Notes under the pieces: model-generated | Database searches by the model: none | The model's input: the letters and a program-made list of their open reading frames with translations, nothing else | What the model was told of the DNA's origin: nothing | Made by a program: the position numbers and the translations under genes | From: Candidatus Cloacimonetes bacterium HGW-Cloacimonetes-1 | Lineage (GTDB): Bacteria > Cloacimonadota > Cloacimonadia > Cloacimonadales > Cloacimonadaceae | Direction of reading: 5' to 3' | NCBI GenBank assembly: GCA_002841975.1 | Contig: PHBQ01000005.1 | Span: 1-55,121, forward strand | DNA length: 55,121 bases | Shown here: positions 1 through 55,121 of the stretch, piece by piece | How the letters are laid out: each line of letters opens with the position of its first letter | Position numbering within the stretch: position 1 is the first letter of the stretch

Positions 1-3000
1 CTGCAGGTTTGCAGATGTATGATCCCGCTGAGACAAATGCAGAGCTTATATCTCGTGTGTCTCCCGTTAAGGTCAATGTTCCTGATATCTTGCCTGTAGG
101 CATTGAGCCACCGGCTGTGATGAATTGAACATCATCTATAAACCAACCTTCGCGAACAACAGAGCCATCGGTCTTGAAGTACCATTTGATTTTTACTTGC
201 TGCCCGGCGTAGGAGCTAAGGTTGAAAGTAGCATCCGTCCATGTCAGAAGTTCATTATTGTATCCGGGAGTACTTCCCAGAGCAGGAAGACTCTGGTGCG
301 TATATCCACCCTCAGGTGTGATCATGTTCCAAGAGGATCCATTATCGGTAGAGATTTGCACCTGGCCGCCGTCGTAGTTAGTTTCTATTCTGTAGCGATG
401 CTTAAATACCAGATTTGTGTTTGAACTTACCAGGACTTGGGGTGAAACGAGTTCATAGGTAGAGTTATCAGTGTATGTCGAGTTGAGGACAGTACCCCAT
501 ACTTTGGTGCCGCTGTAGGCTCCTGCATAGGTAGAAGTTCCCCATTCCCAACCGGTTGTTGTATTTGTCGTAGCCACAAATCCACCGTTATTACTCTCAA
601 AAGTAAACAGTGTATTTGATATACCCACTGTCAGGAATAATTGTGAACTGTAGGCTGCTCCATTGGAGGAAGTAATATTGACCGTGAGGGGAATAGTAGT
701 TCCCACCGGACAGGATGATGTCGCAGTAACATTGACACGTGCTTGCAGTGTATTTTGAGCTAATACTGTTCCCAAAGTAATTGTGGTACTGGCAAAACTC
801 AGATAAGGGCTACTCTCGGCAAGCGTAACGACACAATTGAGAGCATTTACAACAGTTTCATTACTTACATTCAGCACAAACGAAGCAGTTTCACCCGGGT
901 CAAGCACGGAGTTATGATTCGAAGAGAAATCATCAATCGCCCATGACTGAAGAGTAGTAGTTGGCTTGTGGACAGTCAATATAAATGGACGTGTCCATGA
1001 ACCATTGTTAGAAGTAATGTTCAACTGCAGAGGAATCTCGTAATCACTTGGGCAGTTTGCAGCAATGCTGATCGTGAAGAAATTGGCAGGATATGCATAT
1101 TCCTGATTCGCAATACTACCATATGAAGCAGTACTTATTCCTATAGTGATATACGGATCAGTTTCTGTAAGGACCGCACTTACATTTGTCGCATTTGTCA
1201 ATCCGGCATTCAATAAACGGATCGATAGGTTTGCAGTTTCTCCCGGTTCCAGGAATCCATTATCATTGGCATCGAAAACCTGGGTATGCTCTATTGCCAG
1301 GTAAGCGTTTTCAGGTAAGAGCGGTTTTGTGGTGATGTATAATGCGGAGTTGTTTGCTAATGGTTTTGCAGCGGTAGGATAGGCGCCATTGAAGGTATAT
1401 TCAAGGCCGACTAAACCGTTGTGGTCTTTGATGCCGATCGTGCTTGAGTTTCCATGCGGATGGGCGTCTCCTGATCCGGCATCGATGTTGTTGAATATTT
1501 TATACTGCAATTTGATTGGTGCATCTCCAGTTTGGGTCGGATAATAAATAGGATCATAGAGTATTGCCTGAAATACTTCGGGTGATGTTCTGTCAAATCC
1601 ACTGGTTACGTTCCATTGCACCACATAAAAATGCTGAGTAGAGTTATAGTAAACATATACATTATTTCCAGTATTCAATTGCAAGTCGTCCCAGAAAGCT
1701 GCAATCATAGGATTTGGACCCAATGGGCCGGGAAGACGCCAGTTTCTCCAATCCGAATTGCTGGTAGCACCCATGGCAATAAACCCATTTGAAGATATGG
1801 TGATCTGATTGTAGGTACGTCCATAGAAAGTAAACTCGAATGGCATGGTAACAGTTTGGTAAGAAACACAACCCACTTGATCACCTTCATCGCCGGTAGC
1901 ACCGGGATCAGTAATGCTGAGGGCCGTTCCGCTCCCACCTTCTGAAGGGGAAATGCCGATCCAGTTATAGGTAGGACACTGGGGATATCCGGTATCACCA
2001 TCATCAAAGATGAAGTATCCGTATTGATCTTGTCCCAGGGGATCTGTAAGCGTAGAATTACCCAATTGAATTGTGAAGCTGATGGTTTGTGAATAACCAT
2101 TTGCATTGTAGAGCCTTAGTTCCATGGGGATAATCATACCCACGACACATTGACTGCGGGCGTAAACAGTAAATGTGTTAAGCGAGTTTGAAAAACTTTG
2201 GCCAGGATTGATCGTTCCAAAGAATCCCACTGAGTCCGTGACTGCAAGCATCACATCGTAGGAACGAAGAGTTCCATAAAGATCTGTCAAACTTGATAAG
2301 CCGGAATTTGTGACGTTGATTGAATAATTGTAGGTATCTCCGGGATTCAGGATGTTACCGGGGGATCCGACAAAGGTCTGAGAAACCATTTCAATATTTC
2401 CTGATCGTACTACAACCGGTACTACTAATGACCAAGGCCCAATTCCACTGGTTCCTGAAGCATAAAAAGTAACCCGGTGATTGTCTGGACAATTTGCGGC
2501 AACGGCGAATCTTGCGGCTGTTGTATTTGCAATAATTCCACCCGCAGCAACCGCAGCAAAGCCTAACCTGGCATTTTGGATTGTAATGTAAGGATCATTT
2601 GATTCAAGAGTTCCTGTCATGTATGAAATGCTGGAAGCTGTTGTATTTTTGACTTGAATTCTAAATTCAATCACCTCACCGTTGTTTACAACCTGATTGT
2701 CATTTCCTATAGAATTGCCGGAGTTGTCATCATCAATGAGCTGTCCATAATAAGTGATACCACCCGTCGTCGCGATTGTAATAGTCCCGGAAAGAGGTTT
2801 ATAGTCGTCTCTGGATGCAGTCACAGTTAGTACACCGGTGAGAGCATTGGAGATTTCAAAAACTACTTTGCCAGAAGCATCTGAATGACCTATTAATTGT
2901 AATCCAGCACTATTAACAATAGTTACAGTAGCACCTTCCACTAGTTGCGAATTTGTATTGCGAACTACCACTTCAAATGAGGTGGATCCTGCAGTAAGAG

Positions 3001-4708
3001 TAGCTGGATAGGTAAGACTAAATTCGTTGGGAATACCAACCCAGACTTTTACTGTGGGATCACCGATTAAGTTACATATCTGAGCAAAAAAGACTGCTTG
3101 TGTAGGGTTACTTACTCCGTAAATGCTATTGAGATATAGTTTTCCCAAGAGCATTGGCGCACCCATATTTCTCATGTTTTCCGAATATATGCCGTGAAAG
3201 ATACCGCCATTCAAGCAGTTATTCATCGGTGTATGAGTAGATGACGTATCCATTCCTATGGCTGTAATAGCTCCACCCAAACTGGCTGCAGTCCCTTTCC
3301 TGACCACAGATTCCGTGGTTGATGTGCCGGTAAAATTGCCGGTTGCACATGTGATTATCACAGCGTGGAAGAGTTTTGAACCGTTTACTAACTGGTTGAT
3401 GTATGTAGTATTCCAGCCACTCATCCCGATGTAGCCGCGGTAATTGAAAACACTTACACCCATATTTAAGGCTTGATTCATTAGTGAAGGTGATGGAGCA
3501 TTTTGGTAGTATTCTGTAAAAGTGTAACTTGGATTGACTGCGTAGGATAACTCATGAATATACTGGTTTGTGTATATGGTAGAGATTCCTGATGATTGTG
3601 AATCACCAACTAAAAGCATTTTGTTCAGCCAACTTGAACTTGCGACAATGATATTTTTCTCTATGGACATCACCTTTGCTACGTAGGTATTTAGTTCATC
3701 AGCTGTAGTAACGGAGATTCTACCTATCATGATGTCACCTAAGCCGTCGTTTCCTGCAACCTGGGTATATGGATAATCGCCATTTCCGCTGGAAACATAG
3801 TAAGACGGGACGGCTATCGAACCACTTACATCACCCACTAAGATGACGTAATCCGGTCTGTCTTCCCATGTGTTGTAAGCATTTTGGATATATGTTTTGA
3901 TAGCAGTATTAGACGAACCTGTTACAGCAGTGCTGGCACTAAATACTTTGTACCCCAGCTGTTTTTTCCAATTGATAAAATTGTTCAATTGTTCGGTGTA
4001 GGTGGCATCTACATAATTACCATAGATAACTAAAACAACTGGATCTTGGTATGTTACAGAGCGTTCTTTGACTTCCTCGTAATTTGCGATCATATCACGA
4101 TAGATATTTTCAAAACTTTTGGAGTATTTGAGCGGTGGGGCAGATTCGTTGATCGAAGGTGAGTCATTGAAATCAATATGAATATCAATGCTATTACGAA
4201 CGATCATTTCTTTTGTAGTTGTATCATATTGAAATGGATATACATTGATAGTAACTATGCGATAATCACGCAACATCATAGGATCTGAAACAACGACGGG
4301 ATCAGCAGGATACAGTGTAGCTGATTTTCCCAATGTAGCAGATTCCCTCAGGATAGATTGTCGACTTTCAAGATTGAAGTTACTCATGGTTTTTAACTGT
4401 TGATTGACTACTCTCAAATCCGCTCCGCCACTATATGGTATTGCTATGGATGTAGTCAACACAGGTAGGGTCTCTTCCTCATCTACAAATAGATAAGGTG
4501 TATCCTGAATCACGACTCGCTGTGAGTTGTCCCCTTTGGAAGAAGCTTGCAATTCCCAAGCAGGTAAAGTGAATCGAAGATCCACAGAGTTGCTTGATTG
4601 GTTTCGGACTTGGAATGCCGACTTCGTTGTGGGATTAATAGAAAAAATTAAACAAGGAAGAATGAGCAGAATTATGCCCATCATGACATGGCTTACATGT
4701 TTTTTCAT
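1..4708 (-). CDS. Gingipain-like (peptidase family C25) secreted protein, 3' end outside window
   Basis: The reading frame runs open from ATG 4708 to the left edge (1569 codons visible, no stop), preceded by a GAGGT ribosome site. The N-terminus is a signal peptide (Lys-rich start, then a hydrophobic stretch ending near FSIN). Residues about 200-540 read as a C25 caspase-like fold: a VILVGDV-type strand, NYRGYIGMSGW at 422-432 and ITCATGNF around Cys454. Downstream come many Ig/CARDB-like beta domains (repeats of LDPGETA.F.L.V.N) and a GWFIDDV motif typical of MAM/immune-inhibitor-like lectin domains. A gingipain would be an extracellular cysteine protease, but the catalytic His of the usual GHG motif appears to be Tyr426 here, so activity is uncertain. 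A C-terminal sorting domain is expected beyond the edge. The family call is fairly sure; the function is inferred. Confidence 0.8.
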   Translation of the reverse strand, partial: MKKHVSHVMMGIILLILPCLIFSINPTTKSAFQVRNQSSNSVDLRFTLPAWELQASSKGDNSQRVVIQDTPYLFVDEEETLPVLTTSIAIPYSGGADLRVVNQQLKTMSNFNLESRQSILRESATLGKSATLYPADPVVVSDPMMLRDYRIVTINVYPFQYDTTTKEMIVRNSIDIHIDFNDSPSINESAPPLKYSKSFENIYRDMIANYEEVKERSVTYQDPVVLVIYGNYVDATYTEQLNNFINWKKQLGYKVFSASTAVTGSSNTAIKTYIQNAYNTWEDRPDYVILVGDVSGSIAVPSYYVSSGNGDYPYTQVAGNDGLGDIMIGRISVTTADELNTYVAKVMSIEKNIIVASSSWLNKMLLVGDSQSSGISTIYTNQYIHELSYAVNPSYTFTEYYQNAPSPSLMNQALNMGVSVFNYRGYIGMSGWNTTYINQLVNGSKLFHAVIITCATGNFTGTSTTESVVRKGTAASLGGAITAIGMDTSSTHTPMNNCLNGGIFHGIYSENMRNMGAPMLLGKLYLNSIYGVSNPTQAVFFAQICNLIGDPTVKVWVGIPNEFSLTYPATLTAGSTSFEVVVRNTNSQLVEGATVTIVNSAGLQLIGHSDASGKVVFEISNALTGVLTVTASRDDYKPLSGTITIATTGGITYYGQLIDDDNSGNSIGNDNQVVNNGEVIEFRIQVKNTTASSISYMTGTLESNDPYITIQNARLGFAAVAAGGIIANTTAARFAVAANCPDNHRVTFYASGTSGIGPWSLVVPVVVRSGNIEMVSQTFVGSPGNILNPGDTYNYSINVTNSGLSSLTDLYGTLRSYDVMLAVTDSVGFFGTINPGQSFSNSLNTFTVYARSQCVVGMIIPMELRLYNANGYSQTISFTIQLGNSTLTDPLGQDQYGYFIFDDGDTGYPQCPTYNWIGISPSEGGSGTALSITDPGATGDEGDQVGCVSYQTVTMPFEFTFYGRTYNQITISSNGFIAMGATSNSDWRNWRLPGPLGPNPMIAAFWDDLQLNTGNNVYVYYNSTQHFYVVQWNVTSGFDRTSPEVFQAILYDPIYYPTQTGDAPIKLQYKIFNNIDAGSGDAHPHGNSSTIGIKDHNGLVGLEYTFNGAYPTAAKPLANNSALYITTKPLLPENAYLAIEHTQVFDANDNGFLEPGETANLSIRLLNAGLTNATNVSAVLTETDPYITIGISTASYGSIANQEYAYPANFFTISIAANCPSDYEIPLQLNITSNNGSWTRPFILTVHKPTTTLQSWAIDDFSSNHNSVLDPGETASFVLNVSNETVVNALNCVVTLAESSPYLSFASTTITLGTVLAQNTLQARVNVTATSSCPVGTTIPLTVNITSSNGAAYSSQLFLTVGISNTLFTFESNNGGFVATTNTTTGWEWGTSTYAGAYSGTKVWGTVLNSTYTDNSTYELVSPQVLVSSNTNLVFKHRYRIETNYDGGQVQISTDNGSSWNMITPEGGYTHQSLPALGSTPGYNNELLTWTDATFNLSSYAGQQVKIKWYFKTDGSVVREGWFIDDVQFITAGGSMPTGKISGTLTLTGDTRDISSAFVSAGSYICKPA

Positions 4709-4745
4709 AAATTTACCTCAGTCAATATGCTTATGTGCTGTTATT

Positions 4746-4774
4746 GTTATGCAATTACTGGTGCATATTGTAAA
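4746..4774 (-). promoter_or_regulatory. Putative sigma70-type promoter for the C25-like gene
   Basis: On the minus strand a TTTACA hexamer (4774-4769) is followed after 17 bases by CATAAC (4751-4746), about 38 bases before ATG 4708. Match to consensus is 5/6 and 4/6. Read by eye only. Confidence 0.33.
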
Positions 4775-4934
4775 CATTTCGCAATCCATAGTGTATTGCA
4801 TCCATTTGATAGTGGTTAATGTTGCATATTCCTTGAGATCGATAAGCAAATAATTTCTAGAATGATGTACTATTGAAACAGTTGCGTAGGTTGAAGGTGT
4901 ACGTAGAGTCGTTTACACATGTTAGTCCTCACAG

Positions 4935-4963
4935 TTGAAATATAGCTGGACATATACTAGATT
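4935..4963 (+). promoter_or_regulatory. Putative sigma70-type promoter for the small ACT-like gene
   Basis: TTGAAA (4935-4940), a 17-base spacer and TAGATT (4958-4963). The predicted start lies near 4970, giving a short leader that contains the GGGAGGT ribosome site at 4981-4987. Confidence 0.4.
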
Positions 4964-4991
4964 TCGAGTAATTTAGTCTTGGGAGGTATGT

Positions 4992-5240
4992 ATGACATAT
5001 CAAGTAATACTGATCAAGATTGATTCACGTAGCACAGAGGCTACAAAGGTGCAGAACATTCTTACAGAGTATGGATGTATTATTAAAGTCCGGTTAGGGT
5101 TGCATGAAGTAACAAAAGAGTTCTGTGCAAATGATGGCTTGATTGTTTTGGAAGTAAATGGTACGGACTTGGAGTTGAGATCTATAATACAAGAACTCAA
5201 TGCCATTGAATATGTGGAAGCTAAACTGGTGGCAATGTAA
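4992..5240 (+). CDS. Small ACT-like regulator, TM1266 / iron-only hydrogenase system regulator type
   Basis: An 82-residue protein with a strong GGGAGGT ribosome site. It has a beta-alpha-beta-beta-alpha-beta pattern: a first strand YQVILIKI, a helix ending in ILTEYG, a strand IIKVRLGLHE, a strand DGLIVLEVNG, a helix LRSIIQELN and a last strand VEAKLVAM. Length, the EYG..I..R.GL segment and the closing strand resemble the TM1266 family (NikR C-terminal/ACT-like fold), often found near [FeFe]-hydrogenase maturation genes and annotated as a putative hydrogenase regulator. No DNA-binding domain or hydrogenase gene is present here, so its partner is unknown. Its stop codon directly abuts the stop of the convergent glycosyltransferase gene. 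The family is a moderate call; the function is inferred. Confidence 0.6.
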   Translation: MTYQVILIKIDSRSTEATKVQNILTEYGCIIKVRLGLHEVTKEFCANDGLIVLEVNGTDLELRSIIQELNAIEYVEAKLVAM

Positions 5241-6326
5241 CTATTTCCAAGAGTAGTTACCCATCGTTCCTCTCAGAGCGAAATAGATAAACCTGAGGGG
5301 GTAGTAAAATAGCTCTATTGGATATAAAAGTAGCAAGTTAGCTTGTTTGACCCGCATCTGGAATGTGATAAGCATCAATATTTCGGATGCGGTTTTTACT
5401 GAAAAACTCCACAAGTAAATGTCTTGAATTCCATTTAACATGGAGATAAACAAGACTATGTAGGAAAGAACTAGATAAGTAAATACAAAGCCTGCAGAGA
5501 TTTGTAACCAAAGCGTGAAGTAGCGAAATTTGGAGGCTCTTCGAATTCCGGCACTGTGTCTTTTATCTGCAGAATCCGCTTCAAGCGTAGACAAGCACAT
5601 TTGGGGGTCAAAGCAGAACCTAGCTTTGCGGATGTGTGGCATCATTTTCATCAGCAAGAGATCATCATCACCGGATCGTATGTGTCCGATTCCGGAGAAT
5701 CCTTGTGACTTCATAAAGACAGATTTACGATAGACCATATTGCAAGCGCTACTGGTGATAGGCTTTTTCCAGAACATTCCGGCGGTTGCCAGCGCATAAT
5801 AAATACTTCGTTCGAAGTTCTTATGATGGCTTTGTGCTTGATGATCCCAAGTGACAAGTGAATATCCTAGCATATAGTCTATGTCCATACCCATATGATC
5901 ATTTATTGATCTCAGCCATGTTGATGGGGGACAGCAATCGGCATCAGTGAATGCCAAAACATCGTGTTGAGCTTGCATAATTCCGAAATTAATGGCTGCT
6001 TTTTTCCCTATGAGCCTGGAGTCGGTATTCACAAAATGAAAACATCGAATGTGCGAAGAGTATTGTTCCAGCAACGCCCAAGTATCATCGTCAGATCCAT
6101 CGTCGACAATAATTATCTCGTACAGCTCTCTGGGATAATCCAGTTGTAGGAGAGAGGTGAGCAAGGTCGGTATGTTTTGGGCTTCATTTTTAGCGGCAAT
6201 AATCACAGATATTGGTTGCATGTTTGTTGTCTTGGGATTCTTGGTAAGAATGCACCCCAATGCAATATATAGCATGAAGAGTGCGTAAATGCAGCTGATA
6301 ACAAAGAAAACAGTGCTGAACATCAT
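5241..6326 (-). CDS. Membrane-anchored family 2 glycosyltransferase
   Basis: A 361-residue GT2 (GT-A fold) enzyme expected to transfer a sugar from a nucleotide donor on the cytoplasmic face of the inner membrane. It starts with a hydrophobic anchor, then SVIIAAKNE and VDDGSDDDT (nucleotide binding), LAFTDADC (the DxD metal site), GDDDLLL (the acidic ED-like motif) and RRASKFRY (QxxRW-like). The last ~100 residues hold two or three hydrophobic segments. ATG 6326 shares one base with the dnaX stop codon and lacks a ribosome site, so translation is probably coupled to dnaX. A TTG at 6329 would add one residue. The acceptor cannot be told; glycolipid or surface polysaccharide synthesis is likely. 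Confidence 0.85.
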   Translation of the reverse strand: MMFSTVFFVISCIYALFMLYIALGCILTKNPKTTNMQPISVIIAAKNEAQNIPTLLTSLLQLDYPRELYEIIIVDDGSDDDTWALLEQYSSHIRCFHFVNTDSRLIGKKAAINFGIMQAQHDVLAFTDADCCPPSTWLRSINDHMGMDIDYMLGYSLVTWDHQAQSHHKNFERSIYYALATAGMFWKKPITSSACNMVYRKSVFMKSQGFSGIGHIRSGDDDLLLMKMMPHIRKARFCFDPQMCLSTLEADSADKRHSAGIRRASKFRYFTLWLQISAGFVFTYLVLSYIVLFISMLNGIQDIYLWSFSVKTASEILMLITFQMRVKQANLLLLYPIELFYYPLRFIYFALRGTMGNYSWK

Positions 6327-7939
6327 CAAGGTAATAAACTGGAATTTGTAATGCTCATAAGCTCTGCAATGTCGGGGTATTCTGAGTCAATATCCTCTTG
6401 ATTGGGATACTTTTTCCCAAATTGGACAGGTTTATCGCTATTCAAAAGCGTGATATCAACACGGATGCTTTTATTAAAGAACTCTGAGACCGTCTGGGAG
6501 ACAGAATCAATGTTAGCTTTTATCAGGTTGTATGAGGTTGTCATGTCGGTAGTCAAGTCCAGTTTAGTATTACTTGCAGCGATAGGTTTAGCGGTAGATA
6601 AAGAGATTCCACTGGCATTACTGGTCTTTTTTACCAAAGCAATGATCTTCTGCCAGTTCTCCTGAATGAGAGCTAGATCTATGTCACGAGTAGTATTCTC
6701 TTCCTTGGGTTCAGGTGGCATAACGGGCTTGGGGTCTACCTTGACCGGTGCCTTGACAGGGGGAGCAGGTGGCACTTCCTTACGAGGAGCAGGAGTGTGG
6801 ACAACCTGCGAAAAGCCCTGAGTTTGCAGCAAATGAAGAATATGTGATATGTCATCCATATCATCCATTTTAGTGAGCTTCAAAAGTGCTACTTCCATAA
6901 TCAATGATGGGTTTGTGCTATACTTAATATCCTGTTTTGTCTGTATCATGCACGAGATGATATACATCAATTCATTGATGTTGAAAAGTTTTGCAGTATC
7001 TGTGTACAAGGGTTGTTCATCGGGATTTATCTCATCAGTAGCAACGTCCAACTTGCACAGTATCAAGACACGTGCAAAATCCAAGAAGCTATTCAGTAAT
7101 TCCTGAAGATCTGTACCCTGTTCCATGATGTTATGCAGTTCCATGATGATTGCAGCTCCGCTATGGTCATGAATCGCTTGGAGCAGGTTTCGATAAACCT
7201 GATTTGGCAATATGCCAAAGATGTTCCTAACCAGATTGACATCTACTTCATTGGAGCAGTAGGAGAGGACTTGATCCATCAAAGACAATGCATCTCGAAG
7301 TCCGCCATCCGCCTTTCTGGCAATGAGGTAGAGGGAATCTTTATCCACTTTGATGCCTTCGGCGTGGGTAATCTCTTGAAGCCTTCTTACTATTGCTTCG
7401 ACGGGAATCCTCTTGAAATCGTATCTTTGGCACCTGGAAATGATCGTAGGAAGCACTTTGTGAGGCTCAGTAGTGGCAAAGATAAAGATTACGTTTTCCG
7501 GTGGCTCTTCCAGTGTCTTGAGTAAGGCATTGAAAGCATTCTTGGATAGCATATGAACTTCGTCTATAATATAAATCTTAAATTTGGATTGAGTAGGCGC
7601 ATACATCAATTCACGTTGCAAATCACGGATATCATCCACACCTGTATTGGATGCTCCGTCAATTTCAATGACGTCTGTAGAAACCCCTAAAGTAATCTCT
7701 ACACAATTTGAACATACATTGCATGGAGTAGTAGTGGGTCCGGTCTCACAGTTGAGGCTCTTTGCCAATATCCTTGCCATTGATGTCTTTCCCACTCCAC
7801 GTGGACCGTTGAATAGATAGGCATGAGCAATTCTATTTGAGGATATAGCATTCTTGATAATCGTGGTTACATGATCCTGAGCATATATCTCATCAAATGT
7901 TTGGGGTCTGTACTTTCTGGCTAAAACTACGTAACTCAT
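6326..7939 (-). CDS. dnaX: DNA polymerase III subunit gamma/tau
   Basis: The clamp-loader ATPase of the replicative polymerase, which with delta and delta' loads the beta clamp. The start at 7939 gives the canonical N-terminus MSYVVLARKYRP and is preceded by GGAGG; a longer frame back to 7984 lacks support. Seen in order: Walker A GPRGVGKTS at 45-53, the zinc module cysteines 64, 73, 76 and 79, Walker B IDEVH near 125-129, sensor 1 FATTEPHK and the SRCQRYDF arginine-finger region. After about residue 370 there is a Pro-rich linker (PPAPPVKAPVKVDPKPVMPPEP) and a tau-type C-terminal domain. At 537 residues it is the full tau length; I saw no obvious slippery A-run for a gamma frameshift. It overlaps the downstream glycosyltransferase by one base. 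Confidence 0.95.
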   Translation of the reverse strand: MSYVVLARKYRPQTFDEIYAQDHVTTIIKNAISSNRIAHAYLFNGPRGVGKTSMARILAKSLNCETGPTTTPCNVCSNCVEITLGVSTDVIEIDGASNTGVDDIRDLQRELMYAPTQSKFKIYIIDEVHMLSKNAFNALLKTLEEPPENVIFIFATTEPHKVLPTIISRCQRYDFKRIPVEAIVRRLQEITHAEGIKVDKDSLYLIARKADGGLRDALSLMDQVLSYCSNEVDVNLVRNIFGILPNQVYRNLLQAIHDHSGAAIIMELHNIMEQGTDLQELLNSFLDFARVLILCKLDVATDEINPDEQPLYTDTAKLFNINELMYIISCMIQTKQDIKYSTNPSLIMEVALLKLTKMDDMDDISHILHLLQTQGFSQVVHTPAPRKEVPPAPPVKAPVKVDPKPVMPPEPKEENTTRDIDLALIQENWQKIIALVKKTSNASGISLSTAKPIAASNTKLDLTTDMTTSYNLIKANIDSVSQTVSEFFNKSIRVDITLLNSDKPVQFGKKYPNQEDIDSEYPDIAELMSITNSSLLP

Positions 7940-8042
7940 CTCGCCTCCATAATCCACGGTTTTCTGTTTATGGTTTTTATGCAAGTGTTTTCTATTGCAA
8001 TATTCATAACTTGAGGTGGATGTACCTTACCGTGATCTTGCA

Positions 8043-8957
8043 TCATGCTGGATAATCGTTTATAGCATCCGAGAGGGAAATGATACGAATACCCATTGAT
8101 TGAACTTGAGTTATAAAGTTCTGAAGAGCTTCCAGTTTCTGACGATTGTGGCAATGGGAGATAATGAATACTGGTTCTTTTCGACCTTTGTATTTTGCCA
8201 GTCCCTCGATCTTGGATGCCAATGTCGCATTACTGTTATCAGGGACATCTAAAAAGATATCACGTTTTCCTGAAGAATAACCCTTACTTTTCGCCAATTT
8301 AAATCCCACGCTGGTGCCGATCGTATAGCTATCTACAAAGAACAAATTACTGCTATTCAAACTCTCAAGAATATTGTTCATGGTCGCAGCATCTTGGGTA
8401 ACTTCGCTGCCCATATGGTTGTTTGCACCGATAGCCATGGGGATTTGGGATTTGAAAGAGGCAATCATGTCTTTTATCTCAGCTTTATCCATCCCTACTT
8501 TGATATATCTTTTTCCGGGAGAACCGGCGTTTCCAATGGCCTTCATGGGAACATGGATAACAATATCATGCGAGTTTTCGGTAGCCACCCTGGCAGCGTC
8601 TTTAGTATGTGGTAAATCCGGTAATATGGCAAAACAAATCTCTGAGGGCAATTTACCAAAGTCCTCCAAAAGTCTGTCATTTGTATTACCAAAATCATCG
8701 ATGATGATTACTATAGGAGGAATGTTGTCAGATCCGGTCCAGCTGTATTCGTAGTTTGCGATAGCACTTGGTACAGTTGAAGTGTGTACAGTACTATCTG
8801 GAACACTGGGTTCAGACGAATCAATTTGTTCGGTGTAATCGGTACCTTTACCAGCGTCTATAGCTTGAACATCAATATTGCCTTTTTTGCACGAGGAGAA
8901 AATGATCATAACACTGAATACGGCTATGACCGGGAGTAACAAACGCGATTTTACCAT
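8043..8957 (-). CDS. Divergent polysaccharide deacetylase family lipoprotein (YibQ/DUF610)
   Basis: A 304-residue exported protein. The N-terminus is a lipoprotein signal (lipobox FSSC, Cys about residue 22) followed by a low-complexity Ser/Thr linker. From about residue 78 it matches the divergent polysaccharide deacetylase family (PF04748): VIIIDDFGN with the family Asp pair, ICFAILPDLPHTKD, VIHVPMKA, GANNHMGS, a FFVDSYT strand and a late FIISHCHN. The fold is a NodB-like (beta/alpha) barrel, but catalysis is poorly proven for this family, so a carbohydrate-deacetylase role is inferred. It begins inside the last 7 bases of the DUF192 gene, so it is probably the last gene of the carboxypeptidase-DUF192 unit. 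Confidence 0.85.
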   Translation of the reverse strand: MVKSRLLLPVIAVFSVMIIFSSCKKGNIDVQAIDAGKGTDYTEQIDSSEPSVPDSTVHTSTVPSAIANYEYSWTGSDNIPPIVIIIDDFGNTNDRLLEDFGKLPSEICFAILPDLPHTKDAARVATENSHDIVIHVPMKAIGNAGSPGKRYIKVGMDKAEIKDMIASFKSQIPMAIGANNHMGSEVTQDAATMNNILESLNSSNLFFVDSYTIGTSVGFKLAKSKGYSSGKRDIFLDVPDNSNATLASKIEGLAKYKGRKEPVFIISHCHNRQKLEALQNFITQVQSMGIRIISLSDAINDYPA

Positions 8958-9433
8958 GATACTTTATTTCCTGCTTGTATATTCATTTGCTTCGAAGTGC
9001 CGGATTTTAGTTCGAGCACATATTTAATGGGTTTTTGAGGTATAATAGTTTCTTCACTGAAGGGAGTGGTATTTTCTGCTATCTCGACAATATTCTTGTC
9101 TGCGTCTATAAATATAATATCCAATGGCAGATATGTGTTTTTCATCCAGAAGCCGTGAGTATCGATTTCATCAAATTCAAACAGCATTCCTTGATTGGAC
9201 TCCATACTTTCCCGATACATCAGTCCGATCTGTCTCTTGATGACTGTACTAGCGATCTCAATATCAAACAACCCCAATTCTGTTCCATGGGAATCATGAA
9301 TTGTAAGGCTTCCATCTTTGGTAAATGTGTACTGACTTGCGGGCTGTTCTTGGGTTTCATGGATTTGTTTTGGGCAAGCTGTCAGCGAAATCAAGCACAA
9401 CGTACAACAGAGAACCAGCAAGACTTTATTCAT
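8951..9433 (-). CDS. DUF192 family lipoprotein
   Basis: A 160-residue protein with a lipoprotein signal (lipobox LTAC). The mature part matches DUF192 (PF02643): IASTVIKRQIGLMYRESM, then GMLFEFDE, HGFWMKNTYLPLDIIFID, IVEIAENTTPFSE and KYVLELKSG. These are the family's characteristic conserved blocks (RQ.GLM.R, F.M.NT..PLDI.F). The biochemical function of DUF192 is unknown; the domain is small and beta-rich, often exported. The start codon shares one base with the stop of the M14 carboxypeptidase gene (TAATG) and its end overlaps the deacetylase-like gene by 7 bases, so the three genes look translationally coupled. The family call is strong; the role is open. Confidence 0.88.
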   Translation of the reverse strand: MNKVLLVLCCTLCLISLTACPKQIHETQEQPASQYTFTKDGSLTIHDSHGTELGLFDIEIASTVIKRQIGLMYRESMESNQGMLFEFDEIDTHGFWMKNTYLPLDIIFIDADKNIVEIAENTTPFSEETIIPQKPIKYVLELKSGTSKQMNIQAGNKVSW

Positions 9434-12339
9434 TACTTTACCAGTATCATTTTCTTTGTGATAATCTGTGAAGGTGTAGACAATTTATAGATATAGACAC
9501 CACTATTCTGGATATGTCCTTTATTATCTTCACCGTTCCACGTAACGGAATGATTGCCTTTGAGAACGAGGGCATTCATCAAAGTCCTGATCAATTGTCC
9601 TTTAATATTGTATACGTTTAGAGTCACAGGAGTATTGTTGTCTGGGATAGTAAAGCTGATTGTAGTACTTGGGTTAAATGGATTTGGATAGTTTTGCCGG
9701 AGCGAAAGAGACAATGCAGGAGCGTTTTGGTCTTCAACCGCGGTAACTGCGATAATATCTGAACTGTAGTTTACACCATTCAGATTGATAGTCAAAGTCA
9801 TCATCCCGGACATGGTAGAATAGTCGATATCTACGTAATCAAAACTTGTATTGGATAGCTTTGACCATGCCCATTTGTTTTGCGTAATGTTCTCTGCAGT
9901 AAGTTGTGATTCAGCCTCAGAACCCCATTGAATAGAATTGATAGATAAGCCATTAGCTGCACTTAAACTCATATTTACCCCATAAACTGTTGAAGCTTGT
10001 TCAAAGCTAATCCGGAGATTGTTATTCACATGGGAAAGGACGACTTGGTTTGCAGGTGCAGTAAACTCTATCCCGGATTGAGTGGGGAAGAGGTACTCCG
10101 CTTCACGGATGAACTTACCGATTAGATAGGCATCAATGGCATCTATACTATCATTACCATCAACATCACAAGCTGTTACACGGGCATCAGTCCAGGGAAG
10201 AGGATCAATATTGACGATAGGATCCAATCCTATAGAATAATCCAAAGCATGTTGTACGTCATCGCTGTCAACGATCCAATTTCCATCAATATCACCATAG
10301 ACGACTTGTCCGTTTTGCATACCACTGATCTGCACGTCATCGATATATATACCGTCTGCAGTTACAGCGCTGTCAGTATTGAGTCTGAAGCGGAATCGGA
10401 AAGTGCTGCTACCGGTGAAAGCATTCAATGAAAATGATGAGGTCTGCCACGAGCTTTGTTGTCCGGTAAAACTGCCAAGTACCGTCCATGTAGAACCGTT
10501 TGGAGTTGCTTCGACATAAACAAAGTCATAACCACTTTCAAGATTGTATTTATTGGAAAAACTCAAAACAGGATTTTGTACATTTTGTAAAGAAATGGGA
10601 TTGGCAATACCGATTGAACGGTTCTGATTGTTGCTATAGTTTCCCGAGGGAGAATCCGTTAGTACCGTGTTACCGCTTTGGACCGTAGTAGCCCAGGGTG
10701 TTTGTATTGACCAATTGCTTAAGCCACTCTGAAAGTCTTCATTAAACATTGGCTGAGATAAGACAAAAACCTTGGCATTTGAATCTGCCCTAAATTGAAC
10801 GACTTGCTGATACACGGCAAATCCTGTTTTATTGATTGTGACTGTATAATCTCCTTCATAGAGGGAGTTAATGGCAAATGTACCTGTAGCGGTCGTACTA
10901 AGATTGATAGGAGTTGGGGTGCCTATAGCTACAGATGCCCCGTTAATAAGCTGTCCATTCAGATCACGAACTTGCCCCGAAAAACTCATCGTCTGGGCGG
11001 GTTCCAGAATAAAATTATGGACCACTTGGCCGCTGATTGGAACGGTGACACTTACGCTTTGTGAGACAAACCCTACAGCGCTTGCAGTAATTGAATAAGT
11101 CCCAGGAAGTAAAAGACGATGGTAATCTCCCACCGATGGATCTGTCGTTGTATTTTTGATATTACCGGCAATGGAGATAGTTGCAGCCAGTGGATTGTTG
11201 TTATTATCCCAAACAGTCCCGTTAATACCTTTATGTACAAACTCCATATAAGATAAAAGTGATTCTTTGTTTTGATTCCACAGGGATTCCAGCTGAGAGG
11301 ATGCCGGCCATTTGTTGCTACTTACTTCCGCAGTAATATCCATACAATCGGTAAACCCATAATTCCAATCTTGATAAGATCCCGTTGTCACATACCAGGC
11401 AGCCCCGTTGGTGATACCATGCACAAATTGTGAACTATTATACATTGTACTATAATGAGAGGCATAGCTTAAGGCTGCTTGCTGCAAATATGCATCATCG
11501 GGAGCAAGAGTGTAAGTATAGTCCCATGGATAATTCATCACTACTTCTCCACCATGAAAATTGGCAGATAACAAGAAACTATGCGCAGATATGAAATCCA
11601 TCATTGCAATGGTTTCAGGAGCCCAGCTTTCTCCATCCGGATGTTGAGATCCAGTAGGCATGGGGAAGTTGCGATTCAAGTCTATCCCTGCTGCATTATA
11701 GCGCGAATGAGCGACATATCCATCAGGATTCATAAGGGGATTTATCCAGATTTCTGTGCTATTAACAAGATTGGTGATCCTAGTATCGACACCATATTGT
11801 GAGGTTAAAAGCTGGATCAAGCGCAGTAACAGATCAAAGCCTAACACTTCGTCACCATGCATGGAACTGATATATTTGAATTCTGGTTCATTCTCGGAAA
11901 TAGTGACATTATCTGAAATCTTCATAAAATACAAAGGGCGATTTTGGGTACTGGAGCCGATCTGAACCAATTGGCATATCCCCGGGTACTGGGCGGCTGT
12001 ATCTTGCATAAATTGGCTATATTGATCGATAGAATAATAATCCCGCATAGGGTTGTCCGAGTCTTTGGTCTCTTCCCACAATTTATCTGCATATTCTTTT
12101 GCCACGTCCGGCAAAGCTACTGCATCAAAGCCGTGTGAACTCAATTTTTGAAACTCCATATCGTCACGTACGTATACTATGATAGTATTCGAGTTTCGAT
12201 TTACGTTGTCTATGCTAAAATTCAATTCATTCAAACGTTTTAAGTCTTCATTGATGCGCCAGCTGTTTATTTTTACGGGATATGCCATTACTGAACTTAC
12301 AATCAGCAATAATGCCATTACTATGAGAGCTCTTTTCAT
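9433..12339 (-). CDS. Secreted M14 zinc carboxypeptidase with dockerin-like and FlgD-like C-terminal sorting domains
   Basis: A 968-residue exported peptidase with a hydrophobic signal peptide ending near VMAYPV. The M14 domain (about 95-375) shows the zinc site HGDE (His161, Glu164), a third ligand candidate in NFHGG (His262), a GIDLNRNFP substrate-binding segment and catalytic Glu338 in ITAEVSS. Two carboxypeptidase-regulatory-like beta domains follow (GTVWDNNNNPLAAT and SGQVRDLNGQLI), then a MAM/jelly-roll-like segment with GIYIDDVQIS. A dockerin-like pair DIDGNWIVDSDD and DVDGNDSIDAID lies near 675-740, and the end is YPNPFNPSTT plus a FlgD-like Ig fold ending IITKKMILVK. It probably digests peptides at the cell surface or outside. 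The ATG at 12339 has an AAGGAAAG ribosome site. Confidence 0.93.
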   Translation of the reverse strand: MKRALIVMALLLIVSSVMAYPVKINSWRINEDLKRLNELNFSIDNVNRNSNTIIVYVRDDMEFQKLSSHGFDAVALPDVAKEYADKLWEETKDSDNPMRDYYSIDQYSQFMQDTAAQYPGICQLVQIGSSTQNRPLYFMKISDNVTISENEPEFKYISSMHGDEVLGFDLLLRLIQLLTSQYGVDTRITNLVNSTEIWINPLMNPDGYVAHSRYNAAGIDLNRNFPMPTGSQHPDGESWAPETIAMMDFISAHSFLLSANFHGGEVVMNYPWDYTYTLAPDDAYLQQAALSYASHYSTMYNSSQFVHGITNGAAWYVTTGSYQDWNYGFTDCMDITAEVSSNKWPASSQLESLWNQNKESLLSYMEFVHKGINGTVWDNNNNPLAATISIAGNIKNTTTDPSVGDYHRLLLPGTYSITASAVGFVSQSVSVTVPISGQVVHNFILEPAQTMSFSGQVRDLNGQLINGASVAIGTPTPINLSTTATGTFAINSLYEGDYTVTINKTGFAVYQQVVQFRADSNAKVFVLSQPMFNEDFQSGLSNWSIQTPWATTVQSGNTVLTDSPSGNYSNNQNRSIGIANPISLQNVQNPVLSFSNKYNLESGYDFVYVEATPNGSTWTVLGSFTGQQSSWQTSSFSLNAFTGSSTFRFRFRLNTDSAVTADGIYIDDVQISGMQNGQVVYGDIDGNWIVDSDDVQHALDYSIGLDPIVNIDPLPWTDARVTACDVDGNDSIDAIDAYLIGKFIREAEYLFPTQSGIEFTAPANQVVLSHVNNNLRISFEQASTVYGVNMSLSAANGLSINSIQWGSEAESQLTAENITQNKWAWSKLSNTSFDYVDIDYSTMSGMMTLTINLNGVNYSSDIIAVTAVEDQNAPALSLSLRQNYPNPFNPSTTISFTIPDNNTPVTLNVYNIKGQLIRTLMNALVLKGNHSVTWNGEDNKGHIQNSGVYIYKLSTPSQIITKKMILVK

Positions 12340-12414
12340 GCTAAACTACTTTCCTTTGTGTCTTGAGTATTTTGCCCATTCACATTGCACATTTTGCGCC
12401 GTAGACAAAAAAAA

Positions 12415-12510
12415 TGCCAGGCGAACAGCAACACACGACTAACAATGCTTAATGCTGCTTCATTCCTGATCTGACATGATTCACACGTAGCCATTGTGCT
12501 GTACCTGGCA
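12415..12510 (-). ncRNA. ffs: Small signal recognition particle RNA (4.5S-type)
   Basis: Read on the minus strand, the 22-base segment 12475-12454 matches the domain IV core of bacterial SRP RNA, with GTCAG, a GGAA tetraloop and GAAGCAGC at the expected spacing. Compared with the E. coli core (recalled from memory) only three bases differ, and two of these convert the tetraloop-closing C-G pair to A-U, a compensatory change. The ends pair: 5' TGCCAGG.ACAGCA with 3' TGCTGT..CCTGGCA, giving a closed rod of about 96 bases without an Alu domain, followed by eight U's (12414-12407) that can terminate transcription. The RNA binds Ffh and targets proteins to the membrane. A 60-codon frame across it (12518-12336) is not credible. 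Confidence 0.93.
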
Positions 12511-12515
12511 ATAGC

Positions 12516-12544
12516 CATAAAATTGCTTTACCCTATTCTGTCAA
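12516..12544 (-). promoter_or_regulatory. Promoter for the SRP RNA
   Basis: On the minus strand a perfect TTGACA (12544-12539), overlapping the EamA gene's stop codon, lies 17 bases from TTTATG (12521-12516). That places the start near 12509-12510, exactly where the SRP RNA closing stem begins. The -10 is weak but the position agrees well. Confidence 0.5.
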
Positions 12545-13443
12545 GTTCTGCTTTTCGTCCATAGCTTCTGAAAGGTGTTACTCAGAATTATCAGTACCAG
12601 ACCGATTAGAGTGGCAGGATGAATCCGTTCCAAGAGTATGTATTTGATAAATATCAATGAAATAAAGGGAGTAATAAAGATAAGATTGGCAATTTTAGAC
12701 GTTTCATCTGTGCTAGCCAAGGCTTTGTTCCACAGCAGGAAAGTAAGTCCCATTTCAAAGATACCTATGTAAACTCCGCCCAAGATCCCATATAGATGAT
12801 TTGTATGATTCGCCTTGAATACGATGGGTGTGTGCAATATCAGATACTTTATAGTGACAAACACGACTATCGCCATACTGCCAACTACGAAATTGAAAAA
12901 TAGCTTTTGCGTTGCCGGACGTCGGTCTTGATGATTGATCAGCCAATATGATGCCCATACCAAAGATGACGATATAGCTAAGATAGATCCAGATAAACTA
13001 TCAAATTGCAGACTTCCAAAATCTCCATGGGTACTGATCACGACTACACCGCAAAAGCTGATAAAGAGGGCAGCCATATCGCTCCATCTAAAACGCTGTT
13101 TATAATAAGCGATCATAAACAACGATAAAACAATAGCCCATGTATAGTTCAAGACTTGAGCTTCCTGGGCTTTGATTCTGTTATAAGCCTCAAAGAGCAT
13201 AAAGTAATAAAGTGCGGGATTCAGCAATCCGGGGATCAGGGAACGCTTGAGCTGGGAAGCAACAGATATCTTCTCACCTGATTTGTTGAAAAGCAATACT
13301 ATGAATAAAAAGAGCATCGCAGAGAGGGAAGATATACTCATGAGTCCGAGCGGAGTCAAATAACCCAGACTCAGCTTGAAAGCCGTGGATACAGTTGACC
13401 AGCATAAAATGGCTAAAGCAGCATAAAGATAAGATTTATTCAT
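12541..13443 (-). CDS. EamA/DMT-family permease
   Basis: A 300-residue integral membrane protein of the drug/metabolite transporter superfamily, with about ten hydrophobic helices in two EamA repeats. Family-typical pieces include an N-terminal ILCWSTVSTAFKLSLGYLTPL helix region, LNPALYYFMLFEAYNRIKAQEAQVLNYTW at the end of the first repeat, ISFCGVVVIS, and the second-repeat FEMGLTFLLWNKALA. It probably exports a small metabolite; the substrate cannot be told. ATG 13443 gives the usual EamA start; a GTG at 13461 would lie inside a hairpin. No clear ribosome site exists because an intrinsic-terminator-like hairpin ends 3 bases before the ATG, which is odd. Confidence 0.87.
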   Translation of the reverse strand: MNKSYLYAALAILCWSTVSTAFKLSLGYLTPLGLMSISSLSAMLFLFIVLLFNKSGEKISVASQLKRSLIPGLLNPALYYFMLFEAYNRIKAQEAQVLNYTWAIVLSLFMIAYYKQRFRWSDMAALFISFCGVVVISTHGDFGSLQFDSLSGSILAISSSLVWASYWLINHQDRRPATQKLFFNFVVGSMAIVVFVTIKYLILHTPIVFKANHTNHLYGILGGVYIGIFEMGLTFLLWNKALASTDETSKIANLIFITPFISLIFIKYILLERIHPATLIGLVLIILSNTFQKLWTKSRT

Positions 13444-13446
13444 AAT

Positions 13447-13483
13447 AAAAAAGCCTGTCACAGCAAATAAAGCGGACAGGCTT
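13447..13483 (-). terminator. Intrinsic terminator after the TPR lipoprotein gene, abutting the EamA start
   Basis: Minus-strand arms AAGCCTGTC (13483-13475) and GACAGGCTT (13459-13451) form a perfect 9-bp stem with a 15-base loop and a T-run to 13447. It lies 17 bases after the TPR gene stop and 3 bases before EamA ATG 13443, so it could also act as an attenuator or hide the start. Confidence 0.8.
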
Positions 13484-13500
13484 TTATCTTCAAATTTTGA

Positions 13501-14586
13501 TTACTTTAAGTTGTTTAATATCTTGAGATATTTTGTCTCTTTAGCTTTGTCTTTGGTGTTCGCAGCACCTAACAACACAAAACGTACCGCATCTTTACTG
13601 GTTTCGTCGTATGAATACCATTTCTCACCCCAGACCACAAGTTGTGCATAGTCACTTACTTTATTCAGTAAGGCGCAAATTGCCAGATAATCTTCATCAC
13701 TCTCTTCGAGATTGAGGATCTGTTTGAGGTAATCTAATGCTAAGATATCGTTATTTTGATTGATAGCAATAGCTTTGGCATTTTTAAGGGCGTCTATGTT
13801 TCTGGGCTCAAGCTTGATTACAGCTTGAGTGGCTTTCAATGCTTCGGGATACATTTTCATCTCGTAGTAGCAGAAAGAGATATTCATCAAAAGATTTGTA
13901 TTTGTTGGAGCTTCAACACTGGCTTTACTAAAGAAATCCAAGGACTTAGTATAGTCCTTTTTGTTGAAATAGAAGGCACCAATCTCTTCTAAGAGGGCAA
14001 CTTCTTTGGGTTTACTTTGGTACAGCTTCAAGAGGATTTGCTCAGCTTTTACCACATCCTTGAGATCATTTTCATAGATATCTTTCAATTTGATGAGTGG
14101 CTCTATTCTGTCCTTGTCGAGTGCGGCTGCAGTTTCGAAACCCTTCAGAGCTTCTTGAGTGTTTCCGGCAGTTAAAAGACGGTCGGATGCACTAAATATC
14201 CGTGTCCATGCACTCTGTTTACGCTTTTTCATATCACGTAGATCGACATTGTCTTTTTCAGTAAGGTTTGGAAAAGCTTCTGTTACAGAAATAGCTCTAC
14301 TATACAGATCGAATGCTGTTTTATTGTATTCTATGGTCTTTTCAGGATCTTTCTCGCCATAATATAGATTTATATCTGCTACACGGCGTAAAGCCAACAC
14401 ATAATCCGGGTTGTCTTGCAAAACGGCTTTATAGCCAAGAAGAGCTTTTTCTACATTTTGCTGTTGATAATAAACATTTGCATCTTTGAGTGTTACGTTT
14501 GCTCTGGGACTGAGTTTTTGACGAGCGGATGCACAACCACTAAGGATCAGCACAGCTGCTATAGCTATCAAAATTACACGTTTCAT
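13501..14586 (-). CDS. TPR-repeat lipoprotein
   Basis: A 361-residue lipoprotein (lipobox LSGC, Cys near residue 18) made almost wholly of tetratricopeptide repeats. Clear units include KALLGYKAVLQDNPDYVLALRRVADI, TQEALKGFETAAALDKDRIEPLIKL, YTKSLDFFSKASVEAPTNTNLLMNI and YPEALKATQAVIKLEPRNIDALKNA. TPR arrays bind proteins; this one is probably periplasmic and anchored to a membrane, perhaps in envelope assembly or type IX-like secretion. Nothing in it is catalytic. It has a GAAGGAG ribosome site, a good upstream promoter and its own terminator, so it seems monocistronic. The gene just upstream on the same strand (16609-14999) is another exported TPR protein and may be a functional partner. Confidence 0.82.
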   Translation of the reverse strand: MKRVILIAIAAVLILSGCASARQKLSPRANVTLKDANVYYQQQNVEKALLGYKAVLQDNPDYVLALRRVADINLYYGEKDPEKTIEYNKTAFDLYSRAISVTEAFPNLTEKDNVDLRDMKKRKQSAWTRIFSASDRLLTAGNTQEALKGFETAAALDKDRIEPLIKLKDIYENDLKDVVKAEQILLKLYQSKPKEVALLEEIGAFYFNKKDYTKSLDFFSKASVEAPTNTNLLMNISFCYYEMKMYPEALKATQAVIKLEPRNIDALKNAKAIAINQNNDILALDYLKQILNLEESDEDYLAICALLNKVSDYAQLVVWGEKWYSYDETSKDAVRFVLLGAANTKDKAKETKYLKILNNLK

Positions 14587-14623
14587 GGTGGAATCTCCTT
14601 CGGAATAAATTCAAATTTTTATC

Positions 14624-14652
14624 AATCTATTTGGGCAGTAGGAAATAGTCAA
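14624..14652 (-). promoter_or_regulatory. Putative promoter for the TPR lipoprotein gene
   Basis: Minus-strand TTGACT (14652-14647), a 17-base spacer and TAGATT (14629-14624). The predicted start near 14617 gives a leader of about 30 bases with a GAAGGAG ribosome site. Confidence 0.5.
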
Positions 14653-14870
14653 GCAAATTCCGCTTGTGGTGGCCTTGAATTGTCACTTCATCGCCGCCTT
14701 TGATACCGTATATTGTTTCACCGCTCTTTGATCTATGATTGTCGGTCATAGGTGGTACTTTGTTCCATCTCTATCCCATAATCGCCCAGCGCTAGTATGC
14801 TGGAGAAGTAAGGGAGCATTTATCAGAAAGTTCTTACTTGAATCGCTGGTTCTGACGAGAAGCTTGCCTT

Positions 14871-14934
14871 GTGATTCCCTTGTCCGACCCGGGCTTCACG
14901 AGGGAATCACGAGGGGATCACCTGCGATTGGATG
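14871..14934 (+). repeat. Dispersed palindromic intergenic repeat, copy A
   Basis: The left part (GTGATTCCCTTGT) is an inverted copy of the right part (ACGAGGGAATCAC), able to form a hairpin. The right side consists of 11-base units TCACGAGGGAA and TCACGAGGGGA followed by TCACC. A 34-base core (14891-14924) is identical to copy B (34015-34048) except one base; an inverted copy lies at 44661-44730. Confidence 0.85.
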
Positions 14935-14941
14935 TAGGAAC

Positions 14942-14974
14942 AAAAAAAGCCGAAGCTTTGTGGGCTCCGGCTTT
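14942..14974 (-). terminator. Intrinsic terminator of the TPR gene ending at 14999
   Basis: The minus-strand RNA forms an 11-bp stem (AAAGCCGGAGC with GCUUCGGCUUU, one G-U pair) around a 7-base loop, followed by a T-run to 14942. Confidence 0.9.
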
Positions 14975-14998
14975 GCTGTATTTATTAATGTTTATAGA

Positions 14999-16609
14999 TC
15001 AATAACTGGCAGACTTACTGATGAGGCTAGCCACATCGGCGAGTTTTTTATTGATATCGTTGATCACTTCATTGTCGTTGGTACGAGATTTTGCGCTGCG
15101 CAGTAATTCATCGGCTTTACGGAACATAGCGTTTGCACCGTTACGAGCAGCATCTCTTTCTTTACCAAGGCTGGTAGCTTGTTTACCTACAGCTTTGGAT
15201 GCTTTCTTTTCGAGGTCAGAGAATTGGTTGTACTTTTCTGATCCACGAATTTGCTGAATTGCAGCCAGAATAATGAAAGGCTGATACATCGTGCCGTCTT
15301 TCTGTGTGGCAAGATTGGCATTTGTCTCAGCTTCGTTGTACATTTTCTGAGCGAGGTAGATACTGGAAAGATTAAGGTAAACGAGGCCATTATCAGGCGT
15401 GTTCTTCTTCAAAGCTTCCATCGAGTTTATAGCTTTTTTGTAATATTCAGCAGCGATTTTCGGATCTGTAGCATCGGCTGCCATCGTTCTATAAAGACCC
15501 ACAACGTTCAGATATGCTTGAGCATTGGTAGGATTGTTTTGAATAACGGATTCGTATTTTGTGATAGCTTCATTGATCCTGCCGCTACGTTGATAAGATA
15601 TAGCCAAGCGTTTGGCAATTATATCGTTATCCGGATACTTGTTGTAAGCATATTCAAGATACTCTAAGGCGTCACCAAATCTCTGCTCATCATAGAGCAA
15701 GAAAGCTAGGCGATAATATGCTTTGTCAAATTCAGGATTGAGTTTTATCGCGTTTTGGAGAGAGGAAATAGCTTTGGGGACGTTGTTCGCTTCGGCATAC
15801 AGGTTACCCAAGCTAAACCACATCTCTTCATCAGCATCAATAGCTGCTACTTTTTCTAATACTAACATTTTATTGGCATTGTCCTTGGTGGCGTCATAGA
15901 CGTCTGCAAGAGTGCTAAGAGCTTGTAAGTTATTGGCATCCTTGGCAAGGACTATGTTCAGAGCATTGATAGCCTCGGTGTATTTTTGTTGTTTGAGATA
16001 TGTAGCACCTAAATAGTACTGAGCTTCCATATTATCGGGATTAAGAGTTAATACAAGCTTCAGATTTTGGGCTGCTTCTGGATAGTTCTCAGCAGAATAG
16101 TAGTTGATGGCGATATTATATATCTTATCCGTTTCAATGGAAACGAAAGCATTCAACTCGACCATAAACTTTTCTTTAAGGACTTTCAAACGCCCGTTCT
16201 TTTCTTTGCCTACTTCAAAACTGATTTGCTTCAATTCATTGGAGCGTGAACTGTAAAGGCGCATAGAGACAATGAAGGACTGCTGATTTTTGGCACTGAT
16301 GTTACCCATGATTAAGATATCTACATTCATCATTTTGGCAATTTGTGTCATTTCTTCTACTTGAAGGTCATCAACGTCTGTAAAGTCACTTTCTTTGAAG
16401 AGCTTTTCTGTTTCTTTCATGTCCTTCAATGTGTATTTGTCATTTTTCTCAAATGTCAAAGCCAAATCACGGACGGTCAAAAGCTTACGGATATATTCAC
16501 TGGATCTGTCCAGTCTTTTTAGGGGTAGAATGGCCACATTCGTCACTGCTGCGGCTAACTGAGCACCGAGCATAATCATTGCTAAAATCAGCAAAAGCCA
16601 TTTTTTCAT
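14999..16609 (-). CDS. Exported TPR protein with TolB/CsgG-like N-terminal domain
   Basis: A 536-residue protein starting at ATG 16609, chosen because MKKWLLLILAMIMLG is a proper signal peptide and GGAGG precedes it; an in-frame ATG at 16645 would put 12 polar residues before it. Residues about 22-165 (NVAILPLKRL ... VDILIMGNISAKN ... FIVSMRLYSS) have the alpha/beta pattern of CsgG/TolB-N-like domains, in which a penicillin-binding-protein-activator-like strand VAILPL precedes a GNI strand. The rest is about eight TPR units (YPEAAQNLKLVLTLNPDNMEAQYYLG, YTEAINALNIVLAKD, VPKAISSLQNAIKLNPEFDKAYYRLA) and a charged helical tail. It is probably a periplasmic scaffold. No enzyme motif was seen, so the role is inferred. 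Confidence 0.82.
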   Translation of the reverse strand: MKKWLLLILAMIMLGAQLAAAVTNVAILPLKRLDRSSEYIRKLLTVRDLALTFEKNDKYTLKDMKETEKLFKESDFTDVDDLQVEEMTQIAKMMNVDILIMGNISAKNQQSFIVSMRLYSSRSNELKQISFEVGKEKNGRLKVLKEKFMVELNAFVSIETDKIYNIAINYYSAENYPEAAQNLKLVLTLNPDNMEAQYYLGATYLKQQKYTEAINALNIVLAKDANNLQALSTLADVYDATKDNANKMLVLEKVAAIDADEEMWFSLGNLYAEANNVPKAISSLQNAIKLNPEFDKAYYRLAFLLYDEQRFGDALEYLEYAYNKYPDNDIIAKRLAISYQRSGRINEAITKYESVIQNNPTNAQAYLNVVGLYRTMAADATDPKIAAEYYKKAINSMEALKKNTPDNGLVYLNLSSIYLAQKMYNEAETNANLATQKDGTMYQPFIILAAIQQIRGSEKYNQFSDLEKKASKAVGKQATSLGKERDAARNGANAMFRKADELLRSAKSRTNDNEVINDINKKLADVASLISKSASY

Positions 16610-17178
16610 CGTTCCTCCACCTGAGTATTTAATTTTGTTTTTCACTTACTTTAGATGGATATGTATTTGTCAAGCAAAAAGACTTCTTTTCATGGATCAA
16701 AAGCCATCTGTAGCACACCCATTTTCAATCATCATTAAGCAAGCAAGAATCCTATTTATAGAATGAGAGATCATTATCACTAGGTCGTAGAAACTGTCTA
16801 TTGTGAGGATAGATCACCGGACATTGCTATCGGATACAGTCGGTGCTATTATCATGTAATGAAAATGATGATTAAGGCAAATAATAGTGCATCGCCGATA
16901 GTGTAAAAATATCTTGACAGTACGGTTCATTTGTCGGAAGTGGAGTATATATGCACTATTATCGCAAAACAATATGTGACAGTATTGAATAAATGATTCA
17001 AGTATAGTGTGTTGTTGAGTGTATTTGCATTGCAAATAAGGCATAAGGGTTTATACTAGGTTTGAATATGGGCATTCAAAACAAATTAATCAGCACAAAT
17101 AGTAGGGATGTAAGTGTGTGTGAAAAGTCACTTTAATTAGTGGCCAAAAATTTTAATTAAGGACTAAATGAGGGAAAA
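16610..17178. other. Long divergent intergenic region
   Basis: 569 bases between two divergent genes. The left side has a perfect TTGACA on the minus strand (16683-16678) without a convincing -10. The right side holds a candidate promoter (17030-17057) and a 7-bp inverted repeat (17061-17080). A second TTGACA on the plus strand (16914-16919) also lacks a -10 at normal spacing. A 76-codon frame (17044-16814, minus) looks like chance. No RNA gene recognised. Confidence 0.6.
17030..17057 (+). promoter_or_regulatory. Putative promoter for the 1763-residue secreted protein
   Basis: TTGCAA (17030-17035), a 16-base spacer and TATACT (17052-17057), giving a start near 17064 and a leader of about 115 bases. 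The inverted repeat TTTGAAT-ATGGGC-ATTCAAA (17061-17080) covers the predicted start and might be an operator. Confidence 0.38.
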
Positions 17179-20100
17179 ATGAAGTTCTCAGTTTTATTTA
17201 TCTTATTAGCGGTATGCGCTATATCCGGTCTGTTTGGGCAAGGTGTATTTGGCAATGATTTCGGAACAGGTACAAGTTCTTTTACAACGGCAGGTGGTTC
17301 TAACTCCACGATGTTTACGGCAGCAACCGGCGGCACACACACAGCATTTATGAGTGCTTCCGGTGGGGGTGGATTCTTTCTGGAAAACTCCGGCATTGTG
17401 AGTTTTGGTTCCGAAACAAAGCTCAGAATCAAAGCTCCTACAACCAGCGGAGCTAACGGTATCAATAAATACTCTTGCGCAGGTTATAACTCCAAACCCA
17501 GTGCTTATTTCAAAACGCAATTACGGTTTGGAAATGCAACGGGTGGGAATTCTGACGGAGGGACATTTTATTTCTATTACGGTAGGGGTACTTCATTCAC
17601 TACAAATGTCCCGGGGGATCATACTATTGGATCTCAGACCGGTACATATTTAGCATTAAGATTCGTCTTAGGTCCGAATGGCACTATAAACACCAATTAC
17701 TTATTAGCCGGACAGTGGACTGCATTTGGATCACAACCTTTTGTTCAGGGTAAAAACTATACAATTGAACTGCGGATGAATAATGGTCCTGGTAATTCAA
17801 CTACGACCTACACGGAGAATGGAGTAACACAATCCTGTACGGATTATCGAACAGACTTTTTCGTGAATGGTGTTTTGTTTGGTAACGATTTGGCAACCGC
17901 CGGTTTGGGGCCACAGAAGGATCTTGAATCATGGATGTTTTACGGAGAAAACAGTGGTGGAAATGATGCCAATTTGTTTATAGATGGACTCACATATACA
18001 ATTAACATTGGTACGGTAGCTTATCCCCTGTATTATTCCAAATCTACCGGTGCCCTGAATCTGAATAATACCTGGGGTGGTTTAGCTGATGGGACAGGAT
18101 CAGCTCCCACCAGCTTTACGAGCACCGGGCAGGGATTTTTTATTCACAATAATCCTGCTCCCACTCTCAGTGCGAACTGGACGGTAGCCGGCGCGGGGAC
18201 ACTGGTATCCTTAGGTAATGGAGTTCTGCCCACCGTTTTTACAATTCCGAGTAATTATTATTACTACGGTTCAATTGACGTTTTAGCAAACGCTATTCTG
18301 GATCTGAAAAACACAATTAACTATCCTTCATTTGGAGTTTTCTTCCCGGGTTCCACAATACGTTACTCTGCAACAGGTAACCAGGATGTACGGGGCTATC
18401 ATTATGATATGCTTAGTATCAGAGGTGGGGGGACAAAAACTCTACTCGGTTCAACCTCGGTGGACACATTTGTGGAAGTGGGTGATGGCACCAATCCCGT
18501 TACTTTAGTCGTTCCATCGGGAAGTGACATTGTTGGGACGGTCAATGTACTAAATGTGGCTACCCTGGATCTTAAAAACAGCGGGTATATTACATTGGGT
18601 AATGTTGCAAGCGGATCTCTTGTTCGATACTCTGCTCTAGGCAATCAGCTGGTATTTCCTGCAGCATTTAGCAAAATGGACATCGATGGCATTGGTACCA
18701 AGAGTTTGAATGGTGTGACTTCAGTGAATAGTGCTCTGCTGATCAATGCTGGAGAACTGGCATTGGGCACTTACAATTTAAGTTTACCAGGAACAGCTTC
18801 GGGAATTGGTTACATCAAATACAACGATGTAGGAAGGGCTTCAGGGGTAGGCATAGGGGCAAATACAAATTTCAGGCTGACTCAGGCGGGAACTATTACT
18901 GTTACCATGCCCCCTGTGATAGGGAACATGGATGTGAATAGTACCGGTAGTATCACAATGGGAGGGAATACTTCTGTTCAAAACTTGATGCTAAACTCCG
19001 CACTATCCATCGGATCAACAACTTTGACGGTCAATAATGCCATTTCCGGAGCAGGTACTCTCGTTGGAGGGAGTAGCTCAAATTTGGTGATGACAGGTGC
19101 TACGGCATCCACATCGATACCGGCAGTTACCCTCTCAAACCTTACTATCAGCAGGGCGAGTGGAATAGCGATGGGCGGTAACATAACCGTCGAAAGCTCT
19201 TTAAATCTAACCGCCGGTTTATTGAATATCGGGGCAAATACTCTTACGCTGAATGGCAGCGTTGCCTCTTCCTCAGGTCTTACAGGAGGAACGAGTTCTT
19301 CTGTCGTGATCGGAGGAACTGCCAGCAACATGACTTTACCAATAGTCAGTTCCCTTGCAAGCTTAAGCGTAACCAGACCCTCTGCGATCGCCCTGAGTTC
19401 CATTTTGACAATCAACACAAATTTAAATATGTCCTCAGGCAGTAGTATTACATCAACCGCCACGAATACTTTGACTTTTGCTTCAGGAGCTACAGGTTCA
19501 GGAACCGGTACTGTTAACGGTCATGTCCGACAAAATGCTACAACAGTCGTAGCAGGATCTCCGTATTCCAACAGGTACATCGGTATGGCGCTAAGCCCTG
19601 CCTCCGGCATTGTAAGCTCCTTAACAATATTAAAAACAGAATTGGCGAATTCTATTTTATCAAGGAACTCAATTTTGCGCAGCTGGAATGTATCCGCTAC
19701 TGCAAGTGCACCTTGCCAGATTAGTCTGAGCTGGCCGGACACTGCAGATAATGGCAATTCACAGGCCTATGGGACTATCTGGTTCCATAACGGTAGTACC
19801 TGGAGTCCGGTATCCACCCATACTATCAATACTGTATCAGGGATCCGCACGATCAGCTTTGACTTTAATTTTGGAAGCCGAGCGTCAGGGATATTTACTG
19901 TGATGAATGCAGTTCCGCAGATCAGTACTTCCGTCTCGACCCTTCCTTCTTTTGGCCAGTTCAAAGTTAGTACTTTGTCTTCCCCCCAAACATACACTAT
20001 ATCGGGTGCAGAGTTGTACAATAATCTGCAAATTGATGCTCCGGTAGGTTTTTTGATTTCTACAACGGATTCAAATTACAGCAGCCAGGTAGTTGTTAAC

Positions 20101-22470
20101 CAAACTGGTGGAACAGTGCCTTTAACCACAATCTTTGTAAAGTTTGCTCCCCAGTCCTTGGGTATCATCGTGGGAAACATTTCTCATGTAAGTTCCGGTG
20201 CAACAAGTGTCAATGTTGCAGTTAGCGGTACTGCGATCAATGCACCGATAGTTTCAAATCCTGCAGTTGTTTCCGTGTTACCAAACGGTGCAGTATTGGG
20301 AGGAACCATTACAAGTATCAATTATGGTAATTGTACCGCAAGAGGGATTTATTATTCTTTACAAAGCGGATTTGCCAATGGAGAGGGGATATTGATTAGT
20401 GAGTCCGGTACATTTGATACTGGGGCTTTCTCTATAGAAGTGGGAAGTTTATCCGTAAATACGGTTTATTATTTCAAGGCTTTTGCCACAAATGCTGCCG
20501 GTACAGCCTATACGGCAGAGGGGATATTTACTACATTGGCAGGGTATTTCTTCAGAAGTTTCAGCTCAGGTAATTGGAGTTCGCCGGCAATTTGGGAATA
20601 TTCAGCTAACAATCTGAACTGGACTCCTGCTCCATACGCACCCAGTTTTACAGATCTCCAGATTACTATTATGCCAGGACATAGTGTATCGGTAATTACT
20701 AATGTCACTGTGGACGAGTTATCAGTATCAACTGGAGCTAACCTGACAGTAAATTCCGGTTCAATAATGAATGTTAATAATGGTCTGAATGATGATGTTA
20801 TTGTCAATGGGACCATTACAAACAAAGGCAGTATAACTTTTGATGCCAGTGCCACTATGATCGCCGGCAACAGTTCTACTGTAATCTATAATGGAACGGT
20901 TGCACAAGTATTGGGCAGTGGTTTCCCTACATCTCTGAACAACTTTACAATATCAAATAGCGGTGGAGTAACTTTATCTCACGATTTGCAAGTTAATGGT
21001 ACACTGTCTATGACCCAAGGTACGGTAAATCTGGATGGAAATACCATCAGTTATGGTTCATCTGCAGTTCTGAATTACGATGGAACAATCGGCCAAACAG
21101 TCGGTGCAGAATGGCTGAATCCAATGAGTATCAATATCAACAATCACAATTCTTCAGCATCAGGTCTGACGCTAACAGATAGTAAGATTTACAATACTGG
21201 TACTTTTGTAAATTATGAAACGCTACACCTCGGGTCAAACAATATCAGCGGAACCGGAACTGTAATCAACTTGGGTAGAATTGTTTCTGATAATGCCAGT
21301 CCAATAACAACCGCTACTTTCAATCAGCAATTGGGCGCTTTCATTCAATACACAACCCAGGTGTCCTTACCTGTGGGAGCTGTTTATCAGAATTTGGAGC
21401 TTACTTCTACAGATTCAGAGTTTAGCCTGAGTGGAGATATCGTTGTAAATGAATCATTTTTCACTCACAATAATGCCCGCTTGAATCTGAATGGTTTCCG
21501 CATGATCTTTCCTTTCAAGTATGTGAGTGTCGAGGGTTCAGTTTCAATTACTGCATTTGCTCCGGAAACGTATTCAGAACAAATACAGGGTGGCTTTGTC
21601 TCCAGAAAGTGGAGTTTTACAGGAGCACCAGCCGTTTCACCGACCATTTACTTACATTGGGACAATGACCAAGATGACGATGTGATCTTTGGCAATGGAT
21701 CCAGAATTTTAAAATATAGCAATGGTTGGGAAGAAATTGCACTCGCTGGGCAACCTGTCGCCGACGGAGTCAACCGCAAGATGGTTAGCTTCCCGACTAC
21801 ACTTGGTAGCAAAGCAGATGTTAATGGTGAGTATGCAGTCATGGGAACCGAACAAACACTTCCTGTAGAGCTTTCTTCATTCCAGGCGTCTATAAACTCC
21901 ATGAATATGGTGAATCTGCTGTGGGTAACACAGTCAGAAACAAATGTTTCAGGATTCAGAGTATATCGTGGATCTGAAGAAGAATTGAGCACAGCAACCT
22001 TACTTAACACGTTCATATCGGCCACTAATACTTCACAAACCCAGGTATATATGTTCAATGACAGAGAAATTTATACTGATGGATTGTACTATTACTGGCT
22101 GGAAAGTCTTGATATTGATGGTGGTTCTGAGTACCATGGACCAATTAGCATCATGGTAAACCAGATTGTGAATGGCACACCTCAAATCCCCGTTATTAAT
22201 GGGATTTCCAGGGCATATCCCAATCCGTTTAATCCTGTCTTAAATGTTTCGTGTGGGATCAAAACAAACGGCAATACCAATATAGTGGTATTCAATCAAA
22301 GAGGACAGATAGTAAAGAATCTGTATAATGGATTTAAAAACGCAGGAAACTTCACTTTGAAGTGGGATGGCACTGATACCAACGGAACCAAACAACCCAG
22401 TGGAATCTACTTTATTCGTATGGAAGTATCTGGAGAGAAGTATATAAAAAAAGTGGTGTTATCCAAATAA
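17179..22470 (+). CDS. Giant secreted beta-rich surface protein with FlgD-like C-terminal sorting domain
   Basis: A 1763-residue protein with a signal peptide (MKFSVLFILLAVCAISG, cut near FGQ) and a GAGGG ribosome site. Residues about 20-280 look like a concanavalin/LamG-type jelly roll (TYLALRFVLG, NYTIELRMNN, NLFIDGLTY). Then come many Gly/Ser/Thr-rich beta-helix-like repeats of the form LTAGLLNIGANTLTLNG. An FN3-like module (VYYFKAFATNAAGTAYTAEG) lies near 1030-1120, a GNWSSPAIW segment follows, and another FN3-type module with ISATNTSQ lies near 1560-1675. The end is YPNPFNP with a FlgD-like Ig fold closing on IKKVVLSK. No enzyme motif was seen; adhesin or surface-layer-like roles are plausible. 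It is convergent with an endonuclease gene that carries a related C-terminal module. Confidence 0.88.
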   Translation: MKFSVLFILLAVCAISGLFGQGVFGNDFGTGTSSFTTAGGSNSTMFTAATGGTHTAFMSASGGGGFFLENSGIVSFGSETKLRIKAPTTSGANGINKYSCAGYNSKPSAYFKTQLRFGNATGGNSDGGTFYFYYGRGTSFTTNVPGDHTIGSQTGTYLALRFVLGPNGTINTNYLLAGQWTAFGSQPFVQGKNYTIELRMNNGPGNSTTTYTENGVTQSCTDYRTDFFVNGVLFGNDLATAGLGPQKDLESWMFYGENSGGNDANLFIDGLTYTINIGTVAYPLYYSKSTGALNLNNTWGGLADGTGSAPTSFTSTGQGFFIHNNPAPTLSANWTVAGAGTLVSLGNGVLPTVFTIPSNYYYYGSIDVLANAILDLKNTINYPSFGVFFPGSTIRYSATGNQDVRGYHYDMLSIRGGGTKTLLGSTSVDTFVEVGDGTNPVTLVVPSGSDIVGTVNVLNVATLDLKNSGYITLGNVASGSLVRYSALGNQLVFPAAFSKMDIDGIGTKSLNGVTSVNSALLINAGELALGTYNLSLPGTASGIGYIKYNDVGRASGVGIGANTNFRLTQAGTITVTMPPVIGNMDVNSTGSITMGGNTSVQNLMLNSALSIGSTTLTVNNAISGAGTLVGGSSSNLVMTGATASTSIPAVTLSNLTISRASGIAMGGNITVESSLNLTAGLLNIGANTLTLNGSVASSSGLTGGTSSSVVIGGTASNMTLPIVSSLASLSVTRPSAIALSSILTINTNLNMSSGSSITSTATNTLTFASGATGSGTGTVNGHVRQNATTVVAGSPYSNRYIGMALSPASGIVSSLTILKTELANSILSRNSILRSWNVSATASAPCQISLSWPDTADNGNSQAYGTIWFHNGSTWSPVSTHTINTVSGIRTISFDFNFGSRASGIFTVMNAVPQISTSVSTLPSFGQFKVSTLSSPQTYTISGAELYNNLQIDAPVGFLISTTDSNYSSQVVVNQTGGTVPLTTIFVKFAPQSLGIIVGNISHVSSGATSVNVAVSGTAINAPIVSNPAVVSVLPNGAVLGGTITSINYGNCTARGIYYSLQSGFANGEGILISESGTFDTGAFSIEVGSLSVNTVYYFKAFATNAAGTAYTAEGIFTTLAGYFFRSFSSGNWSSPAIWEYSANNLNWTPAPYAPSFTDLQITIMPGHSVSVITNVTVDELSVSTGANLTVNSGSIMNVNNGLNDDVIVNGTITNKGSITFDASATMIAGNSSTVIYNGTVAQVLGSGFPTSLNNFTISNSGGVTLSHDLQVNGTLSMTQGTVNLDGNTISYGSSAVLNYDGTIGQTVGAEWLNPMSININNHNSSASGLTLTDSKIYNTGTFVNYETLHLGSNNISGTGTVINLGRIVSDNASPITTATFNQQLGAFIQYTTQVSLPVGAVYQNLELTSTDSEFSLSGDIVVNESFFTHNNARLNLNGFRMIFPFKYVSVEGSVSITAFAPETYSEQIQGGFVSRKWSFTGAPAVSPTIYLHWDNDQDDDVIFGNGSRILKYSNGWEEIALAGQPVADGVNRKMVSFPTTLGSKADVNGEYAVMGTEQTLPVELSSFQASINSMNMVNLLWVTQSETNVSGFRVYRGSEEELSTATLLNTFISATNTSQTQVYMFNDREIYTDGLYYYWLESLDIDGGSEYHGPISIMVNQIVNGTPQIPVINGISRAYPNPFNPVLNVSCGIKTNGNTNIVVFNQRGQIVKNLYNGFKNAGNFTLKWDGTDTNGTKQPSGIYFIRMEVSGEKYIKKVVLSK

Positions 22471-22489
22471 GATAGAAACCATCATATAA

Positions 22490-22526
22490 AACAAAGCCCC
22501 GGAAGATCTGCTCCCGGGGCTTTGTT
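22490..22526. terminator. Bidirectional intrinsic terminator between convergent secreted-protein genes
   Basis: Perfect 13-bp arms AACAAAGCCCCGG (22490-22502) and CCGGGGCTTTGTT (22514-22526) with an 11-base loop. T-rich sequence follows on both strands. Confidence 0.92.
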
Positions 22527-22591
22527 TGTTTTCTGATAATGCTGTATAACTGTTATTTAAAGATCATCACAGGATGATCAAATTCTGTGAG

Positions 22592-25357
22592 TTATTTGAG
22601 TTTGAGTAACTTGATGGTCTGCGTTTGCTTTCCATCATTTAGCCGCAGTAGATATATCCCGGACGCAACGTGTTTTCCGCTATCGTCTCGACCATCCCAA
22701 ATGAGGGATTGTTTTGCGGGATGAAGGCCTTTCCATTCCCGGACTTGCTGACCCTTGAGATTGTAGATAATGAGGCTGGCAGTTTTTTGATTTGACATAT
22801 TCAGTTTGACTATGTCTGCAAAGGGATTGGGGTAAGCCGAAATACCGGTTATGTCTGGACTAAGTATTTCTTCATCAGTAGAGGTAGGTTGTACATAAAT
22901 TGAAACTGGTCCAAATGCTAACAAGTCACCATCTAACAATGGTGCTCTGAGCCAATAGTATAGGTATCCACCATCTGGTTGTAAAGGCAGTTCAGTGTCG
23001 ATGAAATTATAGCTGGCAGGTTGGCTGGTATTTGTGGCACTGATTAAACTCGATATAGTTTCTGCATCCTGCAGGGATGAGCTGGAGCCTCGTTGTAAGT
23101 AATAGTAAATAACACTCGTTTCATAGTTCGTTGTCCAGTCCAGACTGATATTATTTGGGTCGATAAATGCAGCAGTGAATGACTCCAGATCCAGAGGTGG
23201 CAAAGTCATATCCACCATCACTACATTTGAATAGGGGCTAAAGCCATCTCCAAACCTGGCACGTACACGATAATAAACTAAATCCGATGCTCCCACATTA
23301 AATTGTGACATTGTGTCATATCCGGTATCGTAGTTTTGATATAGATAGGTAGTGAAGAGTGAATCTAAGCTGACGTCTACTTGATAATTGGTGGCATTGA
23401 TACAGTGGTTCCAGGCTGCAACAAATAACGAGTCTGATTGAATAACTGATGCACCGGCGGTAGGTATCCACAGTTTATTTGCAAACTCGGGATGATCTAT
23501 AAAAGGATTTCTATTACCTTGTCTTTCCTGAATTCGATCATTACGCCGGCGTTCCCAGCTATCCGGTGGGTCATTCAAATGCCACTGTAAAAGTGTAGAG
23601 AGACTACCATAATAGCTTCCTGCTGTGGGTATTGTGTCCATCATTTCGAGGTTGTAACCGGTGTCTGTTCCTTCATAACGAACTGCCATGTAAAAGAGCA
23701 TCCTGGCTACGTCTCCCTTTTCATTGGGACGTGGCTCCCAGAAATAGGTGGAAGTTCCGCTGCCGGTTGTCGAACTATATCCTGGATAGGGAGAAGAATC
23801 GTTATAAGGGTTCCCTCCGTCGTTAAAGTCCTTATTTCCTTTTGCCGAATTGACGGTAACATCACAAGGGCGGATATGATGCAAGTCTGTTCCAGCAGGA
23901 CGATTTGTTTCGAATCCACCGTGACTAACACTCCAAGTATGTTCACGATTCCATTGGGTAGTTCCCCCACCATAGAAGTTTTTGGGGACAGACCAACCGG
24001 TATAGGTTTCGATCACATTATTTGTATTTAAGCTATCTTCATCAGTATATTGCAGCTGTTGCCAGAGGGCATCATAGGAATATTGAGTCAGATGTGTAGT
24101 ACGCAGTACATCATGCAATTGTGCCTTGAGATTTGCACCTGTTCCGCTGATGCCATTGTAATATCCCGCTAATCCGGTGTTTAAAGTAGTGCAAGAAGAT
24201 GGATTTGCGATTGCTGTTGTATTAAGGTAGATCGCGCCTTCATCCGCACCGTTCATCTCGTAAACTCGAAACCAATATGTAATATTTCGGGTCAAACCAG
24301 AGACCGTAATTCCATTTACTGGATCACCTTCGATTATCTGGGTTGCTCCACAATATACAATTTGCTCACCAATCCCACTATAAACTGAATTGGGAGTGTT
24401 CTCTGTGCCATTTGTTGGGTCAGTAAAAATGTTCTCGGTGTTGATCTTTACAATTCTTCTGGATCCGTTGCCGGGTGTCCAACTTACTTGAACGGTTGTG
24501 TTTCCTGGATAGAAGACCAGATTGGAAGCTTGAATTGTGGGAGTCTCAATATTGATTGTCGTGGCTTCGATCGGCTCACTGTATGATGTCCCGGAAGCGT
24601 TTATAGCATATGCCCTGATAAAATAAGTAGTATTGGGAGTCAGGTCTATTATGTTAGCATTGATCGGACTTATTCCGTTGCCAATTGCAAGATGTTCACC
24701 TGTGGTATCGGGGAGCGGATCAATTCCCCAGCAGAAGCCCCGTTCAGAGATGGGAGAGCTGCCCGATGAACTGATAAAGCCTTTCAAGGCTATAGTGCTA
24801 TATGTGGTATTCACGAGAATTGGTGTATCTAAGACAGGTGTTTGTGATGCGCTATAATCCGTAATAAACATATCGTGAATATAGAGTGCGTGACTGGGGT
24901 TTGAAATACGCAACAATGTGGGGGAGTCTTGCGCTATCCGGTAGAAAAATCTGTTCCCTGTTGCATTGATGCCGTTAAATGTGATCAAATCTACCCAATT
25001 CTCATTTGAGAACTTTTGCAATTTGACACTTCGGCCGGTTGATCCGCCTAATATCGTGAATTCTACTTCTCCGGAACTGCTTAGTTCAGGGAATTCGATG
25101 ATTCCTGTTGTTGCGCTTAACTGTATCCTGCCGATAGAACCTTCACCATTTGCAGCAGCCCCGGGAGAGACCAAGCAGCGTGTCATGGAGATAGTTCCCG
25201 CCGGGATTTCCTGTGTGTAGCTGCCGTAAGCGGTGTGAGCGCTCCAATTCTGGATATTTTCATTTACTATCATAGTCCCCAATGCAAAGCTCCACATTAA
25301 GACGAGAAGGCTTACAAGAAGTATTCGTTTTGCGAATTGACGATTAATCTGGTACAT
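22592..25357 (-). CDS. Secreted endonuclease I family nuclease with FN3 modules and sorting domain
   Basis: A 921-residue exported protein; the signal peptide covers about residues 10-27 and GGGGGAC precedes the ATG. The N-terminal ~270 residues hold a beta-sandwich and an FN3-like module (YFIRAYAINASGTSYSEP). The central catalytic domain (about 395-640) belongs to endonuclease I (PF04231, EndA/Dns type): GYYNGISG, the hallmark NREHTW at 470-475, DLHHIRPCD and the NSAKGNKDF segment, which together place the metal-binding His/Asn residues. An FN3-like module with ISATNTSQ and a YPNPFAD FlgD-like sorting domain ending TIKLLKLK follow. It should cut extracellular DNA or RNA, perhaps for nutrient recovery. 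Family call strong; the sorting route is inferred. Confidence 0.93.
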   Translation of the reverse strand: MYQINRQFAKRILLVSLLVLMWSFALGTMIVNENIQNWSAHTAYGSYTQEIPAGTISMTRCLVSPGAAANGEGSIGRIQLSATTGIIEFPELSSSGEVEFTILGGSTGRSVKLQKFSNENWVDLITFNGINATGNRFFYRIAQDSPTLLRISNPSHALYIHDMFITDYSASQTPVLDTPILVNTTYSTIALKGFISSSGSSPISERGFCWGIDPLPDTTGEHLAIGNGISPINANIIDLTPNTTYFIRAYAINASGTSYSEPIEATTINIETPTIQASNLVFYPGNTTVQVSWTPGNGSRRIVKINTENIFTDPTNGTENTPNSVYSGIGEQIVYCGATQIIEGDPVNGITVSGLTRNITYWFRVYEMNGADEGAIYLNTTAIANPSSCTTLNTGLAGYYNGISGTGANLKAQLHDVLRTTHLTQYSYDALWQQLQYTDEDSLNTNNVIETYTGWSVPKNFYGGGTTQWNREHTWSVSHGGFETNRPAGTDLHHIRPCDVTVNSAKGNKDFNDGGNPYNDSSPYPGYSSTTGSGTSTYFWEPRPNEKGDVARMLFYMAVRYEGTDTGYNLEMMDTIPTAGSYYGSLSTLLQWHLNDPPDSWERRRNDRIQERQGNRNPFIDHPEFANKLWIPTAGASVIQSDSLFVAAWNHCINATNYQVDVSLDSLFTTYLYQNYDTGYDTMSQFNVGASDLVYYRVRARFGDGFSPYSNVVMVDMTLPPLDLESFTAAFIDPNNISLDWTTNYETSVIYYYLQRGSSSSLQDAETISSLISATNTSQPASYNFIDTELPLQPDGGYLYYWLRAPLLDGDLLAFGPVSIYVQPTSTDEEILSPDITGISAYPNPFADIVKLNMSNQKTASLIIYNLKGQQVREWKGLHPAKQSLIWDGRDDSGKHVASGIYLLRLNDGKQTQTIKLLKLK

Positions 25358-25559
25358 TTACTGTCCCCCATATTTATATCTTCGTCCATCAATACACTTT
25401 TCCACTTAGTGTCAAGAAGATTCGTGAAACAACCTGCAATCACATGGAAACAGAGACAAGTGTTTTGTCATGCAATATTAGACAGATGCTTACAAATAAA
25501 ATCCTTTACAAATATGGAGTATAGGGAATCTTGGTTTACAAAATCTACAGGAGGCTGTA

Positions 25560-25829
25560 ATGGCACTGAACCAAGATGTAAAAACAGCTATCATGGCAGA
25601 GTTTAAACTCCATGAGTCAGACACGGGATCACCAGAGGTCCAAGTAGCACTATTGTCTCAGCGTATCAAAGATATCACTGAGCACCTTAAGGTACACAGA
25701 AAGGACTTCTCGACCAGACGCGGCTTATTAAAGCTGATCGGTCAACGTCGTCGCCTGCTTGATTATATGAAAAGTAAGGATATTAATCGTTACAGATTTA
25801 TCATCAAGGCACTCGGAATTAGAAAGTAA
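25560..25829 (+). CDS. rpsO: 30S ribosomal protein S15
   Basis: An 89-residue protein, the usual S15 length, which binds 16S rRNA helices 20-22 in the small-subunit platform. Conserved blocks are seen: SDTGSPEVQVALLSQRI, LTxHLKVHRKDFSTRRGL-like helix (here EHLKVHRKDFSTRRGL), LIGQRRRLLDYMK and the end YRFIIKALGIRK. An AGGAGG ribosome site precedes ATG 25560. It is followed by pnp, as in many bacteria, with two strong hairpins in between. The 202 bases upstream (25358-25559) should hold the promoter, but I could not pick a convincing one. Confidence 0.98.
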   Translation: MALNQDVKTAIMAEFKLHESDTGSPEVQVALLSQRIKDITEHLKVHRKDFSTRRGLLKLIGQRRRLLDYMKSKDINRYRFIIKALGIRK

Positions 25830-25848
25830 TTCTGTCCTGTTAATTGCG

Positions 25849-25887
25849 CTTGAACGAAGTCCGATTTTACATCGGATTTCGTTTGAG
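25849..25887 (+). promoter_or_regulatory. 17-bp mRNA hairpin after rpsO, possible RNase III site
   Basis: Arms 25849-25865 and 25871-25887 pair over all 17 positions (three G-U) with loop TTTAC. It is followed by CAAACGATC with no T-run, so it does not look like an intrinsic terminator. Position between rpsO and pnp fits a processing or stability element. Confidence 0.72.
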
Positions 25888-25965
25888 CAAACGATCTAGT
25901 AAGTAAATAGTGTGAGTCTAATATTAGGTTACTACCTATAGTTCCCTAATTCAATTACAAATTGC

Positions 25966-26028
25966 CGGGAGAAATGAGCAATAAGCTAAAAGGAATTGCA
26001 TCTTTTCAGCCTATTGCTTCTTCTCCCG
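25966..26028 (+). promoter_or_regulatory. Long imperfect hairpin in the pnp leader
   Basis: CGGGAGAA (25966-25973) pairs with TTCTCCCG (26021-26028); GCAATA with TATTGC and AGCT..AAAAGG with the CTTTT.CAGC side continue the stem, about 24 pairs in all with a six-base loop. It ends 20 bases before pnp ATG 26049, just ahead of the AAGGAG ribosome site. No T-run. Similar placement to the RNase III-cut leader that lets PNPase control its own mRNA in E. coli. Confidence 0.72.
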
Positions 26029-26048
26029 ACCAGTTCTAAGGAGAACAG

Positions 26049-28271
26049 ATGCATAATTTTAACATCATCAAAAAGTCGATCACAAGTTGCGGCAGAGAAT
26101 TGACGGTTGAGACCGGCAGAATGGCAAAGCAAGCAAACGGTGCTGTATTGGTCACATATGGCCAGACCACTGCATTGGTAACTGCTACCATGGGTAAGGA
26201 ACCAAACTTGGGAACAGACTTTTTCCCACTTACAGTAGACTTTATAGAGAAGATGTACGCAGCCGGAAAGATTCCCGGCGGTTTTTTTAAGAGGGAGAGT
26301 AAACCTTCTACAGACGCAACTCTGAATGCTCGTCAAATTGATAGAGCCATTCGTCCTTTATTTCCAGAAGGATTCAGAAATCCTGTTCATATCGTTATCA
26401 ACATTTTGTCTTACGACTGTGTTAATGATACTGCGATAGTCGGGATGCTCGGTGCCTCGCTTGCATTAGCAATTTCGGACATTCCTTTCGACGGTCCTAT
26501 CGCCGGCGTCTTAGTAGGCTATATTGACGATGAACTAGTTGTTAACCCTTATCTGGATGTTTTGAAAGAGAAATCAAAACTCAATCTTTCCATTGCCGGA
26601 TCAGATCATTCTATCTGTATGATTGAATCTGCTGCTCATGAATTGCATGAAGATATAATGCTGGAAGCAGTGTTCACTGGTCATGAAGAGATCAAGAAGA
26701 TCGTCGCAATGCAAAAAGAATTTATCCTGGAAGCAGGCAAAGAAAAGATCACTCCTATATTGGATGTCGTGCCTACCGAAATCATGAACAAAGTCGAAGC
26801 TAAATTTGCAGACAAGGTCGCAGTAGCAGCCATGGTCAAAGGCAAGCATGAACGTCAAGATGCTTTTGATGCTGTTGAAGCTGAGATGGTGGAATTCTTC
26901 ACTGCGGAAAATGCTGAAGAATATACAGGAAATGTACGTTTCTTCGCTTTGGCATTCCATGAATTGATTCGCAGATATGTTCGTGATTCCATATTGCACC
27001 ACAAGTTACGTGCAGATGGACGTGATTTGGACGAGCTTCGTGACATCACTTGCGAAATCGACGTATTGCCGATAGTGCACGGAACAGCCTTGTTCACTCG
27101 TGGAGAGACTCAATCACTTGGCGCTCTTACCTTGGGTGGTGGAAGCTCCGAACAGATTATTGACAACCTGGAAACAGAACATAAGAAAGCTTTTTACCTT
27201 CACTACAACTTCCCACCTTTCAGTGTTGGTGAAGCTGGAAGAATGGGACCTACCGGGCGTAGAGAATTGGGTCATGGAAACCTTGCCGAGCGCGCGTTGC
27301 TACCCATCTTGCCTAGTAAAGATGTCTTCCCATACACTATGCGTATTGTTGCAGAAACGCTTGAATCAAACGGTTCATCGTCGATGGCATCAGTATGTAG
27401 CGGTTGCCTTGCAATGATGGCTGCCGGTGTACCTATCAAAGCTCCTGTAGCCGGTATTGCTAATGGCTTGATCATGGAAGGCGACGAATATGTAGTCTTA
27501 ACAGATATCATGGGCTTGGAAGATCACCTTGGCGACATGGACTTTAAGGTTGCCGGAACTCGTGAAGGTATCACTGCCATGCAGATGGATATCAAAATCA
27601 AAGGCATCACCAAAGACATTATGAAGATTGCTTTGGAAAAAGCGAACAAAGCCAGAAACCAAATCCTAGATGTTATGGCAGCTACAATCTCAGAACCAAG
27701 AGCAGAATTATCTCCTACAGCACCTAGAATCGAATCATTCAAGGTTCCTATTGATAAGATAGGAGAGATTATAGGGCCCGCCGGGAAGATGATTAAATCT
27801 ATCATCGAGAAAGCTCAAGTCCAAGTCGATATCCAAGACGATGGTACCGTGAGAATCCTTTCTCCTGATGGAGCTTCAATAGAAAAAGCCAAAAAGATGA
27901 TTTATGGCATCACCCATGAGCCGGAAATTGATGAGCAATTTAGCGGTCCTGTCACACGGATAGAAGCCTATGGTGTATTTGTGAAGATACTTGATGGCCT
28001 CAAAGAAGGTATGGTGCATGTATCACAGATGCATACCTCCAGAATAAATCATCCACTTGATATGGTCAAGCTTGGCGACATCGTTAACGTTAAAGTTATC
28101 GGTATGGAGAAAGGCAAGATTGCTCTTGCTATGAAAGGTCTTCCCGGAAACCCGGAACCTGATCCCAATGCTCCACCACAACCTTACGAACCTTCAAGCA
28201 GAGACCGTGACCGCGGACCCAGCAGACCCTTTAACGGACGTGGTGACCGCAACGACCGCAATCGTCGCTAA
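26049..28271 (+). CDS. pnp: Polyribonucleotide nucleotidyltransferase (PNPase)
   Basis: A 740-residue 3'-5' phosphorolytic exoribonuclease, a trimeric cytoplasmic enzyme of mRNA decay. Two RNase PH-like halves are visible: the first with AKQANGAVLVTYGQTTALVTAT and GGFFKRESKP, the second with DGRDLDELRDI, FTRGETQSLGALTLG, FPPFSVGEAGR and SNGSSSMASVCSG. A KH domain (about 558-620, IGEIIGPAGKMIK) and an S1 domain (about 625-692, RIEAYGVFVKI...GMVHVSQM) follow. The C-terminal tail is Pro-rich then Arg/Asp-rich (SRDRDRGPSRP), probably disordered and RNA-binding. A clear AAGGAGA ribosome site is present. It sits between rpsO and ahcY, only 9 bases ahead of the preferred ahcY start. Confidence 0.98.
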   Translation: MHNFNIIKKSITSCGRELTVETGRMAKQANGAVLVTYGQTTALVTATMGKEPNLGTDFFPLTVDFIEKMYAAGKIPGGFFKRESKPSTDATLNARQIDRAIRPLFPEGFRNPVHIVINILSYDCVNDTAIVGMLGASLALAISDIPFDGPIAGVLVGYIDDELVVNPYLDVLKEKSKLNLSIAGSDHSICMIESAAHELHEDIMLEAVFTGHEEIKKIVAMQKEFILEAGKEKITPILDVVPTEIMNKVEAKFADKVAVAAMVKGKHERQDAFDAVEAEMVEFFTAENAEEYTGNVRFFALAFHELIRRYVRDSILHHKLRADGRDLDELRDITCEIDVLPIVHGTALFTRGETQSLGALTLGGGSSEQIIDNLETEHKKAFYLHYNFPPFSVGEAGRMGPTGRRELGHGNLAERALLPILPSKDVFPYTMRIVAETLESNGSSSMASVCSGCLAMMAAGVPIKAPVAGIANGLIMEGDEYVVLTDIMGLEDHLGDMDFKVAGTREGITAMQMDIKIKGITKDIMKIALEKANKARNQILDVMAATISEPRAELSPTAPRIESFKVPIDKIGEIIGPAGKMIKSIIEKAQVQVDIQDDGTVRILSPDGASIEKAKKMIYGITHEPEIDEQFSGPVTRIEAYGVFVKILDGLKEGMVHVSQMHTSRINHPLDMVKLGDIVNVKVIGMEKGKIALAMKGLPGNPEPDPNAPPQPYEPSSRDRDRGPSRPFNGRGDRNDRNRR

Positions 28272-28280
28272 GAGGTAATG

Positions 28281-29687
28281 ATGGACTACAAGGTTGCTGA
28301 TATTTCGTTGGCAGAATACGGACGGAAAGAGATTGAAATAGCCGAAGTAGAAATGCCGGGACTAATCGCCCTGCGTGAGAAATACGATAAAACAAAACCT
28401 CTTGCCGGATCTCATATCACCGGAAGCCTTCATATGACAATTCAGACAGCAGTGCTGATCGAGACTTTGGTCGAATTAGGTGCCAAAGTTCGCTGGGCGA
28501 GCTGTAACATATTTTCTACTCAGGATCATGCCGCTGCAGCAATCGCTGCGAGCGGCGTTCCTGTCTTTGCTTGGAAAGGTGAGAACCTGGAAGAGTATTG
28601 GTGGTGTACATTACAAGCCCTGTCCTGGGAAAATGATATGGGTCCAAATTTAATCGTTGATGATGGCGGAGATGCTACATTGATGATTCATGAAGGATAC
28701 CGTTTTGAAGAACTGTTTGCAGCAACTGGTAAGGTTCCCGCAATCTCAATAGACAATAAAGAGCTTGCCATTGTGCAAAATCTCATTATTCAAGAGCTAG
28801 TAAATAAGCCCAATAAGTGGCACAATATCGTCAAACAGATGAAGGGCGTAAGTGAAGAGACTACGACTGGAGTTCACCGTCTCTATCAAATGAAAGAGAA
28901 GGGGGAATTACTCTTCCCTGCCATAAATGTAAACGACTCTGTGACAAAGTCCAAATTTGATAATCTCTATGGCTGCCGAGAATCTCTTGCTGATGGTATC
29001 AAACGCGGTACCGATGTAATGGTGTCAGGTAAATTAGCTGTTGTTTGTGGCTATGGTGATGTTGGCAAAGGCTGTGCTCAGTCGATGCGTGGCTTTGGTG
29101 CCAGAGTCATTATCACAGAAATTGATCCTATCTGTGCCCTGCAAGCGGCCATGGAAGGTTATGAAGTCAATACTCTGGAAAACGTCTTAGAGGCTGCTGA
29201 TATCTTTATTACTGCAACTGGTAATTGTGACGTTATCCGAGTGGACCACATGATCAAGATGAAGAACCAGGCTATTGTGTGCAATATAGGGCATTTTGAT
29301 AATGAAATCCAAGTTGAAAAACTCTATGAACTCGAAGGAGTAAAGAGAGTGAACATTAAGCCTCAGGTTGATAAGATAGTGTTGCCCAATGAAAAAGCAA
29401 TCATCCTGTTATCTGAGGGCAGATTGGTCAATCTTGGAAATGCCACCGGACATCCGTCATTTGTAATGAGCTGTTCGTTTACAAACCAAGTGCTTGCTCA
29501 GATGCAGTTATGGGCGACGGAGATGCCGATAGCCGTTTACACTCTTCCCAAAGAATTAGACGAAGAAGTAGCGCGCTTACATTTACCTAAACTGGGTGTA
29601 GCATTAACCCACCTAACAGAAAAACAGGCTAAATATATCAATGTGCCTGTAAACGGACCCTACAAAACGGAAATGTACAGATACTAA
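28281..29687 (+). CDS. ahcY: Adenosylhomocysteinase
   Basis: Hydrolyses S-adenosylhomocysteine to adenosine and homocysteine, removing the product inhibitor of SAM-dependent methylation. At 468 residues it is the bacterial long form. Seen: [26 protein letters not shown] near the N-terminus, [14 protein letters not shown], the NAD site [11 protein letters not shown] with Rossmann fold, [31 protein letters not shown] and the C-terminal [10 protein letters not shown]...[11 protein letters not shown] with the YRY end that closes the neighbouring subunit's NAD site. ATG 28281 is preferred over ATG 28278 because AGAGGT (28271-28276) is better spaced from it. It lies in a run with pnp and UDP-sugar genes. 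Confidence 0.97.
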
Positions 29688-29708
29688 AATAAATTATGTG
29701 GAGGCAAT

Positions 29709-31007
29709 ATGTCCTTTAGTCAAAAAATCAAAGACAAGAGCATGAAAATAGGTGTTGTTGGTTTAGGTTATGTCGGGCTTCCGATGGCCGTAACCGTTGC
29801 AAAGAAAGGTTTCACAGTTTTAGGATTTGAAGTTAGCCAGTATGCCATTGAGCATGTCAATGCCGGCATAAACTATATCGGTGACGTCGAAGATCAAGAT
29901 TTGGTTGATGTTGTCAAAGCAGGCAAACTCTCAGCTACCGCAGACTATACTCGCATGAGTGAAGTGAACGTTGTAATGATAGCTGTTCCCACACCCCTTG
30001 ATCGTTATCATCAGCCTGATACTACATTTATAGAACTTGCTACCAAAGCTATGGCCCCTCACCTTCCAAAGGATACACTGGTAGTCTTGGAAAGTACCAC
30101 TTATCCCGGTACAACCAGAGAAATTATCGTACCCGAGTTGGAGAAAATCGGATTAGTAGTAGGTGTCGATATATTTGTCGGTTTCTCACCAGAGCGTGTA
30201 GATCCGGGCAATGAAACATATAAAACTCATAATACCCCTAAAGTCGTCGGTGGAATGACTCCCAAGTGCAACGAATATTGTAAAGCATTCTATGAAAGCG
30301 TTCTCGACGCATCTGTACATTTAGTGTCTTCTCCGGAAGTTGCTGAAATGGAGAAGATATATGAAAACACTTTCCGCAATATCAATATTGCTCTTGCCAA
30401 TGAAATGGCTGTACTGTGCAACAAAATGGGAATCAGTATATGGGAAGTGATTGATGCTGCAAAGACGAAACCTTATGGTTTTATGGCATTTTATCCTGGC
30501 CCTGGCGTAGGTGGACATTGTATCCCTATCGATCCATTCTATCTGACTTGGAAAGCCAGAGAATTCGATTTTCACACTCGTTTGATCGAGCTTGCCGGTG
30601 AAATCAACATCGCTATGCCTGAATACGTGATTCAGAGAGCCATCAAAATACTCAACAAACAAGGTGTAGCAATATCAAGAGCAAAGATCCTACTTTTGGG
30701 AGCTGCGTACAAAAAAGACATCAGAGATATGCGTGAATCACCGATCGAAGGTCTCATCGACCAGCTGGAAACTTATCATGCTGACTTTGATATTCATGAT
30801 CCTTATGTTGAAGAATTCCATCATGAAAAGAACGGAAAGACATACAAGACTGTCCCCATGGGCAATCTGAAAAAATATGACATCATTATTATCGTCACTG
30901 ACCATAGCAATATAGACTATGAGAAACTCATCAGTACCGGCATTGCAGTACTCGATACCAGAAATGCATGCAAAGACCTAACAGCTGACAATATTGAACG
31001 TTTGTAA
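29709..31007 (+). CDS. wbpA: Nucleotide-sugar dehydrogenase, UDP-N-acetylglucosamine/mannosamine 6-dehydrogenase type
   Basis: A 432-residue UDP-sugar 6-dehydrogenase that oxidises C6 of a UDP-N-acetylhexosamine to the acid in two NAD+ steps. Seen: an N-terminal Rossmann motif GVVGLGYVGLP (15-25), PTPLDRYHQPD, LESTTYPGTTRE, FSPERVDPGN, ENTFRNINIALANE and the catalytic loop GGHCIPIDP with Cys271. GGHC with IPIDPFYLTWKA is the WbpA/WecC/TviB form, unlike the GGSC of UDP-glucose dehydrogenase at 32565, so the substrate is probably UDP-GlcNAc or UDP-ManNAc. It has a GGAGG ribosome site 21 bases after ahcY. Product would feed O-antigen or capsule synthesis. The exact epimer is uncertain. Confidence 0.9.
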   Translation: MSFSQKIKDKSMKIGVVGLGYVGLPMAVTVAKKGFTVLGFEVSQYAIEHVNAGINYIGDVEDQDLVDVVKAGKLSATADYTRMSEVNVVMIAVPTPLDRYHQPDTTFIELATKAMAPHLPKDTLVVLESTTYPGTTREIIVPELEKIGLVVGVDIFVGFSPERVDPGNETYKTHNTPKVVGGMTPKCNEYCKAFYESVLDASVHLVSSPEVAEMEKIYENTFRNINIALANEMAVLCNKMGISIWEVIDAAKTKPYGFMAFYPGPGVGGHCIPIDPFYLTWKAREFDFHTRLIELAGEINIAMPEYVIQRAIKILNKQGVAISRAKILLLGAAYKKDIRDMRESPIEGLIDQLETYHADFDIHDPYVEEFHHEKNGKTYKTVPMGNLKKYDIIIIVTDHSNIDYEKLISTGIAVLDTRNACKDLTADNIERL

Positions 31008-31032
31008 ATCGTCACCTGGAGAGTAATCGCAC

Positions 31033-31605
31033 ATGGCTACACATAAGCCTGTTATAGTGCATGACTTGAATGGAGACTTTAGTATCTCTGAGGGAGATGA
31101 TAGATGGTATGTCATTCACACCAAACCAAGGTGTGAAAAGAAACTGGCAGATTATGCCAGATTGAAAGATATCGTCTATTATCTTCCTCAATTCAATTCT
31201 GTACACTCTTATCAATATCGAAAAGTGGTCTTTACCAAACCTATGTTCCCAGGATACGTGTTTTCAAGATTGAATCCTACTCAACGGGACATCTTGAAGA
31301 TCACTGGCTATGCTGCAAATTTCATCAAAGTCCAGCACGAGCGTGAACTGCTTGATGAGCTGAGCTTTATCTATAACGGTAGCAAGAAAAACGCTGACTT
31401 TGAGAATGCGTTGTGGCTATCATCCGGCTTGGAAGTCGAGATTATCAAAGGTCCTCTCAAAGGGCTACGTGGTGTCGTCGAGGACCACACAAAAATCGGA
31501 GAAGTGAGATTACAGGTAAACATGCTGCACCAAGCGGTAATGGTAAAAGTCAATCCCTCGGATGTGAAAATAGTTGGAGAGTACGTAGTTGTTGATACAA
31601 TGTAA
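31033..31605 (+). CDS. Specialised NusG paralogue (RfaH/UpxY/LoaP-type antiterminator)
   Basis: A 190-residue protein with a NusG N-terminal domain (about 23-120: RWYVIHTKPRCEKKLADYARL, VFTKPMFPGYVFSRL, ITGYAANFIKV) and a C-terminal KOW domain (about 130-190: GLEVEIIKGPLKGLRGVVED). True NusG lies in the secE-rplK cluster and has long FIG/GxPxPL features; none of those neighbours is present. Placement among UDP-sugar genes is typical of NusG paralogues that bind paused RNA polymerase and push it through long polysaccharide operons. It would therefore promote elongation of this or another surface-polysaccharide operon. Its GGAG site is about 10 bases upstream. Family call strong; specialised role inferred from context. 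Confidence 0.85.
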   Translation: MATHKPVIVHDLNGDFSISEGDDRWYVIHTKPRCEKKLADYARLKDIVYYLPQFNSVHSYQYRKVVFTKPMFPGYVFSRLNPTQRDILKITGYAANFIKVQHERELLDELSFIYNGSKKNADFENALWLSSGLEVEIIKGPLKGLRGVVEDHTKIGEVRLQVNMLHQAVMVKVNPSDVKIVGEYVVVDTM

Positions 31606-31620
31606 CATTAAAGGTGTAAT

Positions 31621-32550
31621 ATGAAAATCTTAGTTACCGGTGGCGCCGGATTCATAGGATCTCACATTGTGGATTCATACCTTGAGGCTGGGCACGAAGT
31701 TTTAGTATTGGACAACCTATCCTCAGGCGCAATTAGAAATATCAATCCCAAGGCAAAGTTTTATCAAGCTGATATCTGCTCTTCAGAGACTGAAGCAATT
31801 TTTAAAGCCGAGAAACCGGACATCGTAAATCACCTTGCTGCTCATGTCTCTGTACCAAACTCTATCATGGATCCCATGTACGACACTCAAGTGAATGCTC
31901 TGGGGCTCGTCAATATCCTCCAGGCATGCATTAAGTATAACACTCATAAAATTATCTTCAGTTCCTCCGGTGGAGCAATCTATGGCGATACTGAAGAGTA
32001 TCCTACTAAAGAGACATGCACACCCTTACCTTTATCTATATATGCTATCAACAAAATGGCGGGTGAGCAGTACATCAAGTTTTACAATCACCATCATGGC
32101 TTAAATTATACGATCTTGAGGTATGCAAACGTCTATGGACCTCGCCAAGTATCACAAGGTGAGGGAGGGGTGGTTGCTACATTTATCAGCCAGATGCTGA
32201 AAGGAATCACACCCGCTATCTACTCTTACCCGGAATCTCCCATGGGCATGATCCGAGATTATGTCTACGTGGCTGATGTGGTCTATGCAAATGTGCAAGC
32301 CCTGGATCTGGGAGATGGTGAAACAATCAATATTGGCACATGCACAGAAACCAACACAACTGAATTGTATAATGAACTTGCACTGCAAATAGGCTTCAAA
32401 TATTCTGCAGCTTCAGGATCTGCCAGAGCAGGTGATCTGCGGAGAAATCTACTTAATATTGACAAGGCTAAAGAAGTGCTTAACTGGGAACCGAAGTACA
32501 GTTTAAAAGATGGGATTGCCCAGACGATAGATTATTTTAAAAATACATAG
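31621..32550 (+). CDS. NAD-dependent sugar epimerase (UDP-glucose 4-epimerase-like, extended SDR)
   Basis: A 309-residue extended short-chain dehydrogenase that probably epimerises C4 of a UDP-sugar. Seen: NAD site [12 protein letters not shown] at the N-terminus, [30 protein letters not shown] with catalytic Ser, YAINK with Tyr141 and Lys145, and [10 protein letters not shown]. It is shorter than classical GalE (about 338) and resembles the GalE/WbpP-like group that acts on UDP-Glc or UDP-GlcNAc. Neighbouring UDP-sugar dehydrogenases on both sides suggest the three supply uronic or amino-uronic sugars for a surface polysaccharide. Substrate is open. Confidence 0.88.
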
Positions 32551-32564
32551 AAGATGAGGTCAAA

Positions 32565-33887
32565 ATGAAATTAGCAGTAGTTGGCACAGGATATGTAGGA
32601 CTTGTAACCGGCACTTGTTTTGCCGAAATGGGTAACAACGTAATTTGCGTTGATAACGACAGCACCAAAATTGACAAACTAATCACTGGTGAAATACCGA
32701 TATTTGAACCGGGATTGGAAGATATGGTGCGCCGTAATTCTGAAGGCGGAAGACTTTCATTTACCATGGATCTCAAGACATCTGTAGAACAATCTCTGGT
32801 GATATTTATCGCTGTCGGTACTCCTCCTGATGAAGATGGTTCAGCCGATTTACAATATGTTTTGGCAGTGGCTCGTGACATCGCACTATATATGAATGAA
32901 TACAAGATCGTTGTAGATAAATCCACTGTTCCGGTAGGTACTGCAGACTTAGTAATTGCCGAAATGAAGAAAGTGCTTCATGAACGCGGAGTAGATTTTG
33001 AATTTGACGTAGTATCAAATCCTGAATTCCTCAAAGAAGGTGCTGCAATAGATGATTTTATGAGGCCGGATAGAGTTGTGGTCGGTGTAGATAACGTACA
33101 GGTCGGAGAGATCATGAAAGTATTGTACTCGCCCTTCAATCGTACCAGTGACCGCGTGATAACGATGTCCATACGCTCTGCAGAGATGACAAAGTATGCT
33201 GCAAATGCCATGCTAGCAACCAAGATATCATTTATGAACGAGATAGCCAGGCTATGTGAAGTAATGGGAGCAGACGTGGCAGAAGTACGCAATGGCATTG
33301 GTTCTGATACCAGAATTGGCTACAAATTTATCTATCCCGGAGTTGGATACGGCGGTAGCTGTTTTCCCAAAGACGTTAAAGCCTTGATCCACATGTCCAA
33401 AAAAGAAGGTTTGAACCCGCAATTACTCGATGCTGTGGAAGCCGTTAATGATGAGCAGAAGCATGTACTGGTCAACAAGGTCAAGCAACAGTTCGGAAGC
33501 AATTTGAAGGGTAAGACCTTTGCGATCTGGGGATTGGCATTCAAACCCCAAACCGATGATATGCGTGAAGCTCCATCAATTGTTATCATTGAAGAATTGC
33601 TCTCACTTGGTGCTATTGTGCGAGTTTTCGATCCCGTTGCTATGAATGAGGCTAAACACCGTCTTGAAGGTGTTTCCGGCGTCCAGTATTGTGAAAACGA
33701 GTATGAAGCATTACAAAATGCAGATGCTATGCTGCTAATTACAGAATGGCATCAATTCCGTTATCCGGATTTTCCACGGATTGCCGAATTGCTGAAACAA
33801 AAAGTGATCTTTGATGGCAGAAATCTCTATGACCCCCGGCAAGTAAAAGAACTGGGATTCACTTATTACGGGATTGGTAGAAACTAA
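32565..33887 (+). CDS. ugd: UDP-glucose 6-dehydrogenase
   Basis: A 440-residue enzyme that oxidises UDP-glucose to UDP-glucuronate with two NAD+. Seen: Rossmann motif [46 protein letters not shown], a MRPDRVVVG block and the catalytic loop [13 protein letters not shown] with Cys266, then [17 protein letters not shown] in the UDP-binding C-terminal domain. The GGSCFPKD form separates it from the HexNAc dehydrogenase at 29709. It is the last gene of the co-directional run from rpsO and is followed by an intrinsic terminator at 33913. Confidence 0.95.
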
Positions 33888-33912
33888 GTATATAATTCCC
33901 CAAAATAGTATT

Positions 33913-33946
33913 GAGCCGTATTAGAAATAGTTCGGCTCTTGTTTTA
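33913..33946 (+). terminator. Intrinsic terminator after ugd
   Basis: GAGCCG (33913-33918) pairs with CGGCTC (33933-33938) around a 14-base, partly pairable loop, followed by TTGTTTTA. It lies 25 bases after the ugd stop. Confidence 0.72.
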
Positions 33947-33993
33947 TAAAGCAAGGCTACTGCAATCCTAGGCGCAAGTGTCGTGCTTCTCTG

Positions 33994-34056
33994 GCGATTC
34001 CCTCGTCGCGACAAGGGCTTCACGAGGGAGTCACGAGGGGATCACCTGAGATCGAA
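33994..34056 (+). repeat. Dispersed palindromic intergenic repeat, copy B
   Basis: GCGATTCCCTCGT on the left can pair with ACGAGGGAGTC on the right, and the right side repeats the 11-base unit TCACGAGGGGA. Bases 34015-34048 match copy A (14891-14924) at 33 of 34 positions. Confidence 0.85.
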
Positions 34057-34198
34057 GCAAGTAGCAAAATGAGAAAGTATGCACATTTATTGCCGAGGGG
34101 GAGATTTTAAAATTGCTGATGTTTATGTCAGTTACGGCCGAATTAGCTTCTATCAGACAAAATTCACGACTGTGTTAGGCAAAACCCTAAGAAAAGAT

Positions 34199-34228
34199 TT
34201 GACAGATTATCCGCTAATTTCTCATTAT
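34199..34228 (+). promoter_or_regulatory. Promoter of the 2-oxoacid:ferredoxin oxidoreductase operon
   Basis: A perfect TTGACA (34199-34204), an 18-base spacer and CATTAT (34223-34228) predict a start near 34235. The short leader carries GAAGGAG ahead of ATG 34265. Confidence 0.6.
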
Positions 34229-34264
34229 CACAGAAGAAAGAAAATCAAATGAAGGAGTGCAACC

Positions 34265-34468
34265 ATGCCCAAAATGACGGTTGACCCAAATTACTGTAAA
34301 GGCTGTGGTCTCTGCATTGAAGCGTGTCCGAAGAAGATCATTCGTTTCTCGGAACAGATCAATGCCAAAGGGTATCACTATGCAGAATGTTTTAATCAGG
34401 ACGCTTGTATTGCGTGCAAAATGTGCTATGTTACATGCCCTGACGTAGCAATAATAATTGAGAAGTGA
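34265..34468 (+). CDS. korD: 2-oxoacid:ferredoxin oxidoreductase, delta (ferredoxin-like) subunit
   Basis: A 67-residue two-[4Fe-4S] ferredoxin subunit. The cluster ligands are plain: CKGCGLCIEACP (Cys 11, 14, 17, 21) and CIACKMCYVTCP (Cys 48, 51, 54, 58). It passes electrons from the thiamine-diphosphate site of the beta subunit to external ferredoxin. It is the first gene of a delta-alpha-beta-gamma operon with its own promoter and a GAAGGAG ribosome site; the alpha gene starts 8 bases after its stop. Confidence 0.93.
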   Translation: MPKMTVDPNYCKGCGLCIEACPKKIIRFSEQINAKGYHYAECFNQDACIACKMCYVTCPDVAIIIEK

Positions 34469-34476
34469 GGGATTAG

Positions 34477-35556
34477 ATGACTAAAGTTTTAATGAAAGGT
34501 AATGAAGCAGTTGCTGAAGCCGCAATTCGTTCCGGTTGTCGTCTGTATTTTGCGTATCCCATCACTCCCCAAAGCGAATTGATCGAGTACATGGCTAAGA
34601 TGATGCCCAAAGTTGGTGGCACCTTCTTGCAAGCTGAAAGTGAAGTAGCAGCTATCAATATGGTCTATGGAGCAGCAGGAGCAGGACGCAGAGTCATGAC
34701 TTCTTCATCTTCTCCAGGTATATCACTCAAGATGGAAGGTATTTCCTACATTGCCGGGGCACAACTTCCGGCAGTTATTATCAACGTACAACGTGGTGGT
34801 CCCGGTTTGGGCGATATTCAACCCGGACAAAGTGACTATTTCCAAGCAGTAAAAGGTGGCGGTCATGGAGATTATCACCTCATTGTATTAGCACCAAGCT
34901 CCGTACAAGAATTTGCGGACATGGCAGGAGAAGCCTTTGATCTGGCAGATAAATATCGTACAGCTGTAATGATTTTGGCTGATGGTATGTTGGGTCAAAT
35001 GATGGAGCCCGTTGAATTCAAACCCGCAAAAACTGCTGAAGAAATTGAAGCTTTGAACTCTCAACACCATGACTGGTGTATTTGTCCCAATGTAGAAGGA
35101 CCTGAACATCACCATCACGAGATTAATAGCTTAGAAATCGACCCGAGTGTACTGGAACAGCATGTTTACAACTTGTATGATAATTATGCTACCATCGAAA
35201 AAAATGAGCTTCGCTACGAGTCTTACAACGTTTCTGATGATAATGAAATATTATGCGTGGCATGGGGTACTGCTTCTCGTATTGTGAAATCGGCAATCAA
35301 CGAACTGAAAGTCGAAGGCAAGAGTATTGGCATGATTCGTCCCATCACTGTATGGCCTTTCCCATATCAAGAGATTGATGCTGCAATAGGCAAAAACGTG
35401 AAGAAAGTATACGTTTTTGAGCTGAATATGGGTCAGATGCTCGATGATGTGAAAATCGCTGTCAATGGTAAAGTGCCTGTAGATTTCTGGGGAAAAGTAG
35501 GCGGTATTGTCTTTACTCCCGCAGAAATTAAAACAAAACTTGAAGAGTGCTTTTAA
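34477..35556 (+). CDS. korA: 2-oxoacid:ferredoxin oxidoreductase, alpha subunit (KorA/VorB-like)
   Basis: A 359-residue subunit carrying domain I (pyrimidine-side) and domain II of the oxidoreductase, which oxidatively decarboxylates a 2-oxoacid to its acyl-CoA while reducing ferredoxin. Seen: LMKGNEAVAEAAIRSGCRLYFAYPITPQ (written here as its N-terminal block), the QAESEVAAINMVYGAAGAG segment, TSSSSPGISLKMEGISY, VNVQRGGPGLGD-like region (IINVQRGGPG) and GQSDYFQAVKGGGHGD. The sequence style also resembles VorB, so the natural substrate may be 2-oxoglutarate or branched-chain 2-oxoacids from amino-acid fermentation. It follows korD by 8 bases and precedes korB by 10. Confidence 0.9.
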   Translation: MTKVLMKGNEAVAEAAIRSGCRLYFAYPITPQSELIEYMAKMMPKVGGTFLQAESEVAAINMVYGAAGAGRRVMTSSSSPGISLKMEGISYIAGAQLPAVIINVQRGGPGLGDIQPGQSDYFQAVKGGGHGDYHLIVLAPSSVQEFADMAGEAFDLADKYRTAVMILADGMLGQMMEPVEFKPAKTAEEIEALNSQHHDWCICPNVEGPEHHHHEINSLEIDPSVLEQHVYNLYDNYATIEKNELRYESYNVSDDNEILCVAWGTASRIVKSAINELKVEGKSIGMIRPITVWPFPYQEIDAAIGKNVKKVYVFELNMGQMLDDVKIAVNGKVPVDFWGKVGGIVFTPAEIKTKLEECF

Positions 35557-35566
35557 GGAGGAATGA

Positions 35567-36316
35567 ATGGAAATTATCGCTCAAAGACCAAAAGCCCTGA
35601 CAAAGCTAAGTTTTACTTACTGCCCGGGGTGCCTCCATGGTGTCGCTCATCGTTTAATAGCTGAAGCTGTTGACGAACTGGGACTCAATGATGTAATGAC
35701 AGGCGTAGCCCCGGTTGGTTGCTCTGTATTTGCTTATAAATTTTTTGACTTTGATATGGCTCAGGCTGCTCATGGCAGAGCCCCTGCAGTTGCCACAGGT
35801 ATCAAGAGAGCCCGTCCCAATATGCACGTATTTACATACCAAGGTGATGGTGATCTGGCAGCTATCGGTACTGCTGAAATAGTGCATGCGGCAAACCGTG
35901 GTGAACACATGTCCGTTTTCTTTGTCAATAATGCCATCTATGGTATGACTGGTGGTCAAATGGCTCCTACAACATTGCCTGAAATGAAAACAACAACATC
36001 ACCATATGGCAGAAAAACTGATGATATCGGTTTTCCGATCCGTGTAAGTGAGTTAATCAATTCTCTTATAGCTCCTTATTACATAGAGAGAGTCTCACTG
36101 CTGACACCTGCAGACATTATTAAAGCCAAAAAAGCAGTCAAGAAAGCTCTTTTGTACAATAAGGAAGGTCGTGGCTTTACTTTTGTAGAATTTATCAGCA
36201 CATGTCCCACGAACTGGGGTATCGATCCCTTAAAATCTCGTGAATGGGCTAAAGAGAACATGTTACCGTTCTTTAAAGTTGGATGCCTACGTGATAAAGG
36301 TGAAGGAGTCGAATAA
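35567..36316 (+). CDS. korB: 2-oxoacid:ferredoxin oxidoreductase, beta (thiamine diphosphate-binding) subunit
   Basis: A 249-residue subunit binding thiamine diphosphate and, through cysteines, a proximal [4Fe-4S] cluster. Seen: YCPGCLHGVAHRL near residues 18-30, APVGCSVFAYKFFD, HGRAPAVATGIKRA, then the ThDP motif GDGDLAAIG...N with VNNAIYGMTGGQMAPTT. Family enzymes place the electron path ThDP, beta cluster, delta clusters, ferredoxin. A strong AAGGAGG ribosome site precedes ATG 35567. Its stop shares one base with the korC start, so the two are coupled. Confidence 0.93.
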   Translation: MEIIAQRPKALTKLSFTYCPGCLHGVAHRLIAEAVDELGLNDVMTGVAPVGCSVFAYKFFDFDMAQAAHGRAPAVATGIKRARPNMHVFTYQGDGDLAAIGTAEIVHAANRGEHMSVFFVNNAIYGMTGGQMAPTTLPEMKTTTSPYGRKTDDIGFPIRVSELINSLIAPYYIERVSLLTPADIIKAKKAVKKALLYNKEGRGFTFVEFISTCPTNWGIDPLKSREWAKENMLPFFKVGCLRDKGEGVE

Positions 36317-36855
36317 TGAAAGCTGAAATTATTTGTGCAGGATTTGGTGGACAGGGCGTATTGACCATTGGAAAGTTTATTGCGAAAGCCGGCATGGCAG
36401 AAGGAAAACACGTCTCATGGCTCCCGTCTTATGGTCCTGAAATGCGTGGTGGTACAGCGAATGTATCTGCAGTTGTTTCGGATGAGCCTATTGCTTCTCC
36501 TATTGTCAGTTATCCGGATATCTTGGTAGCTCTCAATCAGCCATCATTAGATAAATTCGGACCGACCATTAGACCTGGTGGAGTCCTTGTCGTTGATACA
36601 GGAATGTGTCCTCATGGCCTAAAACGTGACGATATCCAGTTTGTGGCAGCTCCTTTTTCTTCTATTGCCGTAGAGATTGGTAGTATGCGTGTTTTGAATA
36701 TGCTGGCTATAGGTGCGGTTATTGGAAGAACTAATATCATTAAATATGAAACAATTGAAGAGGATTTAACTGCATTTTTAAAGGCTAAGAACCCCGATTT
36801 ATTGGAACAAAACTTGAAAGCAATAAAACGCGGAATTGAAATCGGTAAATTGTAA
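36316..36855 (+). CDS. korC: 2-oxoacid:ferredoxin oxidoreductase, gamma subunit
   Basis: A 179-residue subunit forming the domain III-type fold that helps bind CoA. Seen: the family start CAGFGGQGVLTIGKFIAKAG, WLPSYGPEMRGGTANV, VSDEPIASPIV and ALNQPSLDKF, all standard in the KorC/gamma family (PF01558). Start ATG 36316 overlaps the korB stop by one base (TAATG). It is the last gene of the operon, followed 22 bases later by a strong terminator. Confidence 0.93.
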   Translation: MKAEIICAGFGGQGVLTIGKFIAKAGMAEGKHVSWLPSYGPEMRGGTANVSAVVSDEPIASPIVSYPDILVALNQPSLDKFGPTIRPGGVLVVDTGMCPHGLKRDDIQFVAAPFSSIAVEIGSMRVLNMLAIGAVIGRTNIIKYETIEEDLTAFLKAKNPDLLEQNLKAIKRGIEIGKL

Positions 36856-36877
36856 AAACCTCTTATGAGTATATTAA

Positions 36878-36925
36878 GGTTGTTTTGCGATCATCGATTT
36901 GAACCGTAAAACAGCCTTTTTTTTT
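36878..36925 (+). terminator. Intrinsic terminator of the kor operon
   Basis: GGTTGTTTTGCG (36878-36889) pairs at all 12 positions with CGTAAAACAGCC (36905-36916), two pairs being G-U, and is followed by nine T's. Confidence 0.92.
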
Positions 36926-36981
36926 CAGGGTCCTAAGGGGGACATCTGAAATTTTTGCAACTATCTAACATGGGAGATACT

Positions 36982-39900
36982 ATGCGAAGATTATTCGTTA
37001 TCATTCTGTTAGCATTATGTTTTAGCCAGCTACCGGCTATTATTGAAGAGACAGGATCACTAAGAAATTTTATGATGGGGCACGAGCCCAATAGCCAGTA
37101 TGACAATTGGGTCTCACATATTGCGGAAGGCATTGCTTCAGCAAATTACAACTTGTATGCACCGTATGATCGTCAGACAAATGGGTTTGGAGATTTCCGT
37201 GTACCTACAACGTCAGATATGACAAACTGGGGAAGCATTACAGTTGCTTTTTTGGCTCAGAACTGGAATCTGGCGCAAAGCTTGATTACAAATGCAGGAT
37301 ATCCGTATCAAGTGGTCAAGTTCAATGATACTGAAACACAGAGAACATACTATATGTTACGTGAAGTCCCGGATTACTCGAACTTTGATGACAATGGGAC
37401 TACTATCGAAGACGATGATGAATATGGTGCCTTTGAGTATGGCTGGGGTATATTTATTTATAATCCAGAAGCAACAAGACCGGTTATTGTTACAGTACCA
37501 CATCCCAATGATGACTTTATTGCACCGGCAATAGCCTTAGAAGCATTTCAGCTGTGGAATGCAAAATTCATGATGATTAACGGAGCCGGACGTGAAGTAA
37601 AGTGGACTAATGTACCTCCCTTTTACAATTCCAAATCACTCAGCGATCCCACACGAGTATCAAATCATCCCTTGAATGTATGTTATCAACAATTTAGTGA
37701 TTTGATCAGATCTGAATATGGAATTCGGGAGTTTTCGGCTCAGATTCATTCCTATGACTGGAATAGACATGTCGGTTATGCCAACGTCCAAGTGTCTGCC
37801 GGAAATCAGAAATACTGCCCTAATCTCCCCATACGAGATTTATCAAATCTCAAACACGACTTGATAAACCGGGGATCAAATCTTATGATTCCTGCAAATA
37901 CAGTCGGAACACACAGCAATGTATATCTCAATGACTTCTACGCTGTGCACTATACTGTTCATGACTTTGAATTCACAGACGGCGAAAATACGTATCCTGT
38001 GAATGGCAATATCGACTTACCCGGGGCGGAAGGCAATGTGCCCATGCTTTATACTCTTTCCGGTTGGAACGATTATGACTCCTATGATCCTTTCTTTCAT
38101 ATAGAAATGGATGAATTACCGAATTCTTACGATGAAACCGACAACAACTATAAGTGGTTTTATGGATGGAATGAAAGTACTCGGCGCTGGGATTACAACA
38201 ATCTGTTTACCAATGCAACCAATTACTATTCACGTTGGTATCAGGATATGGATACTCTGTTTGACGAAATGTTCCAGATGAATGATGGAGTAGCACCTTC
38301 CAATCCAGAAAATCTCCAGGTTTACAATCAATCACTAAACCATATTACTTTGAAATGGGACCGTAGTTTCAGCTATGACTTTGACACCTACCAGATTCTC
38401 TATTCTACGATACCCAATGATGAAGTGACCTACCAGACTTTCTCCCGAAACAACAATAGTTTCTTAGCTTCACAGGCATGTGATCAGATCAATGTTACAG
38501 GTTTACAAAACTCCAATATCTATTACTTCAAGATTAGAGCATTGGACAAAAATGGAAATGTATCAGCTGTGTCGAACGAAGTTATGTCCAGACCCGCTCC
38601 AGCAAACATAGTTGCTATGAATGCATATGGAATGGATGGAACTGTACGTGTCTATTGGACAGTCTCCGGTCAAACAAACAACCAAGGCTTTAAAGTATAT
38701 CGTAAAGTGGGACAGGGAGATTATTCACTAATGGACTCCTGGCTCACAAACCCCAGTCTATCCAATAGCACTGCCTCCTCTTTTGAATGGTGGGATACTC
38801 ATGCTGCAAATAATACTTACTACACATACATGATCAGTGCTACTAATACCAATGACATGGAGTTCTTTTATAATTACCCATCAAATGCAAGTCCTAGACC
38901 GATTCATACTCTGACAGTTAGAAATGCAGATAGCACTAAAACAGATGCAATATCTTTTGCAAACAATCCATTTGCCTCTGATGGACAAGATACGTATTTT
39001 GATGTGAGTAAGAGCAATCCAAGTGGTTCAAACTTTGTTTGGAATGCCTTTTGGGAGCAGTATTGGGGAAATAATGGAACTCAATTGTCCCGTGAGATAA
39101 AAGCAGACTACAATCTGGATAGCGAAGTCAAGACTTGGATCATGAGAGTACGCTCTGATCTCACAAGTCAGCCGTTGTATATCGAAGCTTCTCCCAATTT
39201 CTCAAGAGCAGAGAAGCTGTACTTATACGATAGTGGCAATGGCACCTGGAGCAACTTACTAACAGGTCCCTATAACTTTACTGTGTCAAATAGTAACAAT
39301 AGAACCATGACTTTGTATTGGGGAAATCTGCAGCCCAAAATCACAATTGGTAGCGGTTTAAATCGTATTTATCAAGGTGGAAGTAACATTAATTTCACTT
39401 GGTATCCGCAGAATTCCTTCCTCTTGGATCACGTAAATCTTTCGATCCAAAACGGGATCGACAGCATATTTGTAGCTTCCAACATTCCTGGTACAACCAG
39501 TAGTTACAACTATATGGTATCTTCAACAGCGGATATGCAAAATGCTAAACTGGTGGTTGATGCATGGGCTGTTGACGGTGTAGCGACACGTTATGAATCT
39601 AGCTATTCATTTGGATTGGTTCCTCTGATGAATCTCTGCACTACTATTGATGGTTGGAACATGAGATCAAACATCTGGAGTCCGTCAGTGCTTCCCATTA
39701 CAACTGTATTTGGTGGTACCGGAACGGGCTATATTCAAGGAGCAAGTACTGCATGGCAACCAACTTCAAACTTTGAATTTGGTAAGGGATATTGGATTCA
39801 TAATGATGAACCGAGCTTCTACAGTTCAAACAATGCTGTGCTACGAGATAGTATTTCATTCTCTCTTGTTCAAGGATGGAACCTTATACCAAATCCACAT

Positions 39901-40896
39901 TTATGTTCATACAAAATCAAGGATATTCTGTTTTGGATTAACGGTGTCAGATACAAGTTTGGCGAAATGATAAATCAGCAGTTGATATCCCGTGGCGTTT
40001 ATGTATATCGCAATGGTAGCTATGAGCAGGTTGATACCATTGAACCTTATGAATCTTTCTTAATCAAATACTACGGAAATTCAATCGGATCTTCATTGAT
40101 CACGTTTATACCATATTTTAATGCTCCGGAAGTAGTGCCGATTCCTGCTCGTTGGGAACTAAAAGTTTCTGCTGCTCAAGCCGGCTATGACACGGACAAA
40201 ATAGCCATTGGCGCATCTGCAATCAGCAGTGATGCATATGACTTTAGGATTGATCTACCGGAACCTATAATAAAACCATTCCCGAGCCTTAGATTCTATT
40301 TGAATAGAACTGCAGCGGCTGATACACTGTTCTTGGACAGCCAGCTCAATTGTGAGTACAAAGCCGAGTTTGTATCAGGGACTGAGACAAGTAAAGTATG
40401 GGATTTATGTTTGGATGTACCTTCCTTGGATCCCGTAACCTTTACATTTGATCAGACTATGGTACCGCAAAACTATACCATTACTCTCTGGATAGGAGGA
40501 GTTGGTCATCATCTTTATAATGGAGATACCTTTACTTTTACTCCGGCTCAGACAGGTATAATCAATGGAACATTGCTGGTTCGCAATTTCCCTGTAAGCA
40601 ATTCGGATTTGGTGATGCCTGCGATCTCTGCAATGAAGGTTTATCCCAATCCTTTCAATCCTACCACGAATATCAGCTTCTACTTAGGTAAGTCGGGTGA
40701 CACGTCACTCGATATTTACAATCTCAGAGGTCAGAAGGTGAAATCACTGTTTAACGGACAGTTGAAATCCGGTTCACAGACAATTCAATGGAACGGAGTA
40801 GATGACGGTGGCCGCAGTGTAGCTTCCGGAGTATACTTTGTAAGAGTGAAAACCGCCAATAGAACTGAATTGATGAAGATGATGCTGATGAAATAG
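36982..40896 (+). CDS. Giant secreted protein, unfamiliar N-terminal domain, FN3 modules and FlgD-like sorting domain
   Basis: A 1304-residue exported protein. ATG 36982 is chosen because GGGAG sits just upstream and MRRLFVIILLALCFSQLPA is a clean signal peptide; a frame from 36955 adds 9 unneeded residues. Residues about 20-440 are a globular domain I do not recognise with certainty. It contains VIVTVPHPNDDF, MMINGAGREV and EFSAQIHSYDWNRH, whose His/Asp/Glu placement is reminiscent of zinc amidohydrolases such as N-formylglutamate amidohydrolase. Then FN3-like modules (GVAPSNPENLQVYNQS, VRVYWTVSGQTNNQGFKVYRK), a GYWIHNDEPSF/GWNLIPNPH segment common in such surface proteins, and YPNPFNPTTN with a FlgD-like end LMKMMLMK. 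Secretion is well supported; enzyme function is a guess. Confidence 0.85.
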   Translation: MRRLFVIILLALCFSQLPAIIEETGSLRNFMMGHEPNSQYDNWVSHIAEGIASANYNLYAPYDRQTNGFGDFRVPTTSDMTNWGSITVAFLAQNWNLAQSLITNAGYPYQVVKFNDTETQRTYYMLREVPDYSNFDDNGTTIEDDDEYGAFEYGWGIFIYNPEATRPVIVTVPHPNDDFIAPAIALEAFQLWNAKFMMINGAGREVKWTNVPPFYNSKSLSDPTRVSNHPLNVCYQQFSDLIRSEYGIREFSAQIHSYDWNRHVGYANVQVSAGNQKYCPNLPIRDLSNLKHDLINRGSNLMIPANTVGTHSNVYLNDFYAVHYTVHDFEFTDGENTYPVNGNIDLPGAEGNVPMLYTLSGWNDYDSYDPFFHIEMDELPNSYDETDNNYKWFYGWNESTRRWDYNNLFTNATNYYSRWYQDMDTLFDEMFQMNDGVAPSNPENLQVYNQSLNHITLKWDRSFSYDFDTYQILYSTIPNDEVTYQTFSRNNNSFLASQACDQINVTGLQNSNIYYFKIRALDKNGNVSAVSNEVMSRPAPANIVAMNAYGMDGTVRVYWTVSGQTNNQGFKVYRKVGQGDYSLMDSWLTNPSLSNSTASSFEWWDTHAANNTYYTYMISATNTNDMEFFYNYPSNASPRPIHTLTVRNADSTKTDAISFANNPFASDGQDTYFDVSKSNPSGSNFVWNAFWEQYWGNNGTQLSREIKADYNLDSEVKTWIMRVRSDLTSQPLYIEASPNFSRAEKLYLYDSGNGTWSNLLTGPYNFTVSNSNNRTMTLYWGNLQPKITIGSGLNRIYQGGSNINFTWYPQNSFLLDHVNLSIQNGIDSIFVASNIPGTTSSYNYMVSSTADMQNAKLVVDAWAVDGVATRYESSYSFGLVPLMNLCTTIDGWNMRSNIWSPSVLPITTVFGGTGTGYIQGASTAWQPTSNFEFGKGYWIHNDEPSFYSSNNAVLRDSISFSLVQGWNLIPNPHLCSYKIKDILFWINGVRYKFGEMINQQLISRGVYVYRNGSYEQVDTIEPYESFLIKYYGNSIGSSLITFIPYFNAPEVVPIPARWELKVSAAQAGYDTDKIAIGASAISSDAYDFRIDLPEPIIKPFPSLRFYLNRTAAADTLFLDSQLNCEYKAEFVSGTETSKVWDLCLDVPSLDPVTFTFDQTMVPQNYTITLWIGGVGHHLYNGDTFTFTPAQTGIINGTLLVRNFPVSNSDLVMPAISAMKVYPNPFNPTTNISFYLGKSGDTSLDIYNLRGQKVKSLFNGQLKSGSQTIQWNGVDDGGRSVASGVYFVRVKTANRTELMKMMLMK

Positions 40897-40913
40897 TATC
40901 AATTAACCATTAA

Positions 40914-40942
40914 AAAAGCCCCTGCATTTTGCAGGGGCTTTT
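40914..40942. terminator. Bidirectional intrinsic terminator between convergent genes
   Basis: Perfect 13-bp arms AAAAGCCCCTGCA (40914-40926) and TGCAGGGGCTTTT (40930-40942) with a 3-base loop. A-rich and T-rich flanks serve both the plus-strand gene ending at 40896 and the minus-strand gene ending at 40961. Confidence 0.93.
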
Positions 40943-40960
40943 GTTATTCTACGATATTAT

Positions 40961-42079
40961 TTAGAAGTTAACTGTAAGGTTAGCTCCCAATAAGTAGTTC
41001 ATATCAGCACCTGCGTTAGGGAATGCCAAAGCTCCAAAGGGACACACTTTCATAGTATCTTCAATCAGCTTGTATTCCAAACCGGCATTCAATTCTACAC
41101 CCACAGAGTCTTTAAATGTATTTACAGAACCGATTGCACCAAAGACTTTCATGTTGTCCATGAGAGGATATTTCATGCCAAATACTGCAGACAAGTAACC
41201 GTCTGAATTTGATGCAGCACTATAATCGTCGTTCCAATAGATCCCGACACCATCATGCAGGGAGCCATAGCTATACAAATACAATCCACTTTGATAGTAA
41301 GGAGAAACAGTAGTCAATCCATCTTCTGAAACTACAAGAATATCACCATAAACTTCGAGTTCATCCATACTCATTTCGGCTCTGAGAGCTGTGCCGATAC
41401 CGAAGCGATCTTTTTGATTTAGGGTAGTTTGATAATCTACAAACAAAGTTGCATCCAACTTGGCTGGACCTATCGGCAAAACAACATATGGCATAAGAGT
41501 AATGTTGGTAGCCTTCATAAACTGGTCTCTACCTAACAGTGCTAATAAACCGGAATCAAATGGCTGCTCTGCGATGATATTTACGAAAAATACGTTGAAG
41601 TCATCCTTCTTGTTCCTGTTATTTTCTACAGCTTTGATAAAAGCAAAGTCTGTCTTATAAGACATGAAGTTATCCATGCTAAATATTATGCCGGAAAATT
41701 GATCATCGAGGATTAAGCTTCTATGATCACCCCAATATTGCTGACCGACTCGGACATGACTCTCGATAGAAGGGAATTTAAGATCTAAATACAGTTCCAG
41801 TGTTTCGATATTGATTCCACGAGTTGAAATATTTCCGCCTGTTCCTGGGTCTCCCCAGATAATGTTTCCAATTTCTAACTTGAGTGCGATGTCCAATCTG
41901 GGATCGAGCTGTGATTGCATGCTTAGAATCATCCGATTGTCAATATGACCACCGTCTTTTTCAGAAGCGTTATTATACATTGCTGCCCGTTCACGTAACT
42001 CTCCACTGAAATCAAACTCAACTGCGAGTAATGCACCAAATGCGAATACTGTGATTAGTATTAATAGTACCTTTTTCAT
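40961..42079 (-). CDS. Outer-membrane beta-barrel protein (porin-like)
   Basis: A 372-residue exported protein with a signal peptide (MKKVLLILITVFAFGALLA, cut before VEFDFSG). The mature part alternates polar and hydrophobic residues in amphipathic strands (LDIALKLEIGNIIWG, LELYLDLKF, KLDATLFVDYQ, LEVYGDILVV) separated by Asp/Asn/Gly turns, and ends in LLGANLTVNF with a terminal Phe, the usual BAM recognition signal. This is the pattern of a 14-18 strand barrel. No specific channel family is recognised. It has an AGGAGAG ribosome site and a good promoter of its own, and its transcript ends at a shared bidirectional terminator. Confidence 0.8.
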   Translation of the reverse strand: MKKVLLILITVFAFGALLAVEFDFSGELRERAAMYNNASEKDGGHIDNRMILSMQSQLDPRLDIALKLEIGNIIWGDPGTGGNISTRGINIETLELYLDLKFPSIESHVRVGQQYWGDHRSLILDDQFSGIIFSMDNFMSYKTDFAFIKAVENNRNKKDDFNVFFVNIIAEQPFDSGLLALLGRDQFMKATNITLMPYVVLPIGPAKLDATLFVDYQTTLNQKDRFGIGTALRAEMSMDELEVYGDILVVSEDGLTTVSPYYQSGLYLYSYGSLHDGVGIYWNDDYSAASNSDGYLSAVFGMKYPLMDNMKVFGAIGSVNTFKDSVGVELNAGLEYKLIEDTMKVCPFGALAFPNAGADMNYLLGANLTVNF

Positions 42080-42107
42080 TTAGACTCTCCTAAGTCGTTT
42101 TTTTTAT

Positions 42108-42136
42108 AGTTTAACAAGAGAACCGTGCAATGTCAA
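42108..42136 (-). promoter_or_regulatory. Promoter of the outer-membrane barrel gene
   Basis: Minus-strand perfect TTGACA (42136-42131), a 17-base spacer and TAAACT (42113-42108), predicting a start near 42101 and a short leader with AGGAGAG. Confidence 0.58.
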
Positions 42137-42144
42137 CTAGAACC

Positions 42145-43233
42145 TTACAGGTTCAGCATTGATATGCCTAATTCAGCTTGCATGAACTCTATATCTTTTT
42201 GTAAATTCGGGATGATCGGAACTCCACGTTTTAACACCTGCAATTCGTTCTCATATTCTTTTTCTCCGGCTACATATATGCGATCCTGACCCGGGAAGAG
42301 TTTTGAATTCTGGAGTTCCCGGCAGATATCCCCGCAGGTTTTCTTAAAATCGACAATCTCAGTAAAGAAATCAATATTGATTGCCATGAAGAAATGCCCT
42401 AACTTATAGGGTGCTGCACTTCCATCTTGATTCATACCCAACAGTTGGTTTAGAAAACCACCATTTTGGAGTGCAGAACTAAGGATCTCGACCATAGTCG
42501 ATAATCCATAGCCTTTATGGCTTCCGGTTACTTCTTCACTGCCACCAATTGGTAACATCGAAGCAGTCTGCTTGATCAAATCTACAAGCAAACGTTTGGT
42601 ATCTGTTTGAGGTTCCCCTTTCAGGTTGATCGCCCAGTAGGGAGGAGTGTCCTTTTCTTCACGAGCATATTGTTCAACCTTTCCACGTTGTGAGATGGAA
42701 GTAGCAGCATCATAAAGGAATGGATAGGGGAGGTCTGTTGGAGCTCCGAAGCAAATTGGATTTGTTCCCAATAAGGGCTCTACGCCATTAGTGGGGCATA
42801 CTGAAGGACGAGCGTTTGTGAAAGTCATGCCGATCATATCCTGCTTGGTAGCCATTTCAGCATAATAGCCGCAAATTCCATAATGAGTGGAATTGCGTAC
42901 TGCTACAGCTCCCAGGCCAAATTGCTTGGCTTTATCTATTGCAGTTTGCATTGCCCGATAGCCAATTACATGACCCATACCGTGATTACCGTCCCAAACG
43001 GCTGTGGCATATTTGTCTTTGATGACGTCTATTTTGGTTTCAGGGAATTGGATTCCCAGCTTGATCCGGTCATAGTACATCTTCAATCTTCCTATACCAT
43101 GTGATTCGATGCCTCTCAAATCTGATGCTATCAGAACGTTAGCACAGATCTTGGCATCTTCCAAAGGTACACCGACTTTGCAAAATACTTCGATCATGAA
43201 ATCTTTCAAGATTTCTACAGGTAAGTACTTCAT
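42145..43233 (-). CDS. Malate/L-lactate dehydrogenase family (LDH2/Ldh-type) oxidoreductase
   Basis: A 362-residue NAD(P)-dependent 2-hydroxyacid dehydrogenase of the LDH2/MDHG2 family (PF02615), a fold unrelated to classical LDH/MDH. Seen: VGVPLEDAKICANVLIASDLRGIESHGIGRL (family start with catalytic SHG), DGNHGMGHVIGYRAM, VAVRNSTHYGICGYYA, GMTFTNARPSVCPTNG, EPLLGTNPICFGAP and the SHKGYGLSTMVEILSSAL block. Substrate may be malate, lactate, or another 2-hydroxyacid such as ureidoglycolate or sulfolactate; malate is the usual annotation. It lies 32 bases after the ODC-like decarboxylase on the same strand, so they may be co-transcribed. Confidence 0.9.
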   Translation of the reverse strand: MKYLPVEILKDFMIEVFCKVGVPLEDAKICANVLIASDLRGIESHGIGRLKMYYDRIKLGIQFPETKIDVIKDKYATAVWDGNHGMGHVIGYRAMQTAIDKAKQFGLGAVAVRNSTHYGICGYYAEMATKQDMIGMTFTNARPSVCPTNGVEPLLGTNPICFGAPTDLPYPFLYDAATSISQRGKVEQYAREEKDTPPYWAINLKGEPQTDTKRLLVDLIKQTASMLPIGGSEEVTGSHKGYGLSTMVEILSSALQNGGFLNQLLGMNQDGSAAPYKLGHFFMAINIDFFTEIVDFKKTCGDICRELQNSKLFPGQDRIYVAGEKEYENELQVLKRGVPIIPNLQKDIEFMQAELGISMLNL

Positions 43234-43265
43234 GCCATACTCCTTAGCTTTTATGTTAATTTATA

Positions 43266-44444
43266 TCAATCTATTAAGCATTCAGCGCGGAGAGGAGGGA
43301 AGCCATTAAAATTTACAGAACTATAGCTTTGAGTATATGCTCCTGTGGTAAATATATAGGCCAAATCTCCCGGGATCACTGTCTCCGGCATATGATATTT
43401 GTAGTGTTCATATAGGATATCCATACTGTCGCAAGTAGGTCCGGCAAGAATGATCTCTTCTGCCATCCCTTCTTTGTCAAAGAATATTGGGAACTTGATA
43501 GATTCATCTATGGTTTCGATCAAACCTCCAAACTTGCCGACATCCAGATATACCCATTGATATAGGTTGTTTTTGGACTTGCGGCTGAGGTTTACCACTT
43601 CACTTACCAATACTCCGGAATCAGCAGTGAGGGATCTTCCTGGTTCTAATATGATAATGGGTTTATTATCACCAAAATCTTCTTCGATGAATCGCATGAT
43701 TTCTTCGGCATATTCGGGTACGGAAAAAGTGGGATCTACATAATTGGCGGGGAATCCACCGCCAATATTGATCATTTTGAGTTCTATCCCTTCTTCTGCT
43801 ACGGCATCATATAGATACTTACATCTTGCTACAGCATCATCCCACTGACCAATGTCTCTTTGTTGAGAACCCACATGGAAAGAAATGCCCCACGGGATCA
43901 GTCCTAGTTCTGCAGATTCCAAAATCAAATGATACAATACATCAGGATGCGCTCCAAATTTACGGGATAGAGGCCAGTCTGCCCCAGTTCCTTCGGTCAA
44001 TATTCTGTAGAATACTCTGGTTCCGGGAGCTGCTTTTGCCAAGTTCTTCAAATCGTATTCGGAGTCTGTGGCATACAAGCGAACACCTTTCTCATAAAAG
44101 TAAGCGATATCAGTGAGTTTCTTGATAGTGTTACCATAGCTCAAACGATCGGGAGATATCCCCAATCTTAGCATTTGATCCAGTTCATAACGTGATGCAA
44201 TATCAAAGTTTGATCCCAAACTTGCCAGAAGCATGATCACTTCATCCATGGGATTCGCTTTGACTGCATAGTAGATCTGGGCGCAAGGCAAACTTTTCGC
44301 CAATTCTTTATATTTGCTTTCGATGATTTTAGTATCTATTACCAATACAGGCTTTGGAATATCTTTAGCAAATGACTTGATTTGCTCGAATCTCTTGGGA
44401 TCAATGTATCGTTCAATATTAAAGTGATAAGGCTCTTTAAACAT
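43266..44444 (-). CDS. PLP-dependent ornithine/lysine/diaminopimelate-type decarboxylase
   Basis: A 392-residue fold-type III decarboxylase of the eukaryotic ODC-like group. Seen: YAVKANP with the PLP Lys62, GSNFDIASRYELDQML, FHVGSQQRD, GGGFPANY (phosphate binding), EPGRSLTAD and the active-site GPTCDSMDILYE with Cys338 supplied across the dimer, then GDLAYIFTTGAYT. Length and GPTCDSMD fit ornithine and/or lysine decarboxylase rather than diaminopimelate decarboxylase (usually longer, with CESGD). It would make putrescine or cadaverine for polyamines. An AAGAGGA ribosome site precedes ATG 44444. The exact substrate is not certain. Confidence 0.9.
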   Translation of the reverse strand: MFKEPYHFNIERYIDPKRFEQIKSFAKDIPKPVLVIDTKIIESKYKELAKSLPCAQIYYAVKANPMDEVIMLLASLGSNFDIASRYELDQMLRLGISPDRLSYGNTIKKLTDIAYFYEKGVRLYATDSEYDLKNLAKAAPGTRVFYRILTEGTGADWPLSRKFGAHPDVLYHLILESAELGLIPWGISFHVGSQQRDIGQWDDAVARCKYLYDAVAEEGIELKMINIGGGFPANYVDPTFSVPEYAEEIMRFIEEDFGDNKPIIILEPGRSLTADSGVLVSEVVNLSRKSKNNLYQWVYLDVGKFGGLIETIDESIKFPIFFDKEGMAEEIILAGPTCDSMDILYEHYKYHMPETVIPGDLAYIFTTGAYTQSYSSVNFNGFPPLRAECLID

Positions 44445-44477
44445 GCGACAATCCTCTTATATCTTCATTAGCCATCC

Positions 44478-44506
44478 ATATTTTTTGAATCTATTTATTA
44501 TGTCAA
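44478..44506 (-). promoter_or_regulatory. Putative promoter of the ODC-like gene
   Basis: Minus-strand perfect TTGACA (44506-44501) lies 17 bases from AAATAT (44483-44478), about 34 bases before ATG 44444. The -35 is perfect, the -10 weak. Confidence 0.38.
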
Positions 44507-44660
44507 TAGATATAGCAGCCTTTTTCGTCACAAAAGCTGCTGAGAGTGGTTTAACGACATATTACTCAGCATCTAGTTACTCATTTGTGACTAACAAAAT
44601 GTGGGTACGGGTAATTGAACTTGTCATTAGCTACAGAATTGTCTTTTGTTTGCACCTTAC

Positions 44661-44730
44661 TCCAATCCGAGGTGACTCCCTTGTGACTCCCTCGTGAACC
44701 CCGGGTAGGAACTCGGAATCACGAGGGAAG
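44661..44730 (-). repeat. Dispersed palindromic intergenic repeat, copy C (inverted)
   Basis: Read on the minus strand it shows TTCACGAGGGAG, TCACAAGGGAG and TCACCTCGGATT, matching the 11-base unit order of copies A and B, with an inverted unit (CTTCCCTCGTGATTCC) to its 5' side and a CCCGGGG spacer. More diverged than A and B, and in the opposite orientation. Confidence 0.8.
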
Positions 44731-44915
44731 TACCACTGCTACACCAGAGTTTGTTATTGTTAAGAAGATGGTAAAATGGCTGATTTACTTGTGTCATTAA
44801 TAAGATTGATCTACATAGCCATGATAAATGGTGACTCTTCGGACTTGATCCAATCTGTTGTCAAAGATGATGCATGTACTGAATGTGATCCTGGGGACAT
44901 TGGAGAAGTAGATGC

Positions 44916-44948
44916 AAAAAAAATACTCCTCATAAGCATGAGGAGTAT
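44916..44948 (-). terminator. Intrinsic terminator of trxA
   Basis: A perfect 11-bp stem (ATACTCCTCAT, 44923-44933, with ATGAGGAGTAT, 44938-44948) and a 4-base loop, followed on the minus strand by eight T's. Confidence 0.94.
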
Positions 44949-44960
44949 CAAAAACAAATA

Positions 44961-45272
44961 TTAGCTTTTGAGCTGTTCCAGTTTAGTCTTAATCACATTT
45001 TTGGAAACAACTCCGATCGATGTGTCTTGGAGCACTCCATCTTTGAAAAACATTAGTGTCGGAATGCTCATTACACCATGCTTCCCTGCGAGTTCAGGGA
45101 ATTCGTCTACGTTAAGTTTTGCAATTACAACAGAGCTATCTTCTTCAGCAACTTCATCTACTATAGGTGAGAGCATTTTACAAGGCCCGCACCATGCAGC
45201 CCAGAAATCCACTAACACTACGCCTGTAGACGTTACTTTGCTAAAATTCTCATTATTCAATTCGACAACCAT
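44961..45272 (-). CDS. trxA: Thioredoxin
   Basis: A 103-residue cytoplasmic dithiol-disulfide oxidoreductase, the standard thioredoxin length. Seen: VVLVDFWAAWCGPCKM with the redox pair Cys28/Cys31, SPIVDEVAEE, VAKLNVDE-like strand (VIAKLNVDEFPELAGKHG) and the cis-Pro loop SIPTLMFFKDG. It reduces protein disulfides using thioredoxin reductase, which is not in this window. A GGAGGCACCTC-type site precedes the ATG and a strong terminator follows, so it may be transcribed alone or from the upstream solute-binding gene, 84 bases away. Confidence 0.97.
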   Translation of the reverse strand: MVVELNNENFSKVTSTGVVLVDFWAAWCGPCKMLSPIVDEVAEEDSSVVIAKLNVDEFPELAGKHGVMSIPTLMFFKDGVLQDTSIGVVSKNVIKTKLEQLKS

Positions 45273-45356
45273 GAGGTGCCTCCATATTGAGTTTCTATTA
45301 CATAATAACTCTTAAAGAGGTTACCGCAAACAAGTTCTTGGATCTTCATGCTTACT

Positions 45357-46628
45357 TTACTTTTTGGAGATCATATCCGAGAACAATTTAGCAGCATCAT
45401 CCAGGGCATTTTGGGGAGTGTCATCTCCTTTAATAGCCTTTTCCAAGAATCCTTTAAGTTCCATTCTGGCTTCAAACCAGGCGGCATTTTGAGGTTCATA
45501 GACTGCATTTTCCAGTTGTTCAAATATTGCACGGAATTGGGGCGATTCAGAAAGGAACGATTGGATAGTGGGGGAATTCATAGCACTTCTGCGCACCGGC
45601 ATATAGCAGGTACGGGAAGACCATTTAGCAGTTTGTTCAGTATCTGTAAACCACTTGATAAATTCCCAGGCAGCTCTTTCACGTTTGGGATCACCGCTTT
45701 TGAAGATAACTATATTTGCACCACTGACAGCGCTTTTATTGGTTCTATAGGTTGGAAGCGGAGCGTAACCGATGTTAAAGTTAATCGGTTGCTGACGCAT
45801 ATGTGTGATCGAAACGCTGGAACCTTCATACATAGCAACCACACCGGCCAAGAAATCGTTTTGACCTTCATATTCACGAACCAGATACACTGTCTTGTCT
45901 TTGTTGATCAAATCTGCGATATAGGTGAGAGCTTCAACACCATATGCACTATTTAAGACGGGTTTGTTTTGCGAATTGATGATCTCCCCACCAGCTTGGT
46001 AAAGAAGATTGATAAACTGCCATTCATTTACATTGAAATTGGTTCCGTATTTTGTGGGGCGTTTGACCGCAGGATCAGTATCGGTTAATAGCTTGCAGTA
46101 TTTACGGAATTCATCCCAAGTAGCCGGGAAATAATTGGGGTCCAGCCCGGCACGATAGAAGGCATCTTTATTGTAAAAATAGGCTCTAACGCTTTTATTG
46201 AAAGGGAAAGACATAATCTTTCCATTGAAGGTATTAGAATTTAAAAAGACGGAATAGATGTCTGCTCTGTCTTCATCTGTAAAATCACTATCGGTAGCAA
46301 TAAGGTCACTGATACTAACCAGAACATCACCCTCAATGTACTTCGAAGTCCACGATTCAAATACTTGTGCAATATCGGGTTGCTTGTTTGCCTGGATTGA
46401 TGCCATCAGTTTTTGAGACAGTGCAGTATAGCTACTAACAGAATTGGGTACAATCTCTATGTCTTTATGAGTTTTGTTAAAGTCAGTTATCATTTCGTTC
46501 AGGACATCACCAAGTGGACCACTGAGTCCGTGCCAGAAAGTCACTTTTACTTTGTTCGATTTGATAACTTTCCCACAACCACCTAAAAGGATGCTAATGA
46601 GGACGATGAAAATAACCAGTTTCCGCAT
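45357..46628 (-). CDS. Extracellular solute-binding lipoprotein of an ABC sugar importer (family 1)
   Basis: A 423-residue lipoprotein; ATG 46628 is used because GGAG lies just upstream and MRKLVIFIVLISILLGGC is a clean lipoprotein signal (lipobox LGGC). A longer frame to 46691 adds 21 residues. The body matches solute-binding protein family 1 (UgpB/MalE-like): VTFWHGLSGPLGDVLNEMITDFNK, a PDIAQVFESW segment, AYFYNKDAFYRAGLDP, PATWDEFRKYCKLL, LYQAGGEIINSQNKP and a WEFIKWFTDTEQTAKW block. Substrate is likely a sugar, oligosaccharide or glycerol-phosphate. No permease or ATPase genes accompany it, which is unusual. Confidence 0.88.
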   Translation of the reverse strand: MRKLVIFIVLISILLGGCGKVIKSNKVKVTFWHGLSGPLGDVLNEMITDFNKTHKDIEIVPNSVSSYTALSQKLMASIQANKQPDIAQVFESWTSKYIEGDVLVSISDLIATDSDFTDEDRADIYSVFLNSNTFNGKIMSFPFNKSVRAYFYNKDAFYRAGLDPNYFPATWDEFRKYCKLLTDTDPAVKRPTKYGTNFNVNEWQFINLLYQAGGEIINSQNKPVLNSAYGVEALTYIADLINKDKTVYLVREYEGQNDFLAGVVAMYEGSSVSITHMRQQPINFNIGYAPLPTYRTNKSAVSGANIVIFKSGDPKRERAAWEFIKWFTDTEQTAKWSSRTCYMPVRRSAMNSPTIQSFLSESPQFRAIFEQLENAVYEPQNAAWFEARMELKGFLEKAIKGDDTPQNALDDAAKLFSDMISKK

Positions 46629-46790
46629 ATATACTCCATTAGTTAAATACTTTTGCATGTTGCACAGTTCTATCTGTACTCTGAGAGGCAATGATTATGT
46701 TTATTAGAAAGACGTCAACAAAATTCATGTACCAATTGCATAGATGAAGTTCGTGGATATATTGTACTATAAAAGAAGCATGGAGGAATT

Positions 46791-47264
46791 ATGATATTAG
46801 TTAATGATATGTCTGATGTAAACTCATATATACGCAAAAACTCGAAAGTAGCATTGGTCGTTACTGAGAAGCCTGATGGAGGTTACAATCTTATAACCGT
46901 AGAGTGGTTTACGAGAACATCAATACAACCCCCTATGTTTGCCATCTCGATAGGACATACTCGGTTTTCTTATGATTGTCTGGAGGCAAATCGATATTTC
47001 AACCTCGTATTTCCATCAATCGAACAGCAAGAGCTTTTAAAACTGTGCGGATCTCAATCCGGTCGAGATATTGATAAATTTGCTGTGGGAAATGTGAAAC
47101 ACATTCCGGGTAAACTCAATAAACTACCTGTCCTGACAGATGCAATCGTAAATATGGAGTGCAGCATAATCAATCAAATCCGAAGCGGAGACCATACTCT
47201 CTATGTTGGACAAGTAAACAAGCTATGGTTGGACAATGATAAAGAGTTGTTTTTCTACAAATAA
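46791..47264 (+). CDS. Flavin-reductase-like FMN-binding protein
   Basis: A 157-residue protein with the flavin reductase-like split-barrel pattern (PF01613): KVALVVTEKPDGGYNLITVEWFTRTS, PPMFAISIGHTRFSYDCL, YFNLVFPS and a late strand VNMECSIINQIRSGDHTLYVGQV. Members bind FMN and either reduce flavins or transfer electrons in anaerobic redox. The GGYN.ITVEW start and the .GDH.L..G.V end are characteristic. A GGAGG ribosome site precedes ATG 46791. It stands alone, divergent from the solute-binding gene. The partner and donor are unknown. Confidence 0.8.
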   Translation: MILVNDMSDVNSYIRKNSKVALVVTEKPDGGYNLITVEWFTRTSIQPPMFAISIGHTRFSYDCLEANRYFNLVFPSIEQQELLKLCGSQSGRDIDKFAVGNVKHIPGKLNKLPVLTDAIVNMECSIINQIRSGDHTLYVGQVNKLWLDNDKELFFYK

Positions 47265-47360
47265 CGATCGATTGTAAAAGCTACCCACTTTCATGATAAA
47301 AGAGTGCCAGGATAAGAACTGAGATAAGTGCGTCAATCAGGGAGACATAGTAATTAGTAT

Positions 47361-47388
47361 TTGCTATCTTACATGTAATGCATATTAT
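47361..47388 (+). promoter_or_regulatory. Putative promoter of the pyruvate dehydrogenase operon
   Basis: TTGCTA (47361-47366), a 16-base spacer and TATTAT (47383-47388) give a start near 47395. A perfect TATAAT also occurs at 47399-47404 without a matching -35. Confidence 0.4.
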
Positions 47389-47422
47389 ATTGGTAGGATA
47401 TAATAAAGTCAAGGAGTATAAG

Positions 47423-48526
47423 ATGTTTAACTTGAAAACACTAGATAAATTCAAACCGATAGATGATAAAACATACCAAGTAATTGATAACGATGGGAAA
47501 GTGATCATCAAGGATTGGATACCCGATCTCAAAGATGAAGAAATTGTGCAAGCCTATAAAGATTTATTATTCGAGCGCACTGCAGACTTTATGGCTGTTA
47601 GTTATCAAAGACAAGGCAGGATGTTTACATACCCACCGAACTTAGGTCAGGAGGCAATACATATTGCATCAGGTAAAGTAATACAGCCTGAGGATTGGCT
47701 GGTGCCGGCATTTCGGGAATTGGGAGCGTGGTTAGCAAAAGGAGTTTCCCTGTGGGAGATATTCTTGTATTTTAAAGGGCATGAAGATGGCTCAAAGTTT
47801 CTCAATGCTAAGAGGATGCTACCGATTTCTGTCCCCATTGCTTCGCAATTGCTTCACGCTGTTGGTATTGGCTATGCGATGAAGTATCAGGGAGAAAAGG
47901 CTGTAGCATTTGCTTATGTGGGTGATGGTGGAACTTCAGAAGGAGATTTTCACGAAGCTTTAAATTTTGCAGCTGTATGGGATGTACCTGTAGTTTTCGT
48001 GGTGCAGAACAATCGATTTGCGATCTCTGTGCCACTCAAGATGCAAACCAGATCATTGAACCTGGCAGTCAAAGGCGTTGCCTACGATGTAAAATCAATT
48101 GCAGTAGATGGTAACGACTTTTTTGCCATGCACGATGTCCTGAGTTTCGCTAGGGAGTTCGTTCTCAAAGAAAACAAACCATTTCTGATAGAAGCAAAGA
48201 CTTACCGGCAAGGAGCACATACCACTTCGGACGATCCAACCAGATACCGAACAAAGGATGAAGAAGATGAATGGGCACTGAAAGATCCATTGAAGCGTTT
48301 GCAATCTTATCTGATATCCAAGAAACTCTGGGATCCATCTGAAGATGAGAAACTGATAGCTCAGTACAAAAAGAAAATTGACAGTGAATTTGAGAAAGCA
48401 GAAGCATACCCAGAATACAAACTGGACGATGTATTTGACTATATGTATGAAAACCTACCGGATGAATTGAAAAGACAGAAGAACAATTACCAAAACTATC
48501 TGAATCATGTCGGAGGTGTAAAATGA
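47423..48526 (+). CDS. pdhA: Pyruvate dehydrogenase E1 component, alpha subunit
   Basis: A 367-residue ThDP-dependent subunit that with PdhB decarboxylates pyruvate and reductively acetylates E2. ATG 47423 is chosen for its AAGGAG site; a frame from 47378 adds 15 residues. Seen: YQRQGRMFTYPPNLGQEAIH, the ThDP motif GDGGTSEGDFHEALNFA from residue 167 ending in QNNRFAIS (Asn196/197), and the loop TYRQGAHTTSDDPTRYR that carries the regulatory phosphorylation-loop residues in other organisms. Length and WEIF...GHEDGS match the Gram-positive/branched-chain style of two-subunit E1, so a branched-chain 2-oxoacid substrate remains possible. It overlaps pdhB by 4 bases. Confidence 0.92.
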   Translation: MFNLKTLDKFKPIDDKTYQVIDNDGKVIIKDWIPDLKDEEIVQAYKDLLFERTADFMAVSYQRQGRMFTYPPNLGQEAIHIASGKVIQPEDWLVPAFRELGAWLAKGVSLWEIFLYFKGHEDGSKFLNAKRMLPISVPIASQLLHAVGIGYAMKYQGEKAVAFAYVGDGGTSEGDFHEALNFAAVWDVPVVFVVQNNRFAISVPLKMQTRSLNLAVKGVAYDVKSIAVDGNDFFAMHDVLSFAREFVLKENKPFLIEAKTYRQGAHTTSDDPTRYRTKDEEDEWALKDPLKRLQSYLISKKLWDPSEDEKLIAQYKKKIDSEFEKAEAYPEYKLDDVFDYMYENLPDELKRQKNNYQNYLNHVGGVK

Positions 48527-49500
48527 AAGTGATGACCTTAGTGCAAGCAATTACAGATGCGATGGACATTAAATTGTCTGAAGATAAGAACATTGTAGTA
48601 TATGGGGAAGACGTCGGTGTCGAGGGTGGAGTGTTTCGTGTAACAGAGGGACTGCAGCTTAAGCACGGAAATAGTAGAGTATTTGACTCTCCTCTGGCAG
48701 AATCGGCTATTGCCGGCACGGCTTTGGGAATGGCAATATCCGGTCTTAGACCTATAATCGAAATGCAATTTGACGGTTTCTCCTTTCCTGCCTTTAACCA
48801 GATTATTTCTCACGTTGCCAGATTCAGAAATCGTACACGAGGAAAGTTTGAAGTTCCGATGGTTATCCGCATCCCATACGGGGGTGGAATAAATGCCCTA
48901 GAGCATCATTCCGAAAGTCCAGAAGCATACTTTGGACATACTCCCGGCCTTAAAGTAGTCATTCCTTCTACTCCCTATGACGCCAAGGGACTATTGATTT
49001 CAGCAATTGAGGATAACGATCCTGTGATCTACCTGGAACCTAAGAGAATTTATAGAGCCATTAAGCAAGAAGTTCCTGAAGAAAAATACACTATCCCAAT
49101 CGGGAAAGCTAGTATTTTGAATAAAGGTGAACACATTACTGTCATAGCCTATGGTGCAATGGTACGTGAAGTGCAAAAAGCTATGGTAATGGCAAAGGCA
49201 AAAAGTATCTCGGTTGAATTGATAGACTTGAGAACAATCTGGCCCATAGATCGCGATACTATTCGGCAATCTGTTCAAAAAACAGGGAGAGTACTTGTTG
49301 TGACAGAAGCTCCACAAAGTTATGGACCGGCTGCTGAACTGCTGCAAATTGTAAACGAAGAAGCATTCTTGAGCTTAGAAGCACCTCCAACTCGTTTGAC
49401 GGGCTTTGATACTGTCATCCCATTACCATTGGGAGAGAAGTTCTACATGCTTACTCCGGAGCGTATCTTCTATGAAATCGAAAAACTTGTGAAGTACTAA
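48523..49500 (+). CDS. pdhB: Pyruvate dehydrogenase E1 component, beta subunit
   Basis: A 325-residue subunit completing the E1 active site. Seen: TLVQAITDAMDIKLSEDKN, VYGEDVGVEGGVFRVTEGL, RVFDSPLAESAIAGTALGMA, IEMQFDGFSFPAFNQI, RIPYGGGINALEHHSESPEA, GLKVVIPSTPYDAKGLL and LRTIWPIDRDTI, the usual E1-beta/transketolase C-domain blocks. The ATG overlaps the pdhA stop (ATGA) and GGAGG lies just upstream inside pdhA. It precedes the E2 gene by 11 bases in one operon. Pyruvate is the most likely substrate, but E1-beta alone does not exclude branched-chain 2-oxoacids. Confidence 0.94.
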   Translation: MKVMTLVQAITDAMDIKLSEDKNIVVYGEDVGVEGGVFRVTEGLQLKHGNSRVFDSPLAESAIAGTALGMAISGLRPIIEMQFDGFSFPAFNQIISHVARFRNRTRGKFEVPMVIRIPYGGGINALEHHSESPEAYFGHTPGLKVVIPSTPYDAKGLLISAIEDNDPVIYLEPKRIYRAIKQEVPEEKYTIPIGKASILNKGEHITVIAYGAMVREVQKAMVMAKAKSISVELIDLRTIWPIDRDTIRQSVQKTGRVLVVTEAPQSYGPAAELLQIVNEEAFLSLEAPPTRLTGFDTVIPLPLGEKFYMLTPERIFYEIEKLVKY

Positions 49501-49511
49501 GGGAGGGAATC

Positions 49512-50819
49512 ATGAAGTATATGTTTAAATTTCCCGACATAGGGGAAGGACTGGAAGAAGGAAAGATCCTGGAATGGTATGTAGAAAAAGGTCAATCCAT
49601 CAGCTCCGGTGATTCTTTGGTTAAAATGGAAACAGATAAAGTGGTTACTGACATACCTTCACCCAAGAGCGGGATTATCTCTGCCAGATATGGATCAGTT
49701 GGTGAAACGGTACATGTTGGTAATGTACTGGTCGAGATTGATATAGAGGGAATAGTCGGCGAAGAAGCTCAATCTATCGCCTCAGAAACTGTTCAGAAAA
49801 CAAGTTTTGAACAGGTAGAGGAAAAGGGATTTGGAGTTGTCGGGACAATGGAAGTCGCTGGAGATGGCGCATTCCTCCCTGCTTCCGGAGAAGGTAAGAT
49901 GGAGAATAAAACGGTATCTGAAGCCGCTGCAACAAAACCAACTGGTAGAAAAGTGCTCGCCACTCCTGTAGCACGAGCCATGGCAAAGGATCTGGGCTTT
50001 GATATCAATATCATCACTGGAACAGGTCCCGGAGGTCGCGTCAGTAAAAAGGATGTAGAGAGCTTCAGACCTTCTAAGGTCCCAGCACAAGCCAAAGCAT
50101 TAAGTAACGCTACTCCTGAACACGATATTGAAATCGTGCCCATGTCTCAAATTCGAAAGACAATTGCCAAAAACATGAGTAGATCAAAGCACAACGCAGT
50201 TCATATGTCTGTAATGGATGAAGTGGAAGTAAGTGATTTGGTTGATATGAGGGCGAAACTCAAGCTGGAATATCACGACAAGGGAATCAGTATCAGTTAC
50301 TTGCCTTTCGTGATTAAAGCGATTGCGCTTTCCTTGAAACATCACCGTAGTTTGAATGCAGAGATCGATGTCGAAGCAGGCAATATTATTTACAAAAACT
50401 ATTACAATATAGGCGTAGCTGTGGACACGGAAAATGGTCTTGTTGTACCTGTAGTCAAGGATGTCGATAAGAAGTCCATTCTGGAACTTGCCATCGAGTT
50501 AAACGCCATTTCCGAGAAAGCACGAGACCGCAAACTCACCTTGGACGATATGAAAGACGGCACATTTACTATAACAAGTTACGGCTCGATAGGTGGTTAT
50601 TTTGCTGTTCCTGTTATCAACTATCCACAAGTAGCCATCTTTGGCATTGGCAAACTTGCTCAGAAACCGATTGTGCAGAACAATGAAATAGTCATTGGCA
50701 ATGTCATGCCGATCTCTATGTCTGTGGATCACAGAATCGTTGATGGTGGAGAAGTGGCAAGGTTCCTCAATGAAGTCTTGTCTTATCTTCATGACCCGAT
50801 CAAGATGTTGATATTGTAG
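49512..50819 (+). CDS. pdhC: Dihydrolipoamide acyltransferase (E2) of the pyruvate dehydrogenase complex
   Basis: A 435-residue E2 core enzyme that moves the acetyl group from lipoamide to CoA. Domains in order: one lipoyl domain (1-80) with METDKVVTDIPSP, lipoyl Lys43; a long Ala/Glu/Ser linker; a peripheral subunit-binding domain (about 146-185, ATPVARAMAKDLGFDI..ITGTGPGGRVSKKDV); and the catalytic domain (about 205-435) with IRKTIAKNMSRSKHNAVHMSVMDEVE and the SVDHRIVDGGE active site (His407, Asp411). A GGGAGGG ribosome site precedes ATG 49512. The lone lipoyl domain is the usual Gram-positive and anaerobe form. It could be lipoylated by the ligase encoded at 52861. Confidence 0.95.
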   Translation: MKYMFKFPDIGEGLEEGKILEWYVEKGQSISSGDSLVKMETDKVVTDIPSPKSGIISARYGSVGETVHVGNVLVEIDIEGIVGEEAQSIASETVQKTSFEQVEEKGFGVVGTMEVAGDGAFLPASGEGKMENKTVSEAAATKPTGRKVLATPVARAMAKDLGFDINIITGTGPGGRVSKKDVESFRPSKVPAQAKALSNATPEHDIEIVPMSQIRKTIAKNMSRSKHNAVHMSVMDEVEVSDLVDMRAKLKLEYHDKGISISYLPFVIKAIALSLKHHRSLNAEIDVEAGNIIYKNYYNIGVAVDTENGLVVPVVKDVDKKSILELAIELNAISEKARDRKLTLDDMKDGTFTITSYGSIGGYFAVPVINYPQVAIFGIGKLAQKPIVQNNEIVIGNVMPISMSVDHRIVDGGEVARFLNEVLSYLHDPIKMLIL

Positions 50820-50828
50820 GAGGAAGCA

Positions 50829-52166
50829 ATGGATTATGATCTTATTATTATTGGTGCCGGACCCGCCGGCTATGTCTCAGCTATTCGGGCAGGACAAACA
50901 GGCCTAAAGACACTGATTATCGATGAGAAATACGTGGGCGGAATGTGCCTGAACTGGGGATGCATTCCTACGAAATCTATCATAGAAAGCGCAAAGCTAT
51001 ATCAAAGAGTGAAAACTGCAGACACTTTTGGTGTAGATGGAGTTGATGTGGATCTGCTGCACTTTAACTGGGGTAAGGTAAAGAAAAAGACCAATACCAG
51101 CGTCCGCAAGCTTACCAAAGGTATAGAGTACCTCTGGAAGAAGAACGGAGTGGAGTTCATCCAGGGAAGAGCGTCGATACTCTCTGACCATAAAGTAGAG
51201 GTAGATCAACGCATCTTGGAAACAAAGTACATTTTGATAAGTACTGGATCCAAGCCAGCAGTCCAATCCACTTTCCGAGCAGAAAAGACAATAGAAATAG
51301 AATCCCTGTTCGGACTTGAAACACTGCCAGTTAAACCAATTATTTACGGACGTGGTTCTACGGCTGTAGAATTAGCACTGTTCTTCAAATTCATAGACAT
51401 AGATCCCATACTGGTGCTTACCGACACACCAATACTCCCAATTGATGATGAATTCATCAATATGCAAGTGGATAAAATCCTCAAGAAAGAGAAGATAAAA
51501 GTATTCCCCATCAATGAGATATCTGTGCGGGATGCTGTGATTGTCTATCAAGAAAAGGAATATGAGTATGATGCGGTGGTGAATAGTAGCCTGAGAATGG
51601 CAAGTCTGCCACCCATGCCTAATGAGATCGAACTCACAGATGGATTTATAACAGTGAATGAACACTTGCAAACCTCAATTCCCAATATCTACGCTGTTGG
51701 AGACGTGAACGGAAAGTCCTTCCTGGCACATTCTGCATCGGTGCAAGGTCTTGCCGCGATCGATCATATACATGGCAAAGTCGAGCCTGTTGACTTCCTG
51801 CTGCACCCACTGAATATATACACCGAACCGGAGATCGCAAGCGTTGGCCAAACTGAAGAGATGCTAAAAGCAGGGAATATTGAATATCGGGTAAGTGAGT
51901 TTTCACTGAATGCTAATGGTAAAGCGATAATCGAAGGAAACAACAATGGACTGATCCGAGTACTACATGAGACGAAGTATCAACAAGTATTAGGTGTACA
52001 AATCGTCGCTAACAATGCCACCGACATGATAGCAGAAGCGAGCTTGCTACTGGAAATGGAAGGAACGATTTACGATCTTGCCAGATCAGTTCATGCACAT
52101 CCTACAATATCCGAAGTCTTTATGGAAGTCGGCATGATAGGTTCTGATACTCCTGTCCACAACTGA
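50829..52166 (+). CDS. lpdA: Dihydrolipoyl dehydrogenase (E3)
   Basis: A 445-residue flavoprotein that reoxidises dihydrolipoamide on E2 with NAD+. Seen: the FAD motif IIIGAGPAGYVSAIRAGQTG (shown as the N-terminal block), the redox disulfide in GGMCLNWGCIPTKS (Cys40/Cys45), the second FAD motif IYAVGDVNGKSFLAHSA, and the catalytic dyad HPTISE (His424, Glu429) from the partner subunit. The NAD Rossmann motif is a poor fit: IIYGRGSTAVELALFF. That, and Met in GGMC instead of Thr, makes it slightly atypical. An AGGAGG site overlaps the E2 stop. It ends the pdhABC-lpd operon. Confidence 0.93.
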   Translation: MDYDLIIIGAGPAGYVSAIRAGQTGLKTLIIDEKYVGGMCLNWGCIPTKSIIESAKLYQRVKTADTFGVDGVDVDLLHFNWGKVKKKTNTSVRKLTKGIEYLWKKNGVEFIQGRASILSDHKVEVDQRILETKYILISTGSKPAVQSTFRAEKTIEIESLFGLETLPVKPIIYGRGSTAVELALFFKFIDIDPILVLTDTPILPIDDEFINMQVDKILKKEKIKVFPINEISVRDAVIVYQEKEYEYDAVVNSSLRMASLPPMPNEIELTDGFITVNEHLQTSIPNIYAVGDVNGKSFLAHSASVQGLAAIDHIHGKVEPVDFLLHPLNIYTEPEIASVGQTEEMLKAGNIEYRVSEFSLNANGKAIIEGNNNGLIRVLHETKYQQVLGVQIVANNATDMIAEASLLLEMEGTIYDLARSVHAHPTISEVFMEVGMIGSDTPVHN

Positions 52167-52180
52167 TCATTGTTATTGTG

Positions 52181-52208
52181 CTGAGGCTGGATTCACTTCC
52201 GGCCTTAG
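52181..52208. terminator. Hairpin between the convergent lpdA and lplA genes
   Basis: CTGAGGCTGGA (52181-52191) pairs with TTCCGGCCTTAG (52197-52208), with two G-U pairs on one strand. It covers the lplA stop codon. T-runs are weak on both sides, so termination is uncertain. Confidence 0.42.
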
Positions 52209-52861
52209 TAGTATGTATATGTCTCTGCAAGAGCGGACTGAATGCTCTGTTTTAGTATGTCCATATTGATGTGATAACCTTCTTGGAAGAGAGACGTTAC
52301 AAAGCTTTCATGATTTCGGTGGACTCTGTAATCCGGTTCTTTGGTGGGATGTAATAAATAATATCCTATATTTTGAGGGCTTTCCGAGACGTTCAAAACA
52401 CCATGATACAAAACCATTCCGGGGCGTCTATAGATAGCACAGCCTAGAATCTTCTTGCCCTCAATTGCTATATCAGAAATCCCCCTAAACTCAGCATTGG
52501 TAACTCCATTTGCTGCCAGGGCAGTGAGGATACACCCCAAGGCAAAGCTGAATATATCGGAAGACCTGGGTAACTTCGAATCCAAAATACAAAATGATAT
52601 AATCAAGGTATGTGGCGAAATCAAAACAGCTTCACCACCCGAAGGGCGCTTCATTACTTCAACATTGTCTTCAAAGCATCTTTGGACATTTACAGATTTC
52701 TCTATTGTATTGCTCTGTCCCAATACCACAGTGGTTCTGCTGGGTTTAAACACCATATATCTGAACTCACTATCGGGATGATTGATTTTATCCTTGGATG
52801 CCGACTTAGCATACTCGATTAGTGCAAGATCCGGTAAATTATATCCATTTAATGTAATCAT
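52205..52861 (-). CDS. lplA: Lipoate-protein ligase A family protein
   Basis: A 218-residue member of the biotin/lipoate ligase family (PF03099), which attaches lipoate, or transfers octanoate, to E2 lysines. Seen: VLGQSNTIEKSVN, the RPSGGEAVLIS motif (family RRxSGGG), LIISFCI, GISDIAIEGKKILGCAIYRR (family DI...GKKI.G.A) and VLYHGVLNV. It lacks the large C-terminal accessory domain of E. coli LplA, and at 218 residues is nearer to the compact LipM/LplJ-like forms. It is convergent with the PDH operon whose E2 has a lipoyl domain, so modification of PdhC is the natural inference. Lipoate ligase versus octanoyltransferase is not settled. Confidence 0.87.
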   Translation of the reverse strand: MITLNGYNLPDLALIEYAKSASKDKINHPDSEFRYMVFKPSRTTVVLGQSNTIEKSVNVQRCFEDNVEVMKRPSGGEAVLISPHTLIISFCILDSKLPRSSDIFSFALGCILTALAANGVTNAEFRGISDIAIEGKKILGCAIYRRPGMVLYHGVLNVSESPQNIGYYLLHPTKEPDYRVHRNHESFVTSLFQEGYHINMDILKQSIQSALAETYTYY

Positions 52862-52918
52862 ATTCTACGAGTAGCGCACTGCACTATTTTGTCAAGATTA
52901 CTCTGCGGTAAAGATAGT

Positions 52919-52940
52919 GGGGATGGATATCATCCACCCC
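52919..52940 (-). terminator. Hairpin after the ABC exporter gene
   Basis: GGGGATGGAT (52919-52928) pairs with ATCCACCCC (52932-52940) with one bulged base, 9 bases after the ABC gene stop. The downstream minus-strand sequence has only a weak T-run, so this is a low-confidence terminator. Confidence 0.35.
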
Positions 52941-52949
52941 CGATCTTGT

Positions 52950-54758
52950 TTATGCATCCTTTGCAAACTCTTCATCTGCAACTTCTTGCATAAATTGATT
53001 CATATATAGATTGTAGTAGTCACCTTTTGATCTCATCAGTGACTGGTGATTCCCCTGTTCTATGATAGCACCCTTGTGCAACATCAGGATTCTATCAACT
53101 CCCCGAATCGTAGAAAGCCGATGTGCGACAATAATACTGGTTCTGCCTTGCAGGATTTTATGAATAGATTCCTGCAACAACTGCTCTGTTTCAGTGTCTA
53201 TAGACGCAGTAGCTTCATCCAAGATCAAGAGTGCAGGATCTGCCAGGATGACTCGGGCAAATGCTATTAACTGCTTTTGCCCAGTGGACAGCAAGTTACC
53301 GGATTCTCCCACTTTATAATCATATTGCTCCGGCAAATGAACGATAAAGTCATGAGCATTGATAGCTGTTGCAGCATCAATGACTTCCTGATCTGTAGCA
53401 TCCAATTTACCATAACGTATGTTTTCCATGATCGAGCCTTGAAACAAGTGTGGAGCCTGTTGCACATAGCCCAGCTGGGTATGTATCCAATCTATAGGTA
53501 TCGCTCTGTAGTCCTGTTCATCAATCTGAATACTGCCACTTTGAGGTTCATAGAACCTGCAGATCAGATTCACCAGCGTCGTTTTACCGGTTCCTGTTTC
53601 ACCAACCAGGGCGATACTCTCACCCGGATCAATATCTAAGTTAAAATCACTAAAAACACTCTTGCCTTCTTTGTAAGCAAAGCTCATGTTTTGGATAGTG
53701 ATTCTGCCTTTCATACGCTTCGCACTCCACTCCGGAGTCATGGGGATACTGAGATCTATCTCCGGTACCAGTTGTAAGAGCGAAAACACACGCTCTGCTG
53801 CAGCCTGAGCATTTTGCAATTCTGCAAACAATCTGGCAACATTGGAGATAGGTTCATAGAGTTGCATGGTATAGCTAATGAACGCCACCAGCGTACCATA
53901 ACCTATCACCTGAGCGATCACAGAGCTTCCGCCTAACCATAGCACTAAACCGGTACCTATGGATGATATCATCAAGATTATCGGCATGAATAGGGCAGAG
54001 GTAACGGCAGCTTTGACAGAGTTACGATACATATCCTGGTTGATGCTCATAAACTCATCCAAATTCGCCTTTTCACGCACCAGTGTCTTGGTGGTCTTGG
54101 CACCATGTATCCCTTCACCAAATCCATGAGTAATCTGTGAATTTATCTTCCGCACTTGTCGATAACTACCCAATATCCGGATATGGAACTTCGTACTAAT
54201 CCATGCCATAAGCGGTAACAGAGAGACCACGATGATCGCCAATTGCCAGTTGAGGGCAAAGATAATCCCTGTGACCATGATTATCATGGCAAGTCCCCAC
54301 ACGAGATCTACGATGCCCCAGGCCACGATATCTCCCAAGCGAGAAATATCTGCAGTGAGCCTGGCAACGATCCACCCGGTTGGAGTGCGATCATAATAAC
54401 TAAACGACATTTGGTTTAACTTGCGGATACAGCTCTTGCGCAGATCAAAATTCATACTTGTCTCCAATCTTCCTGCAAAATCAATCAGCATAAAGACGAG
54501 AACAAACTGCAGCAAGATCGCCGCGACATTGATCGAGATGAAGGTCAGCATGCCATCATACTTCTTGGGTATGATCATGTGATCTATTGCATATCTCGTC
54601 AATAGCGGCAAGATAGAGTCTATTGCAGCATTGAGCACCATTACAATAGCCAAGACTATGATCAGTCTTTTGTGTGGTAGGGTTTGCTTTAACACACTCT
54701 GCCACAGCGAGAGATTAAAGTTCTTTTTGTATTCGGTTTCTTTATAAGATGAAATCAT
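52950..54758 (-). CDS. ABC exporter half-transporter (permease-ATPase), subunit B of a heterodimer
   Basis: A 602-residue type IV (ABCB-like) exporter half: an N-terminal six-helix membrane domain (about 25-330) with the intracellular loop motif GWIVARLTADISRLGD, then an ATPase domain (about 350-590). Seen: Walker A GETGTGKTT, Q-loop LGYVQQAPHLF, a degenerate signature LLSTGQKQL (LSTGQ for LSGGQ), Walker B LLILDEATASID with the catalytic Glu present, and H-loop VAHRL. An AAGGA site precedes ATG 54758, 9 bases after the upstream ABC gene. The pair probably exports a lipid, drug or peptide; the substrate is unknown. Confidence 0.94.
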   Translation of the reverse strand: MISSYKETEYKKNFNLSLWQSVLKQTLPHKRLIIVLAIVMVLNAAIDSILPLLTRYAIDHMIIPKKYDGMLTFISINVAAILLQFVLVFMLIDFAGRLETSMNFDLRKSCIRKLNQMSFSYYDRTPTGWIVARLTADISRLGDIVAWGIVDLVWGLAMIIMVTGIIFALNWQLAIIVVSLLPLMAWISTKFHIRILGSYRQVRKINSQITHGFGEGIHGAKTTKTLVREKANLDEFMSINQDMYRNSVKAAVTSALFMPIILMISSIGTGLVLWLGGSSVIAQVIGYGTLVAFISYTMQLYEPISNVARLFAELQNAQAAAERVFSLLQLVPEIDLSIPMTPEWSAKRMKGRITIQNMSFAYKEGKSVFSDFNLDIDPGESIALVGETGTGKTTLVNLICRFYEPQSGSIQIDEQDYRAIPIDWIHTQLGYVQQAPHLFQGSIMENIRYGKLDATDQEVIDAATAINAHDFIVHLPEQYDYKVGESGNLLSTGQKQLIAFARVILADPALLILDEATASIDTETEQLLQESIHKILQGRTSIIVAHRLSTIRGVDRILMLHKGAIIEQGNHQSLMRSKGDYYNLYMNQFMQEVADEEFAKDA

Positions 54759-54767
54759 AATAAATCC

Positions 54768-55121
54768 TTATATAGCTTCGCTTTCCAGCTGATGTTGAAT
54801 GTTCCATATACGTTGATATGGTCCTTCACTATGCAGCAATTCTTGATGAGTTCCCAATTGGGCTATTTTGCCATGCTCCAGCACCAGTATCCTGTCTGCT
54901 ATAGACACTGTAGTCAATCTATGCGTGATAATGATGGTGGTAGCTTTGCCTTTACGTAACAATAAGTTTTGCTGGATTTCTCGTTCAGTTTCAGAATCCA
55001 CAGCACTCAGTGAATCATCCAGGATCAGTATCGGTGGATCCGCTATCAAAGCCCTGGCTATGGCCGAACGTTGTCTCTGTCCACCCGAAAGCGTGATCCC
55101 ATTCTCGCCGATTACTGTATC
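54768..55121 (-). CDS. ABC exporter half-transporter, C-terminal ATPase part (5' end outside window)
   Basis: The C-terminal ~117 residues of an ABC ATPase in frame to the right edge; the start lies beyond 55121. Seen: a canonical signature LSGGQRQRSAIARAL, Walker B ILILDDSLSAVDSETE in which the catalytic Glu is replaced by Asp, and the H-loop IIITHRL. It lies 9 bases upstream of the other half-transporter gene, so the two form a heterodimer in one operon. The Asp in Walker B here and the LSTGQ signature in the partner match the degenerate ATP site of TM287/288-type exporters. Confidence 0.9.
   Translation of the reverse strand, partial: DTVIGENGITLSGGQRQRSAIARALIADPPILILDDSLSAVDSETEREIQQNLLLRKGKATTIIITHRLTTVSIADRILVLEHGKIAQLGTHQELLHSEGPYQRIWNIQHQLESEAI

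Follow-up and report, generated by a model that had tools for sequence, protein, structure and literature searches.

The window analysed here, the whole stretch of 55,121 nucleotides, carries on its minus strand (12510–12412) what we regard as practically certain to be the genome's single, ordinary SRP RNA gene, of the small kind that lacks an Alu domain. The gene itself is of a known kind, and its interest lies in the split between small and large SRP RNAs that occurs within its order, where an RNA domain (Alu) has apparently been lost inside one bacterial group.

The SRP RNA gene

The Rfam model of the small bacterial SRP RNA (RF00169) matched the minus strand at 12510–12412 with 71 bits (E value 7.3e-14; gathering threshold 40). 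The match runs from end to end, covering positions 1–97 of the 97 in the model over about 99 nt, and it was the only Rfam match in the window that reached its cut-off. An earlier note on this DNA had read an SRP RNA gene on this strand from a domain IV core, a closed outer stem and a run of eight T's, and had proposed the RF00169 search as a check. Our results agree with that reading: the core is GTCAGATCAGGAATGAAGCAGC, the outer stem is closed, the T's stand at 12414–12407, and the alignment to RF00169 contains domain IV (GUCAG ... GGAA ... AGCAGC) with paired stems. The positions of the gene and of the features around it are shown in Table 1.

Folded alone, the RNA takes the shape of one long hairpin (−35.6 kcal/mol), whose strength against shuffled sequences is a weak signal (z −1.57; 12 of 200 shuffles fold as well). 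The case for an SRP RNA rests on the covariance-model score and on covariation. The transcript would begin at 12510 and end in the T run, at which a consensus terminator scan made no call (12407–12414).

The genome also encodes Ffh (G000:C57; TIGR00959, 577.3 bits, above cut-off). Judging from its sequence, the RNA would bind Ffh through domain IV, and together with Ffh and FtsY it would deliver membrane proteins and secreted proteins co-translationally to the translocon. The gene is expected to be essential.

Table 1. Features in and around the SRP RNA gene (positions in the window)
Feature	Position	Strand	Basis
Small SRP RNA (4.5S-type) gene; RNA probably from 12510 to ~12407	12412..12510	−	RF00169, only copy, covariation
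Eight-T run after the outer stem, intrinsic terminator formed with the RNA's own outer stem	12407..12414	−	Sequence, scripted poly-T search
TTGACA, −35/−33 box of the SRP RNA promoter	12539..12544	−	Sequence; in 42 of 43 f1 SRP loci
TGG, conserved T[T/G]G box, Bacteroidota-type −7 box	12515..12517	−	Spacing counts (SRP, tmRNA), start-anchored base counts
EamA-family permease, ends at the SRP promoter	12541..13461	−	PF00892, E 6.2e-31
Neighbouring gene outside the SRP system: secreted M14 zinc carboxypeptidase (968 aa)	9433..12339	−	PF00246, E 1.6e-65
GG-N10-GC, sigma-54-like −24/−12 element of the peptidase gene	12387..12400	−	Conserved in f1 loci; RpoN in the genome
Open frame of 60 codons across the SRP RNA, called mechanically and regarded as spurious	12336..12518	−	ORF list, no Pfam match

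Small and large SRP RNAs in Cloacimonadota

Rfam scans of the loci of 37 relatives gave the Alu-bearing model, RF01854, as the better one in 10 and RF00169 in 27. When 124 genomes of the phylum were scanned with RF01854, a match was found in 103, of which 51 were large and 52 small. The large RNAs scored 107–205 bits, with the best match extending over the whole model, whereas the small ones scored 48–75 bits and mostly matched in the core only; G024 and G002 are of the small class, with matches reported over the whole model yet at 68.7 and 56.9 bits. Two genomes had two large-SRP matches each, G090 on contigs C67 and C19 and G085 on C230 and C207, by duplication or through a mixed assembly.

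Among the 103 matching genomes no family contained both forms, the form being uniform within each. The large RNA was found in f3, f4, f6, f7, f9 and f11 and in the outgroup families f12 and f13; the small one occurred in f1 (43 genomes), f2 (3), f5 (1), f8 (1) and f10 (4).

In each of the 23 large-RNA loci read from this order, hisS follows the RNA directly; the same holds for 0 of 7 loci from f12 and f13. HisS was identified by PRGT-D-I/L, a motif close to the N-terminus that is typical of this protein. The f5 genome (G027) has a small SRP RNA at this very site of the large-RNA families (L026, 1501–1599), and a permissive Rfam scan of L026 1350–1850 revealed no Alu remnant beside it. In f1, f2, f8 and f10 the SRP RNA has no hisS neighbour.

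Probable number of Alu losses

A tree was built from RpoB and Ffh of 29 genomes; 30 had been searched, and G035 was omitted as fragmentary. Some rows were incomplete: G106 and G012 had no Ffh, RpoB was partial in G000, G012 and G106, Ffh was partial in G001, and RpoB of G037 entered as one piece of a frame that contains a stop. Families f1, f2 and f10 grouped together with a bootstrap of 86 (79 in a second run). Families f5 and f8 fell outside this group and close to f4 and f11. The support for this is weak, the nodes that separate f5 and f8 from f1, f2 and f10 having values of 31, 45, 45 and 78. Forcing all 16 small-RNA rows into one clade cost 37.5 log units, and the AU test gave a marginal p of 0.0265. 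The fewest changes between small and large on this tree was three, a number that does not tell loss from gain.

Since the large RNA with its Alu part occurs in relatives and in the two outgroup families, the small form has apparently arisen within the order, through at least one loss of the Alu part and, more probably, two or more. Given the tree and the small RNA at the hisS site of f5, the simplest reading is two or more losses, one of them in place. The history that we consider probable starts from an Alu-bearing ancestor in the order; two or more losses of the Alu part followed, one in place next to hisS (f5) and the other or others with relocation of the gene (f1, f2 and f10; f8), and the f1 gene came to stand before a secreted peptidase driven by sigma-54.

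A single loss, which would mean that the tree has f5 and f8 in the wrong place, is rather unlikely in our judgement. It gains from the values of only 31–45 at nodes around these two families and from a minimum of three changes in which losses and gains look alike, but the AU test rejects one clade of the 16 small-RNA rows at the p value above, and the hisS neighbour is kept in f5 and not in f1, f2, f8 or f10.

If repeated loss is true, it is a natural experiment, set within one order, on the role of the bacterial Alu domain, and matched pairs (f5 against f4 or f11) could be used to ask what else changes once the domain is gone. An Alu-bearing SRP RNA is unusual for bacteria outside the Gram-positives. 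Here both forms are found inside one order, in a phylum that lies outside both model groups, the Gram-positives and the Gram-negatives. The division between the Alu-bearing RNA typical of Gram-positive bacteria and the Alu-less RNA typical of Gram-negative bacteria is treated as a puzzle in one paper (PMC4359368). In the open-licence literature, subscription reviews of SRP RNA distribution being outside this scope, no paper brought 'Cloacimonadota' and 'SRP RNA' together, and none of its titles on Alu-domain distribution or Bacteria_large_SRP named Cloacimonadota; novelty of the Alu pattern in this phylum is not established.

Proposed promoter of the SRP RNA gene

The TTGACA (12544–12539) overlaps the end of the upstream gene, its TGA (12543–12541) being at once the stop codon of the EamA permease. 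The earlier note had paired this box with a −10 element 17 bases away. The TTGACA stood, and the −10 did not. The hexamer at 17 bases is TTTATG, which agrees with TATAAT at three of six positions, and a scan with the sigma-70 consensus found no site at the SRP RNA gene. At spacings of 12–26 bases, TATAAT was found in none of the 43 f1 SRP loci, 8 other small-SRP loci and 25 tmRNA loci. A sigma-70 −10 at 17 bases is ruled out by the scan and by this absence across SRP and tmRNA loci.

What does occur is a TGG (12517–12515), 21 bases after TTGACA and ending 5 bases before 12510. In the 43 f1 SRP loci, TTG follows TTGAC[A/T] after 20 bases in 11 and after 21 bases in 16. The tmRNA set comprised 28 full-length loci; 25 were used, in which GGGGGTG could be recognised where the RNA should start, and 3 were dropped. 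TTG stands 20 bases after TTGAC[A/T] in 11 of these 25, with L288 among the loci examined. Any other spacing of TTG from TTGAC[A/T] was seen in at most five loci.

Flavobacterial sigma-A recognises a box TAnnTTTG at −12 to −5, according to PMC9723704. Start-anchored base counts show that the T[T/G]G part of such a box is present at the SRP start, ending at −5, and that the TA part is weak. Transcription from the first base of the stem (12510), as was proposed before, still fits, since the last base of the conserved T[T/G]G box is at −5 from it. We infer that TTGACA with T[T/G]G is a primary promoter of Bacteroidota type, from which the primary sigma factor would transcribe the SRP RNA. TTGACA-N20-TTG at tmRNA genes likewise suggests a Bacteroidota-like primary promoter in Cloacimonadota, and the promoter grammar common to SRP RNA and tmRNA genes supplies a search rule for the primary promoters of this phylum.

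Neighbouring genes and a sigma-54-like element

The frames and the Pfam matches bear out the placing of the SRP RNA gene between the stop codon of an EamA permease and the start of a secreted peptidase. The peptidase begins with an ATG at 12339, and Pfam finds in it, besides the M14 domain, CarboxypepD_reg, MAM-like and FlgD_ig domains, with a C-terminal Por_Secre_tail just below cut-off. An M14-like frame accompanied the SRP RNA in 18 of 21 held-out f1 loci, and none was seen in L251, L254 and L269 under a crude scripted rule; except for the protein of the window itself, the f1 neighbours were assigned to M14 by N-terminal likeness and not by a domain search. The closest M14 relative outside f1, in a search of 14 genomes, has 58% identity and belongs to G034 of family f2 (L334, L013). 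Contig C360 carries both its gene and the SRP RNA, the former about 5.4 kb downstream of the latter, and the SRP RNA/M14 neighbourhood may therefore be older than f1.

Between the SRP RNA terminator and the peptidase gene, GG-N10-GC is found in 33 of the 43 f1 loci. It was present in 18 of the 22 loci of the first set and in 15 of the 21 held out, where one positive (L252) is doubtful, having its only match at +73, off the usual place. Other spacings from 5 to 16 gave at most 6 of 21 in the held-out loci, and shuffles gave a mean of 1.85 and a maximum of 6. We take GG-N10-GC to be a sigma-54-like −24/−12 element. An RpoN gene is present in the window's genome (G000:C109; PF04552, E 4e-50) and in 38 of the 40 relatives searched. 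Among 11 other M14 genes, the element stands about 60–72 bases before the start in three (L335 of f8, L351 and L352 of f9), and that of L337 has two less motif-like matches, at −74 and −58; no match was found before the remaining 7 of the 12 M14 genes, counting the window's own.

On sequence grounds, GG-N10-GC is probably a sigma-54-dependent promoter of the M14 peptidase, unconnected with the function of the SRP RNA, and the peptidase would thus have a promoter of its own between the two genes. We find it improbable that the element belongs to the SRP RNA, with a part in processing or anti-termination. Where f1 loci carry it, it does mostly begin 9–23 bases past the end of the model match, but within 90 bases it was found in 0 of 16 SRP loci outside f1, nor in 3 further small ones, and M14 genes that lie away from the SRP RNA in f8 and f9 carry it (3 of 11).

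Covariation, copy number and the identity of the stretch

Covariation was examined in the 52 distinct small SRP RNAs of the phylum, with the window's own included. Their consensus fold has 28 pairs, of which 21 show two-sided changes, and standard pairs fill 1400 of the 1432 ungapped cells. The core pattern GTCAG...GG[AG]A...AGCAG fits all 52. Below the GGAA loop, 32 of them have an A-U pair, 12 have G-C, 7 have C-G and 1 has U-G; of 10 large SRP RNAs from this order, 9 have C-G at that place and 1 has U-G. The earlier note had proposed that C-G became A-U below this loop with the pair kept. The pair covaries in the relatives (A-U, G-C or C-G), and therefore the compensatory change is real.

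A change of the symmetric loop from CAGG to CAGA, absent from that note, is present in 27 of the 52. We rejected this G-to-A change as a special feature, as it is widespread in bacteria: the CAGA form was found in at least 117 stretches from GTDB species, including Pseudomonas, Roseobacters, Enterococcus, Clostridioides and many others. In 80 of these at least 117 stretches, the loop-closing pair was C-G (65), G-C (9), T-G (3) or A-T (3), and the three A-T cases were all labelled Woesearchaeota.

In the whole genome (2.78 Mb, 99.45% complete), RF00169 had a single match, and exactly one SRP RNA match was present in 38 of the 40 relatives searched; the two without a match are incomplete genomes (74% and 81%). 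No better SRP RNA was found elsewhere with this one missing from relatives. A decayed or extra copy here, with the working one at another place, is hardly credible: the phylum does show extra matches, G090 and G085 having two to RF01854 each, but here there is only one in a nearly complete genome, and its domain IV residues and closed stems are intact. Equally far-fetched is a 60-residue protein in place of the RNA, for which one could cite that 12518–12336 is open for 60 codons from an ATG, as against its lack of a Pfam match, the full-length covariance-model match and the base pairs that substitutions in relatives preserve. The frame exists as the earlier note had foreseen, and as it had supposed we take it to be spurious, its bases covarying as RNA pairs.

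Comparison with known systems

The RNA of the window resembles the 4.5S RNA of Gram-negative bacteria, as modelled in RF00169, in its full-length match, its domain IV, its shape of a rod with internal loops, and its lack of an Alu domain. It differs from the RF00169 consensus in the loop-closing pair, A-U where the consensus has C-G, and in the symmetric loop, which has A for G (CAGA), a change common in other bacteria. With the Alu-bearing RNA of Bacillus type (RF01854) it has the S-domain core in common. It fits that model only in the core (positions 112–208 of 256, 63.5 bits), and the Alu half is missing.

Sigma-A promoters of Bacteroidota have an upstream box TTG/TTTG. The SRP RNA promoter resembles these in having TTGACA followed by a T[T/G]G that ends at −5, and it differs from them in its upstream box, a full TTGACA, and in the TA half of TAnnTTTG, which is weak or absent.

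Follow-up and report, generated by a model that had tools for sequence, protein, structure and literature searches.

Two hairpins in the rpsO-pnp gap

The window, that is, the whole stretch of DNA analysed (55,121 nucleotides of contig PHBQ01000005.1, from Candidatus Cloacimonetes bacterium HGW-Cloacimonetes-1), carries rpsO and pnp in tandem, with two hairpins in the gap between them. The features of the locus, in order, are as follows.

25560..25829, plus strand: rpsO (ribosomal protein S15), an 89-aa open reading frame; the upstream partner of pnp in a presumed operon
25848..25888, plus strand: hairpin 1, an rpsO terminator-like stem of 18 bp with a 5-nt loop, lacking a T-run here
25966..26028, plus strand: hairpin 2, a conserved pnp-leader RNA element of 25 pairs in four helices, recognized by its fold z-score, covariance model R1 and covariation
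25977..25983, plus strand: 5' strand of the hairpin 2 core, AGCAATA
25984..25984, plus strand: A of a 1x1 mismatch, adjoining the core and opposite C at 26011
26011..26011, plus strand: C of the same mismatch, opposite A at 25984
26012..26018, plus strand: 3' strand of the core, TATTGCT
26038..26043, plus strand: Shine-Dalgarno sequence AAGGAG of pnp, identified from the sequence and lying outside hairpin 2
26049..28271, plus strand: pnp (PNPase), a 740-aa open reading frame preceded by hairpin 2

From the rpsO stop (25829) to the pnp start (26049), the gap measures 219 bases, and the region with its flanks folds at -82.1 kcal/mol (z -7.7). A first-pass annotation of this DNA had described two strong hairpins here, a 17-bp stem at 25849-25887 and a stem of about 24 pairs at 25966-26028. 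Both are far beyond chance (z -7.6 and -5.7), and the description was right to within a base or two, as the stems measure 18 pairs at 25848-25888 and 25 pairs in four helices. The same annotation gave the size of the gap correctly but overstated matters in saying that the hairpins fill it, since the two together take up some 104 of the 219 bases. It was also right that neither hairpin is followed by a terminator T-run; the sequence has none after either, and a terminator scan of the region returned no hit. Only one other unbroken stem of at least 14 bp (loop of at most 10) was found in the 55-kb window, and shuffled sequences gave 0 to 2; this other stem lies at 1556-1593, with an unbroken 17 bp and a loop of 4 bases. 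The window also contains a bacterial small SRP RNA on the minus strand (12412-12510; RF00169, 71 bits).

Full-length relatives of pnp are present in most genomes searched, and wherever the extent of the contig permitted, rpsO was found directly 5' of pnp, with a gap ranging from about 43 to about 570 bases. Several further features of the locus were observed. At 25515-25616, 5' of rpsO, the ribosomal S15 leader model scores below its threshold (RF00114; 29.9 bits, E 5e-5), and a diverged but real S15 autoregulatory leader is likely because weak RF00114 matches recur at rpsO in seven relatives. In many relatives of family f1 (for example, L005, L007, L016 and L019), the sequence around the pnp start is GAAGTTATGCATAACTTC, an 18-base perfect palindrome enclosing the ATG; the window lacks this palindrome and has a small GTTCT/AGAAC hairpin over the pnp Shine-Dalgarno sequence (26033-26046). 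One relative (L008, genome G014) carries three near-identical tandem copies of AACATAGGCTT(T/C)AGCCTGTTCGT between hairpins 1 and 2.

Hairpin 1 resembles an rpsO 3' end

Hairpin 1 consists of 18 consecutive pairs, 3 of them G.U, and folds at -26.1 kcal/mol (z -7.55), with no shuffled sequence folding as well. Its sequence is not conserved. A stem of differing sequence usually follows the rpsO stop in relatives, typically AAAGTGGATC...GATCCACTTT in the window's family and AAAAGGGGA...TCCCCTTTT in other families, and many relatives have a T-rich tail after it, among them the nearest one (L003), where the tail reads TTTTTAC. A rough count, taking stems of -10 kcal/mol or better followed by at least 5 T in ten bases, gave about 26 such loci; this figure is approximate because the automated finder detects unbroken stems only, and it missed or misplaced hairpin 1 in several relatives. 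The window's own copy fails the intrinsic terminator test of a G+C-rich stem with a T-run, its tail being AAACGATCTA. Because of its position and sequence variability, we infer that hairpin 1 represents an rpsO 3' end or terminator, perhaps leaky in the window's copy. The first-pass annotation had made it part of the pnp control element, a role that does not suit the positional counterpart of the rpsO terminator-like stems of relatives.

Hairpin 2 has an invariant core and covarying stems

Hairpin 2 folds at -31.0 kcal/mol (z -5.73), more stably than any shuffled sequence, and scores 73.7 bits against model R1. It is stable in every relative that carries it and always lies near the pnp start, the distance from core to start being mostly 29 to 39 nt. 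Among the 77 copies extracted, a number that leaves out 10 loci missed by the start-codon rule of the extraction, both AGCAATA and TATTGCT are identical in 76; the sole exception (L052) has changed both sides together, so that GGCAATA pairs with TATTGCC. The 1x1 position beside the core is likewise kept, as A.C in 62 of the 77 copies and as some non-standard pair in 74. Counted by distinct loci, 47 of 53 have the core just 5' of pnp.

The pairing was examined in a MAFFT alignment of 43 loci, which was not fitted to any structure. Here, 92.8% of cells are paired, the covariation reaches 0.346 (shuffles, 0.114; slid partners, no more than 0.136), and both sides have changed in nine pairs. The outer stem was assessed separately because it is out of register in this alignment: outer arms paired with their own partners at -13.3 kcal/mol, compared with -9.3 kcal/mol for swapped arms, and 0 of 300 swaps within families matched the own-arm pairing. 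The apical arms likewise pair better with their own partners than in within-family swaps (0 of 300 as good). The compensatory changes that the first-pass annotation had proposed looking for are thus present in hairpin 2, and the stem pairing itself, beyond the sequence, is under selection. On this comparative evidence, hairpin 2 is a conserved cis-acting RNA with strongly covarying inner and outer stems.

Two inverted 7-bp half-sites that hardly vary could also be read as a DNA operator palindrome for a transcription factor. We consider this extremely unlikely, as the spacing between the half-sites varies from 22 to 79 bases among the copies, while the arms between and beside them show the covariation of a stem.

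The element could also act from the other strand, as an antisense small RNA of the kind annotated in the E. coli rpsO-pnp gap (SraG). The A.C mismatches become G.U pairs on that strand, the window's antisense sequence folds at -37.9 against -31.0 for the sense, and antisense folds better in 32 of 41 copies of the window's family; in family f9, however, it is the sense strand that folds better (25 of 29). Because the energies gave opposite signs in the two families, a count of G.U against A.C was substituted for the energy comparison, and the apical stem has 87 G.U and 29 A.C on the sense strand, which fits an RNA read from the pnp strand. R1, which was built on the sense strand, scores 73.7 in sense and 43.9 in antisense. 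An antisense function therefore seems very unlikely to us.

The element is confined to pnp within one order

In Cloacimonadota, a phylum of uncultured bacteria, R1 matches 87 of 125 genomes (55 of the 71 good ones), and pnp follows directly after every copy whose context was checked; in several genomes with no match, the pnp region is missing from the assembly. The exact pattern picks out 63 stretches in the GTDB collection, 44 in Cloacimonadota and 19 elsewhere. All 44 of the former precede pnp, by 22 to 58 bases, and none of the 19 is near pnp, several of them falling in simple AAGCAATAAGC repeats. With a looser pattern, each Cloacimonadota genome has about one match, usually at pnp; some twenty others are scattered, and the reversed-pattern control has four. 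Hairpin-forming simple repeats of AAGCAATAAGC and GCCTATTGC unrelated to pnp were seen at L087, L103, L104, L126, L128, L130 and L136, on contigs from Flavobacterium, Chitinophagaceae and Dyadobacter.

Hairpin-rich repeats occur in many bacteria, and the core words do turn up in simple repeats of Flavobacterium and Chitinophagaceae, so that a mobile or repeated element which happened to land at pnp has to be considered. R1 finds a single place in the window's genome, and this refutes the idea there; throughout, the element is single copy per genome and at pnp, and no further copy in the window's genome or the phylum was convincing. A second R1 match in genome G024, examined closely as a possible extra copy, proved to be tRNA-Leu. 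We leave a mobile origin a negligible probability.

Nearly all members of the order carry the element, which is missing in families f3, f6, f7 and f11; the sister order (families f12 and f13) has rpsO-pnp and lacks it. On the PNPase tree, the element changes state four times, which is consistent with one gain within one order and three losses, although the backbone has moderate support and the direction of gain versus loss depends on the root. In some sister-order genomes (L159, L160 and L162), the gap holds an insert of about 400 to 500 bases whose long inverted ends (CACAAAATCACACAAAAAAACAC) flank coding-like sequence resembling a GxxExxY-type protein; it looks like a small mobile element.

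In family f11 (L046, genome G046), a different long hairpin, TTTTGAATTTTCC...GGAAAATTCAAAA, replaces the element at the same place. Such a replacement, together with the stability of hairpin 2 in each carrier and its constant closeness to the pnp start, would suit a passive stabiliser, in which a structured 5' end or a 3'-end barrier protects the pnp mRNA or the upstream rpsO fragment. But a barrier has no need of an invariant core, nor would it be expected to be confined to one gene per genome, and we judge this explanation unlikely.

A proposed role in setting the PNPase level

Hairpin 2 probably serves to regulate PNPase production, as unlike hairpins at this position do in E. coli and Streptomyces. 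We propose that it is a cis-acting 5'-leader element of pnp that would set the PNPase level post-transcriptionally, through a cut by RNase III and self-limitation by PNPase; by analogy with known leaders, we give this complete scheme about an even chance of being right. The relevant transcripts would be those that read through hairpin 1, acting as an rpsO 3' end or as a terminator that leaks, or those that start between hairpins 1 and 2. RNase III would cut the stem of hairpin 2, PNPase would recognize and degrade the freed upstream strand, and the shortened pnp mRNA would be translated less or decay faster, so that PNPase limits itself. Most probably, the invariant core has a sequence-specific reader that guides or adjusts this process: PNPase itself, a locally selective RNase III, or some other protein.

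RNase III substrates are about two helical turns in length, and the stem of roughly 25 pairs is long enough. The enzyme was found in 70 of the 71 good genomes, including G000, whose pnp lies in the window (TIGR02191, 231 bits); its presence is weak evidence because lineages without the element have it as well. Given the position and length of the stem and the gene it precedes, RNase III cleavage with PNPase autocontrol is, by analogy and conservation, the likeliest use of hairpin 2. However, E. coli RNase III sites have no strong consensus in common (PMC8708148); therefore, RNase III alone fails to explain the invariant core, and an additional sequence-specific reader seems to be implied. More specifically, the AGCAAUA/UAUUGCU duplex with its A.C mismatch may be a signal in double-stranded RNA that PNPase or a dedicated protein recognizes by its sequence, giving a PNPase feedback unlike the sequence-indifferent E. 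coli RNase III route; we put this forward tentatively, at rather less than even odds.

The same near-invariant 7-bp core and kept mismatch exceed the needs of a general double-strand cutter, and hairpin 2 might instead be the site of a sequence-specific RNA-binding protein, possibly a non-cutting PNPase or another regulator, which governs the translation or decay of pnp mRNA independently of RNase III. A paper cited in PMC10362022 indeed announces in its title an autogenous translational repression of E. coli pnp that does not depend on RNase III. The candidate reader protein is only putative, though, while a long, regular stem is what one would expect of an RNase III substrate, and similar leaders in other bacteria are RNase III targets. 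A role for such a protein without RNase III is possible, but we think it rather improbable. As for masking of the Shine-Dalgarno sequence by the freed 3' arm, the complementarity exceeded that of letter shuffles; we do not claim such masking because the complementarity did not exceed that of swaps in the window's family and the predicted loss of accessibility was mostly unspecific.

Comparison with known pnp leaders

No Rfam family reached its threshold at hairpin 2, where only miRNA models at chance level appeared, and searches of open-access texts, which do not cover subscription papers, returned no description of the element. It is a well-supported RNA family that had not been catalogued before and has no entry in Rfam 15. 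A precedent is the Actino-pnp RNA motif (RF01688), a conserved structured RNA of Actinomycetales (Weinberg et al. 2010, PMC2864571) that is classed as cis-regulatory and named for pnp. None of 123 genomes of the phylum reached the RF01688 gathering cutoff of 47.7 bits (best, 18.6 bits), and the window had no match between 25500 and 26100 at E values up to 5.

In E. coli, RNase III cuts the pnp leader stem, after which PNPase degrades the strand so released and thereby reduces its own expression (Jarrige et al. 2001, as cited in PMC10362022 and PMC3997798). The first-pass annotation had pointed to an E. coli-like layout, and this likeness holds: the order rpsO, terminator-like stem, long leader stem, Shine-Dalgarno sequence and pnp is the same, with hairpin 2 covarying and linked to pnp. 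The E. coli stem differs in being longer, having a large internal loop and lying further from the start codon. Descent from a common ancestral stem failed its test, since R1 gives no match in the E. coli leader and the element falls within one order, with none in the sister order. The suggestion of an ancient control loop shared with E. coli thus falls; given the apparent single origin in one order and the absence from the sister order, hairpin 2 would be a lineage-specific counterpart, which belongs with the pnp-leader regulatory RNAs but probably had an origin separate from that of the E. coli stem.

RNase III is reported to repress PNPase in E. coli, Borrelia burgdorferi, Streptomyces coelicolor, Streptococcus pyogenes and Campylobacter jejuni (PMC8708148), and such control of pnp in a further phylum would be unsurprising because it is already reported in these five widely separated bacteria. 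In S. coelicolor, RNase III cuts a hairpin that also lies between rpsO and pnp and lowers pnp expression (PMC10126417); there, the cut is at a 4/4 internal loop, whereas cutting of the Cloacimonadota hairpin is a proposal.

The present element brings an uncatalogued RNA family to the few pnp-leader elements on record, and does so in a phylum whose molecular biology has hardly been studied. Its near-invariant duplex core, few natural losses and one hairpin replacement make it a testable case for what reads a specific RNA duplex. Alongside the E. coli, Streptomyces and Actino-pnp examples, it suggests more than one origin for the structured control of PNPase at the rpsO-pnp junction.
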